Of a stretch of DNA of 64,000 nucleotides, positions 1-64,000 are shown piece after piece (position 1 is the stretch's first letter; each line of letters begins with the position of its first letter). Source of the DNA: Halioglobus japonicus (GTDB lineage Bacteria > Pseudomonadota > Gammaproteobacteria > Pseudomonadales > Halieaceae); the NCBI RefSeq assembly GCF_001983995.1, contig NZ_CP019450.1:806001-870000 (forward strand). The letters are read 5' to 3'. The translations under genes were made by a program, and so were the position numbers. The notes under the pieces are model-generated. The model was not told where the DNA came from and ran no database searches. It saw only the letters and a program-made list of their open reading frames with translations.

Positions 1-1059
1 CGGCGCGCACGCGGGTTACGGTGCTGTGATGGTCGGCGCCCTGTTCATTGATGACCCGTTCGAAACCGCGCTGCCACTTGTTCAGGTGGTAGGCAACGTC
101 CGGCAGGAAGTAGGTATAGCCGCCATCGGTTTTGCGCATCACCCGATCTTTGTCGTCGCCAAAATCCGTTGTGCGTAGCCACAGCGCGCCACCGTCTTCG
201 TAGGTGTGGCCCTGGTCGATAAGGCGGGCGACGGTCTCTTCCACTGCGCCGGATTCGTACAGTGAGGACTCGAGGAAATACAGGTCAAAATTGACGGCGA
301 ATGCCTTGAGGTCGAGATCCTGTTCGCGGCGCAAATAAGCCACAGCAAACTGGCGGATTGCTTCCGTATCGGCGGGGTCGGTCGCGCCGGTGACATGTTT
401 GTCGGCCGCATCAACGGTTTCGCCCGCAAGATATGCCTTGGCCACGTCAACAATATAGTCGCCGCGATATCCGTCTTCGGGCCACTCGGGGCTCTCCGGG
501 CTCAGGCCCTGGCAGCGCGCCTGGACCGAGCGGGCCAGGTTGTCGATCTGGGCGCCGGCGTCGTTGTAGTAAAACTCGCTGGCTACGTCCCAGCCCGTGG
601 CGGCCAGTAGTCGGCAAATACTGTCGCCGACTGCTGCGCCGCGGCCGTGACCGACGTGCAGAGGGCCGGTGGGATTGGCGGACACAAATTCCACCTGCAC
701 CCTGCGGCCCTCGCCGGTGTTATTGCGGCCAAAGGCCTCGCCCTGTTCGAGCACCTGGCGGACGACCGCGCGGCTGCTGCCCTGGGACAGGAAAAAATTG
801 ATAAAGCCGGGCCGGCAATCTCAGTGCGATCGAGAATATCGGAGACAGGCAGAGCCTCACAGATCAGCGTGGCCAGATCCCTGGGCTTCATGCCGGCGGC
901 CTTGGCCAGGGTCAGCGCAATATTACTGGCCAGGTCACCGTGGCTTTTGTCTTTGGTGCGATCAATCTGGATGCGAGGGGTGGTGTCGGCCGGGAGCTGT
1001 TGCTGCTCGACCAGTGCCGCCAGCGCCTGTTCAATCAGCTGGGAGATTTGTTCCTTCAT
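1..1059 (-). CDS. argS: Arginyl-tRNA synthetase, N-terminal part, frameshifted
   Basis: Class I aminoacyl-tRNA synthetase that charges tRNA-Arg in the cytoplasm. The gene runs off the left window edge, so the anticodon-binding C-terminus is missing. The start is the ATG at 1059-1057 ([11 protein letters not shown]). The N-terminal tRNA-binding domain is readable to about residue 84 (EIAGP). The frame then changes at the CC at 807-808; one more C restores [10 protein letters not shown], followed by the class I signature HVGH in an [13 protein letters not shown] context and a continuous ArgS sequence to base 1. ArgS is normally essential and single copy, so I treat the break as a sequence error rather than a pseudogene. 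It lies upstream of priA on the same strand with a gap of about 100 bases. Identity is certain; the frameshift is seen directly. Confidence 0.95.
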
Positions 1060-1159
1060 TGCGGGGGAGATTACCTGCGTGTATTGGTTCTGGCGCCGCG
1101 ATTGGCGCAATGGGCGTATTATCGCCGCTCGCGGCGCCGAAGGCCAGACACAGGCGGTC

Positions 1160-3349
1160 TTAGAACATGTCCTGGGGGTCGATGTCGACCGACCAACTGA
1201 GATTGCGGGCCACTTTCTGGCGCTGGGCGATACTGACCAGTAGCCGCGCGGCCCGGTGAACCTGGGCTCGCTCGCCGCCGTGAATCAGCAACTGGGCCCG
1301 GAACCGACCGGCCCGGCGCTGCATGGGGGCGGGTAGCGGGCCAATCAGGGCCACGCCGGCGGGCATCTGACGCTGGGCGTTGTGACGCAGTGTCTGCAGG
1401 AAGTGTTCGCCCTGGCGGGCGTCGGTGCAGTCGCTGCGCAGCAGGGCGAGGTTGCCCGTCGGTGGCAGGTTGCGCTCTAAGCGCTCCGCCAGCATGGCCA
1501 GTGCTTGCTCGTGATAGGTCTGGCTCAGGGTGCCCTGCAGGCACGGATGCTCAGGGTGGTGGGTCTGGATCAGTACCTGGCCACCGGTGTCAGCGCGTCC
1601 GGCGCGTCCGGCCACCTGGGTCAGCAGTTGGGCAGCGCGTTCTTCACCGCGAAAATCGCCGCTGAATAACAGCGCATCCATGTCGATGACGCCCACCAGG
1701 GAGACCGCGGGGAAATGGTGGCCCTTGGTAAGCATCTGGGTGCCCAGCAATATGCAAGGCTGGCCTTCATTAACCTGATCGACCAGCGCCTGCATGGCCT
1801 CCCGGCCCTGCATGGAATCGCTGTCGACGCGATACAGGGCGGTGTCCGGGAATCGTTGCCTTAGAAACTCTTCTGCTTGTTCTGTGCCCACTCCCTGGGT
1901 AAGTAATTGCTCACTGCGGCACTGTGGGCAGCTACCCGGCAGTGGCTCGCTGTGACCGCAGTGATGGCAGCGCAGACGGCGCTGGCGGCGATGCAGCGTC
2001 AGGCGTGCGTCGCAGTGGTTGCAGTCGGCGATCCAGCCGCAGTCGTGGCACTGCACGGTCGGAGCAAAGCCGCGCCGATTGAGAAACAGAAGGGACTGTT
2101 CGCCCCGGGCCAGTGTATCCCCCACGGCCTTGACCAGGGCTTCCGACAGGCCGGCCTGGAGCGGCTGACGGCGTACATCCAGAACGGTGAGTTGGGGGAG
2201 CTCGCCGCTACCGGCTCGCTCGGTGAGGCGGTGGTGCTGATAGCGGCCCTGCAGCGCATTGTGCAGGGTCTCCAATGAGGGCGTGGCACTGCCCAACAAG
2301 ACCTGGCAGCGCTCGAGCTGGCCGCGCTTTACCGCCACATCCCTGGCAGAATAGCGGAAACCGTCCTGCTGCTTGAAAGAGCTGTCGTGTTCCTCGTCGA
2401 CCACGATCAGGCCGGGATCGACCATGGGGGTCAACACCGCAGAGCGCGTGCCAATGACAATCCGTGCGATACCGGTGCGCGCGGCCTCCCAGGCCCGCTC
2501 GCGCTGGACCTCGCCGAGGCCCGAGTGCAATACGGCGATATCGGTATCAAAGCGCTGCTCAAACCGCGCCAGGGTCTGAGGCGTGAGCCCAATTTCCGGA
2601 ATCAGGACCAGGGCTTGCTTGCCCTGGGCCAGGCAGTGGGCAATCAGCTGCAGATAAACCTCGGTTTTGCCCGACCCGGTGACGCCCTCGAGCAGATGGC
2701 AGCTGAACCCCTCTGAGGTTGCTATCAGTGCCTGTAGCGCCTGCGCCTGTTCGTTGTTGAGCGCCAGGCCCGGTCGAGCGCTGGCGTGGCAGTGGGCGGG
2801 AGATATCTCGCAGGGTTCTGCTAGCCCTTTGTCCTGCAGGGATTTCAACGCCGGGCGTTTGATGCCTGCGGCGGCCAATTGCTGGCCGCTGGTGGGGCCT
2901 TGCTGGCGCAGGGCCGCAAGCGCCTCTGCCTGACGCGGCGAGCGCCCCAGTGCGCCCTCGCCCAGGCCCTTGCCCTGGGTGGTTAATTGCCAGCCGGGAA
3001 TAGTCAGGCCGCGGTGCGGGTTGCCTTTGCGCAGGCGGGTGGGGAACGCCGCCGCCAGGACTTCGCCGATCGGGTGCTGATAGTAGTCGGCGGCCCACTG
3101 GCAGAGTTTCTGGAGGGTCTTCGGTAGCAGTGGTTCCGGATCCAGCAGCTCGCTGGCTTGCTTGAGCTCGAAATCGGTGGATTGAGGATCTGCCATGACT
3201 TCCACCAGCACGCCGCAGAGCTCGCGGTGGCCAAAGGGAACGCTGAGCCGTTGCCCCGGGCGCAGCTGCGCCGATTGGCTGCCTGCCGGCGGCAGGTAGT
3301 CGAACAGCGCGCGCAGGGGCGTTGGCAGGGCCAGACGCAGTATGGTCAC
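1160..3349 (-). CDS. priA: Primosomal protein N' (replication restart helicase)
   Basis: Superfamily 2 DNA helicase that recognises stalled forks and reloads the replisome. The 729-residue product matches the usual length of about 730. In order it shows an N-terminal fork-binding domain (LALPTPLRALFDYLPP), Walker A GVTGSGKTEVY near residues 222-232, the DEEH box near 318-321 and a zinc-binding region with eight paired cysteines at about 434-477. I chose the GTG at 3349-3347 because it begins right before the conserved TILRLALP segment; an upstream ATG would add 30 unconserved residues. It is divergent from rpmE. Confidence 0.96.
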   Translation of the reverse strand: MTILRLALPTPLRALFDYLPPAGSQSAQLRPGQRLSVPFGHRELCGVLVEVMADPQSTDFELKQASELLDPEPLLPKTLQKLCQWAADYYQHPIGEVLAAAFPTRLRKGNPHRGLTIPGWQLTTQGKGLGEGALGRSPRQAEALAALRQQGPTSGQQLAAAGIKRPALKSLQDKGLAEPCEISPAHCHASARPGLALNNEQAQALQALIATSEGFSCHLLEGVTGSGKTEVYLQLIAHCLAQGKQALVLIPEIGLTPQTLARFEQRFDTDIAVLHSGLGEVQRERAWEAARTGIARIVIGTRSAVLTPMVDPGLIVVDEEHDSSFKQQDGFRYSARDVAVKRGQLERCQVLLGSATPSLETLHNALQGRYQHHRLTERAGSGELPQLTVLDVRRQPLQAGLSEALVKAVGDTLARGEQSLLFLNRRGFAPTVQCHDCGWIADCNHCDARLTLHRRQRRLRCHHCGHSEPLPGSCPQCRSEQLLTQGVGTEQAEEFLRQRFPDTALYRVDSDSMQGREAMQALVDQVNEGQPCILLGTQMLTKGHHFPAVSLVGVIDMDALLFSGDFRGEERAAQLLTQVAGRAGRADTGGQVLIQTHHPEHPCLQGTLSQTYHEQALAMLAERLERNLPPTGNLALLRSDCTDARQGEHFLQTLRHNAQRQMPAGVALIGPLPAPMQRRAGRFRAQLLIHGGERAQVHRAARLLVSIAQRQKVARNLSWSVDIDPQDMF

Positions 3350-3449
3350 GGTTGGGGGTCGTCCTGGGGTCAAAACGCCAGTGTAACAACCGGTTGCGTG
3401 CCCCGCCAAAGGCGACCTCAATGGCGCGAAAACGGCCAATATTGAGTAC

Positions 3450-3477
3450 TTGCTAATCGGGCAGGGTCTGGTAATAT
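3450..3477 (+). promoter_or_regulatory. Putative sigma-70 promoter of rpmE
   Basis: TTGCTA at 3450-3455 and TAATAT at 3472-3477 are separated by 16 bases, a good match to the housekeeping consensus. They lie in the intergenic region between divergent priA and rpmE, leaving a leader of roughly 70 bases before the rpmE start. Predicted by eye only. Confidence 0.5.
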
Positions 3478-3554
3478 GCGCGCCTCTTTTTCTCCAGCAA
3501 CCGGATGCGGTGCCCGACAGGGATCGGGTGGCGGCATCATTAAGGAGCTATACA

Positions 3555-3773
3555 ATGCAAGCTGAACTACATCCCAAGTACGAAACCGTGACTGCTACCT
3601 GCAGCTGCGGTAACAAGATCGAAACTCGCTCTACCCTGTGCCAGGACCTGCACATCGACGTGTGCTCGAAGTGCCACCCGTTCTTCACAGGTAAGCAGAA
3701 GATTGTTGATTCCGGCGGCCGTGTAGACCGCTTCAAGAAACGTTTTGGCAGCCGCGGCACCAAGAAAAGTTAA
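3555..3773 (+). CDS. rpmE: 50S ribosomal protein L31, zinc-binding type
   Basis: Structural protein of the large ribosomal subunit; 72 residues, typical for L31. It has the family hallmarks HPKYE near the start, the CSCG pair and the [12 protein letters not shown] block with the zinc-ligand cysteines, then [11 protein letters not shown]. The ATG at 3555 follows the ribosome-binding site TAAGGAGC at 3541-3548. A rho-independent terminator follows at 3808-3845. The cysteine-containing form suggests this is the zinc-replete L31; no zinc-free paralogue is in the window. Confidence 0.97.
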
Positions 3774-3783
3774 GCGTCAAAAC

Positions 3784-4617
3784 GTGCTGCGCTTCGTCGC
3801 AGAGCAGAAAAAGCGCCGACCCACCGCGAGTCTGGCGCTTTTTTTATGTCTGGCCGTCAGTGCTTGCGATGGCGCCGGGAGCCCCGCAGGCAGCGCCTCG
3901 ACAGCGGTCGCGCAGTGCGCCGCAGATCCCGCGACCCTGCGCAAAGCCGCGGTAGAACATGTCTACGATGGCGACACGCTACGGTTGCGCGGTGGTGAGC
4001 GTGTTCGGCTGGTGGGGGTGAACACACCTGAGCGGGGTCGAGATGGCGCTGCCGATGAGCCATTCGCTGAAGAAGCCCGGCGTACCTTGCAGGACCTGAC
4101 CCGTAGTGGCGAGGTTTGGTTGGCCGATGCTGCCCAAGCACGGGACCGCCATGGGCGGCTGCTCGCCTATACCTTCGATGCCCAGGGCAATAGCCTGTCG
4201 GCCCAGTTGCTTGCCCAGGGCATGGGCTTTCACGTTGCCATCGCTCCCAATACTGCCTACGCCGATTGTCTGGCAGTTGCGGAGTCAGGGGCGCGCGCTG
4301 CCCGGCGGGGTGTGTGGGGTGAGCCTTTCTATGCGCCGGTGCGCATGGCCGATCTCGGCCCTGGCGACGGTGGATTCAAGCGGGTCCGCGATGTGGTGAC
4401 CCGGGTGTCCTTCAAGGATAACGGCTGGTGGGTGCAGCTGGGGGGCAAGTTGGGGGTCAAGATAGCTGAACCGAACCAGGCGGCGTTTAAGCGGTCTGAG
4501 CTGAGGCGTCTGGAGGGTCGGGAAGTCGAAGTGCGCGGCTGGCTGGTGCCCAGAGACGGTGGTTGGTGGATGCTCACCCTCGGTCATCCCGAGATGCTGG
4601 AAATGAATCCTTCGTAG
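3784..4617 (+). CDS. Thermonuclease-family (SNase-like) lipoprotein
   Basis: Probable Ca2+-dependent nuclease of the staphylococcal nuclease family, exported and lipid-anchored. The N-terminus carries KKRR, a hydrophobic stretch and a lipobox (LAVSAC). The SNase core follows: [18 protein letters not shown], then [10 protein letters not shown] with the catalytic-type Arg/Asp residues, and a C-terminal OB-like extension. The start is uncertain: I use GTG 3784, which gives 277 residues and a conventional signal peptide. The ATG just after the T run is out of frame. A nuclease gene at this place after rpmE is also known in Pseudomonas. Confidence 0.85.
3808..3845 (+). terminator. Rho-independent terminator after rpmE
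   Basis: AAAAAGCGCC and GGCGCTTTTTTT form a hairpin ending in a T run, 35 bases after the rpmE stop. It lies inside the reading frame of the following nuclease gene and overlaps the codons of its predicted signal peptide, so it could attenuate read-through into that gene. Confidence 0.8.
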
Positions 4618-4687
4618 CGTAAATTATCACCTTGTGGCAGTAGCCGCTTTTCATTATTCTCTCACTCCTTTTTTTCGGGGATACTCC

Positions 4688-5938
4688 ATGTCAGAAGAGC
4701 TGATGCAAGATGCGTTGGATTACCATGCGCTGCCAACGCCGGGCAAAATCAGTGTGGAATTGACCACCCCCGCCGAAACCCAGCGAGACCTCTCACTTGC
4801 GTATTCACCCGGTGTCGCTGAGCCCTGCCGTGAAATCGCCGCCGATGTCGAGAACGCCTATCGCTATACCGGCAAGGGCAATCTTGTGGCGGTGATCAGC
4901 AACGGTACCGCTGTATTGGGCCTGGGCAATCTGGGCGCACTGGCCAGCAAGCCGGTGATGGAAGGCAAGGCGCTGCTGTTCAAACGTTTTGCGGGCATTA
5001 ACTCCATCGATATTGAAGTTGAAACCGAAGATGCGGGCGAATTTATCGATACGGTTGCCCGTATTGCCACGACCTTTGGCGGCATTAACCTGGAAGACAT
5101 CAAGGCACCCGAGTGTTTTGAGATTGAGTCTGCGCTGATTGAGCGCTGCGATATTCCGGTATTTCACGATGATCAGCACGGTACCGCGATTGTGACCGCG
5201 GCCGGGCTCGTGAGCGCGCTGGAAATTCAAGGCAAGCGGATTGAAGACGCCGTAGTAACCTGCCTCGGTGCCGGTGCCGCAGCGATTGCCTGCATGCGCT
5301 TGCTGATCAGCCTCGGTGCGCGCCGGGAAAACATTTATATGCTGGACCGCCGCGGTGTGATTTATGAAGGCCGCGAAGGGGTGAACACCTACAAGCAGGA
5401 GTTCGCCAATCGCACCGACAAGCGCAGCCTGTCAGATGCCATCAGTGGTGCAGACGTCTTTATCGGCCTGTCCGGAGCTGATCTGCTCAGCCCGGAAATG
5501 CTGCTGTCCATGGCGGACCGCCCGGTGGTCTTTGCCTGTTCCAACCCCGACCCGGAGATTAAGCCGGAGCTGGCACTGGCGACCCGGGATGATCTGATTA
5601 TTGCCACCGGCCGGTCGGACTACCCTAACCAGGTCAACAATGTGCTGGGCTTCCCCTTTATTTTCCGCGGCGCGTTGGATGTGCGTGCCAGCGCCATTAA
5701 TGAAGAGATGAAGGTGGCAGCGGTACAGGCGCTGTGCGACCTTGCCAGGGAACCGGTTGAGCAGGCTGTGCTCGATGCCTGTGGCGTGGAATCACTGGCG
5801 TTCGGGCCTGAGTACATCATACCCAAGCCCATGGACAGTCGTTTGCTGGGGCGCCTTGCGCCGGCGGTGGCGCGGGCAGCGATTGAGTCGGGCGTGGCCC
5901 GGGTGGCGCTGCCGGAGGACTACGCGCCCACGCTCTGA
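4688..5938 (+). CDS. NAD(P)-dependent malic enzyme, short form
   Basis: Oxidatively decarboxylates malate to pyruvate, supplying NAD(P)H at the TCA-gluconeogenesis junction. The 416-residue protein has the malic N-terminal domain ([31 protein letters not shown]), the metal-binding region ([22 protein letters not shown]) and a Rossmann domain with GAGAAAIAC. It ends after this core and lacks the phosphotransacetylase-like C-terminal domain of E. coli MaeB, which is about 760 residues. The start is ATG 4688 after a GGGGAT site; an in-frame upstream start would add 18 unconserved residues. NAD versus NADP preference cannot be read from sequence alone. Confidence 0.92.
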
Positions 5939-5951
5939 TCCAGGTTCGGGG

Positions 5952-8465
5952 TCAGAAAATATCCTGTACCAGATCGTCCGTGCCCTGACTCCCGGGGCTC
6001 AGGCTGTCGCCGTCCTTGCCGCTGCTGGCAGGGACATGCTCCTGACGGAAGTACTCAAAGATTGCTTTGGGGTTTCGCGACCCTGCCAGCAGGCCCGTTT
6101 CCGGGTCGATTTTCACGTTGACGATACCCGGCGGTAGTCGGCGCTCCCGGTCTTCACTGTTTGCTAGCGCCAGGCGCATGTAATCAATCCAGATGGGCAG
6201 CGCGGCGGTACCGCCAAATTCGCGGCGTCCGAGGGGGGTGTAGTTGTCGAAACCTACCCATGTCGTCGTGGCCACATCCTGGTTGTAGCCTGAGAACCAG
6301 GCGTCCATGGGGCCATTGGTTGTGCCGGTCTTACCGGCGATGTCGCCCCGTTTCAGCACCAGGGCCCTGCGGCCGGTGCCCCGGGTAATCACGTCCTCGA
6401 GAATGCTGTTGAGGATGAAATTGACCCTCTCTTCCATCACCCGCGGGGCGATCGGCGCCCGGTCAGCCGGCGCGGATTCCTGTGCCAGGATTTGCTCCAT
6501 GCTCAGTTCCTCCAAGGATGCTTCCGTTGATTCAGGCTGGTCGCAGTCCCGGCACACCGTCAACGGCTGTGCCTTGAAGACGGTTTCGCCGTGGAAATCA
6601 TCGATGCGATCAATCAGGAAGGGTTCTACCTGATAACCGCCATTGGCAAGCATGGCATAGCCAGTGGCCACCTCCAGCGGGCTCATGGCGTGGGTGCCCA
6701 GCGCCAGCGACAGGTCGGGGGAAAAATCGGAGGTCTCGAACCCGTAGCGATCGACCGCCGCAATCAGCTCGCGCACGCCCAGTTGTTGCAGCAGGCGAAT
6801 CGACACCAGATTGCGGGATTTGGTCAGGGCCCAGCGCAAGCGGGTCGGTCCGTGAAAAACGCCGCCATCGTTTTCCGGGCGCCAGATATCTTCCAGTGAG
6901 CTGTCTTCCAGAACCACCGGTGCGTCGTTGATGATGCTGGCAGCGGTAAAGCCTGCTTCCATTGCGGCACCGTAGAGGAAGGGCTTGAAGTTGGAGCCTG
7001 GCTGACGCTGGGCCTGGGTGGCACGGTTGAATTTGCTCAGCTCAAAGCCCATACCGCCAACAATACTCAGGATGGCGCCGTTATCTGGTGCCAGGGCGAC
7101 GAGCGCAGCCTGGGCGGCGGGCACCTGTGTCAGTTGCCAGGGTGGCTGGAGTGGTGCTGGGGGTGTGTCTGTGTCGCCGGCTTCAGGGTCTGCTTCCTCT
7201 GTCGGCGGCTCGGGCAATTCGCCTTCTACCACTCGAATCAGGTCGCCGGGGGTAAACAGTTCGGCGGGATTCTCGGGTTTGGAGCCGCGCCGATCTTCGG
7301 TGAGATAGGGGCGCGCGTCTGACATGCCGTTTTCCCAGAACAGCTCGCCCAGGGAGCCATCCCGGAATAGCAGGCTCACTTTGTCATCGAGGACCTCGGT
7401 GATAATGGCCGGTGTCTGCCAGGCGATGACAGGGATATCTGCCAGCGCATTGAGCCAGTATTCAGTGGCATCGACCTCCGCCTCCTTGGGAAGTGGGAAG
7501 CGCTGTTCCGGGCCGCGATAACCGTGGCGTTCATCGTAGGTGACCAGGCCGTTAATTAGGGCGCTGCGTGCCGTCTGCTGCAGCTCGCTGCTGATGGTGG
7601 TGTAAACATGGTAGCCATCGTTGTAGGCGTCCATACCATAGCGGTCGAGCATCTCCTGACGGGCCATCTCGGCGGCGTAGTGGGCAGTAAAGCTCAACTG
7701 GGCGCCGTGCAGCGTGGCGCTGTCGATCTCGCTGCTGGCGGTATCGAACTGGGACTGGTCGATGTAGCCGAGGGTGAGCATGCGCCCCAGAATCCAGTCG
7801 CGCCGCTCTTTGCCCGCGGTGGGGCCGCTCACGGGGTTGTTCCGCGACGGCGCCTTGGGAATGCCCGCCAGCATGGCATGTTGGGCCAGACTCAGTTCGT
7901 CGATGCCCTTGCCGTAGTAAACCCTGGAGGCCGCCTCGAAACCGTAGGCCCGATGCCCCAGGAAGACCCGGTTGAAGTAAAGCTCGAATATCTCTTCTTT
8001 ATTCAGGGCTCGCTCAATCTCGATCGCCAGCAGGATTTCGTTGAATTTGCGCATAAACGTCCTCTCCAGGGAGAGGAAGTAGTTGCGCGCGACCTGCATG
8101 GTCAGGGTACTGCCGCCTGAGCCCTTCTGGCCGGTGAGCACTAGTTCCGATACTGCCCGCCCCAGACCCATGAGATCGATGCCCTGGTGGCGGAAGAAGT
8201 TGTCGTCTTCCGCAGCGAGAAGTGCCTTGACGAACTGGTCGGGAATGTCGTCAAAAGGTAGCGGACTGCGCTTTTGTTCGCCGAACTGGCCGATCAGGTC
8301 GCCTTCGCGGGTGTAAACCCGCATCGGGGTCTGCAGTTTGACATCGCGCAGCGTTTCAACGTCAGGCAGGTTGGGGCTCAGGTATAAATAGATGCCGGCA
8401 AGCCCCCAGAGCCCGCCAAAGGCGCCGAGAAGGGTCATTCTCAGAAGAAAGTGGAGAAAGCTCAT
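5952..8465 (-). CDS. mrcA: Penicillin-binding protein 1A
   Basis: Bifunctional class A PBP that polymerises and cross-links peptidoglycan at the inner membrane. The 837-residue protein has an N-terminal membrane anchor (about 5-30), a glycosyltransferase domain with catalytic Glu86 in the EDDNFFRHQG motif, an inserted OB-like domain with an acidic Pro-rich segment near 418-440, and a transpeptidase domain with SxxK (Ser491, Lys494), SRN at 550-552 and KTGTT at 712-716. It is divergent from pilM, the same arrangement as ponA-pilM in Pseudomonas. Confidence 0.96.
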   Translation of the reverse strand: MSFLHFLLRMTLLGAFGGLWGLAGIYLYLSPNLPDVETLRDVKLQTPMRVYTREGDLIGQFGEQKRSPLPFDDIPDQFVKALLAAEDDNFFRHQGIDLMGLGRAVSELVLTGQKGSGGSTLTMQVARNYFLSLERTFMRKFNEILLAIEIERALNKEEIFELYFNRVFLGHRAYGFEAASRVYYGKGIDELSLAQHAMLAGIPKAPSRNNPVSGPTAGKERRDWILGRMLTLGYIDQSQFDTASSEIDSATLHGAQLSFTAHYAAEMARQEMLDRYGMDAYNDGYHVYTTISSELQQTARSALINGLVTYDERHGYRGPEQRFPLPKEAEVDATEYWLNALADIPVIAWQTPAIITEVLDDKVSLLFRDGSLGELFWENGMSDARPYLTEDRRGSKPENPAELFTPGDLIRVVEGELPEPPTEEADPEAGDTDTPPAPLQPPWQLTQVPAAQAALVALAPDNGAILSIVGGMGFELSKFNRATQAQRQPGSNFKPFLYGAAMEAGFTAASIINDAPVVLEDSSLEDIWRPENDGGVFHGPTRLRWALTKSRNLVSIRLLQQLGVRELIAAVDRYGFETSDFSPDLSLALGTHAMSPLEVATGYAMLANGGYQVEPFLIDRIDDFHGETVFKAQPLTVCRDCDQPESTEASLEELSMEQILAQESAPADRAPIAPRVMEERVNFILNSILEDVITRGTGRRALVLKRGDIAGKTGTTNGPMDAWFSGYNQDVATTTWVGFDNYTPLGRREFGGTAALPIWIDYMRLALANSEDRERRLPPGIVNVKIDPETGLLAGSRNPKAIFEYFRQEHVPASSGKDGDSLSPGSQGTDDLVQDIF

Positions 8466-9704
<1,239 letters not shown>

Positions 9705-9705
<1 letters not shown>

Positions 9706-10274
9706 TGGCGAAGATTAACTTACTCCCGTGGCGCGACGAGCGCCGCGCTGAACTCAAGCGCGATTTTCTGGTGACGTTGGCATTGGTGGCCCTGTTTGGA
9801 GCCGGTGTGGTGTTGCTGGCTGATCGGGTGGTGAATAACCAGATCGATAACCAGAAAGCGCGCAATGCTTATCTGACTAAAAATATCAAGGAGTTGGATA
9901 AGCAGGTGGCTGAAATCCGTGAGTTGCAGAAACGTCGCAACGAGTTGATTGACCGCATGCGCGTTATTCAGGAGTTGCAGGGTACTCGACCACTGATTGT
10001 GCGGGTACTTGATCAGATCGTGCGCACTGTGCCAGACGGCGTTTTCTACACCAACCTGAACTCCAAGGGATCGCGGATCGCGATTAATGGCTTCGCTGAA
10101 TCGAATAACCGGGTGTCCAGCCTTATGCGCCGCCTCGACGGCTCAGACTGGCTGACCAAGCCAAACCTGGACAAGGTGCAAGCGGCAACCCAGTATGGCG
10201 ATCAAGCTAACCGTTTTAATCTGACGGTCGTGGTGCAGCCTCCCAAAACTGACAATACCGAAGGGGAGCAGTAA
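9705..10274 (+). CDS. pilN: Type IV pilus assembly protein PilN
   Basis: Bitopic inner-membrane protein of the pilus alignment subcomplex. 189 residues: a short cytoplasmic N-terminus with the PilM-binding motif (INLLPWR), one membrane helix at about 20-42, a coiled coil (about 45-95) and a periplasmic ferredoxin-like domain. The ATG overlaps the pilM stop, implying translational coupling. PilO follows after two bases. Confidence 0.95.
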
Positions 10275-10276
10275 TC

Positions 10277-10894
10277 ATGGCGATCCAGGATACCATGCGT
10301 TCCCTGAACGAATTTGATATTAACGATCTCGATTTCGAGAATATCGGCAGTTGGCCCTTCGCGGTTAAATTTATCGTCTGGGTGGTAGTGCTCGCCGCGG
10401 TTATCGCTGGCGGTTATTACTATCACATCGAGGATTTGCAGAAGCGACTGGTCAAGGAAGAGAAGAAAGAGCAGACGCTGAAGAAGGACTTTGAGAAGAA
10501 AGCGTTTCAGGCTGCTAATCTCGATGCCTATCGCAAACAGCTTGCCGAGATGGAAGAGACGTTCGGTGCCCTGGTCAGCCAGCTGCCCAGCGACACCGAA
10601 GTTCCGGGTTTGCTCGAAGATATCACCAATAAGGGACTGCTGAATGGCCTGGCCATTCACAGTATTGACCTGAAGGCTGAGCGTGCTCGCGAGTTCTACG
10701 TCGAGCTGCCGATCGCCATCCACGCCTCTGGTTCTTACCATGACCTCGGGGCATTTGTGAGCGGGCTGGCGGCATTGCCGCGTATCGTCACGTTGCACGA
10801 TTTCAATATCAGTATTCCCAAGCAAGGTAACGCCGATAATCTCAGTATGAGCATTACCGCCAAGACTTATCGCTATCGTGACGGGGGGGCCTAA
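10277..10894 (+). CDS. pilO: Type IV pilus assembly protein PilO
   Basis: Bitopic inner-membrane partner of PilN; the heterodimer carries PilP and helps align the secretin. 205 residues with a membrane helix at about 28-52 (IVWVVVLAAVIAGGYYY), a Lys/Glu-rich coiled coil (about 53-95) and a periplasmic domain with the PilO-typical LPSDTEVPGLLEDI. It is tightly packed between pilN and pilP. Confidence 0.95.
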   Translation: MAIQDTMRSLNEFDINDLDFENIGSWPFAVKFIVWVVVLAAVIAGGYYYHIEDLQKRLVKEEKKEQTLKKDFEKKAFQAANLDAYRKQLAEMEETFGALVSQLPSDTEVPGLLEDITNKGLLNGLAIHSIDLKAERAREFYVELPIAIHASGSYHDLGAFVSGLAALPRIVTLHDFNISIPKQGNADNLSMSITAKTYRYRDGGA

Positions 10895-10897
10895 GCT

Positions 10898-11428
10898 ATG
10901 AAATCCCTGAAACGATACGCTGCATTTATTGCCCTGCCGCTGGTGCTCGCCGGCTGTAGCGGGCCCGATTTCTCCGATCTGGATGCCTTTATGGCGCAGA
11001 AGCGGGCGCGTCCCGGTGGCGTGATTGAGCCCATCCCGACGTTCAAGGCCTACGAGGCGTTTGGTTACAGTGCAACCACACTGCGCAGCCCGTTTGAGCG
11101 GCCTGTGGAAGTGCGGGACATTGCCCAGCTGCAGGCTGTGAGTGCGATCAAGCCTGATGAAAACCGGGCCAAGGAATTCCTGGAACAATTTACCTTCGAC
11201 TCACTGCGTATGGTGGGCACCCTGGATGGGCGCGAAGCCAACTGGGTTTTGATTCGCGACCCGCAGGGCGGGGTGCATCGCGTGTCTATTGGTAATTATC
11301 TGGGACGTCATCACGGCAAGATCGTGGAAACCACCGACACCTATGTGGCCGTGGTCGAGATCGTGAGTGACGGCAGTGCAGACGGCTGGGTAGAACGGCC
11401 GCGATCAATTAAGTTATCCGGCATTTAA
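10898..11428 (+). CDS. pilP: Type IV pilus lipoprotein PilP
   Basis: Inner-membrane lipoprotein that links PilNO to the PilQ secretin. 176 residues with a lipobox (VLAGC, Cys about 20), an extended linker with PTFKAYEAFGY, and the C-terminal beta-sandwich (FDSLRMVGTL, LIRDPQGGVHRVSIGNYLG) that contacts PilQ. Three bases follow pilO. Confidence 0.95.
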   Translation: MKSLKRYAAFIALPLVLAGCSGPDFSDLDAFMAQKRARPGGVIEPIPTFKAYEAFGYSATTLRSPFERPVEVRDIAQLQAVSAIKPDENRAKEFLEQFTFDSLRMVGTLDGREANWVLIRDPQGGVHRVSIGNYLGRHHGKIVETTDTYVAVVEIVSDGSADGWVERPRSIKLSGI

Positions 11429-11450
11429 GCCGGGGCCATGGGTGACTGCC

Positions 11451-13600
11451 ATGTCAATTAAAAAACAAATTCTGGGGACAAAGGCCGTGGGCAAAGGAAG
11501 AATGACAACAGGGAAATGGTTGCGACCGGTCGCAGGCGTCGTATTAGGCGCGTTTGCGATGGCCGTCCAGGCGGAGCCGATTATTCAGGACATCGAGTTC
11601 AGCTCGCGCCCGGGCAGCAAATTTGAGGTGCGACTGGATTTCAATGAGCCGCCCCCGAGGCCAAGGCTTACACCATTGAGAAGCCGGCGCGTATCGCCAT
11701 GGATTTCCCCGGCGCGAGCTCTAAGCTGGAGCGCAAGCGCTACTCCCTGCCCTATGGTAATGCCACGGGTGTGGTGGTGCTGGAGTCCGGCGATCGCACC
11801 CGCATGGTGGTGAACCTGGTCAAGCTGGTGCCCTACGAGACGCGTGTTGAGGGCAACAGCATGTACCTGGTGGTTGGCCAGGACGGCGACGATTATCTCA
11901 AGCCTGCCTCCGATCCGAATCGATTGCCCACTGAGGTGACCCCGGTGGCTGATGTGGACTCAGAAATCAGCGATTTGCAATTCCAGCGTACGGCTGACGG
12001 CGAGGGCCGTCTGACCCTGGCGCTGACCGACCCTTCGGTGGACGTGAACGTGTTCAGCGAGGCGGGCGATATCAAGCTGCAGTTTGTCGACACCAATGTG
12101 CCCGAACGACTGATGCGCCGCTTTGATGTGACCGACTTTGCTACACCGGTGCAGAGTGTGGACGTCAATACCACTGAGCGCGGCGCGACGCTGACACTGA
12201 AGACGGCCGGTGATTTCGATTACCTGGCCTACCAGACGAACAACGAGTATGTGCTGAGTGTGAAGCCCCTGACCCTGAAAGAGGTTGAGGAGCGTCGCAA
12301 CGAGTTCGCCTATGTGGGCGACCGGATCTCCCTGAACTTCCAGGATATTGAAGTGCGCGCGGTACTGCAGTTGATTGCCGACTTCACGGAAATGAACCTG
12401 GTGGCCAGTGACACGGTGCGCGGTCGTATTACCCTGCGTCTGCAGAATGTGCCCTGGGACCAGGCACTGGAGCTGGTGCTGAAGACCAAGGGCCTGGATA
12501 AGCGCATGATCGGCAATGTACTCATGGTGGCTCCGGCGGCTGAGATCGCCGAGCGCGAGCGCCAGGAGATTGAAGCGAATAAGCAGATCGCCGAACTTGC
12601 ACCGCTCGTGTCCGAGTTTGTCCGCATCCGTTACGCCAAGGCCAGTGACGTTACCAAGTTGTTCCAGGCCGGCTCCGAAGAAGGCGGCAGCCTGATCTCG
12701 TCTCGCGGCTCGGTGGTTGTCGATGCGCGTACCAACTCACTGATCATTACCGATACTGCCAACAAGATGCAGGAGATTCGCGACCTGATTGAGCTGGTCG
12801 ATATCCCGGTACGCCAGGTCATGATTGAGTCCCGTATTGTGATCGCCCAGTCCGACCTGACCCATAACCTGGGTATTGAGTGGGGCGGCGGCTACATCGA
12901 GCCTGACCTGAATGGCAATATTGGCTCGATCTCCGGTGATACGGCCAACGTGGCTGCGCTCAACCAGTCCATCATCAACGGTACGACGCCTAGTGTGTCC
13001 TACCCGGGTGCCCTGCTGGTTGACCTGGGTGTGGCCAGTACCAGTGGCTTTGCGGTGGGCTTCACCAGTGACGACCTGTTCCTGACAGCGGAGCTGTCAG
13101 CCCTGGAAGCGGCCGGTGAAGGTGAAGTGGTCTCCCAGCCGAAGGTTATTACCGGCGACAAGCAGCAGGCCAATATCAAGTCGGGTACCGAGATTCCCTA
13201 CCAGGAAGCTTCTGCCTCCGGTGCGACATCGACTTCCTTTAAGGAAGCGGTACTGGAGCTGGATGTGACCCCAAGTATTACCCCGGACGATCGCATCATG
13301 CTCGACCTGGTGATCAAGCAGGATTCCGTGGGCGAGCTCGTGCCCTCCGGTCGCGGCGGTTTTATCCCCTCGATTGATACAACGGAACTGAACAGCCAGG
13401 TGCTGGTAGGCAATGGCGAGACGGTTGTGCTCGGCGGTGTCTTCAAGACCGAAGATCTGGAATCCGTGAACAAGGTGCCGTTCTTTGGAGACATTCCCTA
13501 CGTGGGCGCGTTCTTCCGCAGCACCTCGATTTCCAAGACCAAGACAGAGACCCTGATCTTCATCACGCCGAAGATTCTCGCGGACACTCTGCTCGACTAA
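11451..13600 (+). CDS. pilQ: Type IV pilus outer-membrane secretin PilQ, frameshifted
   Basis: Multimeric outer-membrane secretin through which the pilus passes. The N-terminus has a signal peptide ([11 protein letters not shown]) and the beginning of an AMIN domain up to LDFNEPPP. The frame is then lost at the C run 11652-11656. One more C gives [22 protein letters not shown] and a continuous reading frame to 13600 with the second AMIN region, the STN/N0 domain ([20 protein letters not shown]), an N1 domain and the secretin domain ([34 protein letters not shown]). Corrected length is about 716 residues, normal for PilQ. Start choice (ATG 11451 or ATG 11502) is uncertain. The TAA overlaps the aroK ATG. 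Confidence 0.93.
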
Positions 13601-14115
13601 TGCCCCTCAATCGCGTTTTCCTTGTCGGCCCCATGGGGGCCGGCAAGTCCACCATTGGCAAGTACCTCGCCGACCACCTCAAGCTCCAGTTTGCCGACAC
13701 CGATACCGAGATTGAAGCGCGTACCGGCGCTGATATCCCGTGGATTTTTGACGTGGAAGGTGAGGAAGGCTTTCGCGATCGCGAGCAGCAGGTGGTGGAG
13801 GAAATGACTCTTTGGGACGATGTGGTGTTGGCCACTGGCGGTGGCGTGGTCATGCGGCCTGAAAACCGTCGGGCGCTGGGTGCCCGCGGCTATGTCATCT
13901 ATCTCTATGCCTCACTCGATGAGCAGGTGCGCAGGACGCGCAAGGACCGCAAGCGCCCGTTGCTGCAAACCGGTGATCCGGAGCAGGTACTGCGCGACCT
14001 GTTTGCCATTCGCGATCCGTTTTACCGGGAAATCGCCGATCATGTCATTGAAACCGACGGTTGCAGTCCTCGCACGGTTGCCCAGCGCCTGGTCAAGCAG
14101 CTGGCTGGCAACTAG
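13600..14115 (+). CDS. aroK: Shikimate kinase I
   Basis: Phosphorylates shikimate with ATP in the aromatic amino acid pathway. 171 residues with the P-loop GPMGAGKST at about 10-18, the shikimate-binding DTDTEIE and GGGVV segments and the lid region RPLL. The ATG overlaps the pilQ stop (TAATG). The linkage pilQ-aroK-aroB is widely conserved in gammaproteobacteria. Confidence 0.96.
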
Positions 14116-14170
14116 GCAGTGGCGCTCCGGGGCTTATCATGCTCCCCCGATTTTCAATTGAGGTTTTGCC

Positions 14171-15271
14171 GTGTCCTTGATTATGCACACGCTTCACGTC
14201 GACCTGGGTGAGCGTAGCTACCCTGTTTATATTGGTCGTGACCTGCTGTCCGACCCGGCACTGATGGGTCCGCATATCCATGGCAACCAGGTGGTGGTGG
14301 TGAGCAACGACACCGTGGCGCCGCTATTCATGGACAAGCTGCGCACTGCCGTGGGTGAGCGCAGCCTGGTGACCGAGGTTATTCTGCCCGATGGTGAGGC
14401 GTTCAAGACGCTGGAGACCTTGAACGGGATCTTCGATCACATCATGGCAGACCGCCACAGTCGCACCACGACATTGATTGCCCTCGGCGGCGGTGTGGTG
14501 GGTGATATTACCGGCTTTGCCGCGGCCTGCTATCAGCGGGGCGTGAACTTTATTCAGGTGCCCACCACCCTGCTGGCCCAGGTAGATTCCTCGGTGGGGG
14601 GCAAAACCGCCGTTAATCATCCCCAGGGCAAGAACATGATTGGCGCGTTCTACCAGCCCCAGGCGGTGCTGATTGATACCAATACGCTGCAGTCGCTGCC
14701 GCCGCGGGAGTTTGCTGCCGGGCTGGCGGAAGTGGTGAAGTACGGCCTGATTTGTGATGAGCCTTTTTATCGCTGGATTCAGGCCAATGCCGCCAAGTTG
14801 CTCGCGCGTGAAGAGGCGGCCCTGGCCGAGGCGATCGAGCGCAGCTGTGCATGCAAGGCTGCGGTGGTCGCCGCCGATGAGCGCGAAGGGGGTATTCGCG
14901 CTATTCTCAACCTTGGTCACACGTTTGGCCACGCCATAGAAACGGCTCAGGGTTACGGCAACTGGTTGCACGGCGAAGCCGTTGCCACGGGTATGCTGCT
15001 GGCGCTGGAAATGTCGGCCCGGCGCGGGTCAATCGCAGCTGCGGAGGTGGATGCGTTTCGCGAGCTGCTTGTGCAGATGAACCTGCCGGTAGCGCAGCCG
15101 GCAGATATGAGCCCGGCGCAATTTCTGGATTTGATGGGCCGCGACAAGAAAGTCGTCGACGGCAGGCTGCGGCTGGTGTTGTTGGCTGCCATCGGCGAGG
15201 CACAGATTGTCGACGATGCCGCAGAAGCTGAAATTCTCGCCCTGCTGGAGTCATTCCCGCGGGGAACCTGA
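14171..15271 (+). CDS. aroB: 3-dehydroquinate synthase
   Basis: Converts DAHP to 3-dehydroquinate, the step two before shikimate; NAD+ and a divalent metal are cofactors. 366 residues with GERSYPVYIG, the NAD-binding GGGVVGDITGF, the SSVGGKTAVN motif and the metal-ligand histidines in LNLGHTFGHAIE. I prefer GTG 14171 because TGAGG at 14159-14163 is correctly spaced before it; ATG 14183, four codons on, lacks a ribosome-binding site. Confidence 0.95.
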   Translation: MSLIMHTLHVDLGERSYPVYIGRDLLSDPALMGPHIHGNQVVVVSNDTVAPLFMDKLRTAVGERSLVTEVILPDGEAFKTLETLNGIFDHIMADRHSRTTTLIALGGGVVGDITGFAAACYQRGVNFIQVPTTLLAQVDSSVGGKTAVNHPQGKNMIGAFYQPQAVLIDTNTLQSLPPREFAAGLAEVVKYGLICDEPFYRWIQANAAKLLAREEAALAEAIERSCACKAAVVAADEREGGIRAILNLGHTFGHAIETAQGYGNWLHGEAVATGMLLALEMSARRGSIAAAEVDAFRELLVQMNLPVAQPADMSPAQFLDLMGRDKKVVDGRLRLVLLAAIGEAQIVDDAAEAEILALLESFPRGT

Positions 15272-15277
15272 CGGTCA

Positions 15278-15299
15278 GTGGTGGAAGTTTGTCCACCAC
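15278..15299 (+). terminator. Hairpin after aroB, possible weak terminator
   Basis: Perfect 8-base inverted repeat GTGGTGGA / TCCACCAC with a 6-base loop, starting seven bases after the aroB stop. No T run follows, so if it acts in termination it may be a rho-dependent or mRNA-stabilising hairpin. The remaining bases to 15402 are the presumed gltB leader and promoter. Confidence 0.4.
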
Positions 15300-15402
15300 A
15301 GGCCATCTGTGTAAAATAACCACCCCCTTTTGCCCCGAGCTGAGTTTCATGGCTGGGGTTTCGGTGTAACTTGTTGTTTTCAATAGATATTCTGGACTGA
15401 CT

Positions 15403-18400
15403 ATGAACGCAGGCCTGTATAGACCTGAAGAGTTCCGCGACAACTGCGGCTTTGGTTTGATCGCCCACACCTCTGGCGAAGCCAGCCACCGCCTGCTGCA
15501 GACCGCAATTGAATCTCTGACCTGCATGACTCACCGCGGCGGTATTGCCGCAGATGGCAAGACAGGTGACGGTTGTGGCCTGTTGTTGCAAATGCCGCGT
15601 CAGTTCATGGCCACCCTGGCGCAGGAGTTGTTCGGCGCCACCCTCTCTGACATGTTTGCCGTGGGCCAGATCTTCCTGAGCCGCGACGCCGAGGCCGCCC
15701 AGGCCGCAAGAGCTGCCACAGAAGTCGCCCTGACTGATCAGGGCCTGACGGTGATTGGTTGGCGCGAAGTGCCCACCGATGACTCTGTGTGCGGTGAAAT
15801 CGCGCTGGAGACCCTGCCCCGGATTGAGCAGGTGTTTATCGATGCGGCGGGCCTGACCGATGTCGAGCTGTCCACTAAGTTGTTTGTCGCCCGACGCAAG
15901 GCGGAAATGGCCTGCGAGCAGGACGAGGATTATTACATAGCCAGCCTGTCCGGGCGGGTGATTTCCTACAAAGGCCTGGTCATGCCGGTGGATCTGCCGA
16001 AGTTCTACCAGGACCTGGCGGACGAACGGCTCGAAACCGCCATCTGTGTGTTCCACCAGCGTTTTTCTACCAACACCATGCCTAAGTGGCCGTTGGCCCA
16101 GCCCTTCCGCCTGTTGGCGCATAACGGTGAAATCAACACCATTGAGGGTAACCGCAACTGGGCCGAGGCCCGCACCGCGTGTTTCGAGACCGAGCGTCTG
16201 CCCAATATCAAGGACATTGCGCCGCTGGTGAATCGCACCGGCTCCGACTCATCCAGTATGGATAACATGCTCGATGTGCTGCTCACCGGCGGTGTCGACA
16301 TGGCCCGGGCCCTGCGCATGCTGATTCCGCCCGCGTGGCAGAACATGGAGTTGATGGATCCCGACCTCAAGGCATTCTACGAATACCACTCCATGCACAT
16401 GGAGCCCTGGGATGGCCCCGCCGGACTGGTACTGACCGATGGTCGCTACGCCGTCTGTATGCTCGATCGCAACGGCCTGCGCCCGGCGCGCTGGGTCAAA
16501 ACCAAAGACGGGTTTATTACTCTGGCTTCAGAGATCGGCACCTACGATTACAAGCCTGAAGACGTTGTCGCCAAGGGCCGGGTTGGCCCCGGGCAGATGA
16601 TGATGGTCGACACACAGACCGGTGAGCTGCTGCAGACTGAGGACATTGATAATCGCCTCAAGAATGCCCAGCCCTACAAGCGCTGGTTGAAAGAGAAGGC
16701 CCAGCGCATCGAGGGGACCTTTGGCAGCGAGATGATTTCCGGGATTGAGCGCGCGCAGCTCGATGCCTACATGAAAATGTTCCAGGTGAGCTTTGAAGAG
16801 CGCGACCAGGTGCTGCGGCCGCTGGCGGAGTCCGGTAACGAGGCCGTGGGCTCCATGGGCGATGACACGCCCATGGCGGTGCTGTCCCGCAAAGAGCGCT
16901 CACTGTACGACTACTTCCGCCAGAAATTTGCCCAGGTGACCAACCCGCCGATCGATCCGCTGCGCGAAACGATTGTGATGTCACTGGAGACGGACCTGGG
17001 TGGCGAGAAAAACCTGTTCCACGAGGGGCCGGAGCACGCGGATCGGGTGATCCTGACCTCACCGGTGCTGTCCCAGGGTAAATTCACCACCCTGCTAAAT
17101 CTCGACCGGCCCGGCTTCCAGCCGCGCAAAATCGACTGCACCTACAATCCCGACGAGATGAGTCTGGAGCAGGGTGTACGCCAGGTGATTGCCGAGGCAG
17201 AGAGCGCTGTGAATAGCGGCAGCACGATTCTGGTGTTGTCCGATCGCGAGATCGAAAAAGGTCGCCTGCCCATTCATAGCATGCTGACCACCGGCGCGGT
17301 GCACCACGCGCTAATCAAGCTGGGGCTGCGCGCGGAATGCAACATCGTGGTGGAGACTGCCAGTGCGCGGGATTCACATCAGATTGCGTGTCTGCTCGGC
17401 TTTGGCGCCACGGCTGTGTACCCATACCTCGCCTACAGTGTGCTCGAAGAGTTGATCCGCTGCGGTGAAGTGCTGGGCGAGCCCAGCATTTGCTACAAGA
17501 ACTACCGCAAGGGCATTAACAAAGGTCTGCTGAAGATCATGTCCAAAATGGGCATTTCAGCGGTTAGCTCTTACCGGGGCGCCCAGCTGTTTGAGGCGGT
17601 TGGACTCGCCCGCGAAGTGGTTGACCTGTCATTCTGTGGTGTGGCCTCGCGTATTGAAGGCTCGGGTTTTTCTGAGTTGGAGGCGGAGCAACAGCTCCTC
17701 GCCAAGCGCGCCTGGACGCCGCGCAAGACGATCGAACAGGGCGGTCTGCTCAAGTATGTGCACGGCCAGGAATACCACGCCTACAACCCCGACGTGGTGA
17801 TGTCCCTGCAGCAGGCGGTCGCCAGTGGCGACTATGCGGACTACCAGCGCTACGCCGCGCTGGTTAATGAGCGCCCCGTTGCCACGTTGCGCGATCTGCT
17901 GCGTCCGGTGGAGGGTGCAGGCATTGATATCAACGAGGTTGAGCCGGTGGAAAACATTCTGCCGCGCTTTGACTCGGCCGGCATGAGCCTGGGGGCGCTG
18001 AGCCCGGAGGCCCACGAGGCGCTGGCAGCGGCCATGAACCGCATGGGTGCGCGCTCCAACTCCGGTGAAGGCGGCGAAGATCCGATCCGCTATGGCACCG
18101 AGCGCATGTCCAAGATCAAGCAGATCGCCTCGGGCCGTTTTGGTGTGACGCCACACTACCTTGTGAATGCCGAAGTACTGCAGATCAAGGTGGCCCAGGG
18201 CGCGAAGCCAGGCGAGGGCGGTCAGCTCCCCGGCGGCAAGGTGAACGACCTGATTGCACGCCTGCGCTACTCCGTGCCCGGCGTTACCCTGATTTCTCCG
18301 CCGCCGCATCACGATATTTATTCGATTGAGGATCTGGCCCAGCTGATCTTTGACCTCAAGCAGGTTAACCCGGACGCGCTGGTGTCAGTGAAGCTGGTCT

Positions 18401-19842
18401 CCGAGCCCGGGGTGGGCACGATTGCCGCAGGCGTGGCCAAGGCCTACGCCGACCTCATTACCATTTCCGGATACGATGGCGGCACGGCAGCAAGCCCGTT
18501 GACCTCGATCCGCTATGCGGGCTCGCCCTTCGAGCTCGGCCTTGCCGAAGTGCAGCAAACCCTGCGCGGCAACAACCTGCGCGGCGCAATCCGCCTGCAG
18601 GCAGACGGTGGCCTCAAGACCGGCCTGGATGTGATCAAGGCCGCTATCCTCGGCGCTGAGAGCTTTGGTTTCGGCACCGGTCCCATGGTTGCCCTGGGTT
18701 GTAAGTACCTGCGTATCTGTCACCTGAACAACTGCGCCACCGGTGTCGCCACCCAGCACCAGAAGCTGCGTGACGACCACTTCAACGGCACGGTCGAAAT
18801 GGTGATGAATTTCTTCACCTTTATTGCCATGGAGACCCGCGAGTGGCTGGCGCGCCTGGGTGTGCGCTCGCTCGAGGAGTTGATCGGACGCACTGATCTG
18901 CTCGAGGCCCTGCCGGGTGACACCGACAAACAGACCCGCCTCGACCTGGCGCCTATTCTGCACAAAGACGATGACGCTGCTGGACAGCCTGAGTTCTGCC
19001 AGGTGTCCTCTAACGATCCCTTCGACAAGGGTGAGAAGGCCGAGGAGATGGTCGCCGCGACGCTGGCAAACATTGAAGCCAACCAGGGCGGCGAGTTTGC
19101 GTTCGAGGTATGCAACTGCGACCGCTCCATTGGTGCGCGACTCTCCGGCGAAATTGCCAAGCGCTATGGCAATGAAGGTATGGAAGCCAATCCACTGGTG
19201 CTGCGCCTGACTGGTACCGCGGGCCAGAGCTTTGGTGTCTGGAACGCCGGCGGCCTGCACATGTACCTCGAAGGTGATTCCAACGACTATGTGGGCAAAG
19301 GTATGGCCGGCGGTAAGCTGGTGATCTACCCGCCCCGCGTCAGTGAATTCAAGTCACAGGAAACGTCGATTATCGGCAACACCTGCCTGTATGGAGCCAC
19401 TGGCGGCCGCCTGTTCGCTGCCGGCATTGCCGGCGAGCGCTTTGCGGTGCGCAACTCCGGTGCCCACGCCGTCGTCGAAGGCGCGGGCGACCACTGCTGT
19501 GAATACATGACTGGCGGTAACGTCACCGTACTGGGCCCCACCGGGGTCAACTTCGGCGCTGGCATGACAGGCGGATTCGCCTACGTGCTGGATATGGATC
19601 GCACCTTTATCGACAAATACAACAGCGAGCTGGTGGAGATTCACCGGGTCAGCGCTGAGTATATGGAGCCCTATCGCAACCACCTGCGTGGCAATATTCG
19701 CGAGTTTGTTGAAGAAACAGGTTCGGAGTGGGGCACTCATTTGTTGGACAACTTTGAAGATTATGTTGGCAAGTTCTGGCTGGTTAAGCCCAAGGCAGCG
19801 GAGTTTGATGCTCTGCTGTCGCGCCTGCGTAACACCGACTAG
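15403..19842 (+). CDS. gltB: Glutamate synthase (NADPH) large subunit
   Basis: Transfers the amide nitrogen of glutamine to 2-oxoglutarate. 1479 residues, normal for GltB. The N-terminal Ntn amidotransferase has catalytic Cys15 in [10 protein letters not shown], so residues 1-14 are the expected cleaved propeptide. A central domain and an FMN-binding synthase domain ([19 protein letters not shown]) follow, then the 3Fe-4S cysteines in the [12 protein letters not shown] pattern, and finally the C-terminal beta-helix ([12 protein letters not shown]). It forms an operon with gltD, 12 bases downstream. Confidence 0.97.
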
Positions 19843-19848
19843 TGGTAA

Positions 19849-21276
<1,428 letters not shown>

Positions 21277-21306
21277 GGCGCCTATTCGCGCCAGCAGGAC
21301 GCACTG

Positions 21307-22377
21307 ATGACTGAACTTAAAAACGACCGTTTTCTGCGCGCACTGCTGCGCCAGCCGGTAGATCGCACCCCCATCTGGATGATGCGTCAGGCCGGTCGTT
21401 ATCTGCCTGAATACCGCGCGACCCGCCAGCAGGCGGGCTCGTTTCTGGATTTGTGCAAAAACGCAGAGCTGGCATGTGAAGTGACCATGCAGCCCCTGCG
21501 CCGCTATCCCATGGATGCGGCCATTCTGTTTTCCGACATCCTCACCGTCCCCGATGCACTGGGCCTGGGCCTTTATTTTGAAGAGGGCGAAGGGCCGAAG
21601 TTTCACAAGACTGTGCGCAGCGAATCCGATCTGAATGGCCTGAATGCGATTACCGCCGCAGATGATCTCGGCTATGTCATGAATGCCGTGAGCACCATTC
21701 GGCAAGAGCTAAACGGCAAGGTCCCCTTGATCGGTTTTTCAGGCAGTCCCTGGACACTCGCGACTTACATGGTTGAAGGCGGCTCCTCCAAGGACTTCGC
21801 CAATGTGAAAGCCATGGCTTACGACAAGCCGGAGTTAATGCACGCGCTATTGTCGCTGCTGGCCGATGCCGTGGCCGACTATCTTGCAGCCCAGATTCGC
21901 GCGGGTGCACAGGCGGTGCAAATTTTCGATACCTGGGGTGGTAGCCTCAGTGCCGCTGCCTACAAAGAGTTCTCGCTCAAGTACATGCAGAGGGTGATTT
22001 CCCGCCTGCCCAGGGAGGCAGACGGCCGCAAGGTGCCGGTGATTGTATTTACCAAAGGCGGTGGTCAGTGGTTGAACACCATTGCTGAGTGCGGCGCCGA
22101 CGGTGTCGGCATTGATTGGACAACGGATATCGCCATTGCCCGGGTGCTGGTGGGTGACAGAGTCGCACTGCAGGGCAATATGGACCCTGCCATGCTGCAC
22201 GCATCTCCTGCGCGCATCCGCGAAGAAGTCGCGTCTATTCTGGCAGGCTTCGGCCATGGCACAGGCCATGTCTTCAACCTGGGGCACGGTATTACCCCGG
22301 GGATTAACCCTGACCACGTCACGGCGTTTGTCGACGCCGTGGTGGAGTTATCACCGCAGTACCACCTGGCGGACTAG
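21307..22377 (+). CDS. hemE: Uroporphyrinogen decarboxylase
   Basis: Decarboxylates the four acetate groups of uroporphyrinogen III to give coproporphyrinogen III in haem synthesis. 356 residues with the signature [16 protein letters not shown] near residue 20, the active-site Asp in [12 protein letters not shown], and [17 protein letters not shown]. It is 30 bases after gltD, which matches the gltB-gltD-hemE order of Pseudomonas, and convergent with cysE. Confidence 0.97.
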
Positions 22378-22413
22378 CGCCGCCCTGATCCTGCGCGAGC
22401 GTGCCGCTGCTTG

Positions 22414-23220
22414 CTAGCAGTCGGCGTTTTCGTCGCAGCAGAAGTCGTGGTTCATATCCAGTGCCGGTGCATCGGTTGCCGGCCGTCCCACAATTTTGGC
22501 GGGCACACCGGCGACTGTGGTGTGCGGGGGCACTTCTTCCAACACCACGCTCCCCGCGCCGACTTTGGCGCCTTCACCGACCCTGATATTGCCCAGAATC
22601 TTGGCTCCAGCGCTAATCAGTACGCCGTTGCCAATCTTGGGGTGGCGATCGCCTTCATCCTTGCCGGTGCCGCCCAGGGTCACTGACTGCAGAATCGATA
22701 CATCGTCGCCGACCACCGCTGTTTCACCGATGACCAGGCCGGTGGCATGGTCGAGCATAATGCCCCGTCCCAGCTTTGCGGCGGGGTGGATATCCACGCC
22801 GAACTTGACTGAAACCCGGTTCTGGAAGAACAGCGCCATCGACTCCCGACCGTTATTCCACAGCCAGTGGGCGATGCGCTGACTCTGCAGCGCGTGAAAG
22901 CCCTTGAAGTACAGAAAGGGCACGTAGAGTTCCTGGCTGGCGGAATCGCGGTCGACCACAGCAACGAGGTCGGCGCGCATGGCATCGCGAATACTCGCGT
23001 CGCGCTGCATCGCCTGCAGAATCACTTCCCGTAGCATCAGTGAAGACACCGTGGGGCTGTCCAGTTGATTGGCGAGGTGGAAGCTGAGCGCACACTCAAG
23101 CGTGTTGTGATTGAGAATAGTGGAATGCAGAAAACTCGCCAGCAGCGGTTCTTCCTGGGCGTGTTTCTCAGTCTCGGTGCGGATGCGATTCCAGACCGGA
23201 TCGGCTTGTGTCGCAGTCAT
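22414..23220 (-). CDS. cysE: Serine O-acetyltransferase
   Basis: Acetylates serine with acetyl-CoA to make O-acetylserine for cysteine synthesis. 268 residues: an N-terminal alpha-helical CysE domain (about 1-135) and a left-handed beta-helix with hexapeptide repeats, including VDIHPAAKLGRGIMLDHATG and LGGTGKDEGDRHPKIG. The C-terminus, normally the cysteine feedback and CysK-binding tail, ends in a cysteine- and acid-rich stretch without the usual terminal Ile, so the CysK contact may be lost. Confidence 0.94.
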   Translation of the reverse strand: MTATQADPVWNRIRTETEKHAQEEPLLASFLHSTILNHNTLECALSFHLANQLDSPTVSSLMLREVILQAMQRDASIRDAMRADLVAVVDRDSASQELYVPFLYFKGFHALQSQRIAHWLWNNGRESMALFFQNRVSVKFGVDIHPAAKLGRGIMLDHATGLVIGETAVVGDDVSILQSVTLGGTGKDEGDRHPKIGNGVLISAGAKILGNIRVGEGAKVGAGSVVLEEVPPHTTVAGVPAKIVGRPATDAPALDMNHDFCCDENADC

Positions 23221-23256
23221 TGCGTTACCTCCAAGTGGACCGGGGACTTTAGCCCA

Positions 23257-23939
23257 TTACGCGGGATTCGTCACGGCGCCAGTGTAGCGCCACAAGTTGT
23301 GCTGACTATCCCGGTACTTCTTCTCAAACAGGGTGAGCGCCGGTGCTTCCGGCACCTGCGCGATGCGGCCGTGCACGCCCGCCAGATGCATGGCGACGCC
23401 GAATTCCTCGACATAGTTCTGCCAGTTGGAGCGCAGCTCGATATGCCCCCCAGCGCCAATAGCCAGGGGAAGCTGGCGTGGCCGTGAATGCGTCGCTGCA
23501 GGTGTTTGCTTTTGGGCCAGGGGTTGGGATAGAGCAGGTAGTGGAAATCTGCACTGCGGCCGTCCGCCAGCAGCAATTGCCAGATGTCTTCGGCTTCCGC
23601 ATGCAGAAAAATATAGTTGTCGCTGGTCCCTGGCACATGCTTCTGCAGGCGATGGCTCGACTGATCTATACCGACGACGAGGTGATCGGGGTGTTTGGCA
23701 GCGAGTTGTGTCGTGCTCATACCGGTGCCGCAGAAGGAATCAATCACCAGCGGCTGTGGCGTGGTGGTGAGTCGCTCAGTCAGGGTTTGGTAGGCAGTGT
23801 GTGAATGGGGCGCGACCGGTCGCTGGAACGCGTGCTGCAGGTGCCGTGTCACGGTTTGTGCGAGACGCGGGTGCAGGCCGCTCTGGTTGCTGGTGACCGG
23901 GCGCGAATATTCAGACTGAGGCACGATTAGTGGTTCCAA
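23257..23939 (-). CDS. TrmB-like SAM-dependent methyltransferase, frameshifted
   Basis: Probable tRNA (guanine-N7)-methyltransferase family protein. The SAM-binding motif reads VIDSFCGTGMSTTQLA, followed by VGIDQSSHRL; the substrate motif PNPWPKSKHLQRR resembles the TrmB PDPWPKxxHxKRR signature. After HASFPWLLALG the frame is lost at the C run 23446-23451 (plus strand). One more base restores GGHIELRSNWQNYVEEF and an end at 23257, giving about 227 residues. The motif I region differs from canonical TrmB (usually EIGxGxG), so it may be a divergent paralogue; no canonical trmB is in the window. Confidence 0.75.
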
Positions 23940-24011
23940 GATTGCTGTCAGCTGCTGGTGCTGCCATCATACCGGCCCACAATGAATGCTTCACTCTGAT
24001 CCTTTCGTCCT

Positions 24012-24739
24012 ATGCGTCAAGACCTGCGGCCGTGGTGGCTGAAAAAGCTCTATCTCCGATACCGTAACTGGTACGTCGATTATTTCCTGCGCCCCGAATG
24101 TGAGGCGCTCGGGCCTTACCATACGATTATGAAGCCATGGTATGTGAGGATTTCGGGCGACAACATCCGCATTGGCCGGTCCTTTACTGCGATAGGTGAA
24201 CCGATGCACCAGGTGGAAATTGGCGTCTGGGGCCGGGCCCGGGCGAGGGCCGGGTTGAGATCGGCGATTGCGTGCTGATGAGTCCGGGCTCGCGCATCAG
24301 TGCTTCGGACGAAATTACTGTCGGCGATGGCACCATGTTCGCCAATGGGGTCTACGTGACTGATTCCGACTGGCACCAGATTTACGATCGGATGGAGCGC
24401 GATCCTCTGCCCACGCCTGTGCATATTGGCAGGAATGTCTGGCTGGGTGATCACGCCACAGTGCTCAAGGGCGTCACTATCGGCGAAAATTCCGTGGTGG
24501 CGGCACGGGCGGTGGTTACTCGGGATGTGCCGGCCAATGTGGTGGTCGCCGGCAACCCTGCCAAAGTGGTCAAGGAGCTGGATCCTGAACGCGGGTTTAC
24601 CACCCGCATGGATTACTTCGCCAATCCGGCAGAGCTGGAGCGCTTCTTCGAGGGCGTCAATGCCCAGGTGCTGGCGGGGAACAGCTTGTGGCGCTGGATG
24701 TGGTCGGTGGTGTACCCCGCCTCCAAGCGGTTGCGCTGA
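24012..24739 (+). CDS. Hexapeptide-repeat acyltransferase, frameshifted
   Basis: Left-handed beta-helix acyltransferase of the maltose/galactoside O-acetyltransferase type; the substrate is unknown. An N-terminal helical segment (WWLKKLYLRYRNWYVDYF) precedes hexapeptide repeats (ISGDNIRIGRSFTAIG; VHIGRNVWLGDHATVLKG; VTRDVPANVVVAGNPAKVV). The frame breaks at the G run 24236-24238; one added G yields GRGPGEGRVEIGDCVLMSPG and a protein of about 242 residues. It lies three bases from the convergent rpiA. Such enzymes often modify sugars or lipids of the envelope, but nothing nearby indicates the substrate. Confidence 0.8.
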
Positions 24740-24741
24740 AC

Positions 24742-25416
24742 TTATTCGGCGCGCAGGGTTTTAACGCCCTCGCTGGTGCCGAGCAGGAGCACATCTGCAG
24801 GCTTGAGCGCAAACAGGCCGTTGGTGACCACGCCGGTAATACCGTTGATCTTCTCTTCGATCGTCAGCGGTTGTGGAATTGGGAAGTTGTAAACATCGAG
24901 GATGATGTTGCCGTTATCGGTCACAACCCCTTCGCGATACACCGGATCGCCGCCCAGCTTGACCAGTTCCCGGGCCACGTGGCTGCGCGCCATGGGTATT
25001 ACCTCCACCGGCAGTGGAAAATCGCCCAGGGTGTGCACCAGCTTGGACTGATCGGCAATACAGATAAATTCCCTGGCGACTGCGGTGACAATCTTCTCGC
25101 GGGTCAGGGCGGCGCCGCCGCCCTTGATGAGTTGCAGGGCAGCGTTGCTCTCGTCGGCGCCATCGATATAAAAATCGACCTGGTCCACCGCATTGAGGTC
25201 ATACACCGGAATACCGTGACTCTTGAGGCGGTCGGCGGAGGCCTCTGAACTGGCCACGGTGGCGTTTACCAGGCCTTTAATGCCCGCCAGTGCATCGATG
25301 AACATGTTGGCGGTTGAGCCGGTGCCGATGCCGATGACCGTGTCATCTTCCAGTTTCGGCTGGATGTAGGCCAGGGCAGCTGCCGCTACCGCTTGTTTGA
25401 GTTCGTCCTGGGTCAT
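24742..25416 (-). CDS. rpiA: Ribose-5-phosphate isomerase A
   Basis: Interconverts ribose 5-phosphate and ribulose 5-phosphate in the pentose phosphate pathway. 224 residues, close to the E. coli enzyme. Conserved blocks: [22 protein letters not shown] with the catalytic Asp, and [12 protein letters not shown]. It is divergent from ilvA, and the rpiA-ilvA neighbourhood is also seen in Pseudomonas. Confidence 0.97.
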
Positions 25417-25552
25417 GCCGATTCTCTCCTGCTGGGGCGGGCATTATAGGTCAGGCGTTCGTCGTGATCATCAATAATACCAAGCGCTGGGGCTGAAAAT
25501 GGCTTGCCGCTCCATTAACATCCCTTGTTCTTCCTTTTGCAGGCAACTGACC

Positions 25553-27088
25553 ATGCCCCAGTCCTATATCAAGCGGATCCTCGATGCGAGGGTTTACGAT
25601 GTGGCTCGCGAAACGCCGGTAGACCAGGCGCCGTTGCTGTCGCGTCGCACTGGCAATCAGGTGTGGCTCAAGCGTGAGGACCTGCAGCCGGTGTTCTCCT
25701 TCAAGCTGCGCGGTGCCTATAACAAGATGCAGCGCCTGACGGACGCCCAGCGAGCCGCCGGCGTGGTCGCGGCCTCCGCGGGTAATCACGCCCAGGGCCT
25801 GGCCATGGCCGCCCAGAAGATGGGGGTGAAAGCGACCATTGTCATGCCCAGGACCACGCCGCAGATTAAAGTGGACGCTGTGCGTGGCCGCGGAGCGCGG
25901 GTGGTGCTGCACGGTGATTCCTTTGAAGAGGCGGCGGCGCATGCCGAGCACCTGGTGGCGGAGAAGGGCATGACGTATGTGCATCCGTTTGACGACCCCG
26001 ATGTCATCGCCGGCCAGGGCACCGTGGGCATGGAGATTGTGCGCCAGCATCAGGCGCCGCTGGATGTGCTGTTTGTGCCGGTGGGCGGCGGCGGCCTGCT
26101 CGCCGGTGTGGCAGCGTACGTGAAATATGTGTGGCCCCAGACCCGGATTGTCGGCGTTGAGCCCGAAGATGCCGCCTGCCTCAAACTCGCGCTGGACAAG
26201 GGCCGCCGGGCGACACTGCCGGAAGTGGGCCTGTTTGCCGATGGTTGTGCTGTGGCACAGGTCGGCAAGGAGACGTTCCGGGTCATTCGCGACACGGTCG
26301 ATGAGGTTATTACCGCCTCTACAGACGAAATGTGTGCGGCCATCAAGGACATATTTGAAGACACCCGCAGCATCGCCGAGCCCGCCGGTGCGCTGGCGCT
26401 GGCCGGCCTGAAAAAGTACGTTGAACGGGAAGGTTGTGAAGGCAAGGACCTGCTGGCGATTGTGTCCGGGGCCAATACCAACTTCGATCGGTTGCGCTAT
26501 ATCTCGGAGCGCACTGAAATCGGTGAGCAGCGCGAAGCCGTGCTCAGTGTCACCATTCCTGAGCGCCCGGGGAGTTTCAAGGTGTTCTGCACCGCGCTGG
26601 GGCGGCGCAATATCACCGAGTTCAACTACCGTTATTCGGACGCCGGTTCCGCCCAGGTGTTTGTGGGTATCTCCGTGGCGCCCGGTGGCGATGATCTGCA
26701 GAGCCTGCTGAGCGACCTGCGCGGCAAGGGGTACGAGGTTGAGGATCTCACTGAGAACGAGGTCGCCAAGCTGCACGTGCGTTACATGGTGGGCGGTCAT
26801 GCGCCGGGCAGTGTGGCTGACGAGCGCGTTTATCGGGTGGAGTTTCCCGAGCGCCCGGGGGCGCTGGCCAAGTTTCTGACGGGCCTGGGTCCTGCCTGGA
26901 ATATTTCCATGTTCCACTACCGGAATCATGGGGCGGCCTATGGGCGCATCCTGGTGGGTGTGCAGGTGGCCGCGCGGGAGCGCAAGGCGTTCCGCAAACT
27001 GATGGATGAGATCGGCTATCGCTATTGGGATGAAACCGACAATCGCGCCTATCAGCTCTACCTGGGGCAGCGTCCCGGCAGTGAATAA
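25553..27088 (+). CDS. ilvA: Threonine ammonia-lyase, biosynthetic
   Basis: PLP enzyme that deaminates threonine to 2-oxobutyrate, first step of isoleucine synthesis. 511 residues from ATG 25553 (MPQSYIKRIL). The catalytic Lys lies in SFKLRGAYNK near residue 57; the PLP phosphate-binding loop is GGGGLLAG. Two C-terminal ACT-like regulatory domains (VTIPERPGSFKVFC and VEFPERPGALAKFL) mark the long isoleucine-inhibited form. The 18 extra residues available upstream are unconserved. Confidence 0.96.
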   Translation: MPQSYIKRILDARVYDVARETPVDQAPLLSRRTGNQVWLKREDLQPVFSFKLRGAYNKMQRLTDAQRAAGVVAASAGNHAQGLAMAAQKMGVKATIVMPRTTPQIKVDAVRGRGARVVLHGDSFEEAAAHAEHLVAEKGMTYVHPFDDPDVIAGQGTVGMEIVRQHQAPLDVLFVPVGGGGLLAGVAAYVKYVWPQTRIVGVEPEDAACLKLALDKGRRATLPEVGLFADGCAVAQVGKETFRVIRDTVDEVITASTDEMCAAIKDIFEDTRSIAEPAGALALAGLKKYVEREGCEGKDLLAIVSGANTNFDRLRYISERTEIGEQREAVLSVTIPERPGSFKVFCTALGRRNITEFNYRYSDAGSAQVFVGISVAPGGDDLQSLLSDLRGKGYEVEDLTENEVAKLHVRYMVGGHAPGSVADERVYRVEFPERPGALAKFLTGLGPAWNISMFHYRNHGAAYGRILVGVQVAARERKAFRKLMDEIGYRYWDETDNRAYQLYLGQRPGSE

Positions 27089-27140
27089 AAAATGACAAAA
27101 AATCTGTGGTTTAGGGGTTCATACCCTAGACATTCGCTCT

Positions 27141-27161
27141 CTTTGTGAAATAATCACAAAA
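27141..27161. promoter_or_regulatory. Palindrome upstream of a small membrane ORF
   Basis: CTTTGTGA-AATAA-TCACAAAAG is a near-perfect inverted repeat about 85 bases before the 48-residue ORF. The arms resemble a CRP half-site (TGTGA/TCACA), but the spacer is five bases instead of six. It may be an operator of unknown factor. No T run follows, so it is not a terminator of ilvA. Confidence 0.35.
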
Positions 27162-27245
27162 GTTAGTCGTTGCTCCGGCTGGCAATAAGAAGAGTGCAGG
27201 CCTCGTAGAAGAGCCGCACAGTGGGATATAAGAGAGTGTTCAAGC

Positions 27246-27392
27246 GTGAAAACAAAACCTGACCTGATGCTGGTCCTGATGGCTGTATTCGGTATGGGCG
27301 TGGTGGTAACCATGATGTTACCCATGGCCGCCAGTAATACCGTTGCAGCTCCTGCGTCTGAACTCCAGGCTGGCGTCATTATCCGGGAGTAA
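27246..27392 (+). CDS. Small membrane protein, 48 residues
   Basis: GTG start after an AGAGAG purine stretch; the product reads VKTKPDLMLVLMAVFGMG and continues hydrophobic, with a predicted single membrane helix at about residues 8-28 and a short polar C-terminus ending in IIRE. It is unusually Met- and Val-rich. I do not recognise the family. Support: a short basic N-terminus followed by a membrane helix, a plausible ribosome-binding site and a position in an otherwise unexplained 330-base gap between ilvA and ygfA. It could be exported and cleaved after MAAS, so a signal peptide reading is also possible. Confidence 0.5.
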   Translation: MKTKPDLMLVLMAVFGMGVVVTMMLPMAASNTVAAPASELQAGVIIRE

Positions 27393-27416
27393 TTTCCTTC
27401 CGGTGTGCAGTGGCTG

Positions 27417-27998
27417 CTAAGTTCGGCAGCGGTACAGTGCCGCCTCGGTGGCGACAAAATCCAGATCGACGTCCCAGGCATCCCCTGGTAGCGCATCCTC
27501 GCGCTGCATTTCGTACCCCAATCCTACCCGCAATGGCCCTGACAAATCCGCCAGGGTCCTGTCGTAGTAGCCGCCACCCATGCCCAGCCGCTTGCCCGTT
27601 TCACTCCAAGCCACCAGGGGCAGGCAAATACAGTCCAGTGTTGCCGTCGCGGCCCGGGTGCTCTCCGGGCGTGGTTCTGAAATGCCGTATCGATTGGCAA
27701 TCAGCTCATCGGCACTGCCCTGCCAGCGACCAAACTGCAGCGTCTTGTCGTCCTGGATGACGGGAAGATACACCTGCTTTCCCTCTGTCAGCAGTTGCTC
27801 CGCCAGTAGCGAAGGGTCAATTTCACCGTCTGCGGCGAGATAAAGACCAATGCGTTGCAGTAAATGCCAGTCGGGCAACTGTGTCACCGTGTGGGAGAGT
27901 CGATCGCGGGCATGGTGTTGTGTGGCGGGAGGGAGGGCTCGCCGTGCCGCCCGCAGCTGGCGACGTAGTTCTGACTTGGTGGCAGTAATGTCTGACAT
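27417..27998 (-). CDS. ygfA: 5-formyltetrahydrofolate cyclo-ligase
   Basis: Converts 5-formyl-THF to 5,10-methenyl-THF with ATP. 193 residues with the basic N-terminus (KSELRRQLRAARRAL), the VYLPVI segment and the C-terminal signature LGMGGGYYDRTLA near 150-162. It lies immediately downstream of the 6S RNA gene on the same strand, the conserved ssrS-ygfA arrangement, and is probably cotranscribed with it as in E. coli. Confidence 0.93.
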   Translation of the reverse strand: MSDITATKSELRRQLRAARRALPPATQHHARDRLSHTVTQLPDWHLLQRIGLYLAADGEIDPSLLAEQLLTEGKQVYLPVIQDDKTLQFGRWQGSADELIANRYGISEPRPESTRAATATLDCICLPLVAWSETGKRLGMGGGYYDRTLADLSGPLRVGLGYEMQREDALPGDAWDVDLDFVATEAALYRCRT

Positions 27999-28007
27999 GA
28001 TGAAGAG

Positions 28008-28190
28008 AGATTCCCGGCGTACCGCTGACAGCGCTGCCCTTGAACCCGATGGTTCAAGGTGGCGGCCCCCGCACTGAATCAGGCTTTCCGGTCATGCCAG
28101 ACTTGCACACCAACAGTGGCTGGAAGCCCCCGGATACAAATTTATCGGCTCGAGGACTGTCTGCCTGGCGCATACGCCAGGGATCTGTCG
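28008..28190 (-). ncRNA. ssrS: 6S RNA
   Basis: Regulatory RNA that mimics an open promoter and binds sigma-70 RNA polymerase in stationary phase. On the minus strand I see CAGTCCTCGAGCCGATAAAT, close to the E. coli CCTGAGCCGAT segment, and later the hallmark CCTTGAACC..GGGTTCAAGG hairpin. The ends pair: GATCCCTGGCGTATGC near the 5' end with GCGGTACGCCGGGAATC near the 3' end. The location between zapA and ygfA is the conserved one. The ends are set from the closing stem and the promoter, so they are accurate to a few bases only. Confidence 0.92.
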
Positions 28191-28193
28191 GGG

Positions 28194-28199
28194 ATTATA
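28194..28199 (-). promoter_or_regulatory. -10 element of the 6S RNA promoter
   Basis: TATAAT on the minus strand, four to eight bases before the inferred 5' end. The -35 region is poor (GCGCGT at 17 bases) and a C-rich discriminator CCCC follows, which could make the promoter growth-rate sensitive. Confidence 0.6.
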
Positions 28200-28253
28200 A
28201 CGAGTCAGGCCGGCTTACGCGCCCTTGAAATTCGGGCAAAAATAGGACTGTAA

Positions 28254-28580
28254 TCAGCCAATTTCCAGCTGGCGAAGCTGGTAAAGTGCATCATCGAGCT
28301 TGCGATTGATGCTGTCGACCGCGCCCGGCGCGGGTTCTGGAGCAATGGCCAGCTTGCCTTCGCCACCCTCGGAGGCCTGCAGCAGCTCATAGCTGATATT
28401 CAGCGCCGCCATGACGGCAATGCGCTCAAGGCCGATGACCTTGCCGGTCTCGCGGATACTGCGCATTTGCTTGTCGAGGTATTTGGCAGAGACTACCAGT
28501 TCTGCTTCCTGCTCTTCCGGGCAGGCGACCTGGTAATCTTTATCGAGAATTTTCACCGTGACGGTGTGCGGTTGGTTCAC
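28254..28580 (-). CDS. zapA: Cell division protein ZapA
   Basis: Cytoplasmic FtsZ-ring stabiliser that cross-links protofilaments. 108 residues: a globular head (VTVKILDKDYQVACPEEQ) and a C-terminal coiled coil (SINRKLDDALYQLRQLE). It is four bases downstream of the ZapB-like gene and upstream of 6S RNA. Confidence 0.94.
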   Translation of the reverse strand: MNQPHTVTVKILDKDYQVACPEEQEAELVVSAKYLDKQMRSIRETGKVIGLERIAVMAALNISYELLQASEGGEGKLAIAPEPAPGAVDSINRKLDDALYQLRQLEIG

Positions 28581-28584
28581 AGGC

Positions 28585-28785
28585 TTACTCCATAGTCCGC
28601 AGACGATTGATCATGGCTTCTACCTTGGAGCGAGCGAGCTCGTTCTTATCGATCAGGTCCTGGCGTTCCGCCTGCCAGCCGGCATTCTCTGCCTTGAGCA
28701 CCTGATTTTCACGGTTCAGCTCCTTGCACAGCTCGATCAACTGGTCGATTTTCTGTTCCAGAGCCTGCAGTTGCTTGTCCGCCAT
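28585..28785 (-). CDS. ZapB-like / TIGR02449 coiled-coil protein
   Basis: 66-residue protein that is almost entirely coiled coil (LEQKIDQLIELCKELNREN). It matches the family found between zapA and ygfB in Pseudomonas and relatives (TIGR02449). The sequence resembles ZapB, and the position next to zapA suggests a role at the division ring; that role is inferred. It heads the zapB-like-zapA-ssrS-ygfA transcription unit. Confidence 0.8.
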   Translation of the reverse strand: MADKQLQALEQKIDQLIELCKELNRENQVLKAENAGWQAERQDLIDKNELARSKVEAMINRLRTME

Positions 28786-28934
28786 GGAGTTATACTGGTG
28801 TTACCTTGATTGGGACTTTACTATAAGGGCGCTTCGCACAGCCGTCAACGAAGTAAAAGCAATGAAAATCAATGGCCTGCCTGACATTGTTACGAACGGC
28901 TGTAACTCCTGGCAGCGCCGCGAGAGAACCTGAC

Positions 28935-29507
28935 ATGTTCGACGATCACGACTCCGCCAATTTTGTCTTCGATTTCGACGAAGTGGCCAACCATCTGCTT
29001 GAACAGGGCCTCGACAGCTCTCCGTCGCAATTGCACGGTTGCCTGTGCGGCGTGCTGGCCGCCGGTGCGCCGGCTCAGGCGGAGGCAGGTCTGGCGCTGC
29101 TGCAGCAGGCGCTTGATATCAATTTGCACGGTGAACTGGCCGGGCAGATTCTGCAGCTGTACATGGTCAGTGCCGCTGCGCTGGAGGACGAGGAATTCGA
29201 TTTTCACCCCTTGCTGCCCGATGATGAAGTGGAAATCGACTCGCGCACCGGTGAGCTGGCGCGTTGGTGCCAGGGCTTTCTCGCAGGCTTCGCTCAGGTC
29301 AATCAACGCCAGGTGAGCCAGGACAGCAGCGAGATCCTCAGTGACATGGGCGCCATCGCCGAAGCCTCGGTGGATGAAGATGCCGATGAAGAAGAGAGTG
29401 AGGGCAGTTACACGGAGATCGTTGAGTATCTGCGATTTGCGGTGCTCAACCTATTTATGGACAGTCGTGCCGACGGCACCAGGGCTGACGAACCCCAGGT
29501 GCACTGA
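28935..29507 (+). CDS. ygfB: YgfB/YecA family (UPF0149) protein
   Basis: 190 residues from ATG 28935. It has the UPF0149 features: an N-terminal LHGCLCGVLAAG segment, the central DFHPLLPDDE motif and a C-terminal acidic helix region ending in YLRFAVLNLF. In Pseudomonas aeruginosa a YgfB homologue affects ampDh3 expression and beta-lactam resistance; that function is not shown here. It is divergent from the zapB-like gene and 17 bases before pepP. Confidence 0.9.
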   Translation: MFDDHDSANFVFDFDEVANHLLEQGLDSSPSQLHGCLCGVLAAGAPAQAEAGLALLQQALDINLHGELAGQILQLYMVSAAALEDEEFDFHPLLPDDEVEIDSRTGELARWCQGFLAGFAQVNQRQVSQDSSEILSDMGAIAEASVDEDADEEESEGSYTEIVEYLRFAVLNLFMDSRADGTRADEPQVH

Positions 29508-29524
29508 GCAGACGAATTCCGCGC

Positions 29525-30838
29525 ATGAAAATTACCAACAGTGAGTATCGGCGCCGGCGCCGCAAACTCATGGATTTGATGGAGCCCAACAGCATTGCCA
29601 TCATTCCATCGGCCCGCCAGCAACTGCGTAGCCGCGACACCGAATTTCACTTTCGCCAGGACAGCGACTTCTACTACTTGTCGGGTTTTCAGGAGCCGGA
29701 ATCCGTGCTGGTACTGATTCCCGGGCGCGAGCACGGCGAGTACGTGATGTTCTGCCCCGAGCGCGACCCCCAGGCGGAACTGTGGCACGGCCAGCGCGCC
29801 GGGCCGGATGGGTTGTGCAGCCGCTTCGGCGCCGATGATGCGTTTCCCATCGGCGATATCGATGACATTCTGCCGGGCCTGATTGAGGGCCGCGAGCGAG
29901 TTTACTACTCCATGGGCCGCAGCTCGCGCTTCGATCAGCACATAATGGACTGGGTAAATACCATCCGCTCCAAGGAATCCAGCGGCGCGGTACCGCCGGG
30001 GGAGTTCACCGATCTGGACCACATGCTGCACGACTTGCGCTTGATCAAGAGCGCGGCGGAACAGCGCATTATGCGGCGCGCCGGTGAGATTACTGCGGCG
30101 GCTCATCGCCGCATTATGCAGTTTTGCCAGCCTGGCCAGTACGAATATGAGCTCGAGGGCGAGCTCCACCATGAATTTGTTCGCGGCGGCGCGCGCTATC
30201 CCGCCTACCTCAGCATCGTTGGCAGCGGTCGCAATGCCTGCACGCTACACTACGTGGACAACAGCGCGAAAATGCGCGATGGGGATCTGGTGCTGGTGGA
30301 TGCCGGCTGCGAGCTGGAGTCCTACGCCGCCGATGTCAGTCGCACTTTCCCGGTGGGCGGCACCTTCTCACCGGAGCAGCGCGCCTTGTATGAGGTGGTG
30401 CTCGCCGGTCACGCCGCGGCCATTGCCCAGGTGCGCGCGGGCAATCACTTCAATCAATCCCACGACGCCAGCGTGCTCGCAATAACGGAGGGGCTGGTGC
30501 AGCTGGGTTTGCTCGAGGGCGAAGTGGATGCCCTGATCGAGTCACAGGCCTACCGGGCCTTTTACATGCACAAGGTGGGTCACTGGCTTGGCCTTGATGT
30601 ACACGATGTCGGCGACTACCGCGTTGGTGAAGAGTGGCGGGTGCTTGAGCCCGGTATGGTTATGACCATTGAACCCGGCATTTATGTGGCGCCGGACAAC
30701 ACCGCCGTCGCGAAAAAATGGCGCGGCATCGGTATTCGTATAGAGGATAATGTCCTGGTGACCACAGACGGTTGTGACATTCTCACCGACGCGGTACCCC
30801 GTACCGTCGACGACATTGAAGCCCTGATGGCGGCCTGA
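29525..30838 (+). CDS. pepP: Xaa-Pro aminopeptidase
   Basis: Metallopeptidase that removes the N-terminal residue before proline. 437 residues: an aminopeptidase P N-terminal domain (about 1-170) and a pita-bread catalytic domain. Two-metal ligands are visible: VLVDAGCELESYAADVSRTF with two Asp, HKVGHWLGLDVHD, MTIEPGIYV and a final Glu in GIGIRIEDNV. It is operonic with ygfB, ubiH and ubiI. Confidence 0.95.
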   Translation: MKITNSEYRRRRRKLMDLMEPNSIAIIPSARQQLRSRDTEFHFRQDSDFYYLSGFQEPESVLVLIPGREHGEYVMFCPERDPQAELWHGQRAGPDGLCSRFGADDAFPIGDIDDILPGLIEGRERVYYSMGRSSRFDQHIMDWVNTIRSKESSGAVPPGEFTDLDHMLHDLRLIKSAAEQRIMRRAGEITAAAHRRIMQFCQPGQYEYELEGELHHEFVRGGARYPAYLSIVGSGRNACTLHYVDNSAKMRDGDLVLVDAGCELESYAADVSRTFPVGGTFSPEQRALYEVVLAGHAAAIAQVRAGNHFNQSHDASVLAITEGLVQLGLLEGEVDALIESQAYRAFYMHKVGHWLGLDVHDVGDYRVGEEWRVLEPGMVMTIEPGIYVAPDNTAVAKKWRGIGIRIEDNVLVTTDGCDILTDAVPRTVDDIEALMAA

Positions 30839-30841
30839 GCG

Positions 30842-32083
30842 ATGACCGAACGACGCGACATTGTGATTGCCGGTGGCGGTATGGTCGGTATCAGCCTGGC
30901 CCTGCATCTGGCGCACTCACTGCCGCCGGCGATCCGCATCTGCCTTATCGAGGGGTTCCCGTTTCCAGAGCCCCGACCCGACCATCGGCCGGCTTATCAT
31001 CCGTCATTCGATGCTCGCTCCACGGCCTTGAGCTACAGTTCGCGGCTGATCTACGAGCAAATGGGTGTGTGGTCCGGTCTGACCGAATATCTGTGCCCCA
31101 TAGACACCATCCATGTCTCCAGCAAGGGGCGTTTTGGCAGTACTGTCATGGACGCTACGGAGCACGGCTGGGAAGCCTTGGGCTACGTGGTGGAAAATGC
31201 CTGGCTGGGCAATGCGCTGATCCAGGCTCTCTATTCACAGGGGCGGGTGGAAGTTCTTAGTCCCTGCAAAGTAATCGAAGCGCAATCCTCTGCAGCGGGC
31301 GTGACACTGACCCTGGAGGGTGGTCTGCAAGAGATGCTGGAGACGGCGCTGTTGGTGGTGGCCGATGGCGCCGCGTCGGGCCTGCGTGAATCGCTGGGAG
31401 TGTGGGCCAGTGAAAAATCCTATGGCCAGCAGGCGCTGGTGGCGAATGTCGCCACGACGCAGCCTCACGGTGGCCGCGCGTTTGAACGGTTTACCTCGCT
31501 GGGCCCGTTGGCGTTGTTGCCACTGCCGCCCATCCCGGACGCGGCTAACCGCAGTGCCCTGGTGTGGACCGTCACGCCCGAGGAAGGTGAAACGTTACTG
31601 GCCTGCAGTGACGAGGCGTTTCTGGCCAGCCTGCAGGAGCGATTTGGTTATCGACTTGGGCGCTTGACCCGGGTGGGCGAACGCCATAGCTATCCCTTGT
31701 CGCTGGTGCATTGCCGCGAGCAGGTGCGTCAGGGCGTTGTGGTGATGGGTAACGCCGCCCACGCCTTGCATCCAGTGGCCGGCCAGGGATACAACCTGGC
31801 CCTGCGCGATGTCGCCGAGCTGACCCGGGTGCTCAACGGCGCGGTAGAGGCGGGCGAGAGTCCCGGCTCACTGGCGGTGCTGCAGGCCTATGAACGGCGC
31901 CAGCAGCGTGACCAGCAGCGCACCATGGAGTTCAGCGATCGTTTGCCCTCCCTGTTTATGGAGGGCGATCCCTTGCTGGGTCTGGTGCGCGATCTGGGCC
32001 TGTCGGGCCTGGATGTGCTGCCCGCGCTAAAGCGTGCCTTCGTTAATCAGGCGGCGGGCGTCGCTGCGATGGGTGAGGCCTGA
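30842..32083 (+). CDS. ubiH: 2-octaprenyl-6-methoxyphenol hydroxylase
   Basis: FAD-dependent monooxygenase of ubiquinone synthesis. 413 residues with the dinucleotide-binding GGGMVGISLALHLA near the start, the DG motif (VVADGAASGLRE) and the GNAAHALHPVAGQGYNL block that closes the FAD site. It begins three bases after pepP, the conserved pepP-ubiH arrangement. Confidence 0.92.
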   Translation: MTERRDIVIAGGGMVGISLALHLAHSLPPAIRICLIEGFPFPEPRPDHRPAYHPSFDARSTALSYSSRLIYEQMGVWSGLTEYLCPIDTIHVSSKGRFGSTVMDATEHGWEALGYVVENAWLGNALIQALYSQGRVEVLSPCKVIEAQSSAAGVTLTLEGGLQEMLETALLVVADGAASGLRESLGVWASEKSYGQQALVANVATTQPHGGRAFERFTSLGPLALLPLPPIPDAANRSALVWTVTPEEGETLLACSDEAFLASLQERFGYRLGRLTRVGERHSYPLSLVHCREQVRQGVVVMGNAAHALHPVAGQGYNLALRDVAELTRVLNGAVEAGESPGSLAVLQAYERRQQRDQQRTMEFSDRLPSLFMEGDPLLGLVRDLGLSGLDVLPALKRAFVNQAAGVAAMGEA

Positions 32084-32084
32084 T

Positions 32085-33302
32085 ATGAACGCCCAGCATT
32101 ATGACGTGGTGATTGTCGGCGCAGGTATCGCCGGGTCCGCCATGGCCCTGGCCCTGTCCGGCAGTGGCTATCGAATTGCCCTGATCGAGCCGCAGCCTTT
32201 GGCTCGCCGCGATCTGCCCGTGGACGCAGGCGTTCACAATTTCGATGCGCGGGTCAGTGCGTTGACGCCCCACTCGGTCCGGTTTCTGGAAAGTCTCGAC
32301 GCCTGGGCGGGTGTCGTCGGGTATCGCAGCTGCGCCTATCGGCATATGACAGTGTGGGATGCGGAGGGCACGGGTCGTATCGAGTTTGATGCGGCGGAGC
32401 TGGACGTCCCGGCGCTGGGGCATATTGTCGAGAATCGCGCCATTGTCGACGCACTCCTGGCAAAGCTGCACGAGGCACCGGATATTCACTGTTTAAGCCC
32501 CGAGCGGGTCGAGGCCTGCGAGCGGCTGCACGACGGCCGCATGTCGGTGCGGCTGGAGAGCGGTGCTGAGTTGGAGGTGGAACTGGTAGTGGGGGCCGAT
32601 GGGGCGATGTCGCGGATTCGCGAACTCATGGCCTATACCACGCGCGAATGGGATTACGGTCACCGCGCCATTGTCGCGACAGTGGCGCTTGCCGAGAGTC
32701 ATCAGGATACGGCCTGGCAGCGTTTCCTGCCGACCGGGCCACTGGCGCTGCTGCCTCTGCCCGATGGGGACGATCAGCACCTGTGCTCTATTGTCTGGTC
32801 GCTTGAGGAAGATCTGGTCGATCCGCTGCTGGCGTTGGACGACGACGCCTTCTGTCAGGAATTGAGCGCGGCGTTTGAGCAACAGCTCGGTGGCATTACC
32901 GCCGTGTCGGCTCGCTTCGCCTTCCCGCTGCGCCAGCGTCACGCTGTCGACTATGTGCAGCCGGGTGTCGCGCTGGTGGCGGATGCAGCGCACACGATAC
33001 ATCCGCTGGCAGGGCAGGGCATTAATCTCGGATTACTGGACGTCGAAGCACTGGCCAAAGAGTTGCTGCGCGCCCGTGCTGCAGGCCTTTCTCCCGGCGC
33101 CGAGGTGGTGCTGGCCCGCTATCAGCGCCAGCGCAAAGGCGAAAACCTGCTGATGATGAGCGCCATGGATGGTTTTAAGCGTTTATTTGGCGAGCGCGCC
33201 CTGCCGGTGCGCTGGTTGCGCAACGCGGGCATGCGGTCGGTGGGGGCAATGGCTCCGCTCAAGCGTCGCCTGATGCGCCACGCCATGGGCATCGGGCCCT
33301 GA
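32085..33302 (+). CDS. ubiI: UbiI/VisC-family FAD-dependent hydroxylase
   Basis: Paralogue of the preceding UbiH, probably the C5-hydroxylase of ubiquinone synthesis. 405 residues from ATG 32085, one base after the ubiH stop. Motifs: IVGAGIAGSAMALAL, VVGADGAMSRIRE and VADAAHTIHPLAGQGINLG. UbiF-like activity cannot be excluded from sequence alone; the position after ubiH favours UbiI. Confidence 0.88.
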   Translation: MNAQHYDVVIVGAGIAGSAMALALSGSGYRIALIEPQPLARRDLPVDAGVHNFDARVSALTPHSVRFLESLDAWAGVVGYRSCAYRHMTVWDAEGTGRIEFDAAELDVPALGHIVENRAIVDALLAKLHEAPDIHCLSPERVEACERLHDGRMSVRLESGAELEVELVVGADGAMSRIRELMAYTTREWDYGHRAIVATVALAESHQDTAWQRFLPTGPLALLPLPDGDDQHLCSIVWSLEEDLVDPLLALDDDAFCQELSAAFEQQLGGITAVSARFAFPLRQRHAVDYVQPGVALVADAAHTIHPLAGQGINLGLLDVEALAKELLRARAAGLSPGAEVVLARYQRQRKGENLLMMSAMDGFKRLFGERALPVRWLRNAGMRSVGAMAPLKRRLMRHAMGIGP

Positions 33303-33399
33303 GTCACCCAAGCTTCGCTTGTGTTTCCTCTTCGCCCCGCTAGAATTAGCCGCGTGAACGCCCCTGTGGCAAAGCTTTGATGATGACCGAGGACTCCCC

Positions 33400-33792
33400 A
33401 TGAGCCAGACTCCCGCCGAATTGAAATACGCCGCCAGCCACGAGTGGGCCCGGCTTGAAGAAGACGGCACAGTGACCGTTGGTGTATCCGATCATGCCCA
33501 GGAAGCACTGGGAGACGTGGTTTTCGTCGAATTGCCCGAAGTGGGCGTTACCCTGGCTGCCGGCGATGAGGCCGGTGTGGTGGAATCCGTAAAGGCCGCC
33601 TCCGACATTTATGCGCCTGTCGCTGGTGAGGTGATCGCTGTGAACGATCAGCTGGAAGACGAGCCTGAGACCGTTAACGGCGATCCCTACAACGATGGCT
33701 GGTTTTTCAAGCTGCAACCTGCTGATACCAGCGAGCTGGAGGCACTGCTAAGTGCCGATGACTATCAGGCCAAGTGCGACGAGGAAGACTGA
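33400..33792 (+). CDS. gcvH: Glycine cleavage system H protein
   Basis: Lipoyl carrier that shuttles the aminomethyl group between P and T proteins. 130 residues with the lipoylated Lys65 in [14 protein letters not shown]. The E. coli neighbourhood would have gcvT before and gcvP after; neither is present here, and rlmI follows instead. Confidence 0.96.
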
Positions 33793-33804
33793 TTCCTCTG
33801 CCCC

Positions 33805-34989
33805 ATGACCGTTGATCTGTATTTGCGCAAAGGCGCCGATCGACGCCTGCGCGGCGGTCACCTCTGGATTTACTCCAACGAAATTGATACCGCGGTTAAC
33901 GGCCTGGGGCAGTTCCAGGCCGGCGATCTGGTGAGTGTGCGCGCCACTGACGGTAAGCTGCTTGGCAGTGCGTATATGGAGCCCCAATCGCTGATTTGCG
34001 CCCGCCTCTATGCGCCGGGTGAACAGCTACCCCTGAATGCTGAATTGTTTCAGCGTCGCCTTTACGAGGCGCTTGCCATTCGTGAGGCCGCCTTTGATAA
34101 ACCCTATTACCGCCTGGTCTATGGCGACAGTGATTTGCTGCCGGGGCTGGTCATTGACCGCTTTGGTGACTACCTGGTGGTGCAGCTCAACAACAGCGGC
34201 ATCGAGCGCTACGGTGAGGCGGTGGTTGAGGCGCTGAAAAACACCTTCAATCCGACGGGCATTCTGTTGCGTGGTGACAGCCGCAGTCGACGTGAAAGTG
34301 GCCTGGACGAAGAGATTGAGGTGGTGTTCGGCGAGGTGCCGGAGAGCGTCGAACTCGAGGAAAATGGCGTGCGCTTTCTCGCTCCGGTGCACGGCGGCCA
34401 GAAGACCGGGTGGTTTTATGATCACCGTATGGCTCGTGCGCGCCTGGCCCCTTGGGTGGCTGGCAAGTCGGTGCTGGATGTGTACAGCTATATCGGTGGC
34501 TGGGGTATCCAGGCGGCGGCGTTTGGCGCGGCGGAGGTCTGTTGCCTGGATAGCTCGGCGCTTGCGCTGGAGGGTGCGCAGGCCAATGCAGCCCTCAATG
34601 GCGTGGCAGACCGCTTCAATACCAGGCAGGGCTCTGCCCCCGAGACCATGAAGCATATGATCGACGAGGGTCTTGGCTACGACGTCGTGATTCTCGATCC
34701 GCCGGCGTTTATCCAGCGGCGCAAGGACATCAAGAAAGGCATTACCGCGTACCGACGGATTAATGAGTTGGGCCTGCGCCTGTTGCGCCCGGGTGGCTTA
34801 CTCGTGGCAGGTTCCTGTTCCATGCACCTGGCGCGGGCAGATCTGATCAGCGCCATGCAGCAGGCAGCGGTGCGCGCCGGTTGCCGGCTGCGGGTGGTGG
34901 AGCAGGGCGCTCAGGGGCCGGATCATCCGGTCCATCCGGCCATTCCCGAAACCGAGTATCTCAAGGCGGTGTTCGCGGTGCGCAGCTGA
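33805..34989 (+). CDS. rlmI: 23S rRNA m5C1962 methyltransferase RlmI
   Basis: SAM-dependent RNA methyltransferase. 394 residues: an N-terminal PUA domain (about 1-75, LRKGADRRLRGGHLWIYSNE), a central EEHEL-like domain and a Rossmann domain (VLDVYSYIGGWGIQAAAFGA) with the catalytic LDPPAF motif. The Ser-Cys-Ser active segment (GSCSMHL) matches the RlmI family. It lies 12 bases after gcvH. Confidence 0.9.
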   Translation: MTVDLYLRKGADRRLRGGHLWIYSNEIDTAVNGLGQFQAGDLVSVRATDGKLLGSAYMEPQSLICARLYAPGEQLPLNAELFQRRLYEALAIREAAFDKPYYRLVYGDSDLLPGLVIDRFGDYLVVQLNNSGIERYGEAVVEALKNTFNPTGILLRGDSRSRRESGLDEEIEVVFGEVPESVELEENGVRFLAPVHGGQKTGWFYDHRMARARLAPWVAGKSVLDVYSYIGGWGIQAAAFGAAEVCCLDSSALALEGAQANAALNGVADRFNTRQGSAPETMKHMIDEGLGYDVVILDPPAFIQRRKDIKKGITAYRRINELGLRLLRPGGLLVAGSCSMHLARADLISAMQQAAVRAGCRLRVVEQGAQGPDHPVHPAIPETEYLKAVFAVRS

Positions 34990-35005
34990 GAGCGCGCGTA
35001 AACGC

Positions 35006-35662
35006 CTAGTCCCGCAGCGAAATCACCGGCCAGTCTGCGTCCCGCGCAACGCTCAGCAGGGTTGCGTCAGGGTCAACGGCCACTGGTTTGTCCACCTCGC
35101 GCAGCAGCGGCAGGTCATTCATTGAATCACTGTAGAAATAAGCGCCTTCCAGAGTGATGTCCTGATTCTCCAGCCATGCCTGCAGGCGTTCCACCTTGCC
35201 CTCCCGGTAGGTGGGGACACCGCTGGGTTCGCCCGTATAGGCCCCGTCGACAATCTCCGCCTCGCAGGCCAGTAGCTCTTCAATGCCCAGTGCCTGCGCA
35301 ATGGGTGCAGTGATAAAGCGATTGGTGGCAGTAATGATCAGGAGCTGGTCGCCGCGCTCCCGGTGACGTTCAATCAGGGTTGCTGCTTTGGGCAGCATGA
35401 TAGGCTCGATTTTTTCGGCCATAAACTGACGGTGCCAGGCGGCAAGCGTCTCCTCGGTCTGCCCTTTGAGTGGGCCCAGTGCAAAGCGCAAATAGGCGTC
35501 GATATCCAGTTCACCGGCTTCATAGTCGGCGTAGAACTGCTCGTTGCGCGCGGCAAATGTGTCCGCATCCACAATGCCCTGTTCGCAGACAAACTGCCCC
35601 CAGAGATAGTCACTGTCGCCGCCAATCAGGGTGTTGTCGAGGTCGAAGATGGCCAGAGGCAT
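35006..35662 (-). CDS. HAD-IB family phosphatase (phosphoserine phosphatase-like)
   Basis: HAD hydrolase with the motif I IFDLDNTL, motif II ITATNRF and motif III/IV YFYSDSMNDLPLL. 218 residues from ATG 35662. The subfamily IB fold is shared with SerB, but it lacks the N-terminal ACT domain of long SerB and the motif I is DLDNT rather than DMDST, so serine phosphate need not be the substrate. A similar gene lies next to rppH-ptsP in Pseudomonas. It is divergent from rppH. Confidence 0.85.
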   Translation of the reverse strand: MPLAIFDLDNTLIGGDSDYLWGQFVCEQGIVDADTFAARNEQFYADYEAGELDIDAYLRFALGPLKGQTEETLAAWHRQFMAEKIEPIMLPKAATLIERHRERGDQLLIITATNRFITAPIAQALGIEELLACEAEIVDGAYTGEPSGVPTYREGKVERLQAWLENQDITLEGAYFYSDSMNDLPLLREVDKPVAVDPDATLLSVARDADWPVISLRD

Positions 35663-35782
35663 TGCGCGGGGCTCCAAAAAACGGGGCGCCAATATAGCGC
35701 GGCGGCGCAGGGGAGTAAATTTCTCTGAGGCCGCAAAGTGTGGAAGAATAGCCGGTTCATGATAAAGAATTGAATTGGCAGC

Positions 35783-36285
35783 GTGATTGATAAAGAGGGC
35801 TATCGGGCCAACGTAGGGATAGTACTGGCGAATGACCAGGGCCAGGTGCTGTGGGCGCGCCGGGTAGGCGGTCGCGATGCGTGGCAATTCCCCCAGGGCG
35901 GCATTAACCGCGGTGAATCCCCCGAGCAAGCCCTGTACCGGGAGCTAGAAGAAGAGATTGGCTTGTCGCCAGAGTCGGTCGAGATTCTCGCGGTTACCCG
36001 CGGCTGGCTGCGCTATCGCCTGCCCAAACGGTTTATTCGCAAGGGGCAGAAGCCGCTGTGTATCGGCCAGAAGCAAAAGTGGTTTCTGCTGCGCATGCTC
36101 GATAATGACGATGCGGTCAAACTCGATCTCAATGCTAAACCGGAGTTTGACCACTGGCAGTGGGTGAGTTACTGGTACCCCCTCAATCAGGTGATTTCCT
36201 TTAAGCGCGAAGTCTACCGGCGCGCCATGAAAGAACTGGCCCCCCGCTGGGGCGGCATACCGAACGTCTGGCTGGAGAGGCCTGA
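35783..36285 (+). CDS. rppH: RNA pyrophosphohydrolase, frameshifted at its 3' end
   Basis: Nudix hydrolase that removes pyrophosphate from 5' mRNA ends and starts RNA decay. The Nudix box is [20 protein letters not shown]. As written, the frame reads through into ptsP as an apparent fusion. Adding one C to the C run 36240-36245 gives a natural end with a TGA at 36283-36285, one base before the ptsP ATG, and a 167-residue protein of the usual length. I therefore reject the fusion. Confidence 0.9.
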
Positions 36286-36286
36286 G

Positions 36287-38553
36287 ATGCTCGAAACCCT
36301 GCGCCATGTCGTCCAGGAAGTGAATGCTGCCCCGAACCTCGCAGCGGCCCTCGAGATTATCGTCAGCAGGGTTCGCGATGCCATGGATACCGAGGTATGC
36401 AGTGTGTACCTGCGCGACCCGGCGGAAGAACGCTTTGTTTTTCGGGCCACAGAGGGTCTCAACAAAGACCAGATAGGCGTGGCCAGTCTGGCGCCCGGTG
36501 AGGGCCTTGTCGGCACGGTTGCCCAGCGTGAAGAGCCGCTGAATCTGGAGAACGCGGAAAACCATCCGGCCTTCCGCTTCTTCCCCGACCTTGGCGAAGA
36601 GGCGTACCACTCGTTTCTGGGGGTGCCGATTATTCATCAGCGGCAGGTGCTGGGCGTATTGGTCGTCCAGCAGGCCGAGCGACGTCGGTTCGACGAAAGT
36701 GACGAAGCGTTTTTGGTTACCATGTCCGCCCAGTTGGCGGCGATTATCGCCCACGCGAGGGTCACCGGGGCGGTAGATGCCGACGCAGCGGCGGGCTCTG
36801 GCGCCCCGGCGAAAATTACCGGCGTGCCCGGCGCCCCGGCATTGCCATCGGTACCGTCTGTGTGGTGTCACCGGTGGCGGATCTGTATGCCGTACCCCAG
36901 AAAACAGTGACCAATCGGCGTGGCGAGGTGCAGGCCTTTCGCGAGGCGCTGGCCAAGGTGCGCGACGATATCGAAGAGGTGGCGGACAATCTCGGAGGCG
37001 AACTCAGCCCAGAAGATCACGCCCTTTTCGATGTTTATCTGGGCATTCTCGATGATTCTGCCATTGGCCTGGAGGTCGTGGCATTGATCAAGGGCGGTGA
37101 GTGGGCCCAGGGTGCTCTCAGTCAGGTGATGATCGAACACATCCGCCACTTTGAGCGCATGGAGCACAGCTACCTCAAGGAGCGGGCTGTCGACATCAAG
37201 GATCTCGGGACCCGGGTGCTGGCCTATCTACAGGCGGAAGACCGCGAGGTACGCGTATACCCGGACAACGCGATTCTGGTGGGCGAGGAGCTGACTGCCT
37301 CGTCACTGGGGGAGATCCCCCGGGACAAGCTGGCAGGTCTTATCTCGGTGCGCGGTTCAGGTAACTCCCATGTGGCCATTCTGGCGCGCGCTATGGGCAT
37401 ACCCACGGTGATGGGGGCGCTGGATCTGCCCTACCGGCGCCTGCAGGGGCGGGAGCTGGTGATCGATGGCTATAACGGCACCGTGCACCTGAATCCGCGT
37501 CCGGAGGTGCGGGCCCGTTTCCAGGAGATTCTCGATTCGGATCTCGCGCTGTCCAAAGATCTGGAATCCCTGCGCGAATTACCCTGTGAAACCCTCGATG
37601 GTCACCGCATGCCGCTGTGGGTGAATACGGGGCTACAGGCAGATGTGACCCGTTCTCTGGAGCAGGGCGCCGAGGGTGTTGGCCTGTATCGCACTGAGGT
37701 GCCTTTCCTGCTGCGTGAGCGTTTTCCTTCCGAGGAGGAGCAGCGCCAGATTTACCGCAACCAGCTGGAGGCCTTTGCTCCGCGCCCGGTGACGATGCGT
37801 ACCCTGGATATCGGCGGCGATAAGGCCCTGCCGTATTTTCCGATTGAGGAGGACAACCCCTTCCTAGGGTGGCGTGGTATTCGGGTCACCCTGGACCATC
37901 CTGAAATTTTTCTCGCCCAGGTGCGGGCCATGCTCAAGGCCAATGCCGGGCTCGGCAACCTGCGGATCATGTTGCCCATGATTAGCTCCATCTCGGAGCT
38001 GGACGAGGCGCTGGCACTCATCCATCGCAGCCACCGCGAAATTCTGCAGGAGGGTGTCGATGCCGAGTTACCCCGTATCGGGGTGATGGTGGAGGTGCCC
38101 TCGGCGGTCTACCAGGCCAGGGCACTGGCCCGGCGGGTGGACTTCCTGTCAGTAGGGTCGAATGACCTCACCCAGTATCTGCTGGCGGTGGACCGCAACA
38201 ACGCGCGCGTTGCCGAGCTCTATCACTCCATGCACCCGGCGGTTCTCAGCGCGCTGGACTTGGTGGCGCGGGCTGCCCGGGCCGAAGGCAAGAAGGTGGG
38301 CATTTGTGGCGAATTGGCGGGCGACCCCGAGGGCGCCGTACTGCTTACCGCCATGGGCTACGACATCCTGTCCATGAACGCCACCAGCCTACCTAAAGTG
38401 AAACAGGCGCTGCGCAATATCAATCTCACGGAAGCCCGTGAGCTGCTCGACGAGGTGCTGGGTATGGATGACGCAAGCGCTATTCACCGTCGCCTGGAAG
38501 GATTCCTCGCCGACCACGGCATGGCTAAATTCATTCACAGCCCGGTGGCCTGA
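36287..38553 (+). CDS. ptsP: Phosphoenolpyruvate-protein phosphotransferase PtsP (EI-Ntr), frameshifted
   Basis: Enzyme I of the nitrogen PTS; it takes phosphate from PEP and passes it to NPr. An N-terminal GAF domain (about 1-165, METRVTL-type sensor region with [16 protein letters not shown]) precedes the enzyme I part: phosphorylated His in the [15 protein letters not shown] motif, the TIM barrel with [15 protein letters not shown], and active-site Cys in [10 protein letters not shown]. The frame breaks at GG 36838-36839; one more G restores [20 protein letters not shown]. Corrected length about 755, as in Pseudomonas. ptsO and ptsN are not in the window. Confidence 0.92.
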
Positions 38554-38558
38554 GCTTT

Positions 38559-39335
38559 TTAGCTGCTGAGTGTTAATCGCTCCACCACCTGGCCAATTGG
38601 AGCGCCGCTGGCGTCAAAGCTGGTTTCACGCCAGCTGGCATGGCCCTCGGTATCCAGCCACAGCGTGGTTGTCGCCCGGGTTCCGTAGGTCGGGCTGACA
38701 ATAAATTGCGCCGACAGCATTCTGTCCATTTCGCCATTGAGGCCCACGGCGGCCAGTTCTGATTCCGTTGCCAGGTTGCCACTGGCAACCACTTCTGCGA
38801 GTAGATTGTGATCGACGCTGCCGCCGCTTAGTGAGCGCAGGGCGTGTTTGCCGTGCACCACTTTGGGCCAGGGGGTGTCCAGGTGGGCGTTGCTGAGACC
38901 GTATGTACCGGGTTGGAGCTGGATCGCGCCGTCCCCTTCGCCTGCGGCGCTATTGCTGTAATACCAGAGGCCGTGTGCGTCCCCCAGCAGCAGGTTGAAC
39001 CCCGCGTATTCCGAGGCCCTCGCGCCAATGCGCTGCAGGTAGGTGGCGGGCGATTCATTCCCGGTCAGAAAGTCCAGGGTCAGCTCGCCACGGCTGCGCG
39101 GTGCTGGGATAGTCTGGTCCGGGTCCCGGTAATTGGTAATGGCCGCGAAGCGACCTGCACGGCTTATCCCCATCCAGGTGCCGCCCGCCTGGAGATCTTT
39201 GCCGGCGAGCACGTCGGGGTGGTCGGGCCAGAACCTGGCTGCCTGCGTAGGGCGGGCGTGAAACTCGTCCCGATTGGCGGCCAGCAGTAAGGGGTAGCGG
39301 GGGTGTTGGCGGTACGAAAACAGAATCAGGCACAT
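38559..39335 (-). CDS. NRDE family protein (TANGO2-like)
   Basis: 258 residues with the family motif LLLAANRDEFHARPT and an N-terminal Cys2 (MCLILF) that is the expected nucleophile after Met removal in this Ntn-like family. I therefore chose ATG 39335 over the upstream starts. The molecular function is not known; TANGO2 in animals is linked to haem and lipid metabolism. It overlaps nothing but lies only five bases from ptsP, convergent. Confidence 0.85.
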   Translation of the reverse strand: MCLILFSYRQHPRYPLLLAANRDEFHARPTQAARFWPDHPDVLAGKDLQAGGTWMGISRAGRFAAITNYRDPDQTIPAPRSRGELTLDFLTGNESPATYLQRIGARASEYAGFNLLLGDAHGLWYYSNSAAGEGDGAIQLQPGTYGLSNAHLDTPWPKVVHGKHALRSLSGGSVDHNLLAEVVASGNLATESELAAVGLNGEMDRMLSAQFIVSPTYGTRATTTLWLDTEGHASWRETSFDASGAPIGQVVERLTLSS

Positions 39336-39443
39336 CGAAGGCATTCCGGTCGGGTGGTGCGCAATTGTGAAACGCTGCGCGCTGCATAATAATACCCGTT
39401 TCCTGCGCCGGCCGTCGGCTGAGCGCCCAGATTGAGTCTGAAT

Positions 39444-40256
39444 ATGCTGCCCTATCCTGAGATAGACCCTGTTGCAGTGGCCCTGGGGCCACTGAAAATA
39501 CATTGGTATGGCCTTGCCTACCTCACCGGTATTGCCGCCGGCTGGTGGTTGGCCATGCGCCGCAGCAGCCATCCCTGGAGCCCGGTGCAGCGCGATCAGG
39601 TGGACGACCTGACGTTTTATGTGGCGCTGGGCGTGGTGCTCGGCGGCCGGGTCGGATACACGTTTCTGTACGGCGGTGAACGCCTGGTGGAAGACCCCAT
39701 GTGGGCGCTGCGCCTGTGGGAGGGCGGGATGTCATTCCACGGCGGTTTCCTGGGTGTGTTGTTTGCCATGTATTTGTTTGGCAGGCGGCACAATATTGCC
39801 TTCTGGAAGTTGATGGACTTCGTGGCGCCATTCGTCCCTATTGGTTTGGGACTCGGTCGCCTGGGTAATTTTATTGGCCAGGAGCTCTGGGGCAGAGCCA
39901 CCGATGTGCCATGGGCCATGGTATTCCCCGCTGATCCCCTGCAGCTGGCACGGCACCCGTCGCAGCTCTACCAGTTCGCCCTGGAGGGCGTGTTGTTGTT
40001 CACGGTGCTGATCTGGTTCTCATCCCGACCCAGGCCGACCTGTGCTGTGTCTGGGGTGTTCTCACTCCTTTACGGGTGCGTGCGTTTCTTCTCGGAGTTT
40101 TTCCGCGAGCCTGATGCGCACCTTGGGTTCCAGGCGTTCGGCTGGATGACCCGGGGTCAGATGCTGTGTATTCCCATGATTATTACTGGCATTGTGCTGT
40201 TGTGGGTGGCTTATGGCCGCCAGCAGTCAACTGCCGCGACGGAACAAGGTAAATGA
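39444..40256 (+). CDS. lgt: Prolipoprotein diacylglyceryl transferase
   Basis: Inner-membrane enzyme that attaches diacylglycerol to the lipobox cysteine. 270 residues with several membrane helices and the signature [19 protein letters not shown] and [15 protein letters not shown]. The start ATG 39444 is preferred to an upstream TTG. It overlaps thyA by four bases (ATGA), the lgt-thyA arrangement widely conserved. Confidence 0.96.
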
Positions 40257-41086
40257 AACAATATCTCGATCTGCTGGAAGATATTCTCGAAAACGGCGTG
40301 CAAAAGGGTGACCGCACCGGCACCGGCACGCTGTCGGTTTTTGGTCGCCAGTACCGGCACAACCTGGCGGATGGTTTTCCGCTGCTCACCACCAAGAAGC
40401 TGCATCTCAAAAGCATCATCAATGAGCTGATCTGGTTTCTGAAGGGTGATACCAATACCGCCTGGCTGAACGAAAATGGCGTCTCGATCTGGGATGAATG
40501 GGCCACCGAGACCGGCGATCTGGGGCCGCTCTACGGCGCCCAGTGGACGGCCTGGCCGACCCGCGACGGTGGCAGCGTCAACCAGATCGATTATGTGGTG
40601 GAGACCCTGCGCAATAACCCCGACAGTCGCCGCATTCTGTTCCATGGCTGGAATGTGGAGTATCTGCCGGACGAAAGCGTCAGCCCCCAGGAAAACGTGG
40701 CCGCCGGCCGCATGGCGCTGCCGCCTTGTCACCTGCTGTATCAGTTCTATGTGGCGGGCGGTAAGTTGTCAGCCCAGCTATATATCCGGTCCAGTGATAC
40801 CTTCCTCGGTCTGCCCTATAACACGGCGAGCCTGGCGGTACTCACCATGATGCTCGCCCAGCAGTGTGACCTGGAGCCGGGCGAAATTATTGTCACCACG
40901 GGGGATTCGCACCTGTATAGCAACCACATGACGCAGGTGCAGGAGCAGCTGTCGCGGGCTCCGCGTGCGTTGCCCAGGCTGAAAATCCTGCGCAAGCCCG
41001 ACAGTATCTACGACTACCGGTTTGAGGACTTTGAACTCGAGGGCTACGACCCGCACCCTAATATCTCTGCGCCGGTAGCGGTCTAG
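40253..41086 (+). CDS. thyA: Thymidylate synthase
   Basis: Makes dTMP from dUMP with 5,10-methylene-THF. 277 residues; catalytic Cys159 in [14 protein letters not shown]. coli ThyA has 264 residues, and the extra 13 lie before the active site ([14 protein letters not shown] region), a variation I have seen described in other bacteria. It overlaps lgt and is followed two bases later by folA. Confidence 0.96.
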
Positions 41087-41088
41087 GC

Positions 41089-41592
41089 GTGGTGGAGCTA
41101 GCAGTCATTGTGGCAGCGGCGCGCAATGGCGTTATCGGCCGCAATAATGCCCTGCCGTGGCACTTGCCGGAGGATCTGCGCTATTTCAAGCAGGTGACGA
41201 TGGGCAAGCCCATTGTCATGGGGCGCAAGACCTACGAGTCCATCGGGCGGCCGTTGCCCGGGCGCACCAATATAGTGCTGACATCCCGCACTGATTTTGC
41301 CCCCGAGGGCGTGCGGGTAGTGCACAGTCTCGACGAGGCCCTGGCCCTGGCCGAGGATATTGCCCTGATTGAAGGCTGCGATGAGCTGATGGTGATAGGT
41401 GGGGCACAGATCTACGAAGCCGCCATTCTCCGGGCGTCGCGGCTGTATTTTACCGAGGTGCACGCCGATGTAGAGGGCGATGCCTATCTGGTGGGGGTGG
41501 ATCGCAGTGAGTGGCAGGAAGTGAGTCGACAGGATTTCAGCGCTGCGGGGCCTAATCCCTACGACTATAGCTTCGTGGTCTATGAGCGATAA
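41089..41592 (+). CDS. folA: Dihydrofolate reductase
   Basis: Regenerates tetrahydrofolate using NADPH. 167 residues with AAARNGVIGRNNALPWHLPEDL, the NADPH-binding VMGRKTYESIG and GGAQIYEAAI. GTG start at 41089, two bases after thyA, so the folate-dTMP pair is likely cotranscribed with lgt. Confidence 0.95.
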   Translation: MVELAVIVAAARNGVIGRNNALPWHLPEDLRYFKQVTMGKPIVMGRKTYESIGRPLPGRTNIVLTSRTDFAPEGVRVVHSLDEALALAEDIALIEGCDELMVIGGAQIYEAAILRASRLYFTEVHADVEGDAYLVGVDRSEWQEVSRQDFSAAGPNPYDYSFVVYER

Positions 41593-41705
41593 GGGTGCAT
41601 CAATGCCCGATTTTGGCCGCCTGTTACTCCCGAGCTGCTCCCTTGAGCAAAGTGTTACTTTCGTACACAATGCGAGCCACTAACCCCTCTGGGGGGGTAA
41701 GAAAA

Positions 41706-41734
41706 TTGATAATCCTCACCCGAATGGTTTAAAT
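41706..41734 (+). promoter_or_regulatory. Putative promoter of the TonB2 cluster
   Basis: TTGATA at 41706-41711, 17-base spacer, TTAAAT at 41729-41734. It leaves a leader of about 100 bases before the first gene. It is the best match in the 250-base gap between folA and the cluster; the gap otherwise shows nothing I recognise. Confidence 0.45.
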
Positions 41735-41842
41735 TCGCCCCCTCGGTTTACCGACTCTGATTTATCCACTATATATCTACTGCTAAATAAACGGTTTTTC
41801 AGAGCCGAATTCTTTTTGTTGGACATAGGAAACTTAACCCTC

Positions 41843-42628
41843 ATGACTATGCATCGATTGAAAAATGGACTGATCGCTGCGCTCGTCGCCGCCGGTACCC
41901 TGGCGGGAGCGACTGCAGCTGTACAGGCCAGCACTTTGGATCAAATTCTGGACGTCAGCGAAGCGAAAAATAATGCCGCTCGCAAATCTCAGGCGAAAAT
42001 CGATCGCCTGGCCGACGAAACCAGCGATCTGCTGACGGACTACAAGACCGTCATGAAGCAGGTAGACGGTCTCAAGGTTTACAACGCACGTCTGCAGCGC
42101 CAGATCGAAAACCAGAACAAGCGCGTGGGCGAGATCGAAGAGTCTATCTCCCAGGTGACTGTCATTCAGCGTCAGATGACCCCACTGGTTATCCGCATGA
42201 TCGACGGTCTCGAGCAGTTCGTTGAGCTCGACGTGCCTTTCGAAAAAGATCAGCGTATGGAGCGTGTTGAGTTCCTGCGCAGCAACATCGATCGCGCCGA
42301 TGTCTCCGTAGCAGAGAAATTCCGCGGCGTGCTCGAGGCTTACAACATTGAACTCCAGTATGGTCGCGGCATTGACACTTACCGCGGAACCATCGAAGTG
42401 GCAGGTGCTCCGCGCGATGTGGACTTCCTCCGTATTGGTCGTATCGCCCTGGTTTACCAGACTACCGATGGCGCTGTATCTGGCGCATGGGACAAGGGTG
42501 CAGGCAGCTTTGTCGAGCTCCCCGCCGGTGAGTACGACGCCGCGATTCGCAAAGGCATTCGCATTGCGAAGAAGCAGGCGACCATTGAACTGTTGAACAT
42601 GCCCGTTTCTGCGCCGGAGGCTAACTAA
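41843..42628 (+). CDS. DUF3450 family periplasmic protein
   Basis: 261 residues with a signal peptide (LIAALVAAGTLAGATAAVQA), a long coiled-coil segment (about 40-115, DRLADETSDLLTDYKTVMKQ) and a C-terminal globular part (DVDFLRIGRIALVYQTTDG). DUF3450 genes commonly open TonB2-type clusters in marine gammaproteobacteria. It may act with the TtpC-like protein next to it (the stop overlaps the next ATG). ATG 41843 is chosen; an upstream TTG frame adds no conserved sequence. Confidence 0.85.
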   Translation: MTMHRLKNGLIAALVAAGTLAGATAAVQASTLDQILDVSEAKNNAARKSQAKIDRLADETSDLLTDYKTVMKQVDGLKVYNARLQRQIENQNKRVGEIEESISQVTVIQRQMTPLVIRMIDGLEQFVELDVPFEKDQRMERVEFLRSNIDRADVSVAEKFRGVLEAYNIELQYGRGIDTYRGTIEVAGAPRDVDFLRIGRIALVYQTTDGAVSGAWDKGAGSFVELPAGEYDAAIRKGIRIAKKQATIELLNMPVSAPEAN

Positions 42629-44010
42629 TGAGCGTTAAATTTGTAAAAGCCGCAGCCCTGGCGCTGACAGGCGTATTGTCCTTCTCCGCCAGCGCTGTCA
42701 TGGCGCAGGAAGCGAAGTCTCTGGACGAGCTGCTGAACTACGTGAAGCAGGGCCAGGTGACTGAAGCCAAGGAAAACCGTGCTCGCGAAGCCAAGTTCTC
42801 CAAAGACAAGGCCAACCAGGCTGCTGCACTGAAGCGTGCCGAAGCTGAGCGTGCCCGTCAGGAACAACTGAGTGCTGAGCTTGAAGCGAAATTCGAAGAA
42901 AACCAGCTGCTGATCGCAGCCAAGCAGGAACAGCTGCAAGAGCGCCTGGGTACCTTGACTGAACTGTTCGGTCACCTGACATCTGCTGCCGGCGACCTGT
43001 CTTCCAATCTGGAAGTGTCCCTGGCCTCAGCTCAGTACCCCGGTCGTGAAGTCTTCCTGAAAGACCTGATCGACAAGATGAGCAGCTCTGACCAGCTGCC
43101 TAGCATCGAAGAAATTGAGCGCGTCTGGTTCGAGCTGATGCGTGAAATTCGCGAAACCGGTGTTGTGACCAAGTTCGACGCTGAAGTTGCTTCACCTGCG
43201 GGTGAGCGCGCGCCGCGCGAAGTGCTGCGTGTGGGTGCTTTCAACCTGGTTGATACTGATGGCAACTACCTGTCCTACGACTCAGGTAGCCTGAGCGAGC
43301 TGCCTCGTCAGCCCAGCGGTCCCTACACGGGTTGGGCGGCTGACCTGGCCAACGCTACCGGTGGCCTGAACAGCTTTGGTATTGACCCCACTGGTCCTAC
43401 CGGCGGTTCTTTCCTGGCGGCGATCATCGATACGCCCACGCTGGAAGAGCGCTGGCACCAGGGCGGCTATGTTGGCTACGCCATCACTGCCGTGGGTATC
43501 TTCGCCTTCCTGCTGGCCATCTGGCGCATGATTGTCCTGACTGCCGTTGGTGCCAAGGTTAACTCTCAGCTGAAGAGCGACAAGGCTAACGACAACAACC
43601 CGCTGGGCCGCGTCCTTAAGATCCACGAGGACAACCCCACCATGGACACCGAGACTCTCGAGCTCAAGCTGTCCGAGGGCGTGTTGAAGGAAACTCCCAA
43701 GCTGGAAAGCGGTCTTACCCTGTTGAAGATCATCGCTGCGGTCGCGCCGCTGATGGGTCTGCTGGGTACCGTAACCGGTATGATCATCACCTTCCAGGCG
43801 ATCACCATCTTTGGTGCGGGCGATCCGAAGGCAATGGCCGGCGGTATCTCCGGTGCATTGATAACGACCGTACTGGGTCTGTTGGTAGCCATCCCGACCG
43901 TACTGCTGCACACCGTTGTGAATGGCCGCGCACAGCGCATCATTCACATCCTGGACGAGCAGACCACCGGCATGATCGCAGAGCACACAGAAGCCAATCT
44001 GAGGTCTTGA
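42628..44010 (+). CDS. TtpC-like MotA/TolQ/ExbB proton channel protein
   Basis: 460 residues: signal peptide (about 1-26), periplasmic coiled coil (about 50-110), periplasmic domain and a C-terminal MotA/TolQ/ExbB domain with three membrane helices at about 281-303, 365-390 and 405-430 (LMGLLGTVTGMIITFQ). In Vibrio a TtpC protein of this design is needed for the TonB2 system. Function here is inferred from domains and position before exbB. Confidence 0.87.
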   Translation: MSVKFVKAAALALTGVLSFSASAVMAQEAKSLDELLNYVKQGQVTEAKENRAREAKFSKDKANQAAALKRAEAERARQEQLSAELEAKFEENQLLIAAKQEQLQERLGTLTELFGHLTSAAGDLSSNLEVSLASAQYPGREVFLKDLIDKMSSSDQLPSIEEIERVWFELMREIRETGVVTKFDAEVASPAGERAPREVLRVGAFNLVDTDGNYLSYDSGSLSELPRQPSGPYTGWAADLANATGGLNSFGIDPTGPTGGSFLAAIIDTPTLEERWHQGGYVGYAITAVGIFAFLLAIWRMIVLTAVGAKVNSQLKSDKANDNNPLGRVLKIHEDNPTMDTETLELKLSEGVLKETPKLESGLTLLKIIAAVAPLMGLLGTVTGMIITFQAITIFGAGDPKAMAGGISGALITTVLGLLVAIPTVLLHTVVNGRAQRIIHILDEQTTGMIAEHTEANLRS

Positions 44011-44011
44011 T

Positions 44012-44530
44012 ATGGGCGATTTGATCGAGGTACTCCTCGGCTTCATGGACAAGGGCGGCGACGTCCTGTGGCTGATCGCCGCGCTCTTGTTCGTGATGTG
44101 GACCCTGATATTTGAACGCTTCTGGTATTTCCAGATGGGTTGGAAGAAAGACGTAGCGCAAGTGATTGCCAAGTGGGAAGGCCGCCCTGAGCGGAAGTCC
44201 TGGGAGGCTTTCCAGATCCGTCAGATGATGATCTCCCAGAGCCGCATGCAGATTAACCGCAACCTGCCAGTGATTAAGACACTGGTAGCGTTGTGCCCGC
44301 TGCTCGGCCTGCTCGGTACTGTTACCGGCATGATTGAGGTGTTCAACATCATGGCTGTCACCGGCGGTGGCGATGCCAAATCCATGGCGGGTGGTGTGCA
44401 ACAGGCCACCATTCCCACCATGGCCGGCATGGTAGCTGCGCTGTCAGGGGTCTTTGCCAACACTTATGTGACCAGGATTGCTCAGCGGGAAGGTGAATTC
44501 CTGCAGGACAACCTGACGACAGATCACTAA
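44012..44530 (+). CDS. exbB: ExbB/TolQ-family proton channel subunit
   Basis: 172 residues, the short ExbB2 form. Three membrane helices, the first at about 16-38 (VLWLIAALLFVMWTLIFER), then the conserved CPLLGLLGTVTGMIEVFN and GGVQQATIPTMAGMVAALSG. With ExbD it forms the inner-membrane motor that powers TonB. Confidence 0.92.
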   Translation: MGDLIEVLLGFMDKGGDVLWLIAALLFVMWTLIFERFWYFQMGWKKDVAQVIAKWEGRPERKSWEAFQIRQMMISQSRMQINRNLPVIKTLVALCPLLGLLGTVTGMIEVFNIMAVTGGGDAKSMAGGVQQATIPTMAGMVAALSGVFANTYVTRIAQREGEFLQDNLTTDH

Positions 44531-44543
44531 CAGAGCAAGATTA

Positions 44544-44953
44544 ATGCGAAACAGAAATCGAGAAGCTGAAGCAGATGAGGCGCAGATCGACCTGACGCCA
44601 ATGCTCGACGTGGTATTTATCATGTTGATCTTCTTCATCGTGGTTGCTTCCTTCCTCAAGGAGGCCGGTATCGAAGTGAACCGGCCCGATAGCAACCAGA
44701 ATCCCCGGAAACCGACTCCGAGAGCATCGTGGTAACCATTACTGGTGACAACCAGATCTGGATGGAAAACCGTCGGATCGATATTCGCGCAGTGCGCGCT
44801 AACGTAGCGCGTGTCCTGGCGTCCGATCCTGAAGCCGGATTTACGGTTAAGACCGAACCTGGCGCCAGCGCCGGAACCCTGCTTGAGGTGGGCGACGCCG
44901 CTCGAGAGGCGGGTGTAAAACAGGTCAGCTGGCCAGCGGAGGAAAAACAGTGA
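44544..44953 (+). CDS. exbD: ExbD/TolR-family protein, first copy, frameshifted
   Basis: Motor subunit paired with ExbB. The N-terminal helix carries the proton-carrying Asp22 (IDLTPMLDVVFIMLIFF). The frame is lost at the C run 44703-44706; one more C gives NPPETDSESIVVTITGDNQI and a continuous ExbD of about 136 residues. The stop overlaps the GTG start of the next exbD. Confidence 0.88.
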
Positions 44954-45375
44954 GCAGACGTAGTATGTCAGCTGGGCGTGCAGGCGCAGAGGCCAGCGGT
45001 GAGGGCGATATCGACCTCACCCCAATGCTGGACGTTGTGTTCATCATGCTCATCTTTTTTATTGTCACGTCGTCTTTCGTGAAGGAGCCCGGTGTCGACC
45101 TGCTGAAAGCACAGGCCGTTACCACCAGCCCCTGCGACCGCGGCACAATCATCTTCGCTGTTAACTCAGTCGGCGATATCTATTACAACAAGAACCAGAT
45201 TCCTGTTGATAGGGCCTATCGTTTGGCTGAAGCAGCAAAGAAAGAAGCGCCCAAGGCGAACTTCGTGATCCAGGCGGATGTCGATGCACCGACGTCGGTA
45301 CTGAGTGAATTACTGGCTGTACTCAAGCCTCTGATGGATGCGCCCCTGTGTGCCTCTACTGATGAGGCGGGGTAA
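44950..45375 (+). CDS. ExbD/TolR-family protein, second copy
   Basis: 141 residues with a membrane helix containing Asp28 (LTPMLDVVFIMLIFFIV), nearly identical to the first copy there. The periplasmic part differs and has two Cys (SPCDRG and APLCAS) not seen in the first copy. Two adjacent ExbD genes in one TonB2 cluster suggest a mixed ExbD dimer; that is inference. Confidence 0.9.
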   Translation: MSRRSMSAGRAGAEASGEGDIDLTPMLDVVFIMLIFFIVTSSFVKEPGVDLLKAQAVTTSPCDRGTIIFAVNSVGDIYYNKNQIPVDRAYRLAEAAKKEAPKANFVIQADVDAPTSVLSELLAVLKPLMDAPLCASTDEAG

Positions 45376-45380
45376 GTCTG

Positions 45381-45983
45381 ATGGGTAATAGTGTGAGAAC
45401 AATTGTCTCAATTCTGTTGGCCCTGCCCGTTGTGGTGGGCCTGTTCCTGGTCATGCACAGCCTGATTGATCGCGATTTTGAGAACCCCGAGGTCAAGAAC
45501 ACCAAGATCGCGGATCTGGTTCAGCCCGACGAGGAAATTACTCTCGAGGCCGATACCCAGAAGCCCGATAAGGTAGAAGACCCCGAGGAGCCGCCACCGG
45601 ATCTGGATACGCCAGACCTGGTGATGGATATGGATATGGACGTTGCTAACAATGCGCCCTCTGCGAGCATTGATGTCGAGATCTCAAGCACTGGCATGTC
45701 CTCTGGCGACGGTGAATATCTGCCCATTGTTAAGGTGGCGCCGATTTACCCCCGTCGTGCCCAGACCCGCGGTATTACGGGTTACTGCATTGTGGAGTAC
45801 ACGGTGACCACCTCTGGTGCGATCCGCGATCCCCAGGCCGTAGATTGCCAGCCATCCGGTGTGTTTGAGAAAGCTTCTGTCAAGGCGGCGCTCAAGTTCA
45901 AGTACAAGCCCCGTGTTGTCGATGGCGAAGCTATCGAAGTAGCCGGTGTACAGAACAAGTTCACCTACGAGCTGGAACAGTAA
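45381..45983 (+). CDS. tonB: TonB energy-transducing protein, TonB2 type
   Basis: 200 residues: N-terminal membrane anchor (about 7-27), a short acidic-proline linker (DPEEPPPDLDTPDL) and a C-terminal TonB domain (KVAPIYPRRAQTRGITGYCI) with the YP motif. The linker is much shorter than that of TonB1, as in TonB2 proteins. The last 90 residues would contact TonB boxes of outer-membrane receptors. Confidence 0.93.
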   Translation: MGNSVRTIVSILLALPVVVGLFLVMHSLIDRDFENPEVKNTKIADLVQPDEEITLEADTQKPDKVEDPEEPPPDLDTPDLVMDMDMDVANNAPSASIDVEISSTGMSSGDGEYLPIVKVAPIYPRRAQTRGITGYCIVEYTVTTSGAIRDPQAVDCQPSGVFEKASVKAALKFKYKPRVVDGEAIEVAGVQNKFTYELEQ

Positions 45984-45998
45984 CAAGGTTGGTTTGCT

Positions 45999-47339
45999 AT
46001 GAAATTGTTTAGACACCAGACCTGGACCCGCGCCGCACTCCTGGCAGTGCCGGTGCTGGCTACCCAGGTGGCTGTGACCCAGTTACAGCGCGACGCAGGC
46101 TACGCTCCCTTCACTGCCGCAGTGGCACAGGAAGAGAAGAAAGCCGACACCCGCGAAACACGCCGTACTCCGGCGCTGCGCAACAAGGTCTACGAGAAGC
46201 TGGCAGAGGCGCAGGCCGCTGCTGAGGCGAAAGACCTGGCGGGCGCGAAGAAAATCCTCGACGGTATGGTGGCCGCGGGCGGCAAGAAGGCGCTGAACAG
46301 CTATGAGCTGGCCAACGTCTATAATCTTTACGCCTTCATCTACTACACCCAGGAAAATTACCCGCAGGCCCTGAAAGCCTACGAGAATGTTGTGGCTCAG
46401 CCCGATATTCCCCTGGCGATGGAAATCAATACCCGCTACACCATTGCTCAGCTGTACTTCGTGCAGGAAGACTGGGACCGCGGTATTGATGCGCTGCTCA
46501 AGTGGTTTGATATGACGGAAAGCCCCAACGCTGCAGCTTATGTGTTGCTGGCCCAGGGTTACTACCAGAAGAAGGACTACAACCGCGCCCTCACCAACGT
46601 GGAGAAAGCGATCTCCATGTACAACGAAAAGGGCAAGCTCCCCAAGGAGCAGTGGTATAACCTGGCGCGTTTCCTGTACTTCGAGAAAAACGATATCCCG
46701 AATACCGTGGACACGCTGGAAATTCTTCTGCAGCACTACCCCAAGAAGCAGTACTGGGTGCAGCTGTCGCATATGTACGGCGAGCAGAAGAAGGAAACCG
46801 ACCAACTGGGCGCCATGGAAACCGCTTACGTACAGGGTATGCTCGACAAGGGTTCAGAGCAGGTCACTATGGCCTATCTCTACCTGAACGCCGATGTGCC
46901 TTACAAAGCGGCCACTGTCATGGATAAGGGGCTCAATGATGGCTCTATCGATGACAAGTCCAAGAACTGGGAAATTGCTGGTAGTGCCTGGCGTCAGTCC
47001 CAGGAGACGGACAAGGCGATTCCAGCGATGGAGAAAGCCGCGGCCAAGTCTGAAACCGGTGAGTTGTATGCGCGTCTGGGTAACATCTACCTCGATGGCG
47101 ACCAGAACGAGAAGGCGATTACGGCCATTAACAGAGGCCTCAATCGCGGCGGGGTCAAGCGCCCTGACACGGCTCGTCTGGTGCTCGGCATGGCGTACTT
47201 CAATACCAAGCAGTACGACAATGCCCGCAAGGCATTCCAGGCAGCAGCCCGGGATGAGCGCTCAGAAAAGTACGCACGCCAGTGGATCCGCTACATGGAT
47301 TCCGAGCTCGAGCGTCAGAAGGCCATGGCCGAGGGTTGA
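45999..47339 (+). CDS. Periplasmic TPR protein of the TonB2 cluster
   Basis: 446 residues with an N-terminal signal or anchor segment (AALLAVPVLATQVAVTQ) and many tetratricopeptide repeats (YNLYAFIYYTQENYPQALKA; YVLLAQGYYQKKDYNRALTN; LYARLGNIYLDGDQNEKAIT). It is the last gene of the cluster, 15 bases after tonB, and is ended by a strong terminator. TPR proteins at this position are common in TonB2 clusters; the partner is unknown. Confidence 0.85.
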   Translation: MKLFRHQTWTRAALLAVPVLATQVAVTQLQRDAGYAPFTAAVAQEEKKADTRETRRTPALRNKVYEKLAEAQAAAEAKDLAGAKKILDGMVAAGGKKALNSYELANVYNLYAFIYYTQENYPQALKAYENVVAQPDIPLAMEINTRYTIAQLYFVQEDWDRGIDALLKWFDMTESPNAAAYVLLAQGYYQKKDYNRALTNVEKAISMYNEKGKLPKEQWYNLARFLYFEKNDIPNTVDTLEILLQHYPKKQYWVQLSHMYGEQKKETDQLGAMETAYVQGMLDKGSEQVTMAYLYLNADVPYKAATVMDKGLNDGSIDDKSKNWEIAGSAWRQSQETDKAIPAMEKAAAKSETGELYARLGNIYLDGDQNEKAITAINRGLNRGGVKRPDTARLVLGMAYFNTKQYDNARKAFQAAARDERSEKYARQWIRYMDSELERQKAMAEG

Positions 47340-47374
47340 TTCCCCGCTTTGGCCTGCGCTGAATCGCAGGCACA

Positions 47375-47405
47375 AAAAAGGAGCCGTGAGGCTCCTTTTT
47401 TTATT
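47375..47405. terminator. Bidirectional terminator between the TPR gene and csp
   Basis: AAAAAAGGAGCC-GTGA-GGCTCCTTTTTTT: a perfect 6-base stem with A and T runs on both sides, serving the TonB2 cluster from the left and the convergent cold-shock gene from the right. Confidence 0.9.
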
Positions 47406-47420
47406 TCAATCCAAAAAGAT

Positions 47421-47627
47421 TTAGATCGCGACAACGTTTTCCGCCTGAGGACCTTTCTGGCCATCAGTTACGTCAAACTGCACTTTCTGGCCGTCAGCCA
47501 GGGTGCGGAAGCCGTCGCCTTTAATGGCGCTGAAGTGGACGAATACATCTGGACCATCTTCGCGTTCGATAAAGCCAAAGCCCTTGCTTTCGTTAAACCA
47601 CTTCACGGTTCCGGTAGTTGAAGACAT
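47421..47627 (-). CDS. Cold-shock protein (CspA family)
   Basis: 68-residue OB-fold RNA chaperone with RNP1 (KGFGFI) and RNP2 (VFVHF) motifs. The start follows AAGGAAAACTATTGTT on the minus strand. Which paralogue (cspA, cspD or other) cannot be decided. A long untranslated leader (47628 onward) fits cold-shock regulation of this family. Confidence 0.95.
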
Positions 47628-47926
47628 AACAATAGTTTTCCTGTTACTTGAGGCGCCTGCCGGCTTGCCCTTCTAATCAATTTATATGGTTTACGTACCG
47701 ATGAACTCGTGGGAACTTCGACCGCTATCCAAATCCTGCCGGCGATACAGTAAGCCGACTCTTCGAGTGTATCACTAGATCAGTAAATATCATCTTTCAG
47801 TGTCAAGAGAATTTCGGCAATAATGCCGATCCCCGAAACACCGGTGGTGCACCATGACGGGGCAGTTCCATCAATTTCGTTGCCGGTATACCCTGTGTAA
47901 ACGCTTTTTTGTAATGTGAGATCGCC
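47628..47926. other. Intergenic region: csp leader and two-component promoter
   Basis: About 300 noncoding bases between the divergent cold-shock gene and the response regulator. The csp side holds its presumed long 5' leader; GTAAATATCATCTTTC and GTGTATCACTAG lie in the middle. I recognise no tRNA and no terminator. The leader may fold differently in the cold, which cannot be seen by eye. Confidence 0.4.
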
Positions 47927-48589
47927 GTGCGCATTCTGCTTGTCGAAGACGACATACAACTGGGTGAATCCCTGGAGAGCGCCCTGCGCCTGGAAAAATA
48001 TGCCGTAGATTGGCTGCGCAGCGGTGAACCGGTTCGCGCGGCTCTGGGTGCGACGCCCTACGACCTGATTATTCTCGACCTCGGTTTGCCGGGGGTTCCC
48101 GGTATGCAGGTGCTGCGCCAGCTGCGCGCCGATAAACACGACCTGCCTGTGCTGTTACTGACCGCCCGCAATACGCTTGATGACAAGGTCGACGGTCTCG
48201 ACTCTGGTGCCGATGACTTTCTCACCAAGCCGTTTGAGATCGACGAGCTGTTTGCGCGTATGCGCTCGCTGTTGCGCCGCCGTGGTGGACAGGGCCGTGG
48301 TACGGCGACGATGCGGGCAGCGGGCATAGAAGTTGATCCTGCAGACAGGGCAGTCGCCTTCGAGGGAGAAACGCTGGACCTGACCGCGCGCGAATATGCG
48401 ATTCTGGAAATCCTGGTGCGTAACGCCGGTCGTTTTGTTTCCCGGGCGCGTCTGGAGGAGGGCATTTACAGCTGGGGCGAGGAGGTTGGCTCAAATACGG
48501 TCGAGGTCTATATCTCGCGGCTGCGTAAACGCTTCGGCAGTGCCACTATCGAGACCATGCGCGGGGTAGGTTACCGCATCCCGACATGA
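47927..48589 (+). CDS. OmpR-family response regulator (QseB/PmrA-like)
   Basis: 220 residues: receiver domain with phosphoacceptor Asp51 (LIILDLGLPG) and Lys in TKPFEIDELFARM, then a winged helix (TAREYAILEILVRNAGRFVS, YISRLRKRFG). GTG start at 47927. It overlaps the histidine kinase by four bases, so the pair is translationally coupled. The targets cannot be inferred from sequence. Confidence 0.92.
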   Translation: MRILLVEDDIQLGESLESALRLEKYAVDWLRSGEPVRAALGATPYDLIILDLGLPGVPGMQVLRQLRADKHDLPVLLLTARNTLDDKVDGLDSGADDFLTKPFEIDELFARMRSLLRRRGGQGRGTATMRAAGIEVDPADRAVAFEGETLDLTAREYAILEILVRNAGRFVSRARLEEGIYSWGEEVGSNTVEVYISRLRKRFGSATIETMRGVGYRIPT

Positions 48590-49962
48590 AGCTCTCGCTG
48601 AAACAGCGGCTGGTGTGGACGCTGCTCGCATTCATGCTGTTTGCCTGGACCGCCTCTGCCGGTCTCACCTACTTTTACGCCAACCGGGTGCTGCACGCTC
48701 AGGTTGACCGGCAATTGGTCCAGTATGCCAGCCTGGTCAGTTATGTGACCGGGGTGTTTGCCCGCCAACTGGAAGACGGCCAACCCTTGTATGAGTCGTG
48801 GTCCGGCCACGCATATGATCGCGCCCACATCGAGCCAATTGTGATCGATCTACCCATCGCGCCGGAGCTCAGTCCTGCGGTGAATGTCTGGGAAAACGGC
48901 TACTTGATTGCAGTGACCGCCGACGCTCCGCATTTCGACCAGCCCGCTGCAACAGGCCTGGTATCGATGGACCGGGACGAAGGTGCCACCCATTGGCGTG
49001 TGTTGACCCTGTATAACGCGCAGGATGCACTTTGGATCCGTGTGGGCATTGAACTGGGCGCGGCCAGGACTGCCATGCTCGATACCGTGGGGCGTTCCCT
49101 GCAGCCGCTGGTTATTGTGTTGCCGCTGACGATATTGGTGTTGTTTCTGGGGGTTATGCGCGGCCTCAAGCCACTCGATGAATTGGCCAGGCAAATTGCC
49201 CGGCGCAAACCCGGCCTGCTAGACCCGGTCGATACCGAGACGGTGCCAGAGGAAGTTGAAGCGGTGGTTGATTCGCTGAATGACCTGTTGCACAGGCTCG
49301 CCGAGGCGCTGGAGGGTGAGCAGCGCTTCACTGCCAATGCGGCCCACGAACTGTTAACGCCGCTGGCTGCCATCAAGACCGAAGTGCAGCTATGCCAGCG
49401 GCAGCTGCAGACTGATGAAGGCGCGCGGATGCTGGGGCGGATCGCCGCTAGGGTGGATCGTGCCAGTCACTCGGTTGAGCAGCTGCTGACTCTCGCCAGA
49501 CTGGATCCGGACCAGCCCATGCACCTGCAACCGGTGGCGCTGCGTCACCTGCTGGTGAGCGTGCTGGCCGAGAATGGTCACCTCGCTGCGGACCGTTCAC
49601 TGGAGGTTGATCTCAACGAGGGCCCGGAAGTGTTGGTTGATGGCAGTGAAGAGGCCCTGGCGATTATGCTGCGCAATCTGGTGATTAATACATTCCGCTA
49701 CGCAACCGAGCACTCAGTGGTACGCATTACTCTGGAGGAACCAGGCGTAATCACGATCGCCAACGATTGTCAGCCGCTGTCAGGTGAGGAGATGGCACGG
49801 ATTACCGAGCGCTTTTACCGGGTGCCAGGCGCCGGCGGCGTTGGCAGCGGACTGGGTTTGTCCATCGTCAGCCGCATCGCCCAGTTGCATCAAGCACAGT
49901 TCAACGTCGGCGCAGGCGTCGACGGCCAGGGTTTCCGTGTGGAGATTCGCTTCCCCGTCTGA
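48586..49962 (+). CDS. Sensor histidine kinase (QseC-like)
   Basis: 458 residues: membrane helix at about 10-30, periplasmic sensor region (about 35-165), second membrane helix at about 173-190, HAMP, and a HisKA domain with His254 in NAAHELLTPLAAIKTE. The catalytic domain has ITIANDCQPL and GSGLGLSIVSRIAQLH. It works with the upstream regulator. The signal is unknown; QseC-like is based on layout only. Confidence 0.9.
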   Translation: MKLSLKQRLVWTLLAFMLFAWTASAGLTYFYANRVLHAQVDRQLVQYASLVSYVTGVFARQLEDGQPLYESWSGHAYDRAHIEPIVIDLPIAPELSPAVNVWENGYLIAVTADAPHFDQPAATGLVSMDRDEGATHWRVLTLYNAQDALWIRVGIELGAARTAMLDTVGRSLQPLVIVLPLTILVLFLGVMRGLKPLDELARQIARRKPGLLDPVDTETVPEEVEAVVDSLNDLLHRLAEALEGEQRFTANAAHELLTPLAAIKTEVQLCQRQLQTDEGARMLGRIAARVDRASHSVEQLLTLARLDPDQPMHLQPVALRHLLVSVLAENGHLAADRSLEVDLNEGPEVLVDGSEEALAIMLRNLVINTFRYATEHSVVRITLEEPGVITIANDCQPLSGEEMARITERFYRVPGAGGVGSGLGLSIVSRIAQLHQAQFNVGAGVDGQGFRVEIRFPV

Positions 49963-49971
49963 GGCGCGCCG

Positions 49972-50925
49972 CTATTCCTTTATGGGTGCGTGGGCCGCAC
50001 CTACGAGGCCGGGGTGTGGGGCGGTAATGATTTGCACCGGTACCCTGGAGAGAAACTCTTGCATGGCGCCCTTGGCCCGGAAACGCTCCAGAAAGGCACT
50101 TTCACGGAGATAGGGTGTGATGCGCGGGACAATGCCGCCGGCGATAAACAGCCCGCCGTAGGCCCCGTTACTCAGCACGAAATCACCGCAACAGGATCCC
50201 AACAACGCGCAGAAAGTTTCCAGTGCGGTAACACAGTGGCTGTCACTCCCGGCCAGGGCGCGCTCAGAAACCTGAGCAGGCGTTAAATCTTCCACCGGCT
50301 GACCATTGATCTGTGCAATGGTCTGGTAGAGGCGCGCCAGGCCCGCGCCACAGACGAACAGCTCAGTGTAGATGTTGCCGTACTGGGGCAGCAGGTGCTG
50401 GAATATGGCCAGCTCTAGTTCGTTGCCGGGGGACAGGCCCGCGTGTCCTGGCTCGGCGTCACTGGCTACGGCTATGCCGTTCACTTGCCGCAATGAGGCG
50501 CCGCCCAGGCCGGTGCCAGGGCCCACAACCGCCAGCGGCAGTTCATTATTGGTTTCTCCCGCCTGCACGCCTTCGAGTTCGCCACTGCCCAGGTACGGAA
50601 GGGCGTGGGCATTGGCCTGAAAGTCGTTGAGCCAGAGAAATTGGGAAAAGCCGAATCGCGTCGCCAGCTCGCTGCAGGAAAAACCCCAGCCAATGTTAAT
50701 CATCTGTACCCGGTCACCGGAAGGTGGAGCTGCTGCTGCAATACAGGCCTGCTGTGGTGGTGCTTCCTCGAGATCGCCAAGCCACTGCTCGATGACTTCT
50801 TCCAGGTTGTCGTACTCGTTGTTGCTGTAGCCGGTAACGGACCGAAAGTCGTTAATGTCAGCATCGTAGATACCGATGCGGGTATTGGTGCCGCCAACAT
50901 CGGCGACGAGGCGAGTGTGGGGCAT
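49972..50925 (-). CDS. glk: Glucokinase
   Basis: Phosphorylates glucose to glucose 6-phosphate with ATP. 317 residues with the ATP-binding ADVGGTNTRIGIYD and the GPGTGLGGA loop, plus LNDFQANAHALPYL. It is one base overlapped with pyk, giving a small glycolytic operon, pyk then glk. Confidence 0.94.
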   Translation of the reverse strand: MPHTRLVADVGGTNTRIGIYDADINDFRSVTGYSNNEYDNLEEVIEQWLGDLEEAPPQQACIAAAAPPSGDRVQMINIGWGFSCSELATRFGFSQFLWLNDFQANAHALPYLGSGELEGVQAGETNNELPLAVVGPGTGLGGASLRQVNGIAVASDAEPGHAGLSPGNELELAIFQHLLPQYGNIYTELFVCGAGLARLYQTIAQINGQPVEDLTPAQVSERALAGSDSHCVTALETFCALLGSCCGDFVLSNGAYGGLFIAGGIVPRITPYLRESAFLERFRAKGAMQEFLSRVPVQIITAPHPGLVGAAHAPIKE

Positions 50926-52385
50926 TATTGGACTTCGAGTATCTTCATGATGTTGGTGGAGCCGGTTTGACCCATGACGGTGCCCTTGGTGAGCAGGATC
51001 GAATCGCCCTTGCGCAAATAGCCGCCGTCTTGGAGGAATTCAATCGCGCGGGACTCGATTTCTTCGTCGTCGAAAGCGCCGGCATCGAAGAACTTGGGCA
51101 CAACCCCTCGGCAGAGGGTGAGCTTTTGCAGAGTCTCCGGCCTGGCACTCATGCCGAAAATAGGGAGCCCGGAACTGAGGCGCGACATGAGCAGTGGGGT
51201 GCTGCCGCTCTCGGTCAGGCAGGCAATGCCGCGGACGTTGCCGTAGTGGTTGGCGGCGTAAATTGCGGCCATGGCAATGGTTTCCTGGGCCGTGGAGAAC
51301 TGGCGTTCCAGTCGATAGCGAGAGGTGCGGGCAACGGCTTGCCGCTCGGCACCCAGTGCCGCGTCTGACATGGCTTTGACTACTTCCACGGGGTACTTGC
51401 CGACCGCGGTTTCAGCAGACAGCATGACTGCGTCCGTGCCGTCGAGCACGGCGTTGGCAACGTCAAATACCTCCGCGCGCGTGGGCATGGAGTTGTCGAT
51501 CATGGACTCCATCATTTGTGTGGCGGTAATTACCACGCGATCCATTTTACGCGCGCGGGCAATGAGTTCCTTTTGAATACCGATCAGCTGCGCGTCACCC
51601 ACCTCTACACCCAGGTCGCCGCGGGCAACCATGACGCCCAGCGAGGCGCGGATAATACCGTTGAGGATTTCTTCGTCGGCCACGACTTCAGCCCGTTCGA
51701 TCTTGGCGATAATGCCTGCATCGACGTTGCTCTCGTTGAGTAGATCGCGAGTTTGCTGGATATCAGCTGCGCTGGACACAAAGGACACCGCCACGAAATC
51801 AGGTTTAACGTGGCTGAGTTCCTTGATGTCGGCCATGTCTTTTATGGTAAGCGCCGGGGCGGCCAGACCACCACCGAGTCGATTAATACCCTTGCGAGAA
51901 CTTAGCTTGCCACCAATGACGACGGTGCACTCAACCGTTGAGGCAGTGACCTCATCGACCTTGAGTCGCATGCGGCCGTCGTCCAGCAGGAGGATGTCGT
52001 CGCGGCTGACGAAATTGCATAGCTCGCGATAGTCCAGGCCCACGGCGCGTTGATCGCCCTCACATTCACCCAGGTTCAGATCCAGCCGAAATGGGTCACC
52101 TTCTGCGAGTTGGACGGCGCCTTCGCGAAACGTGCTGATGCGGATTTTTGGGCCCTGCAGATCGGCGAGTATGCCCACGTAGCGCCCGGCGATGGCTGAC
52201 TGTTTACGTATCCGCTTGGCCACGAGCGCATGCTGCTCGCTGCTGCCATGGCTGAAGTTGAGGCGGAATACGTCCACGCCGGCACTGATGAGCCTGGCGA
52301 GCATGTCCTCGGATTCACTGCCCGGACCTACGGTGGCAACAATTTTGGTCCGTCGATTTATTTTTGGTGTCACGTCGATGTCCAA
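50925..52385 (-). CDS. pyk: Pyruvate kinase
   Basis: Converts PEP and ADP to pyruvate and ATP. 486 residues: barrel start RRTKIVATVGPGS, catalytic IEDGRMRLKVDE-like region, MVARGDLGVEVG, the DAVMLSAETAVGKYP motif and a C-terminal regulatory domain ending at TGSTNIMK. Whether it is the PykA or PykF type is not decided. It is transcribed before glk. Confidence 0.95.
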   Translation of the reverse strand: MDIDVTPKINRRTKIVATVGPGSESEDMLARLISAGVDVFRLNFSHGSSEQHALVAKRIRKQSAIAGRYVGILADLQGPKIRISTFREGAVQLAEGDPFRLDLNLGECEGDQRAVGLDYRELCNFVSRDDILLLDDGRMRLKVDEVTASTVECTVVIGGKLSSRKGINRLGGGLAAPALTIKDMADIKELSHVKPDFVAVSFVSSAADIQQTRDLLNESNVDAGIIAKIERAEVVADEEILNGIIRASLGVMVARGDLGVEVGDAQLIGIQKELIARARKMDRVVITATQMMESMIDNSMPTRAEVFDVANAVLDGTDAVMLSAETAVGKYPVEVVKAMSDAALGAERQAVARTSRYRLERQFSTAQETIAMAAIYAANHYGNVRGIACLTESGSTPLLMSRLSSGLPIFGMSARPETLQKLTLCRGVVPKFFDAGAFDDEEIESRAIEFLQDGGYLRKGDSILLTKGTVMGQTGSTNIMKILEVQ

Positions 52386-52503
52386 TCTGCGGGTGCTTTT
52401 GGACGCCAGTGCAAAGAGGCTGGCGTTAATCGGGTTTGTGGGGAACCGGTAAAGGAATAATGCCCTGTTGTGAGCGGTGGCGCCAGCGGGGAGCGCGTGA
52501 ATC

Positions 52504-53508
52504 TTACCTGTCCAGGAACGCGCGCGTGAGATCTGGGAAATCGGTAAACAAACCGTCGGCTTTTACAAGCTCAAACAGCGCAGTGTGTAACTGCTCCACG
52601 GTTATGCCATCGGGCAGGTCGTCGGCACGCAAGGTATAGGGATGGACCACCAGGCCCGCCTCGTGAGCCAACTCCGCAAGTCCGGTACTGAATGCTGCTC
52701 CGCTGGCGCCATCGATTGTGAGCAACTGGGGAATCCAGGGGCCGATGCCATCGGCGTAGGTGGCGATATCGGCAATGCCCGCGGCGGTGCGCATGGCATC
52801 GTAGTCATTGTCACCGTCTTCGCCCCAGCTATTGTCGGCGATGAGTTGAATGAGCGGTAGCGGTGTGTTCAGTTCATGGCGCAGGCGCCTGAGGGTAGCC
52901 GCGTCGAAACACTGGAGAATGACCCGATCGGATTGGTCTGTGTAGCCGGTTTGCTCGAGCACGGCGAGAACCGCCTTGGCGGCGTCGTAGCCCTGCTGCG
53001 TGTGCCATTGGGGAGCTTTCAATTCGATGTAGAGACCTGTGTGGCGGCCGGTGCTGCGATTGAGGCCTGTGATGAGATCGATCTCTTCCTTTAAGGTAGG
53101 CACCGTGAAATGGCCGGTATCGAGTGGGAACCGCCCGGGATAGGCGGCTTCGCGCTCGCCGGTGTCGCGCTTAACAGTGCGCTCATGGGCGCGCAACGAG
53201 CGAATCTCCGCCAGACTGAAATCCAGCGCATAGTAGCGCCCATCCTCTCGGGCGCGATCGGGGAAGCGCTCTTCCACATCGGTGGTTGGGTCCAGGTGGA
53301 TGTCGTGTAAGACAATAGGTATGCCATCGGCGGTTAATACCACGTCCTGTTCGAGAAAGTCCGCTCCCATGGCGTGGGCCATGGCCTTCGCTTCCAGGGT
53401 GTGTTCAGGCAGGTAACCACTGGCGCCGCGATGGGCGATCACCAGTGGATTGGCGGAGGCCACGCTTATGCCCAGCAGCGCCAGCAGGGCGCAAATAAAC
53501 CGATACAT
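52504..53508 (-). CDS. glpQ: Periplasmic glycerophosphodiester phosphodiesterase
   Basis: Hydrolyses glycerophosphodiesters to glycerol 3-phosphate and alcohol. 334 residues: signal peptide (ALLALLGISVASA), then IAHRGASGYLPEHTLEAK, the Glu/Asp metal site LEQDVVLTADGIPIVLHD and the C-terminal DGLFTDFPD. As GlpQ enzymes release phosphate-containing compounds, its place near possible Pho sites may be relevant. No glpT is present. Confidence 0.9.
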   Translation of the reverse strand: MYRFICALLALLGISVASANPLVIAHRGASGYLPEHTLEAKAMAHAMGADFLEQDVVLTADGIPIVLHDIHLDPTTDVEERFPDRAREDGRYYALDFSLAEIRSLRAHERTVKRDTGEREAAYPGRFPLDTGHFTVPTLKEEIDLITGLNRSTGRHTGLYIELKAPQWHTQQGYDAAKAVLAVLEQTGYTDQSDRVILQCFDAATLRRLRHELNTPLPLIQLIADNSWGEDGDNDYDAMRTAAGIADIATYADGIGPWIPQLLTIDGASGAAFSTGLAELAHEAGLVVHPYTLRADDLPDGITVEQLHTALFELVKADGLFTDFPDLTRAFLDR

Positions 53509-53530
53509 GGGGAAAGTGTCTGGGCTGCCA

Positions 53531-54340
53531 TCAGGGCAGTGCGCTCACCCAGTCGCTCTGCTCAAACCATTTTTTGCGCAGGTTGGTGAGCACGCCGGTT
53601 TTCTCGTATGCCCGCAGGTAGTTGCTTACCAGATTCTGAAAAGAGGGGTCGTCGAGGCTCACGGCAATGCCTACGGGTTCGATGGTTAACGGTTCCTGCA
53701 GCGTAACTAGGCCAGCGTCCCGGTGGCGCAGCACGGCGAGCTTGCACACGGCCATATCGGCCATTAGTGCATCCACTTTACCTTGCAGCAGCATTGCTAC
53801 GCCGGCATCACTGCTCTCTACCGCCACCAGGTTAGCATCGGGGGCGATTTCGCTGACGAACATGGCGCTGGTTGAGTTCTCCACGGCGGCCAGCTTAAGG
53901 TCAGCGCGATTAAAGTCCTCGCTGTTCTGGGCGGCGGCCAGCACTGAACTGCGAGTCAGGATTGACTTGCCAGACATCATGTAGGGGCCGATGAAGTGGG
54001 CCCGCTCGGAGCGCTCCGGGGTAATCGAGAGATTCGACATAATCATGTCGATCTCATCGTTCTCCAGGGCGTCCAGCAGCTCGCCGAAGGGCAGGACCTT
54101 GATATCCAGCTCGACGCGCATGGCCTTGGCCAGGCCTTTGGCGAGATCAATATCAAAGCCCATGACGCCGCCTTGCTTGCTAATGGCCGTCATGGGCGGT
54201 TGGTCACCGGAGGTGCCTACCGTCAGGGTCTTGAAATCGATAACACGCTGCAGCGAGTCCCCCGCGAGAGTGACTGGGGTAATAGCGAGGGCAACAAGAA
54301 AAGCAAAACCCGGCAAAAGCCGGGTGAAAGAGGTGGTCAT
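53531..54340 (-). CDS. Periplasmic amino-acid-type solute-binding protein
   Basis: 269 residues: signal peptide (FAFLVALAITPVTLAGD) and a family 3 solute-binding fold (LTVGTSGDQPPMTAISKQGG, MGFDIDLAKGLAKAMRVELD, MIMSNLSITPERSERAHF). Such proteins bind polar amino acids or serve as sensors. No permease or ATPase is nearby, so the transport partner is unknown. Confidence 0.85.
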   Translation of the reverse strand: MTTSFTRLLPGFAFLVALAITPVTLAGDSLQRVIDFKTLTVGTSGDQPPMTAISKQGGVMGFDIDLAKGLAKAMRVELDIKVLPFGELLDALENDEIDMIMSNLSITPERSERAHFIGPYMMSGKSILTRSSVLAAAQNSEDFNRADLKLAAVENSTSAMFVSEIAPDANLVAVESSDAGVAMLLQGKVDALMADMAVCKLAVLRHRDAGLVTLQEPLTIEPVGIAVSLDDPSFQNLVSNYLRAYEKTGVLTNLRKKWFEQSDWVSALP

Positions 54341-54353
54341 GGCATCTGTTTCC

Positions 54354-54629
54354 TTACATCACACAGTGCTTGGCAAATGTAGACGCCTCGCTGGCGGTCC
54401 ATTCTCCCTTGTCCTTCTCGGACAGTTTTTCGCACCATTTTTCTGAACCCACCTCGCTGCCATCGATAATGCAGTTCTTGGCAAAGGTGGCAGCGTCGCC
54501 GCCTGTCCACTCGGATTTGGGTTGTTCTTTTTTCTCGTTACACCAGCGTTCACTACCCGGTTCAGCGCTGCAGGCGCTCAGAATCAGTGCGCCCGCAATA
54601 AGACCGGTGGCAAGGAAAGTTCGTTTCAT
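54354..54629 (-). CDS. DUF3012 lipoprotein with two repeats
   Basis: 91 residues: a lipobox (LILSAC) after a short signal peptide, then two copies of the DUF3012 motif GSERWCNEKKEQPKSEWT and GSEKWCEKLSEKDKGEWT, each ending in FAKxC. Every repeat has two Cys that may pair. Most DUF3012 proteins I know of carry one copy; function unknown. It lies 13 bases from the solute-binding protein gene and may be expressed with it. Confidence 0.75.
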   Translation of the reverse strand: MKRTFLATGLIAGALILSACSAEPGSERWCNEKKEQPKSEWTGGDAATFAKNCIIDGSEVGSEKWCEKLSEKDKGEWTASEASTFAKHCVM

Positions 54630-54750
54630 TGTTGTGTCCTTCTGGGTGTGCATTCTCTTTCAGTATTGCACTGGTTTGGGAATGTCGCCAGTTTCGTGAC
54701 ATCTGGGTATCTGCAATTGCAATTTCCCGGGGGGTGCTAAATAATGGGAT

Positions 54751-55097
54751 ATGTCAGAATCACTATCCCACAACGACACCCGTACCCCGTCGCCGCCCTA
54801 CGGTTACTCCAGGGAGTGTCACCACTCCCGCGAGCAGCAGATGCATATTGTGGCCGAGTATCATGCCCATAAAATCCGCCCCAGTCGCATTGCCTACCGG
54901 GTGGGTATTGATATCGCCTTTATCGAGGCACTGATCGCCGGAGAGGAGGAAGCTGAGCGATTCCCCGGCTGGTGGCTGATTATCGGCGCAAGCGCTATCA
55001 ACAGCGCATGCGTGACAGCAAGCGCCGGCGCGGTGTCAGCCGCTACGAGCAGCAGCAAAAAATTGAGCGCGAATACCACCGCGAGGTGGATCTCTAG
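54751..55097 (+). CDS. Small HTH-like protein with a basic tail, frameshifted
   Basis: Conserved-looking hypothetical. The N-terminal half reads REQQMHIVAEYHAHKIRPSR, then IAYRVGIDIAFIEALIAGEEE, which looks like a helix-turn-helix unit. The frame then turns into low-quality sequence after the C run 54963-54966; one more C restores a strongly basic helix (DYRRKRYQQRMRDSKRRRG, VSRYEQQQKIEREYHREVDL) ending at 55097. Corrected length about 115. I do not recognise the family; the HTH and Arg/Lys-rich tail suggest nucleic-acid binding. Confidence 0.6.
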
Positions 55098-55145
55098 CAG
55101 CGCGCCTTGCTCGGCTTAGATTTCATCAGCCGGCCCCCGTTATAG

Positions 55146-55337
55146 TCAGGGGTTGATGCCGGGTAAATCATCACCATTATGCCAGACCGAACCCATCGGG
55201 GATTTTCCTCGGTTGGGCGTGTCGCTGAGCACGTCTATTTCACCGCCCGCCTTCAGGTACTCGGCGATTTGCGCATCGATTTCGTCGCGGATGCGCGTTT
55301 TCTCAACTTCATTGGTTTTGTCTGCAGCTCGATTCAT
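55146..55337 (-). CDS. Small acidic protein, weakly SutA-like
   Basis: 63 residues from ATG 55337. A charged N-terminal helix (NEVEKTRIRDEIDAQ) is followed by IAEYLKAGGEIDVLSD, which resembles the C-terminal EFLARGGKVQEI-type segment of SutA, an RNA-polymerase-binding regulator of slow-growing Pseudomonas. The rest (PNRGKSPMGSVWHNGD) is Pro/Gly-rich. The resemblance is weak. A Pho-box-like site at 55405-55422 lies upstream in the same orientation. Confidence 0.5.
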   Translation of the reverse strand: MNRAADKTNEVEKTRIRDEIDAQIAEYLKAGGEIDVLSDTPNRGKSPMGSVWHNGDDLPGINP

Positions 55338-55404
55338 GGCCTGGCCCTGATTGTAGTTCTGGCGCAAGCATCGGCCGCCTGAGTGACGTGCAGGCTACCA
55401 ACAG

Positions 55405-55422
55405 GTGAAATTTTTATGACAC
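55405..55422 (-). promoter_or_regulatory. Pho-box-like site (minus orientation)
   Basis: Read on the minus strand, GTGTCATAAAAATTTCAC matches 15 of 18 positions of the PhoB consensus CTGTCATAAAWCTGTCAC by hand alignment. It sits 68 bases before the small SutA-like gene on that strand and about 190 bases before the lipoprotein gene on the other. Confidence 0.5.
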
Positions 55423-55500
55423 GTATTCACCTGACACCAGATGCTTCGACCGCTAACAACACGCTAGCACTACATAAGATTTAACAATTCCGACATGTCC

Positions 55501-55518
55501 AGATCACATTTTTGTCAC
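55501..55518 (+). promoter_or_regulatory. Weak Pho-box-like site before the lipoprotein gene
   Basis: AGATCACATTTTTGTCAC has two TCA half-sites 11 bases apart, the Pho-box spacing, with about 11 of 18 consensus matches. A TTGTC follows at once. A possible -10 (TTAGAC) lies a few bases later. Low confidence. Confidence 0.3.
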
Positions 55519-55610
55519 GTTGTCCTCTTAGACTGCGGCCCATAGCAACCGGTGAATGTGCCGGGAATATATGTGTCGTGCGTTCTTGCACTTTAAAACA
55601 GGGGTTCAAC

Positions 55611-56000
55611 ATGATTCGTGAAACTCGGCTGAAGCAGATATGGCTCGCGCTGCTTCTTACTTCGCTCACCGCCTGTGGTGGTTCTTCGTCTGACAATGTC
55701 TCGCCTGGTCAGATTGTTGTTGCTCCTGACGGCGACGGCGGTGGTGATGGCGGCGGAGACGGCGGTGGTGACGGTGGCGGAGACGGCGGCGGAGACGGCG
55801 ATGTCGTCATGAGCGTTATTCCCGCGAGCCTGGAGTCGGTCATTACGCCTTCCGGTGAGACCGCGAACGACGGTCGTGAAATTTACGATATCGACGTGAC
55901 CGCGCTGCCGGGTGGTCGCTTGAATCCCGAAGGCCTGTTGCTGGGCAACGACGTCGTGTTTCGAATTTCAGGCGGCGCCCTTAGCGTCGGCAACGGTTAA
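55611..56000 (+). CDS. Gly-Asp-repeat lipoprotein
   Basis: 129 residues: signal peptide with a lipobox (LTSLTAC, then GGSSSDN), a low-complexity stretch of GDGG units (about residues 40-64), then a compact C-terminal part (SVIPASLESVITPSGETAND; LPGGRLNPEGLLLGNDVVF). It is 15 bases upstream of the beta-helix gene and so probably cotranscribed. The repeat could be a flexible, Ca2+-binding spacer; that is inference. I do not recognise the C-terminal part. Confidence 0.75.
   Translation: MIRETRLKQIWLALLLTSLTACGGSSSDNVSPGQIVVAPDGDGGGDGGGDGGGDGGGDGGGDGDVVMSVIPASLESVITPSGETANDGREIYDIDVTALPGGRLNPEGLLLGNDVVFRISGGALSVGNG
55728..55803 (+). repeat. In-frame Gly-Asp coding repeat
   Basis: Imperfect copies of a 12-base unit of the kind GGTGGTGATGGC/GGAGACGGCGGT, coding for alternating Asp and Gly runs in the lipoprotein. 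Such arrays can change copy number by slippage. Confidence 0.85.
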
Positions 56001-56015
56001 GGGAGAGATTGCAGA

Positions 56016-59000
56016 ATGAACCGTACAAAACTTTACAGCGCCGTTGCGGCAGGCCTGCTGGTTTCCACCGGCTACAGCGCTCAATCACAGGCCCAGTCCT
56101 GTGTACTTGAAGTGGCCAAAGGCGCCACTATCGTCGGTGCGACCAACGAGGATTTCCTGGTCATCGAGCAGGGTTGTCAGATCCGCGCCGAAGGTACAGC
56201 CGAGCAACCGATTAACTTTACCGCTGACAAGGCGGTGACTGGCGAGGTTGAGAACAACGAACGCGGCCTCTGGGGCGGCCTGGTCATCAACGGCTTCGCA
56301 CCGATCAACGATTGCCCGGAAGGCGTCGCAGGTGGCACCGCTGAGTGTACCAAGGAAGGCGAGGCGAACTCCGGCCTGTTTGGTGGTGACGATCCCGCTG
56401 ACAACAGCGGTATCCTGAAGTATGTGGTTGTCTCTTACGCAGGCTCCAACGTCGATCCAGAGAACCAGTTGAACGGCATTGCGTTCCAGGGTGTCGGTTC
56501 CGGTACAGAAGTTGATTACGTGCAGGTTCACAACAACCTGGACGACGGTATCGAATTCTTCGGTGGTACTGTATCCGCCAGCCACGTGGTACTGACGGGT
56601 AATGCCGATGACTCCCTCGACTGGACTGACGGTTGGCAGGGCAGCATTCAGTACTTGTACATGGAGCAGAAAGACAGCGGCGATAACCTCATCGAAGCGG
56701 ATAACCGCGAAGGTGACGAGAACGCTGAGCCGCGGTCACTGCCCGATATCACCAACATGTCTGCTTACGGTCTGGGTGGCGAGAACGGTCTGCGCTTCCG
56801 CCGCGGTACTGGCATTCACCTGACTAACAGCTTTGTTGTGGACTCCGGTACCTGTCTGCGTATTGGTGGTGAATCGCGCAACCTGCTCGGTACGGATCTG
56901 ACGATCGGCGGTACCAGCTTTGGCTGTGCCGAGACACATCGGGATGACGACGACGGCGCGGTCGAGGCCTACCTCGATACCGCAGAAGAAGTCTCCCAAA
57001 CTGGCGGCCAGGTGAACCCTGTCACACCGTCCGGTGACTTTGAATCAGCACCCTTTATCGGCGCGTTTGGTGGCGATGACTGGACAGCTGGCTGGACAGT
57101 AGCGGGTTCCGTGAGCAACGGTGGCGGCGACCTGCCGAGCACAGGTTGTCCCGCGGGTACCACAGAGGGTGGCGATATCAACGGTACGCCTTCCTGCATT
57201 TTGCCCCAGAGCATTACATCTGACCTGACCTTGTCGTCCGGCAACTTCTATGTGCTCGATGGCAAGGTTGTTGTCGGCGGCGACAACGCAGACTCCGCGA
57301 CCCTCACTGTGAACGCGGGTGTGACTATCGTAGGCGATGACGCCGAGGACTTCCTGGTTATCTCGCGGGGTTCCCAGATAGTCGCGAACGGCACCGCCAA
57401 TGCGCCGATCACGCTCACCGGTCTCGCCGACGTCGACGGCACAGGTGTGAGTGACGCGACACGCGGTCTGTGGGGCGGTCTGGTGATCAACGGTAACGCG
57501 CCGATCAACGACTGTCCTGAAGGTGCTGTTGGTGGCACCGACGAGTGCACCAAAGAAGGCGAGGCCAACTCCGGTCTGTTTGGCGGTTCCGATGCCAGCG
57601 ACTCAAGCGGTAGCCTCAAGTACGTGGTGGTCAAGTACGCCGGCTCTAACGTTGACCCTGAGAACCAGCTCAACGGCATCGCATTCCAGGGCGTCGGCTC
57701 CGGCACCATGGTCGATTATGTGCAGGTTCACAACAACCTGGACGACGGCATCGAGTTCTTTGGCGGCACTGTTTCTGCCAAGCACTTGGTGCTCACAGGC
57801 AATGCCGATGATTCTCTCGACTGGACAGACGGTTGGCAGGGCAACATTCAGTACCTGGTGATCAACCAGGCGGCTGATTCAGCAGACAACGGTATCGAAG
57901 CAGACAACCGCGAGGGCGACGAAAACGCCATGCCGCGCTCTGCGCCGATGATTGCCAACATGTCCATCGTTGGCAACCCGGGTGAGCGCGGTGTTCGTTT
58001 CCGCCGCGGTACCGGTATCCGCATGTACAACACCTACATTACCGACAACGCCACCTGTATTGACGTCGACGGTGACACCTCCAACGGCCTGCTGGGCACC
58101 GAAATCCTGTTTGACGGCGTGTCCTTCAATTGCCCTGAGGTGGTTGACGGTGACAACCCCGAACTGCAGTCCTACCTCGACAGCCTGGGCAATGTGTCCC
58201 AAACCGGTGGCTCTGTCATGCCGGTAGATCTCGCGGGCATGGGTGACTTCGAAACCGTTGACTTCATCGGTGCGGCAGACCCTGCCAACGACTGGACTGC
58301 GGGTTGGGCCTTCGGTGACATCGACCTTGGCAGCCCGGACTTCCCGGCTGAGCCTGCGGGCTGTCCCGATGGCATTACCGAAGGTGATGACATCAATGGT
58401 ACGCCCTCGTGCCTGCTGCCGCAGAGCATCATCGCCGACATGCAGCTGACCATGGGTAACTACTACGTACTCGACGGCAAGGTGACCGTGGGCGGTGATA
58501 ACACCGACTCAGCAACCCTGACGATCGATGCTGGTGTAACCATCGTCGGTGACGACGCCGAGGACTTCCTGGTCATATCTCGCGGTTCCCGGATTGTGGC
58601 AAACGGCACGGCAACCGCGCCTGTCACACTGACCGGCCTGGCCGACGTGGATGGCAGCGGTGTTGCTCCGGTGACTCGCGGTCTCTGGGGTGGTCTGGTG
58701 ATCAACGGTAACGCGCCAATCAACGACTGCCCTGAGGGTGCTCAAGGCGGCACTGTTGAGTGCACCAAGGAAGGCGAGGCCAATTCCGGCCTGTTCGGTG
58801 GCGCGGATGCCGCCGACTCAAGCGGTAGCCTCAACTATGTTGTGGTCAAGTACGCAGGTTCCAACGTCGACCCCGAAAACCAGCTGAACGGTATCGCCTT
58901 CCAGGGCGTGGGTTCCGGCACCATGGTTGACTTCATCCAGGTCCACAACAACCTCGATGACGGAATCGAGTTCTTTGGCGGCACCGTTGATGCCAAGCAC

Positions 59001-59531
59001 GTTGTACTCAGCGGCAATGCAGACGACTCGCTGGACTGGACCGACGGTTGGCAGGGCCGACTGCAGTATGTCCACATCGTCCAGGCTGATGACTCTGCCG
59101 ACAATGGTATCGAGGCTGACAACCGTGAAGGTGACGAGAACGCCGAACCGCGTTCCAACCCGACCATTGCCAACATGTCCATCATGGGTAACTCCGGCGA
59201 GCGCGGTATTCGCCTCCGCCGCGGCACCGGTGCTGACCTCTACAACGTGATGGTGAGCGGCAACGCAACCTGTATCGATGTGGATGGCGATACCTCGATC
59301 GGGCTGATAGGCATGGATATCAATATCGAGAGCGCGTCTTTCGGTTGTCCTGAGGTTGTCGACGGCGACAACGCGGACCTGCAGATTTACCTGGACGGCG
59401 CGGTTAACGTGACCCAGGACGGCAGTATTCCGACGGCCGCCACTCTGCCATCCGATGGATTCTTTGAATCCTCTGACGTGGTCGGTTCCGACTTCGACAG
59501 CTGGAAAGGCTCCTGGGTATTTGGCCTGTAA
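56016..59531 (+). CDS. Large secreted protein with three beta-helix-like modules
   Basis: 1171 residues: signal peptide (AAGLLVSTGYSAQSQAQ) then three homologous modules of about 400 residues. Each holds EDFLVI, RGLWGGLVINGxAPINDCPEG, CTKEGEANSGLFGG, NNLDDGIEFFGGTV, ADDSLDWTDGWQG and ADNREGDENA, and a conserved Cys pair. Asp/Asn-rich turns are typical of right-handed beta-helices and could bind Ca2+. Proteins of this type are often found beside TonB-dependent receptors, as here, but the function is unknown. No anchoring domain or sortase signal is seen, so it may be periplasmic or surface associated. Confidence 0.75.
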   Translation: MNRTKLYSAVAAGLLVSTGYSAQSQAQSCVLEVAKGATIVGATNEDFLVIEQGCQIRAEGTAEQPINFTADKAVTGEVENNERGLWGGLVINGFAPINDCPEGVAGGTAECTKEGEANSGLFGGDDPADNSGILKYVVVSYAGSNVDPENQLNGIAFQGVGSGTEVDYVQVHNNLDDGIEFFGGTVSASHVVLTGNADDSLDWTDGWQGSIQYLYMEQKDSGDNLIEADNREGDENAEPRSLPDITNMSAYGLGGENGLRFRRGTGIHLTNSFVVDSGTCLRIGGESRNLLGTDLTIGGTSFGCAETHRDDDDGAVEAYLDTAEEVSQTGGQVNPVTPSGDFESAPFIGAFGGDDWTAGWTVAGSVSNGGGDLPSTGCPAGTTEGGDINGTPSCILPQSITSDLTLSSGNFYVLDGKVVVGGDNADSATLTVNAGVTIVGDDAEDFLVISRGSQIVANGTANAPITLTGLADVDGTGVSDATRGLWGGLVINGNAPINDCPEGAVGGTDECTKEGEANSGLFGGSDASDSSGSLKYVVVKYAGSNVDPENQLNGIAFQGVGSGTMVDYVQVHNNLDDGIEFFGGTVSAKHLVLTGNADDSLDWTDGWQGNIQYLVINQAADSADNGIEADNREGDENAMPRSAPMIANMSIVGNPGERGVRFRRGTGIRMYNTYITDNATCIDVDGDTSNGLLGTEILFDGVSFNCPEVVDGDNPELQSYLDSLGNVSQTGGSVMPVDLAGMGDFETVDFIGAADPANDWTAGWAFGDIDLGSPDFPAEPAGCPDGITEGDDINGTPSCLLPQSIIADMQLTMGNYYVLDGKVTVGGDNTDSATLTIDAGVTIVGDDAEDFLVISRGSRIVANGTATAPVTLTGLADVDGSGVAPVTRGLWGGLVINGNAPINDCPEGAQGGTVECTKEGEANSGLFGGADAADSSGSLNYVVVKYAGSNVDPENQLNGIAFQGVGSGTMVDFIQVHNNLDDGIEFFGGTVDAKHVVLSGNADDSLDWTDGWQGRLQYVHIVQADDSADNGIEADNREGDENAEPRSNPTIANMSIMGNSGERGIRLRRGTGADLYNVMVSGNATCIDVDGDTSIGLIGMDINIESASFGCPEVVDGDNADLQIYLDGAVNVTQDGSIPTAATLPSDGFFESSDVVGSDFDSWKGSWVFGL
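56121..59520 (+). repeat. Three direct repeats within the beta-helix gene
   Basis: Modules begin at about 56121, 57315 and 58529, a period of roughly 1.2 kb, aligned at the EDFLVI motif. Stretches such as GTTCACAACAACCTGGACGA and GAGGCGAACTCCGG recur with few changes, so the copies may recombine or mis-assemble. Confidence 0.85.
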
Positions 59532-59549
59532 GCGACGAGAGTGCATTAC

Positions 59550-62180
59550 ATGAAACGCAATCGACTAGCAGCAGCGGTCACCTCAGTGCTGGCGGGACTT
59601 TCCGCCGGCACTGTTGCACAGGACATTGATGTTCCTTCGCCGCAAATCGAAGAAGTCTTTGTGCTCGGTGAGTTCATTCCTGATGAAAAGCGAGACACCT
59701 CTGAAATCTCCAATGTGGTTGGCGAAGAGGATATGAACATCGTGCCCGAGACCACCGTGGGTGCCACCCTGGCCCGTGTATCCGGTCTCAGTCTCGTGGG
59801 TGGCAAGTACGTCTATGTCCGCGGGCTCGGGGAGCGCTATTCATCAACCCTGCTCAATCGCTCAAGGATTTCATCTCCGGTACCGTTTCAGAAAACGGTG
59901 CCCCTGGATATCGTCCCCAACAATATCGTGAAGAGCCTGCTGGTACAGAAGACCTATTCTGCCCAGTATCCAGGTGATTTTTCCGGTGGTGTGGTTGATA
60001 TCCGTACCAAGACAATCCCGGATGAGGATTACCTGACGGCCAAGTTGAGGATCGGTGGCAACTCCGAGACCACGGGTGGCGACGGCATCTTCTATCGCGG
60101 TGGTGAAAACGACAACTGGGGTTGGGACGATGGTACGCGCAAGATCCCCAAAAACATCCAGGGTCTGACCAGCGAAGAGTTTGAGGACGTCGACTACCCG
60201 GCCAAGTCGAATCTCGGAGCCAGTTTCTATAACAACTGGGACATCTATGAGAAGGACATGAAGCCTATCTATTCCGGTGATCTGGAACTGGGTAAGCGCT
60301 TCGACCTCGATAATGGCCAGGCCATTGGCATTCTTGCGAACGTCAAATACACCAACATCTGGAACAATACGATCAAGGATCTGGCGCGCTATGAGTTCAC
60401 CGGTGTGGACGGTGGCAGCAACCAGACAGTGGATTACACGCGTTGGATCACCAAGCAGACGGTGAACCTGAGCGGCTTCCTCAATGTTGGCTGGGAGATC
60501 AACCAGGACAACTCGCTGTCCGTTACCGCGCTGAATCTGCGTCAGTCCGAGGACGAGGTGCAGCAGGACCGCGGTTTCTCTTCTGAGGACGATGTGACCG
60601 ATGGCACCTTCGTGGAGAGCTATCGCCTGCAGTGGACCGAGAACGAAATCATTTCCTATTCGCTGAACGGTGAGCATTACTTCAGCGGCCTCAACGATAT
60701 GCTGCTGGAGTGGCGGGTTGTCGACGGCAGCGGTTCCCGTGAAGCCCCTGATACCCGCACCTATACCTACGCCGAAGATAACTCCGGCAATATGGCCGTG
60801 GTGCATCCGGGTAGCCAGGCCGCGGGTGATTTGCGCGATGTATACCAGGCGCCTGATCGCAACTACAGCAAGCTCGATGACACGATTGAGGAATACGGCT
60901 TTGATATCGAACTGCCCCTGGACTTTCTCGATAGTGTGATCAAAGCGGGTTACTCCACTTACGAGCGTACTCGTGAGAGCGAAGACCGCCTGTTTCGATT
61001 CGAACTACAACCCGGTACACCTCAGTATGTTGCATGGCAGACGCCGCGGCAGTTGTTCAGTAATGACAACTGGATAGATCAGTACCTCGCCGTACGTGAT
61101 TTCTCGGCAGGCCAGGCGAATGCTTCGGGTATTTTCCCGTTCGCCGAATCTTCGGAGGAAGTAGAAGGGTTCTACGGTTCCTGGGATGCTCAAATTCTGT
61201 CGACGGTGCGCTTACAGTTGGGTGTGCGCGACGAGCAAACTGATATTGTCGCCGATGCGTGGGGCGGCAATACAGATCCAGGCACCGAAAACCTGGTCAA
61301 GCGCTCTTATAGCGACACGCTGCCTGCAGTGTCGATGACCTGGGAGTTTGTGGAGAATATGCAGCTGCGTTTTGCCTGGTCTGAGACGGTTAACCGTCCC
61401 AGTCTTTTGGAGATTACCGGTTCGACGCTGCGCAATCCCGAGGACCAGAACCTCTACCGCGGCAACGTGTTCCTGGAGCCGGCGGATGTAGAGAACTATG
61501 ACGCCCGTTGGGAGTGGTATTTCGGCAGCGCGGATGAAATGTCGTTGGGTGTGTTCTACAAGGAATTCACCGACCCCATCGAGATTGCCAAGATTCAGGC
61601 CCAGGGGGATATTTTCACCTGGTTCAATGCCGAGGAAGCAGAGTTGGAGGGTGTGGAGTTTGATATCCGCAAGGATCTTTACTTTGCTACCTGGTTTGAC
61701 CTCGACCCGGTGTGGGATGGGTTTCGCATTCAGGCCAACGTGTCGTGGATAGACTCTGAGGTGACACTGCTTGGTGACGGTGAAACCGCTGCGGATATTC
61801 CGCTGACAGGTGGCCGCCAGATAGCACCTCTGTTCTCCAATGAACGCCAGATGACGGGCCAGTCAGATGTATTGGGCAACCTGCTGTTTGTGTTCGAGGA
61901 CTACGATCTGGGGATTACCACCAGCCTGGCTTACAACTACACCGGTGAGCGGATTGCGCTGGTGGGTGAAAACAATGCGCCGGACATTATTGAAGAAGCC
62001 CGCGGGCGTGTTGATCTGCTGTTCAAGTATGCATTGCCCTGGGGCAATGACACGCTGGAATTCGAAGCCAAGGCGGCGAATATCCTCGATTCCGAGGTTG
62101 AGCTGACCCAGGGTGGGCAACTTTATGAGCGTTGGGACCCCGGCGTGACTTACAGCTTTGGCCTGAAGGCCAGGTTCTAG
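59550..62180 (+). CDS. TonB-dependent outer-membrane receptor
   Basis: 876 residues: signal peptide (AAAVTSVLAGLSAGTVAQ), a TonB-box candidate (IEEVFVLGEF), a plug domain (VPETTVGATLARVSGLSLVG; YVRGLGERYSSTLLN; PGDFSGGVVDIRTKTIP) and a beta-barrel ending in a terminal Phe (FGLKARF). It lacks the STN domain of FecA-type transducers. The substrate is unknown; the partner beta-helix protein and Gly-Asp lipoprotein are encoded just upstream. The TonB2 cluster in this window may energise it. ATG 59550 is chosen over an upstream GTG. Confidence 0.92.
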   Translation: MKRNRLAAAVTSVLAGLSAGTVAQDIDVPSPQIEEVFVLGEFIPDEKRDTSEISNVVGEEDMNIVPETTVGATLARVSGLSLVGGKYVYVRGLGERYSSTLLNRSRISSPVPFQKTVPLDIVPNNIVKSLLVQKTYSAQYPGDFSGGVVDIRTKTIPDEDYLTAKLRIGGNSETTGGDGIFYRGGENDNWGWDDGTRKIPKNIQGLTSEEFEDVDYPAKSNLGASFYNNWDIYEKDMKPIYSGDLELGKRFDLDNGQAIGILANVKYTNIWNNTIKDLARYEFTGVDGGSNQTVDYTRWITKQTVNLSGFLNVGWEINQDNSLSVTALNLRQSEDEVQQDRGFSSEDDVTDGTFVESYRLQWTENEIISYSLNGEHYFSGLNDMLLEWRVVDGSGSREAPDTRTYTYAEDNSGNMAVVHPGSQAAGDLRDVYQAPDRNYSKLDDTIEEYGFDIELPLDFLDSVIKAGYSTYERTRESEDRLFRFELQPGTPQYVAWQTPRQLFSNDNWIDQYLAVRDFSAGQANASGIFPFAESSEEVEGFYGSWDAQILSTVRLQLGVRDEQTDIVADAWGGNTDPGTENLVKRSYSDTLPAVSMTWEFVENMQLRFAWSETVNRPSLLEITGSTLRNPEDQNLYRGNVFLEPADVENYDARWEWYFGSADEMSLGVFYKEFTDPIEIAKIQAQGDIFTWFNAEEAELEGVEFDIRKDLYFATWFDLDPVWDGFRIQANVSWIDSEVTLLGDGETAADIPLTGGRQIAPLFSNERQMTGQSDVLGNLLFVFEDYDLGITTSLAYNYTGERIALVGENNAPDIIEEARGRVDLLFKYALPWGNDTLEFEAKAANILDSEVELTQGGQLYERWDPGVTYSFGLKARF

Positions 62181-62186
62181 TGATCA

Positions 62187-62210
62187 GGGGCGCTTAGCGC
62201 CCCTTTTTTT
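62187..62210 (+). terminator. Rho-independent terminator after the receptor
   Basis: GGGGCGC-TTA-GCGCCCC followed by seven T, seven bases after the stop codon. It ends the lipoprotein-beta-helix-receptor transcription unit. Confidence 0.95.
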
Positions 62211-62301
62211 GTCGACTCAAAGTGTCTTCGAGGGTGTGAAGCTTTGCTAGCAAGCGTCGGGAGTCAGCCTGCGAAATGGCGACGCTCTTGAGAGACGGCG
62301 A

Positions 62302-62619
62302 TTATGCCCCTACGGAAACCAGTTCAGTCTTGCTGGTGCCGTCCTTGTTCTCTTGGTATCGGTACTTCACGGTACTGCCGGAGGGGGCTTCTTTCAGACG
62401 CGTATCTTCCGGCAGTTTAAACTCCATTTTTTCACCCCGGCGAACGCGGCAATTGGCATCCTCGTCATATTTCTTCGCGGAGTGAAATTTCACACTCTGG
62501 CTGTCACCGGATTCGTACACAGTGCCTTCCAGCAGGCAGTCTTTATTGGACTCTGCCAGGGCCAGGCAAGGCGTGATCAGCAGGGCGGACGTCGTTACTG
62601 CAGCGATGAATGTTCTCAT
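62302..62619 (-). CDS. Small periplasmic hypothetical protein
   Basis: 105 residues with a signal peptide (AVTTSALLITPCLALA) and a polar, Lys/Glu-rich mature part (DCLLEGTVYESGDSQSVKFH; EDANCRVRRGEKMEFKLPED) with two cysteines that may pair. I do not recognise it. It faces the receptor gene and is divergent from the next gene across a region of Pho-box-like sites. Confidence 0.65.
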   Translation of the reverse strand: MRTFIAAVTTSALLITPCLALAESNKDCLLEGTVYESGDSQSVKFHSAKKYDEDANCRVRRGEKMEFKLPEDTRLKEAPSGSTVKYRYQENKDGTSKTELVSVGA

Positions 62620-62692
62620 TGTGTAATACCTCTTGCGCTCGGGTGGCGTTCAACTGCGCCACACCGTGGGTTGCGACCATATATTCATTGTT

Positions 62693-62710
62693 CTGTCATA
62701 AAACAATAAC
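62693..62710 (+). promoter_or_regulatory. Pho-box-like site 1
   Basis: CTGTCATAAAACAATAAC: the first half-site and A/T core are a full match to the PhoB consensus, the second half-site is degenerate; 15 of 18 by hand. Confidence 0.45.
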
Positions 62711-62799
62711 AATAGCCTGTTAGGTGATGGTGAAAATATACCCATAAATCTGACTGGCCATCTATCGTTGTCACAAAAAATTCATATTTGATTCATACA

Positions 62800-62819
62800 C
62801 ATGACACATAGACGTCATG
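62800..62819. repeat. Inverted repeat CATGAC/GTCATG
   Basis: CATGAC-ACATAGAC-GTCATG, two perfect 6-base arms with an 8-base spacer. It may be an operator for a dimeric regulator. Confidence 0.4.
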
Positions 62820-62828
62820 GTCAAGGTG

Positions 62829-62843
62829 GTGCGTTTGACGCAC
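62829..62843. repeat. Inverted repeat GTGCGT/ACGCAC
   Basis: GTGCGT-TTG-ACGCAC, perfect 6-base arms, immediately before the second Pho-box-like site. Possible regulator site; no T run, so not a terminator. Confidence 0.4.
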
Positions 62844-62852
62844 TCATAGCGT

Positions 62853-62870
62853 CTGTCAAAAAAGGGTCAC
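62853..62870 (+). promoter_or_regulatory. Pho-box-like site 2
   Basis: CTGTCAAAAAAGGGTCAC matches 15 of 18 consensus positions, with TCA half-sites 11 bases apart. It lies about 90 bases before the exported protein gene at 62960. Confidence 0.5.
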
Positions 62871-62959
62871 ATTCCTGTAAAAAACCCGCGTTATGGTGGC
62901 GCAAATAGCCCGACCACCCGGTGGTCGAAACGACTCACGTTGCTGACTCTTACAGATCT

Positions 62960-63322
62960 ATGAATATGCGTTCGCTGGTTATCGCTTTGACACTGAGCTT
63001 TGTTGCTTCTGCGGCACACAGCCTTTCCCTGGCACCCGAAGAATTTTCGGCGTCCCGTCAGCTGGCTTGTGTGTTGGCTGAGCAGTCGCTGGGTTACTTG
63101 TCAGAAGACGAGTATGGCGCCCGTACCCATACCGTGCTCGATGGATTTGATGATCTCGAGAGAGACAACATTCTTTCCAAAGCGCTCGGCTACGTGGATG
63201 GCCTGATGTTTGCAATTGATGCCGGTGATCATGCCGAGGTCGATGCCCGGTTGGAAAGTTTTGTCGGCAGCGATTCCTGTGCCGATGGCGGTGGTTTTCG
63301 CCGCGTGACTGTCAGCCTGTAA
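62960..63322 (+). CDS. Small exported hypothetical protein
   Basis: 120 residues: signal peptide (LVIALTLSFVASAAHS) and a mostly helical mature part (FSASRQLACVLAEQSLGYLS; DDLERDNILSKALGYVDGLM) with two Cys. I do not recognise it. ATG 62960 is preferred as the signal peptide starts there. Its end overlaps the end of the minus-strand TetR-like remnant by 11 bases. Confidence 0.65.
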   Translation: MNMRSLVIALTLSFVASAAHSLSLAPEEFSASRQLACVLAEQSLGYLSEDEYGARTHTVLDGFDDLERDNILSKALGYVDGLMFAIDAGDHAEVDARLESFVGSDSCADGGGFRRVTVSL

Positions 63323-63572
63323 CGCCACACACCTGGCGAAAGCCCGCCGCGGTGAATGGGATCATATGATCGTAGGCCGCCTGAAAGTCGCTTGAGCGGC
63401 ACTTGCCCCCGGATAATTTGTCGATCCTGTCGGTCTGGGCGAGGGTCAGGGTCAGCGCCCCCGACAGATTGTGGTAGCACAAGTACAAGTCTTCATCGCG
63501 AGCGCCAGGTAAGGCCCCGCGCAACGCTTCGATGAACTCCAGCACCAGTTTATCGAACAGTTTTGTCATCAT
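63312..63572 (-). pseudogene. TetR-family regulator, C-terminal remnant
   Basis: The ORF has the ligand-binding C-terminal part of TetR/AcrR regulators (LVLEFIEALRGALPGARDED; DRIDKLSGGKCRSSDFQAAY; IPFTAAGFR) but no helix-turn-helix. Upstream on this strand the DNA codes for the opposite-strand alpha/beta hydrolase, which begins at 63601. It therefore looks 5'-truncated. A start at MMTKLFDKL (63572) could still give a short protein. Confidence 0.55.
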
Positions 63573-63600
63573 TTTCTCGTCCCAGTAGGGGGAGTTGTTG

Positions 63601-64000
63601 ATGTACGCAATCAGCGGGACGCTTTTCCGTCGGTGGTGCAGTGCATGCATGGCCTGACCCGAAACTCGGCGGAGTTTGCCGGCCTGGCGCATCGCCTCAG
63701 CGAGCGCTACAGGGGCATCAGTGTGGATTGTCTCGGCCGGGGTAAGTCGGAGTACGATACCAATACGGCAAACTACAATCCCGGCACTTATGTGCAGGAA
63801 ATGGTCTCACTCCTTGCCGACCTCGATATCGATCAGGTTATGCTGTGCGGTACCTCCATGGGTGGATTCATGTGGTTTATTGTGGCGGCCACCCAACCCG
63901 CACGTATTCGCGGCATGATCATCAATGACATCGGCCCCGAGATTGACCAGCGTGGACTGGACCGGATCAAAGCCTATGTCGGCAAGACCAGCCCGGTAAC
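63601..64000 (+). CDS. Alpha/beta hydrolase, partial and frameshifted
   Basis: Start ATG 63601 after a strong AGGGGGAG site at 63587-63594. After MYAISG the frame must shift at the G run 63615-63617; one more G gives DAFPSVVQCMHGLTRNSAEF. The oxyanion HG motif is followed by the nucleophile elbow GTSMGGF with the catalytic Ser. The acid and His are beyond the window edge. The substrate is unknown. Confidence 0.8.

Follow-up and report, generated by a model that had tools for sequence, protein, structure and literature searches.

The best described counterpart of the locus analysed here is ElpS (Cc0170, CCNA_00169) of Caulobacter crescentus, which is presented in the accessible part of its report as a phosphate-starvation surface lipoprotein encoded beside the TonB receptor Cc0171 and genes of a type II secretion system (T2SS) (PMC2996285). 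The same part of the report places the elpS-receptor-T2SS layout also in Hyphomonas neptunium and other species, gives elpS and cc0171 as independently regulated in Caulobacter, and states that ElpS by itself lacks phosphatase activity and that phosphatase activity is unchanged in its absence (PMC2996285). Release of ElpS to the medium, by a T2SS-dependent protease, needs this secretion system, whereas its display at the surface does not (PMC2996285). Induction of elpS under phosphate starvation is also given in the accessible part of a second study (PMC5172544). In Flavobacterium johnsoniae, the low-phosphate lipoproteins FI, FII and FIII were described, as far as the available text of a 2020 study goes, as modest, phosphate-responsive relatives of ElpS that were modelled as polygalacturonase-like.

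The window, a stretch of 64,000 nucleotides from Halioglobus japonicus, carries a unit of three plus-strand genes whose order and common terminator agree with the original prediction, as seen in the open-reading-frame list and in a stem followed by a T-run. The features of the unit are as follows.

55480-55523, + strand: block of four 11-bp steps resembling a PhoB box, kept upstream of LIP in six split loci
55611-56000, + strand: LIP, lipoprotein gene with a predicted signal peptide, 129 aa from ATG (open-reading-frame list)
55800-55997, + strand: LIP core, residues 64-129, predicted front of the module-1 beta-helix, ending GGALSVGNG (alignment and model)
56001-56006, + strand: GGGAGA, probable ribosome site of HEL, immediately 3' of the LIP stop
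56016-59531, + strand: HEL, 1171 aa, right-handed beta-helix protein with three modules, ElpS kind
56016-56093, + strand: Sec signal peptide of HEL, placed where the ancestral protein was cut
59550-62180, + strand: TonB-dependent receptor with plug and barrel, 876 aa, or 879 aa from a GTG start at 59541
62186-62210, + strand: intrinsic terminator, stem 62186-62204 and T-run

The listed 162-aa open reading frame of LIP starts at an upstream TTG, and the version starting at ATG has 129 aa. The genes are closely spaced, with 15 nt between LIP and HEL and 9 or 18 nt between HEL and the receptor, depending on the start of the latter. The terminator has an 8-pair stem with 7 G-C pairs, followed by TTTTTT, and is the richest in G-C pairs among 13 candidates, a number which is itself no evidence for a terminator because 8.6 are expected in shuffled sequence.

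As with elpS, genes for a predicted exported protein with a lipoprotein anchor immediately precede that of a TonB receptor. ElpS is one chain with lipobox and helix in the same polypeptide, whereas here the anchor and the three-module body are divided between two genes, which jointly have both traits; unlike the ElpS layout with its adjacent T2SS genes, the window holds none after the receptor or otherwise beside the unit. HEL is assigned to the ElpS kind by its layout and by relatives such as that of Hyphomonas jannaschiana (L065), the Cc0170 sequence lying outside the comparison, and two Hyphomonas relatives of HEL bear the source name 'lipoprotein'. The Flavobacterium proteins FI, FII and FIII belong to another phylum, their genes are orphans or part of SusCD-like clusters, and their likeness to HEL is by report, not by alignment. 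SusC/SusD systems share with the unit a TonB-linked outer-membrane transporter and a lipoprotein partner, but neither LIP nor HEL has a SusD domain in a Pfam search (E<=0.1), and the body of the window unit is a predicted beta-helix. In two-partner secretion, too, a large beta-helix exoprotein adjoins the gene of an outer-membrane barrel; here, however, the barrel is a TonB receptor with a plug, and the Pfam search gave no TPS domain in HEL and no POTRA in the barrel protein. Right-handed beta-helix polysaccharide lyases, epimerases and tailspikes resemble HEL in predicted fold only, at 9-15% identity. The locus had been put forward as an undescribed three-part system; with the ElpS/Cc0170-Cc0171 pair published in 2010 and the Flavobacterium relatives in 2020, that reading gives way to a two-gene variant of the ElpS kind.

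LIP and HEL as probable parts of one ElpS-type protein

LIP has the Asp-Gly stalk of a lipoprotein that had been predicted for it, a Gly/Asp run at about residues 40-63, behind the lipobox LTAC, the Cys22 of which we take to be the site of lipidation. It was also predicted to be a separate component, and there the alignments point elsewhere. In all 15 aligned fused gammaproteobacterial relatives, LIP and HEL are one polypeptide: a lipobox is followed by a stalk of low complexity, composed of Gly/Asp, Ser, Gly/Thr or Pro/Glu, and then by the LIP core, which continues into the helix without a break. In the window, the sequence halts after GGALSVGNG and HEL picks up at CVLEVAKGATIVG behind a new signal peptide; the gene is interrupted by a stop codon, followed by a ribosome site and by a second signal peptide that is not of the lipoprotein type. 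The cut falls in a loop that varies in length among the fused proteins, between early beta-helix strands. LIP thus reads as the detached front of the same protein as HEL, and on these alignments a gene fission is almost certain. What is new here is this status of LIP, the pairing of an ElpS-kind protein with a receptor being already known; a limited literature search, in the text that it returned, gave no split form of an ElpS-type protein.

Stand-alone matches of LIP share its end residue in 11 of 12 cases. The exception, P0129 (217 aa), joins a LIP core to an EamA-type piece on a contig of 944 bases and is probably an assembly chimera. The LIP core showed no significant homology with the segments preceding modules 2 and 3 (66 and 134 of 500 shuffles as good), an hhalign comparison with these segments scored no better than control pieces, and LIP matched no Pfam or NCBIfam family above its cut-off. 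Within the genus, the dN/dS ratio of the LIP core is 0.09 (window-L005) and 0.03 (L005-L017), and against the Haliea locus it is 0.12-0.40 (three pairs), i.e. less constrained than within the genus; these values come from five of ten pairs, those with L002 being left out and the pair window-L017 having no computable dS. By this measure the LIP core is under purifying selection, and HEL is likewise constrained, with a ratio of 0.07-0.19 (ten pairs).

Distribution and origin of the split

The split is found in six genomes: that of the window, G158, Seongchinamella sediminis, S. unica, Pseudohalioglobus sediminis and a Haliea metagenome-assembled genome. The LIP genes of the split loci end in TAA, TAG or TGA, 12-15 nt before the ATG of HEL. 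In the window, L002, L003 and L017 the two genes are in frame with each other, as would be expected if the stop were read through to give one long protein and the split were only apparent. In L005, however, the ATG of HEL lies in a different frame from LIP, which excludes read-through there, and with the variety of stop codons and the signal peptide at the cut this makes a read-through product very improbable.

In a family survey in which the split state was called by open frame, the long form was present in 12 of 140 genomes (E<=1e-100), six of them split, five fused and one (G400) cut by a contig end. The best 120 relatives contained 118 usable ones, after P0043 and P0087, which are cut N-terminally, had been dropped before counting; 46 are split, 67 fused and five fused without a recognised lipobox, a list that is no frequency survey because it was ranked against a split query. 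In a separate survey of the order, a HEL match was present in 132 of 390 genomes, most of the listed matches lying in open frames that are shorter, at about 420-980 aa, and two of those listed, L098 and L101, had a stop inside the matched stretch.

The trees differ in what they say of the origin. The whole-length tree needs two changes, and a single split clade is rejected (AU p 2.6e-5) in a test with 34 rows that were picked after this tree had been seen, the split label having been fixed before. With module 1, which contains the cut, the split rows are grouped (support 36) and one clade is not rejected; they are ungrouped with module 2 (AU p 0.038) and module 3 (p 0.052). This disagreement points to recombination between module copies, and such exchange can account for the conflict as well as two fissions can. 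The number of fissions is accordingly given as one or two, and independent splits at the same loop are possible.

The helix protein and its predicted fold

HEL is the triple-module repeat protein of 1171 residues that the original prediction described: its modules are 62-76% identical in pairs (226/338, 208/334 and 258/341), and each of the seven signature motifs searched occurs once per module in all three modules. The conserved acidic motifs likewise recur in all three. Its signal peptide, of the non-lipoprotein type, is presumably cleaved after SQA at residue 26. Cys29 and Cys54 are both present or both absent in all 186 ungapped rows (of 187; 138 with both, 48 with neither), in a set whose rows overlap in part, as loci and proteins of the same genomes are included. 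This suggests a Cys29-Cys54 disulphide that would pin the strand after the cut and that is not peculiar to the split form, since fused relatives carry both residues.

No Pfam or NCBIfam family matched HEL above its cut-off, nor did any lyase, hydrolase or epimerase family of Pfam. The precomputed label PF28492 is attached to all 120 of the best 120 relatives; the Pfam copy searched was one without PF28492, and the literature searched gave no mention of it. A sequence search of the PDB gave no relative of HEL. The nearest solved folds are those of alginate epimerases, lyases and tailspikes, and Foldseek returned no match under 1e-3.

In an AlphaFold2 model of LIP and HEL read through as one chain, LIP residues 61-129 pack on the helix with high confidence and the signal peptide is left unordered. 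The model, being of a joined chain and with fused rows in its alignment, is biased towards packing. Packing of LIP on HEL is supported by this model, and reassembly of the two chains into one beta-helix would be quite likely.

The TonB receptor and the conserved neighbourhood

The receptor matches only the Pfam families Plug and TonB_dep_Rec_b-barrel (E<=0.1), and a signalling domain, which had been predicted to be lacking, was not found in that search. Among NCBIfam models the best match was to TIGR01782, which at 251.4 bits fell short of the cut-off of 310. Five PDB matches of the receptor were viral nucleoproteins with E about 0.05 and were taken as chance.

HEL relatives are encoded in 176 stretches, of which the best 80 were kept, corresponding to 78 loci. 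A TonB receptor lies directly downstream of HEL on the same strand in 73 of the 74 loci in which the sequence extends 1000 nt or more beyond HEL; the exception is L068, and L012, L020, L022 and L075 were omitted for too little downstream sequence. Such a link is rarely expected by chance because the genome of the window has 43 receptors above cut-off in 4.1 Mb. The idea of an exported unit with a repeat protein tied to a TonB receptor is thus upheld by a strongly conserved pair; the co-conservation proposed as its check holds for HEL and the receptor, and LIP is a gene of its own in the six genomes with the split. Further downstream, GspD is encoded in 35 of the 65 loci with at least 7 kb. The order in L065 is HEL, receptor, gspC, gspD and gspE, and in L058, a SAR86 locus, gspD and gspE come after a match to gspC that is below its cut-off.

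The T2SS bears on another fate for HEL, which after the fission might be secreted freely, perhaps via a type II system, LIP keeping a separate small role or serving mainly as a translation leader, with no binding between the two. HEL has an ordinary Sec signal peptide, GspD and GspG are both above their cut-offs at two places in the genome, and Caulobacter sheds ElpS into the medium, by the accessible account (PMC2996285). LIP, however, retains a lipobox and a helix strand, ends at the same residue in nearly all its stand-alone matches and has a core under purifying selection, and we consider free secretion without binding unlikely.

Possible phosphate control

The block upstream of LIP in the window consists of the 11-bp steps TTTAACAATTC, CGACATGTCCA, GATCACATTTT and TGTCACGTTGT. 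The six split loci all keep an 11-bp-phased block, which reads TTTAACAATTCTGCAAC ... ATCACATTnnTGTCAC in most. Upstream regions were scored against the Pho-box consensus over 14 positions, and a score of 11 or more was reached by 22 of 63 family regions vs 29 of 506 control regions. The p-values are too good because the loci are related and two of four control motifs are also enriched, namely the rotated motif (11/63 vs 8/506) and that with a 6-nt spacer (7/63 vs 7/506); the two others gave 1/63 and 2/63 vs 11/506 and 11/506. The best PhoB-like site of the window itself is weak, one as good being present in 0.18 of shuffles and in 0.039 of 507 controls, and lies elsewhere than the conserved TGTCAC. 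The genome has one PhoB match above cut-off, outside 47927-48580. The response regulator encoded at window 47927-48580 (+) reaches 159.7 bits with the PhoB model, below the cut-off of 296.2.

A capture or import of something other than phosphorus compounds, e.g. a polysaccharide or a metal, as originally proposed, would fit the alginate epimerases, lyases and tailspikes among the nearest solved folds, the acidic motifs conserved in each module and the polygalacturonase-like models of the Flavobacterium relatives in the available text. A common fold proves no function, however, PhoB-like sites are enriched across the family, and ElpS, the best-studied relative, responds to phosphate starvation according to the accessible parts of both reports (PMC2996285, PMC5172544). 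We regard a substrate without phosphorus as rather unlikely, and a role of the unit in phosphate use as moderately probable.

Proposed mechanism

Combined with the fission, its presence in six genomes, the constraint on both parts and the receptor link, as read from the genomes, the evidence on balance favours LIP and HEL as a split ElpS-type surface protein that would reassemble and scavenge phosphorus with the receptor. An ElpS-type gene was almost certainly split within the front of the module-1 beta-helix, and LIP would reach the outer membrane as a lipoprotein, bearing the first helix strands on its flexible stalk. HEL would be exported by Sec with its own cleavable signal peptide, its new N-terminus starting at the next strand. 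The two may then rebuild the helix non-covalently by strand stacking, which would hold the three-module protein on the surface of the cell. In phosphate-starved cells, the LIP-HEL protein may bind or process a phosphorus-containing substrate, to be imported by the neighbouring TonB receptor; for the hand-over itself the case is near balance, leaning slightly against.

It is conceivable, though we would not expect it, that one beta-helix is formed from two chains exported separately, one by lipoprotein sorting and the other by plain Sec export, which come together at the outer membrane; there the working part could attach to its anchor or detach from it with no need for the protease step of ElpS, the split perhaps having been repeated at the same loop. 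A natural beta-helix split over two signal peptides, for which the fused relatives provide controls, would make the export, anchoring and release of ElpS-kind surface lipoproteins testable by simple co-expression and deletion. The pair of helix protein and receptor is retained in marine gammaproteobacteria, including SAR86 loci, and is a candidate unit in phosphorus use.

Genes flanking the unit

Window 49975-54653 (-) encodes a glucokinase-like and a pyruvate-kinase-like open reading frame, a GlpQ-type glycerophosphodiesterase, a solute-binding protein and a DUF3012 lipoprotein. Match and order of these genes are kept only in L002, L005 and L017, and not in L003; they are placed outside the unit because they are matched in only three of the 78 loci. 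Further upstream, a secretin encoded at window 12332-13585 (+), in a frame of 650 aa, scores 194 and 31.8 bits for two separate pieces against the GspD model, below its cut-off, and is perhaps of the PilQ type.
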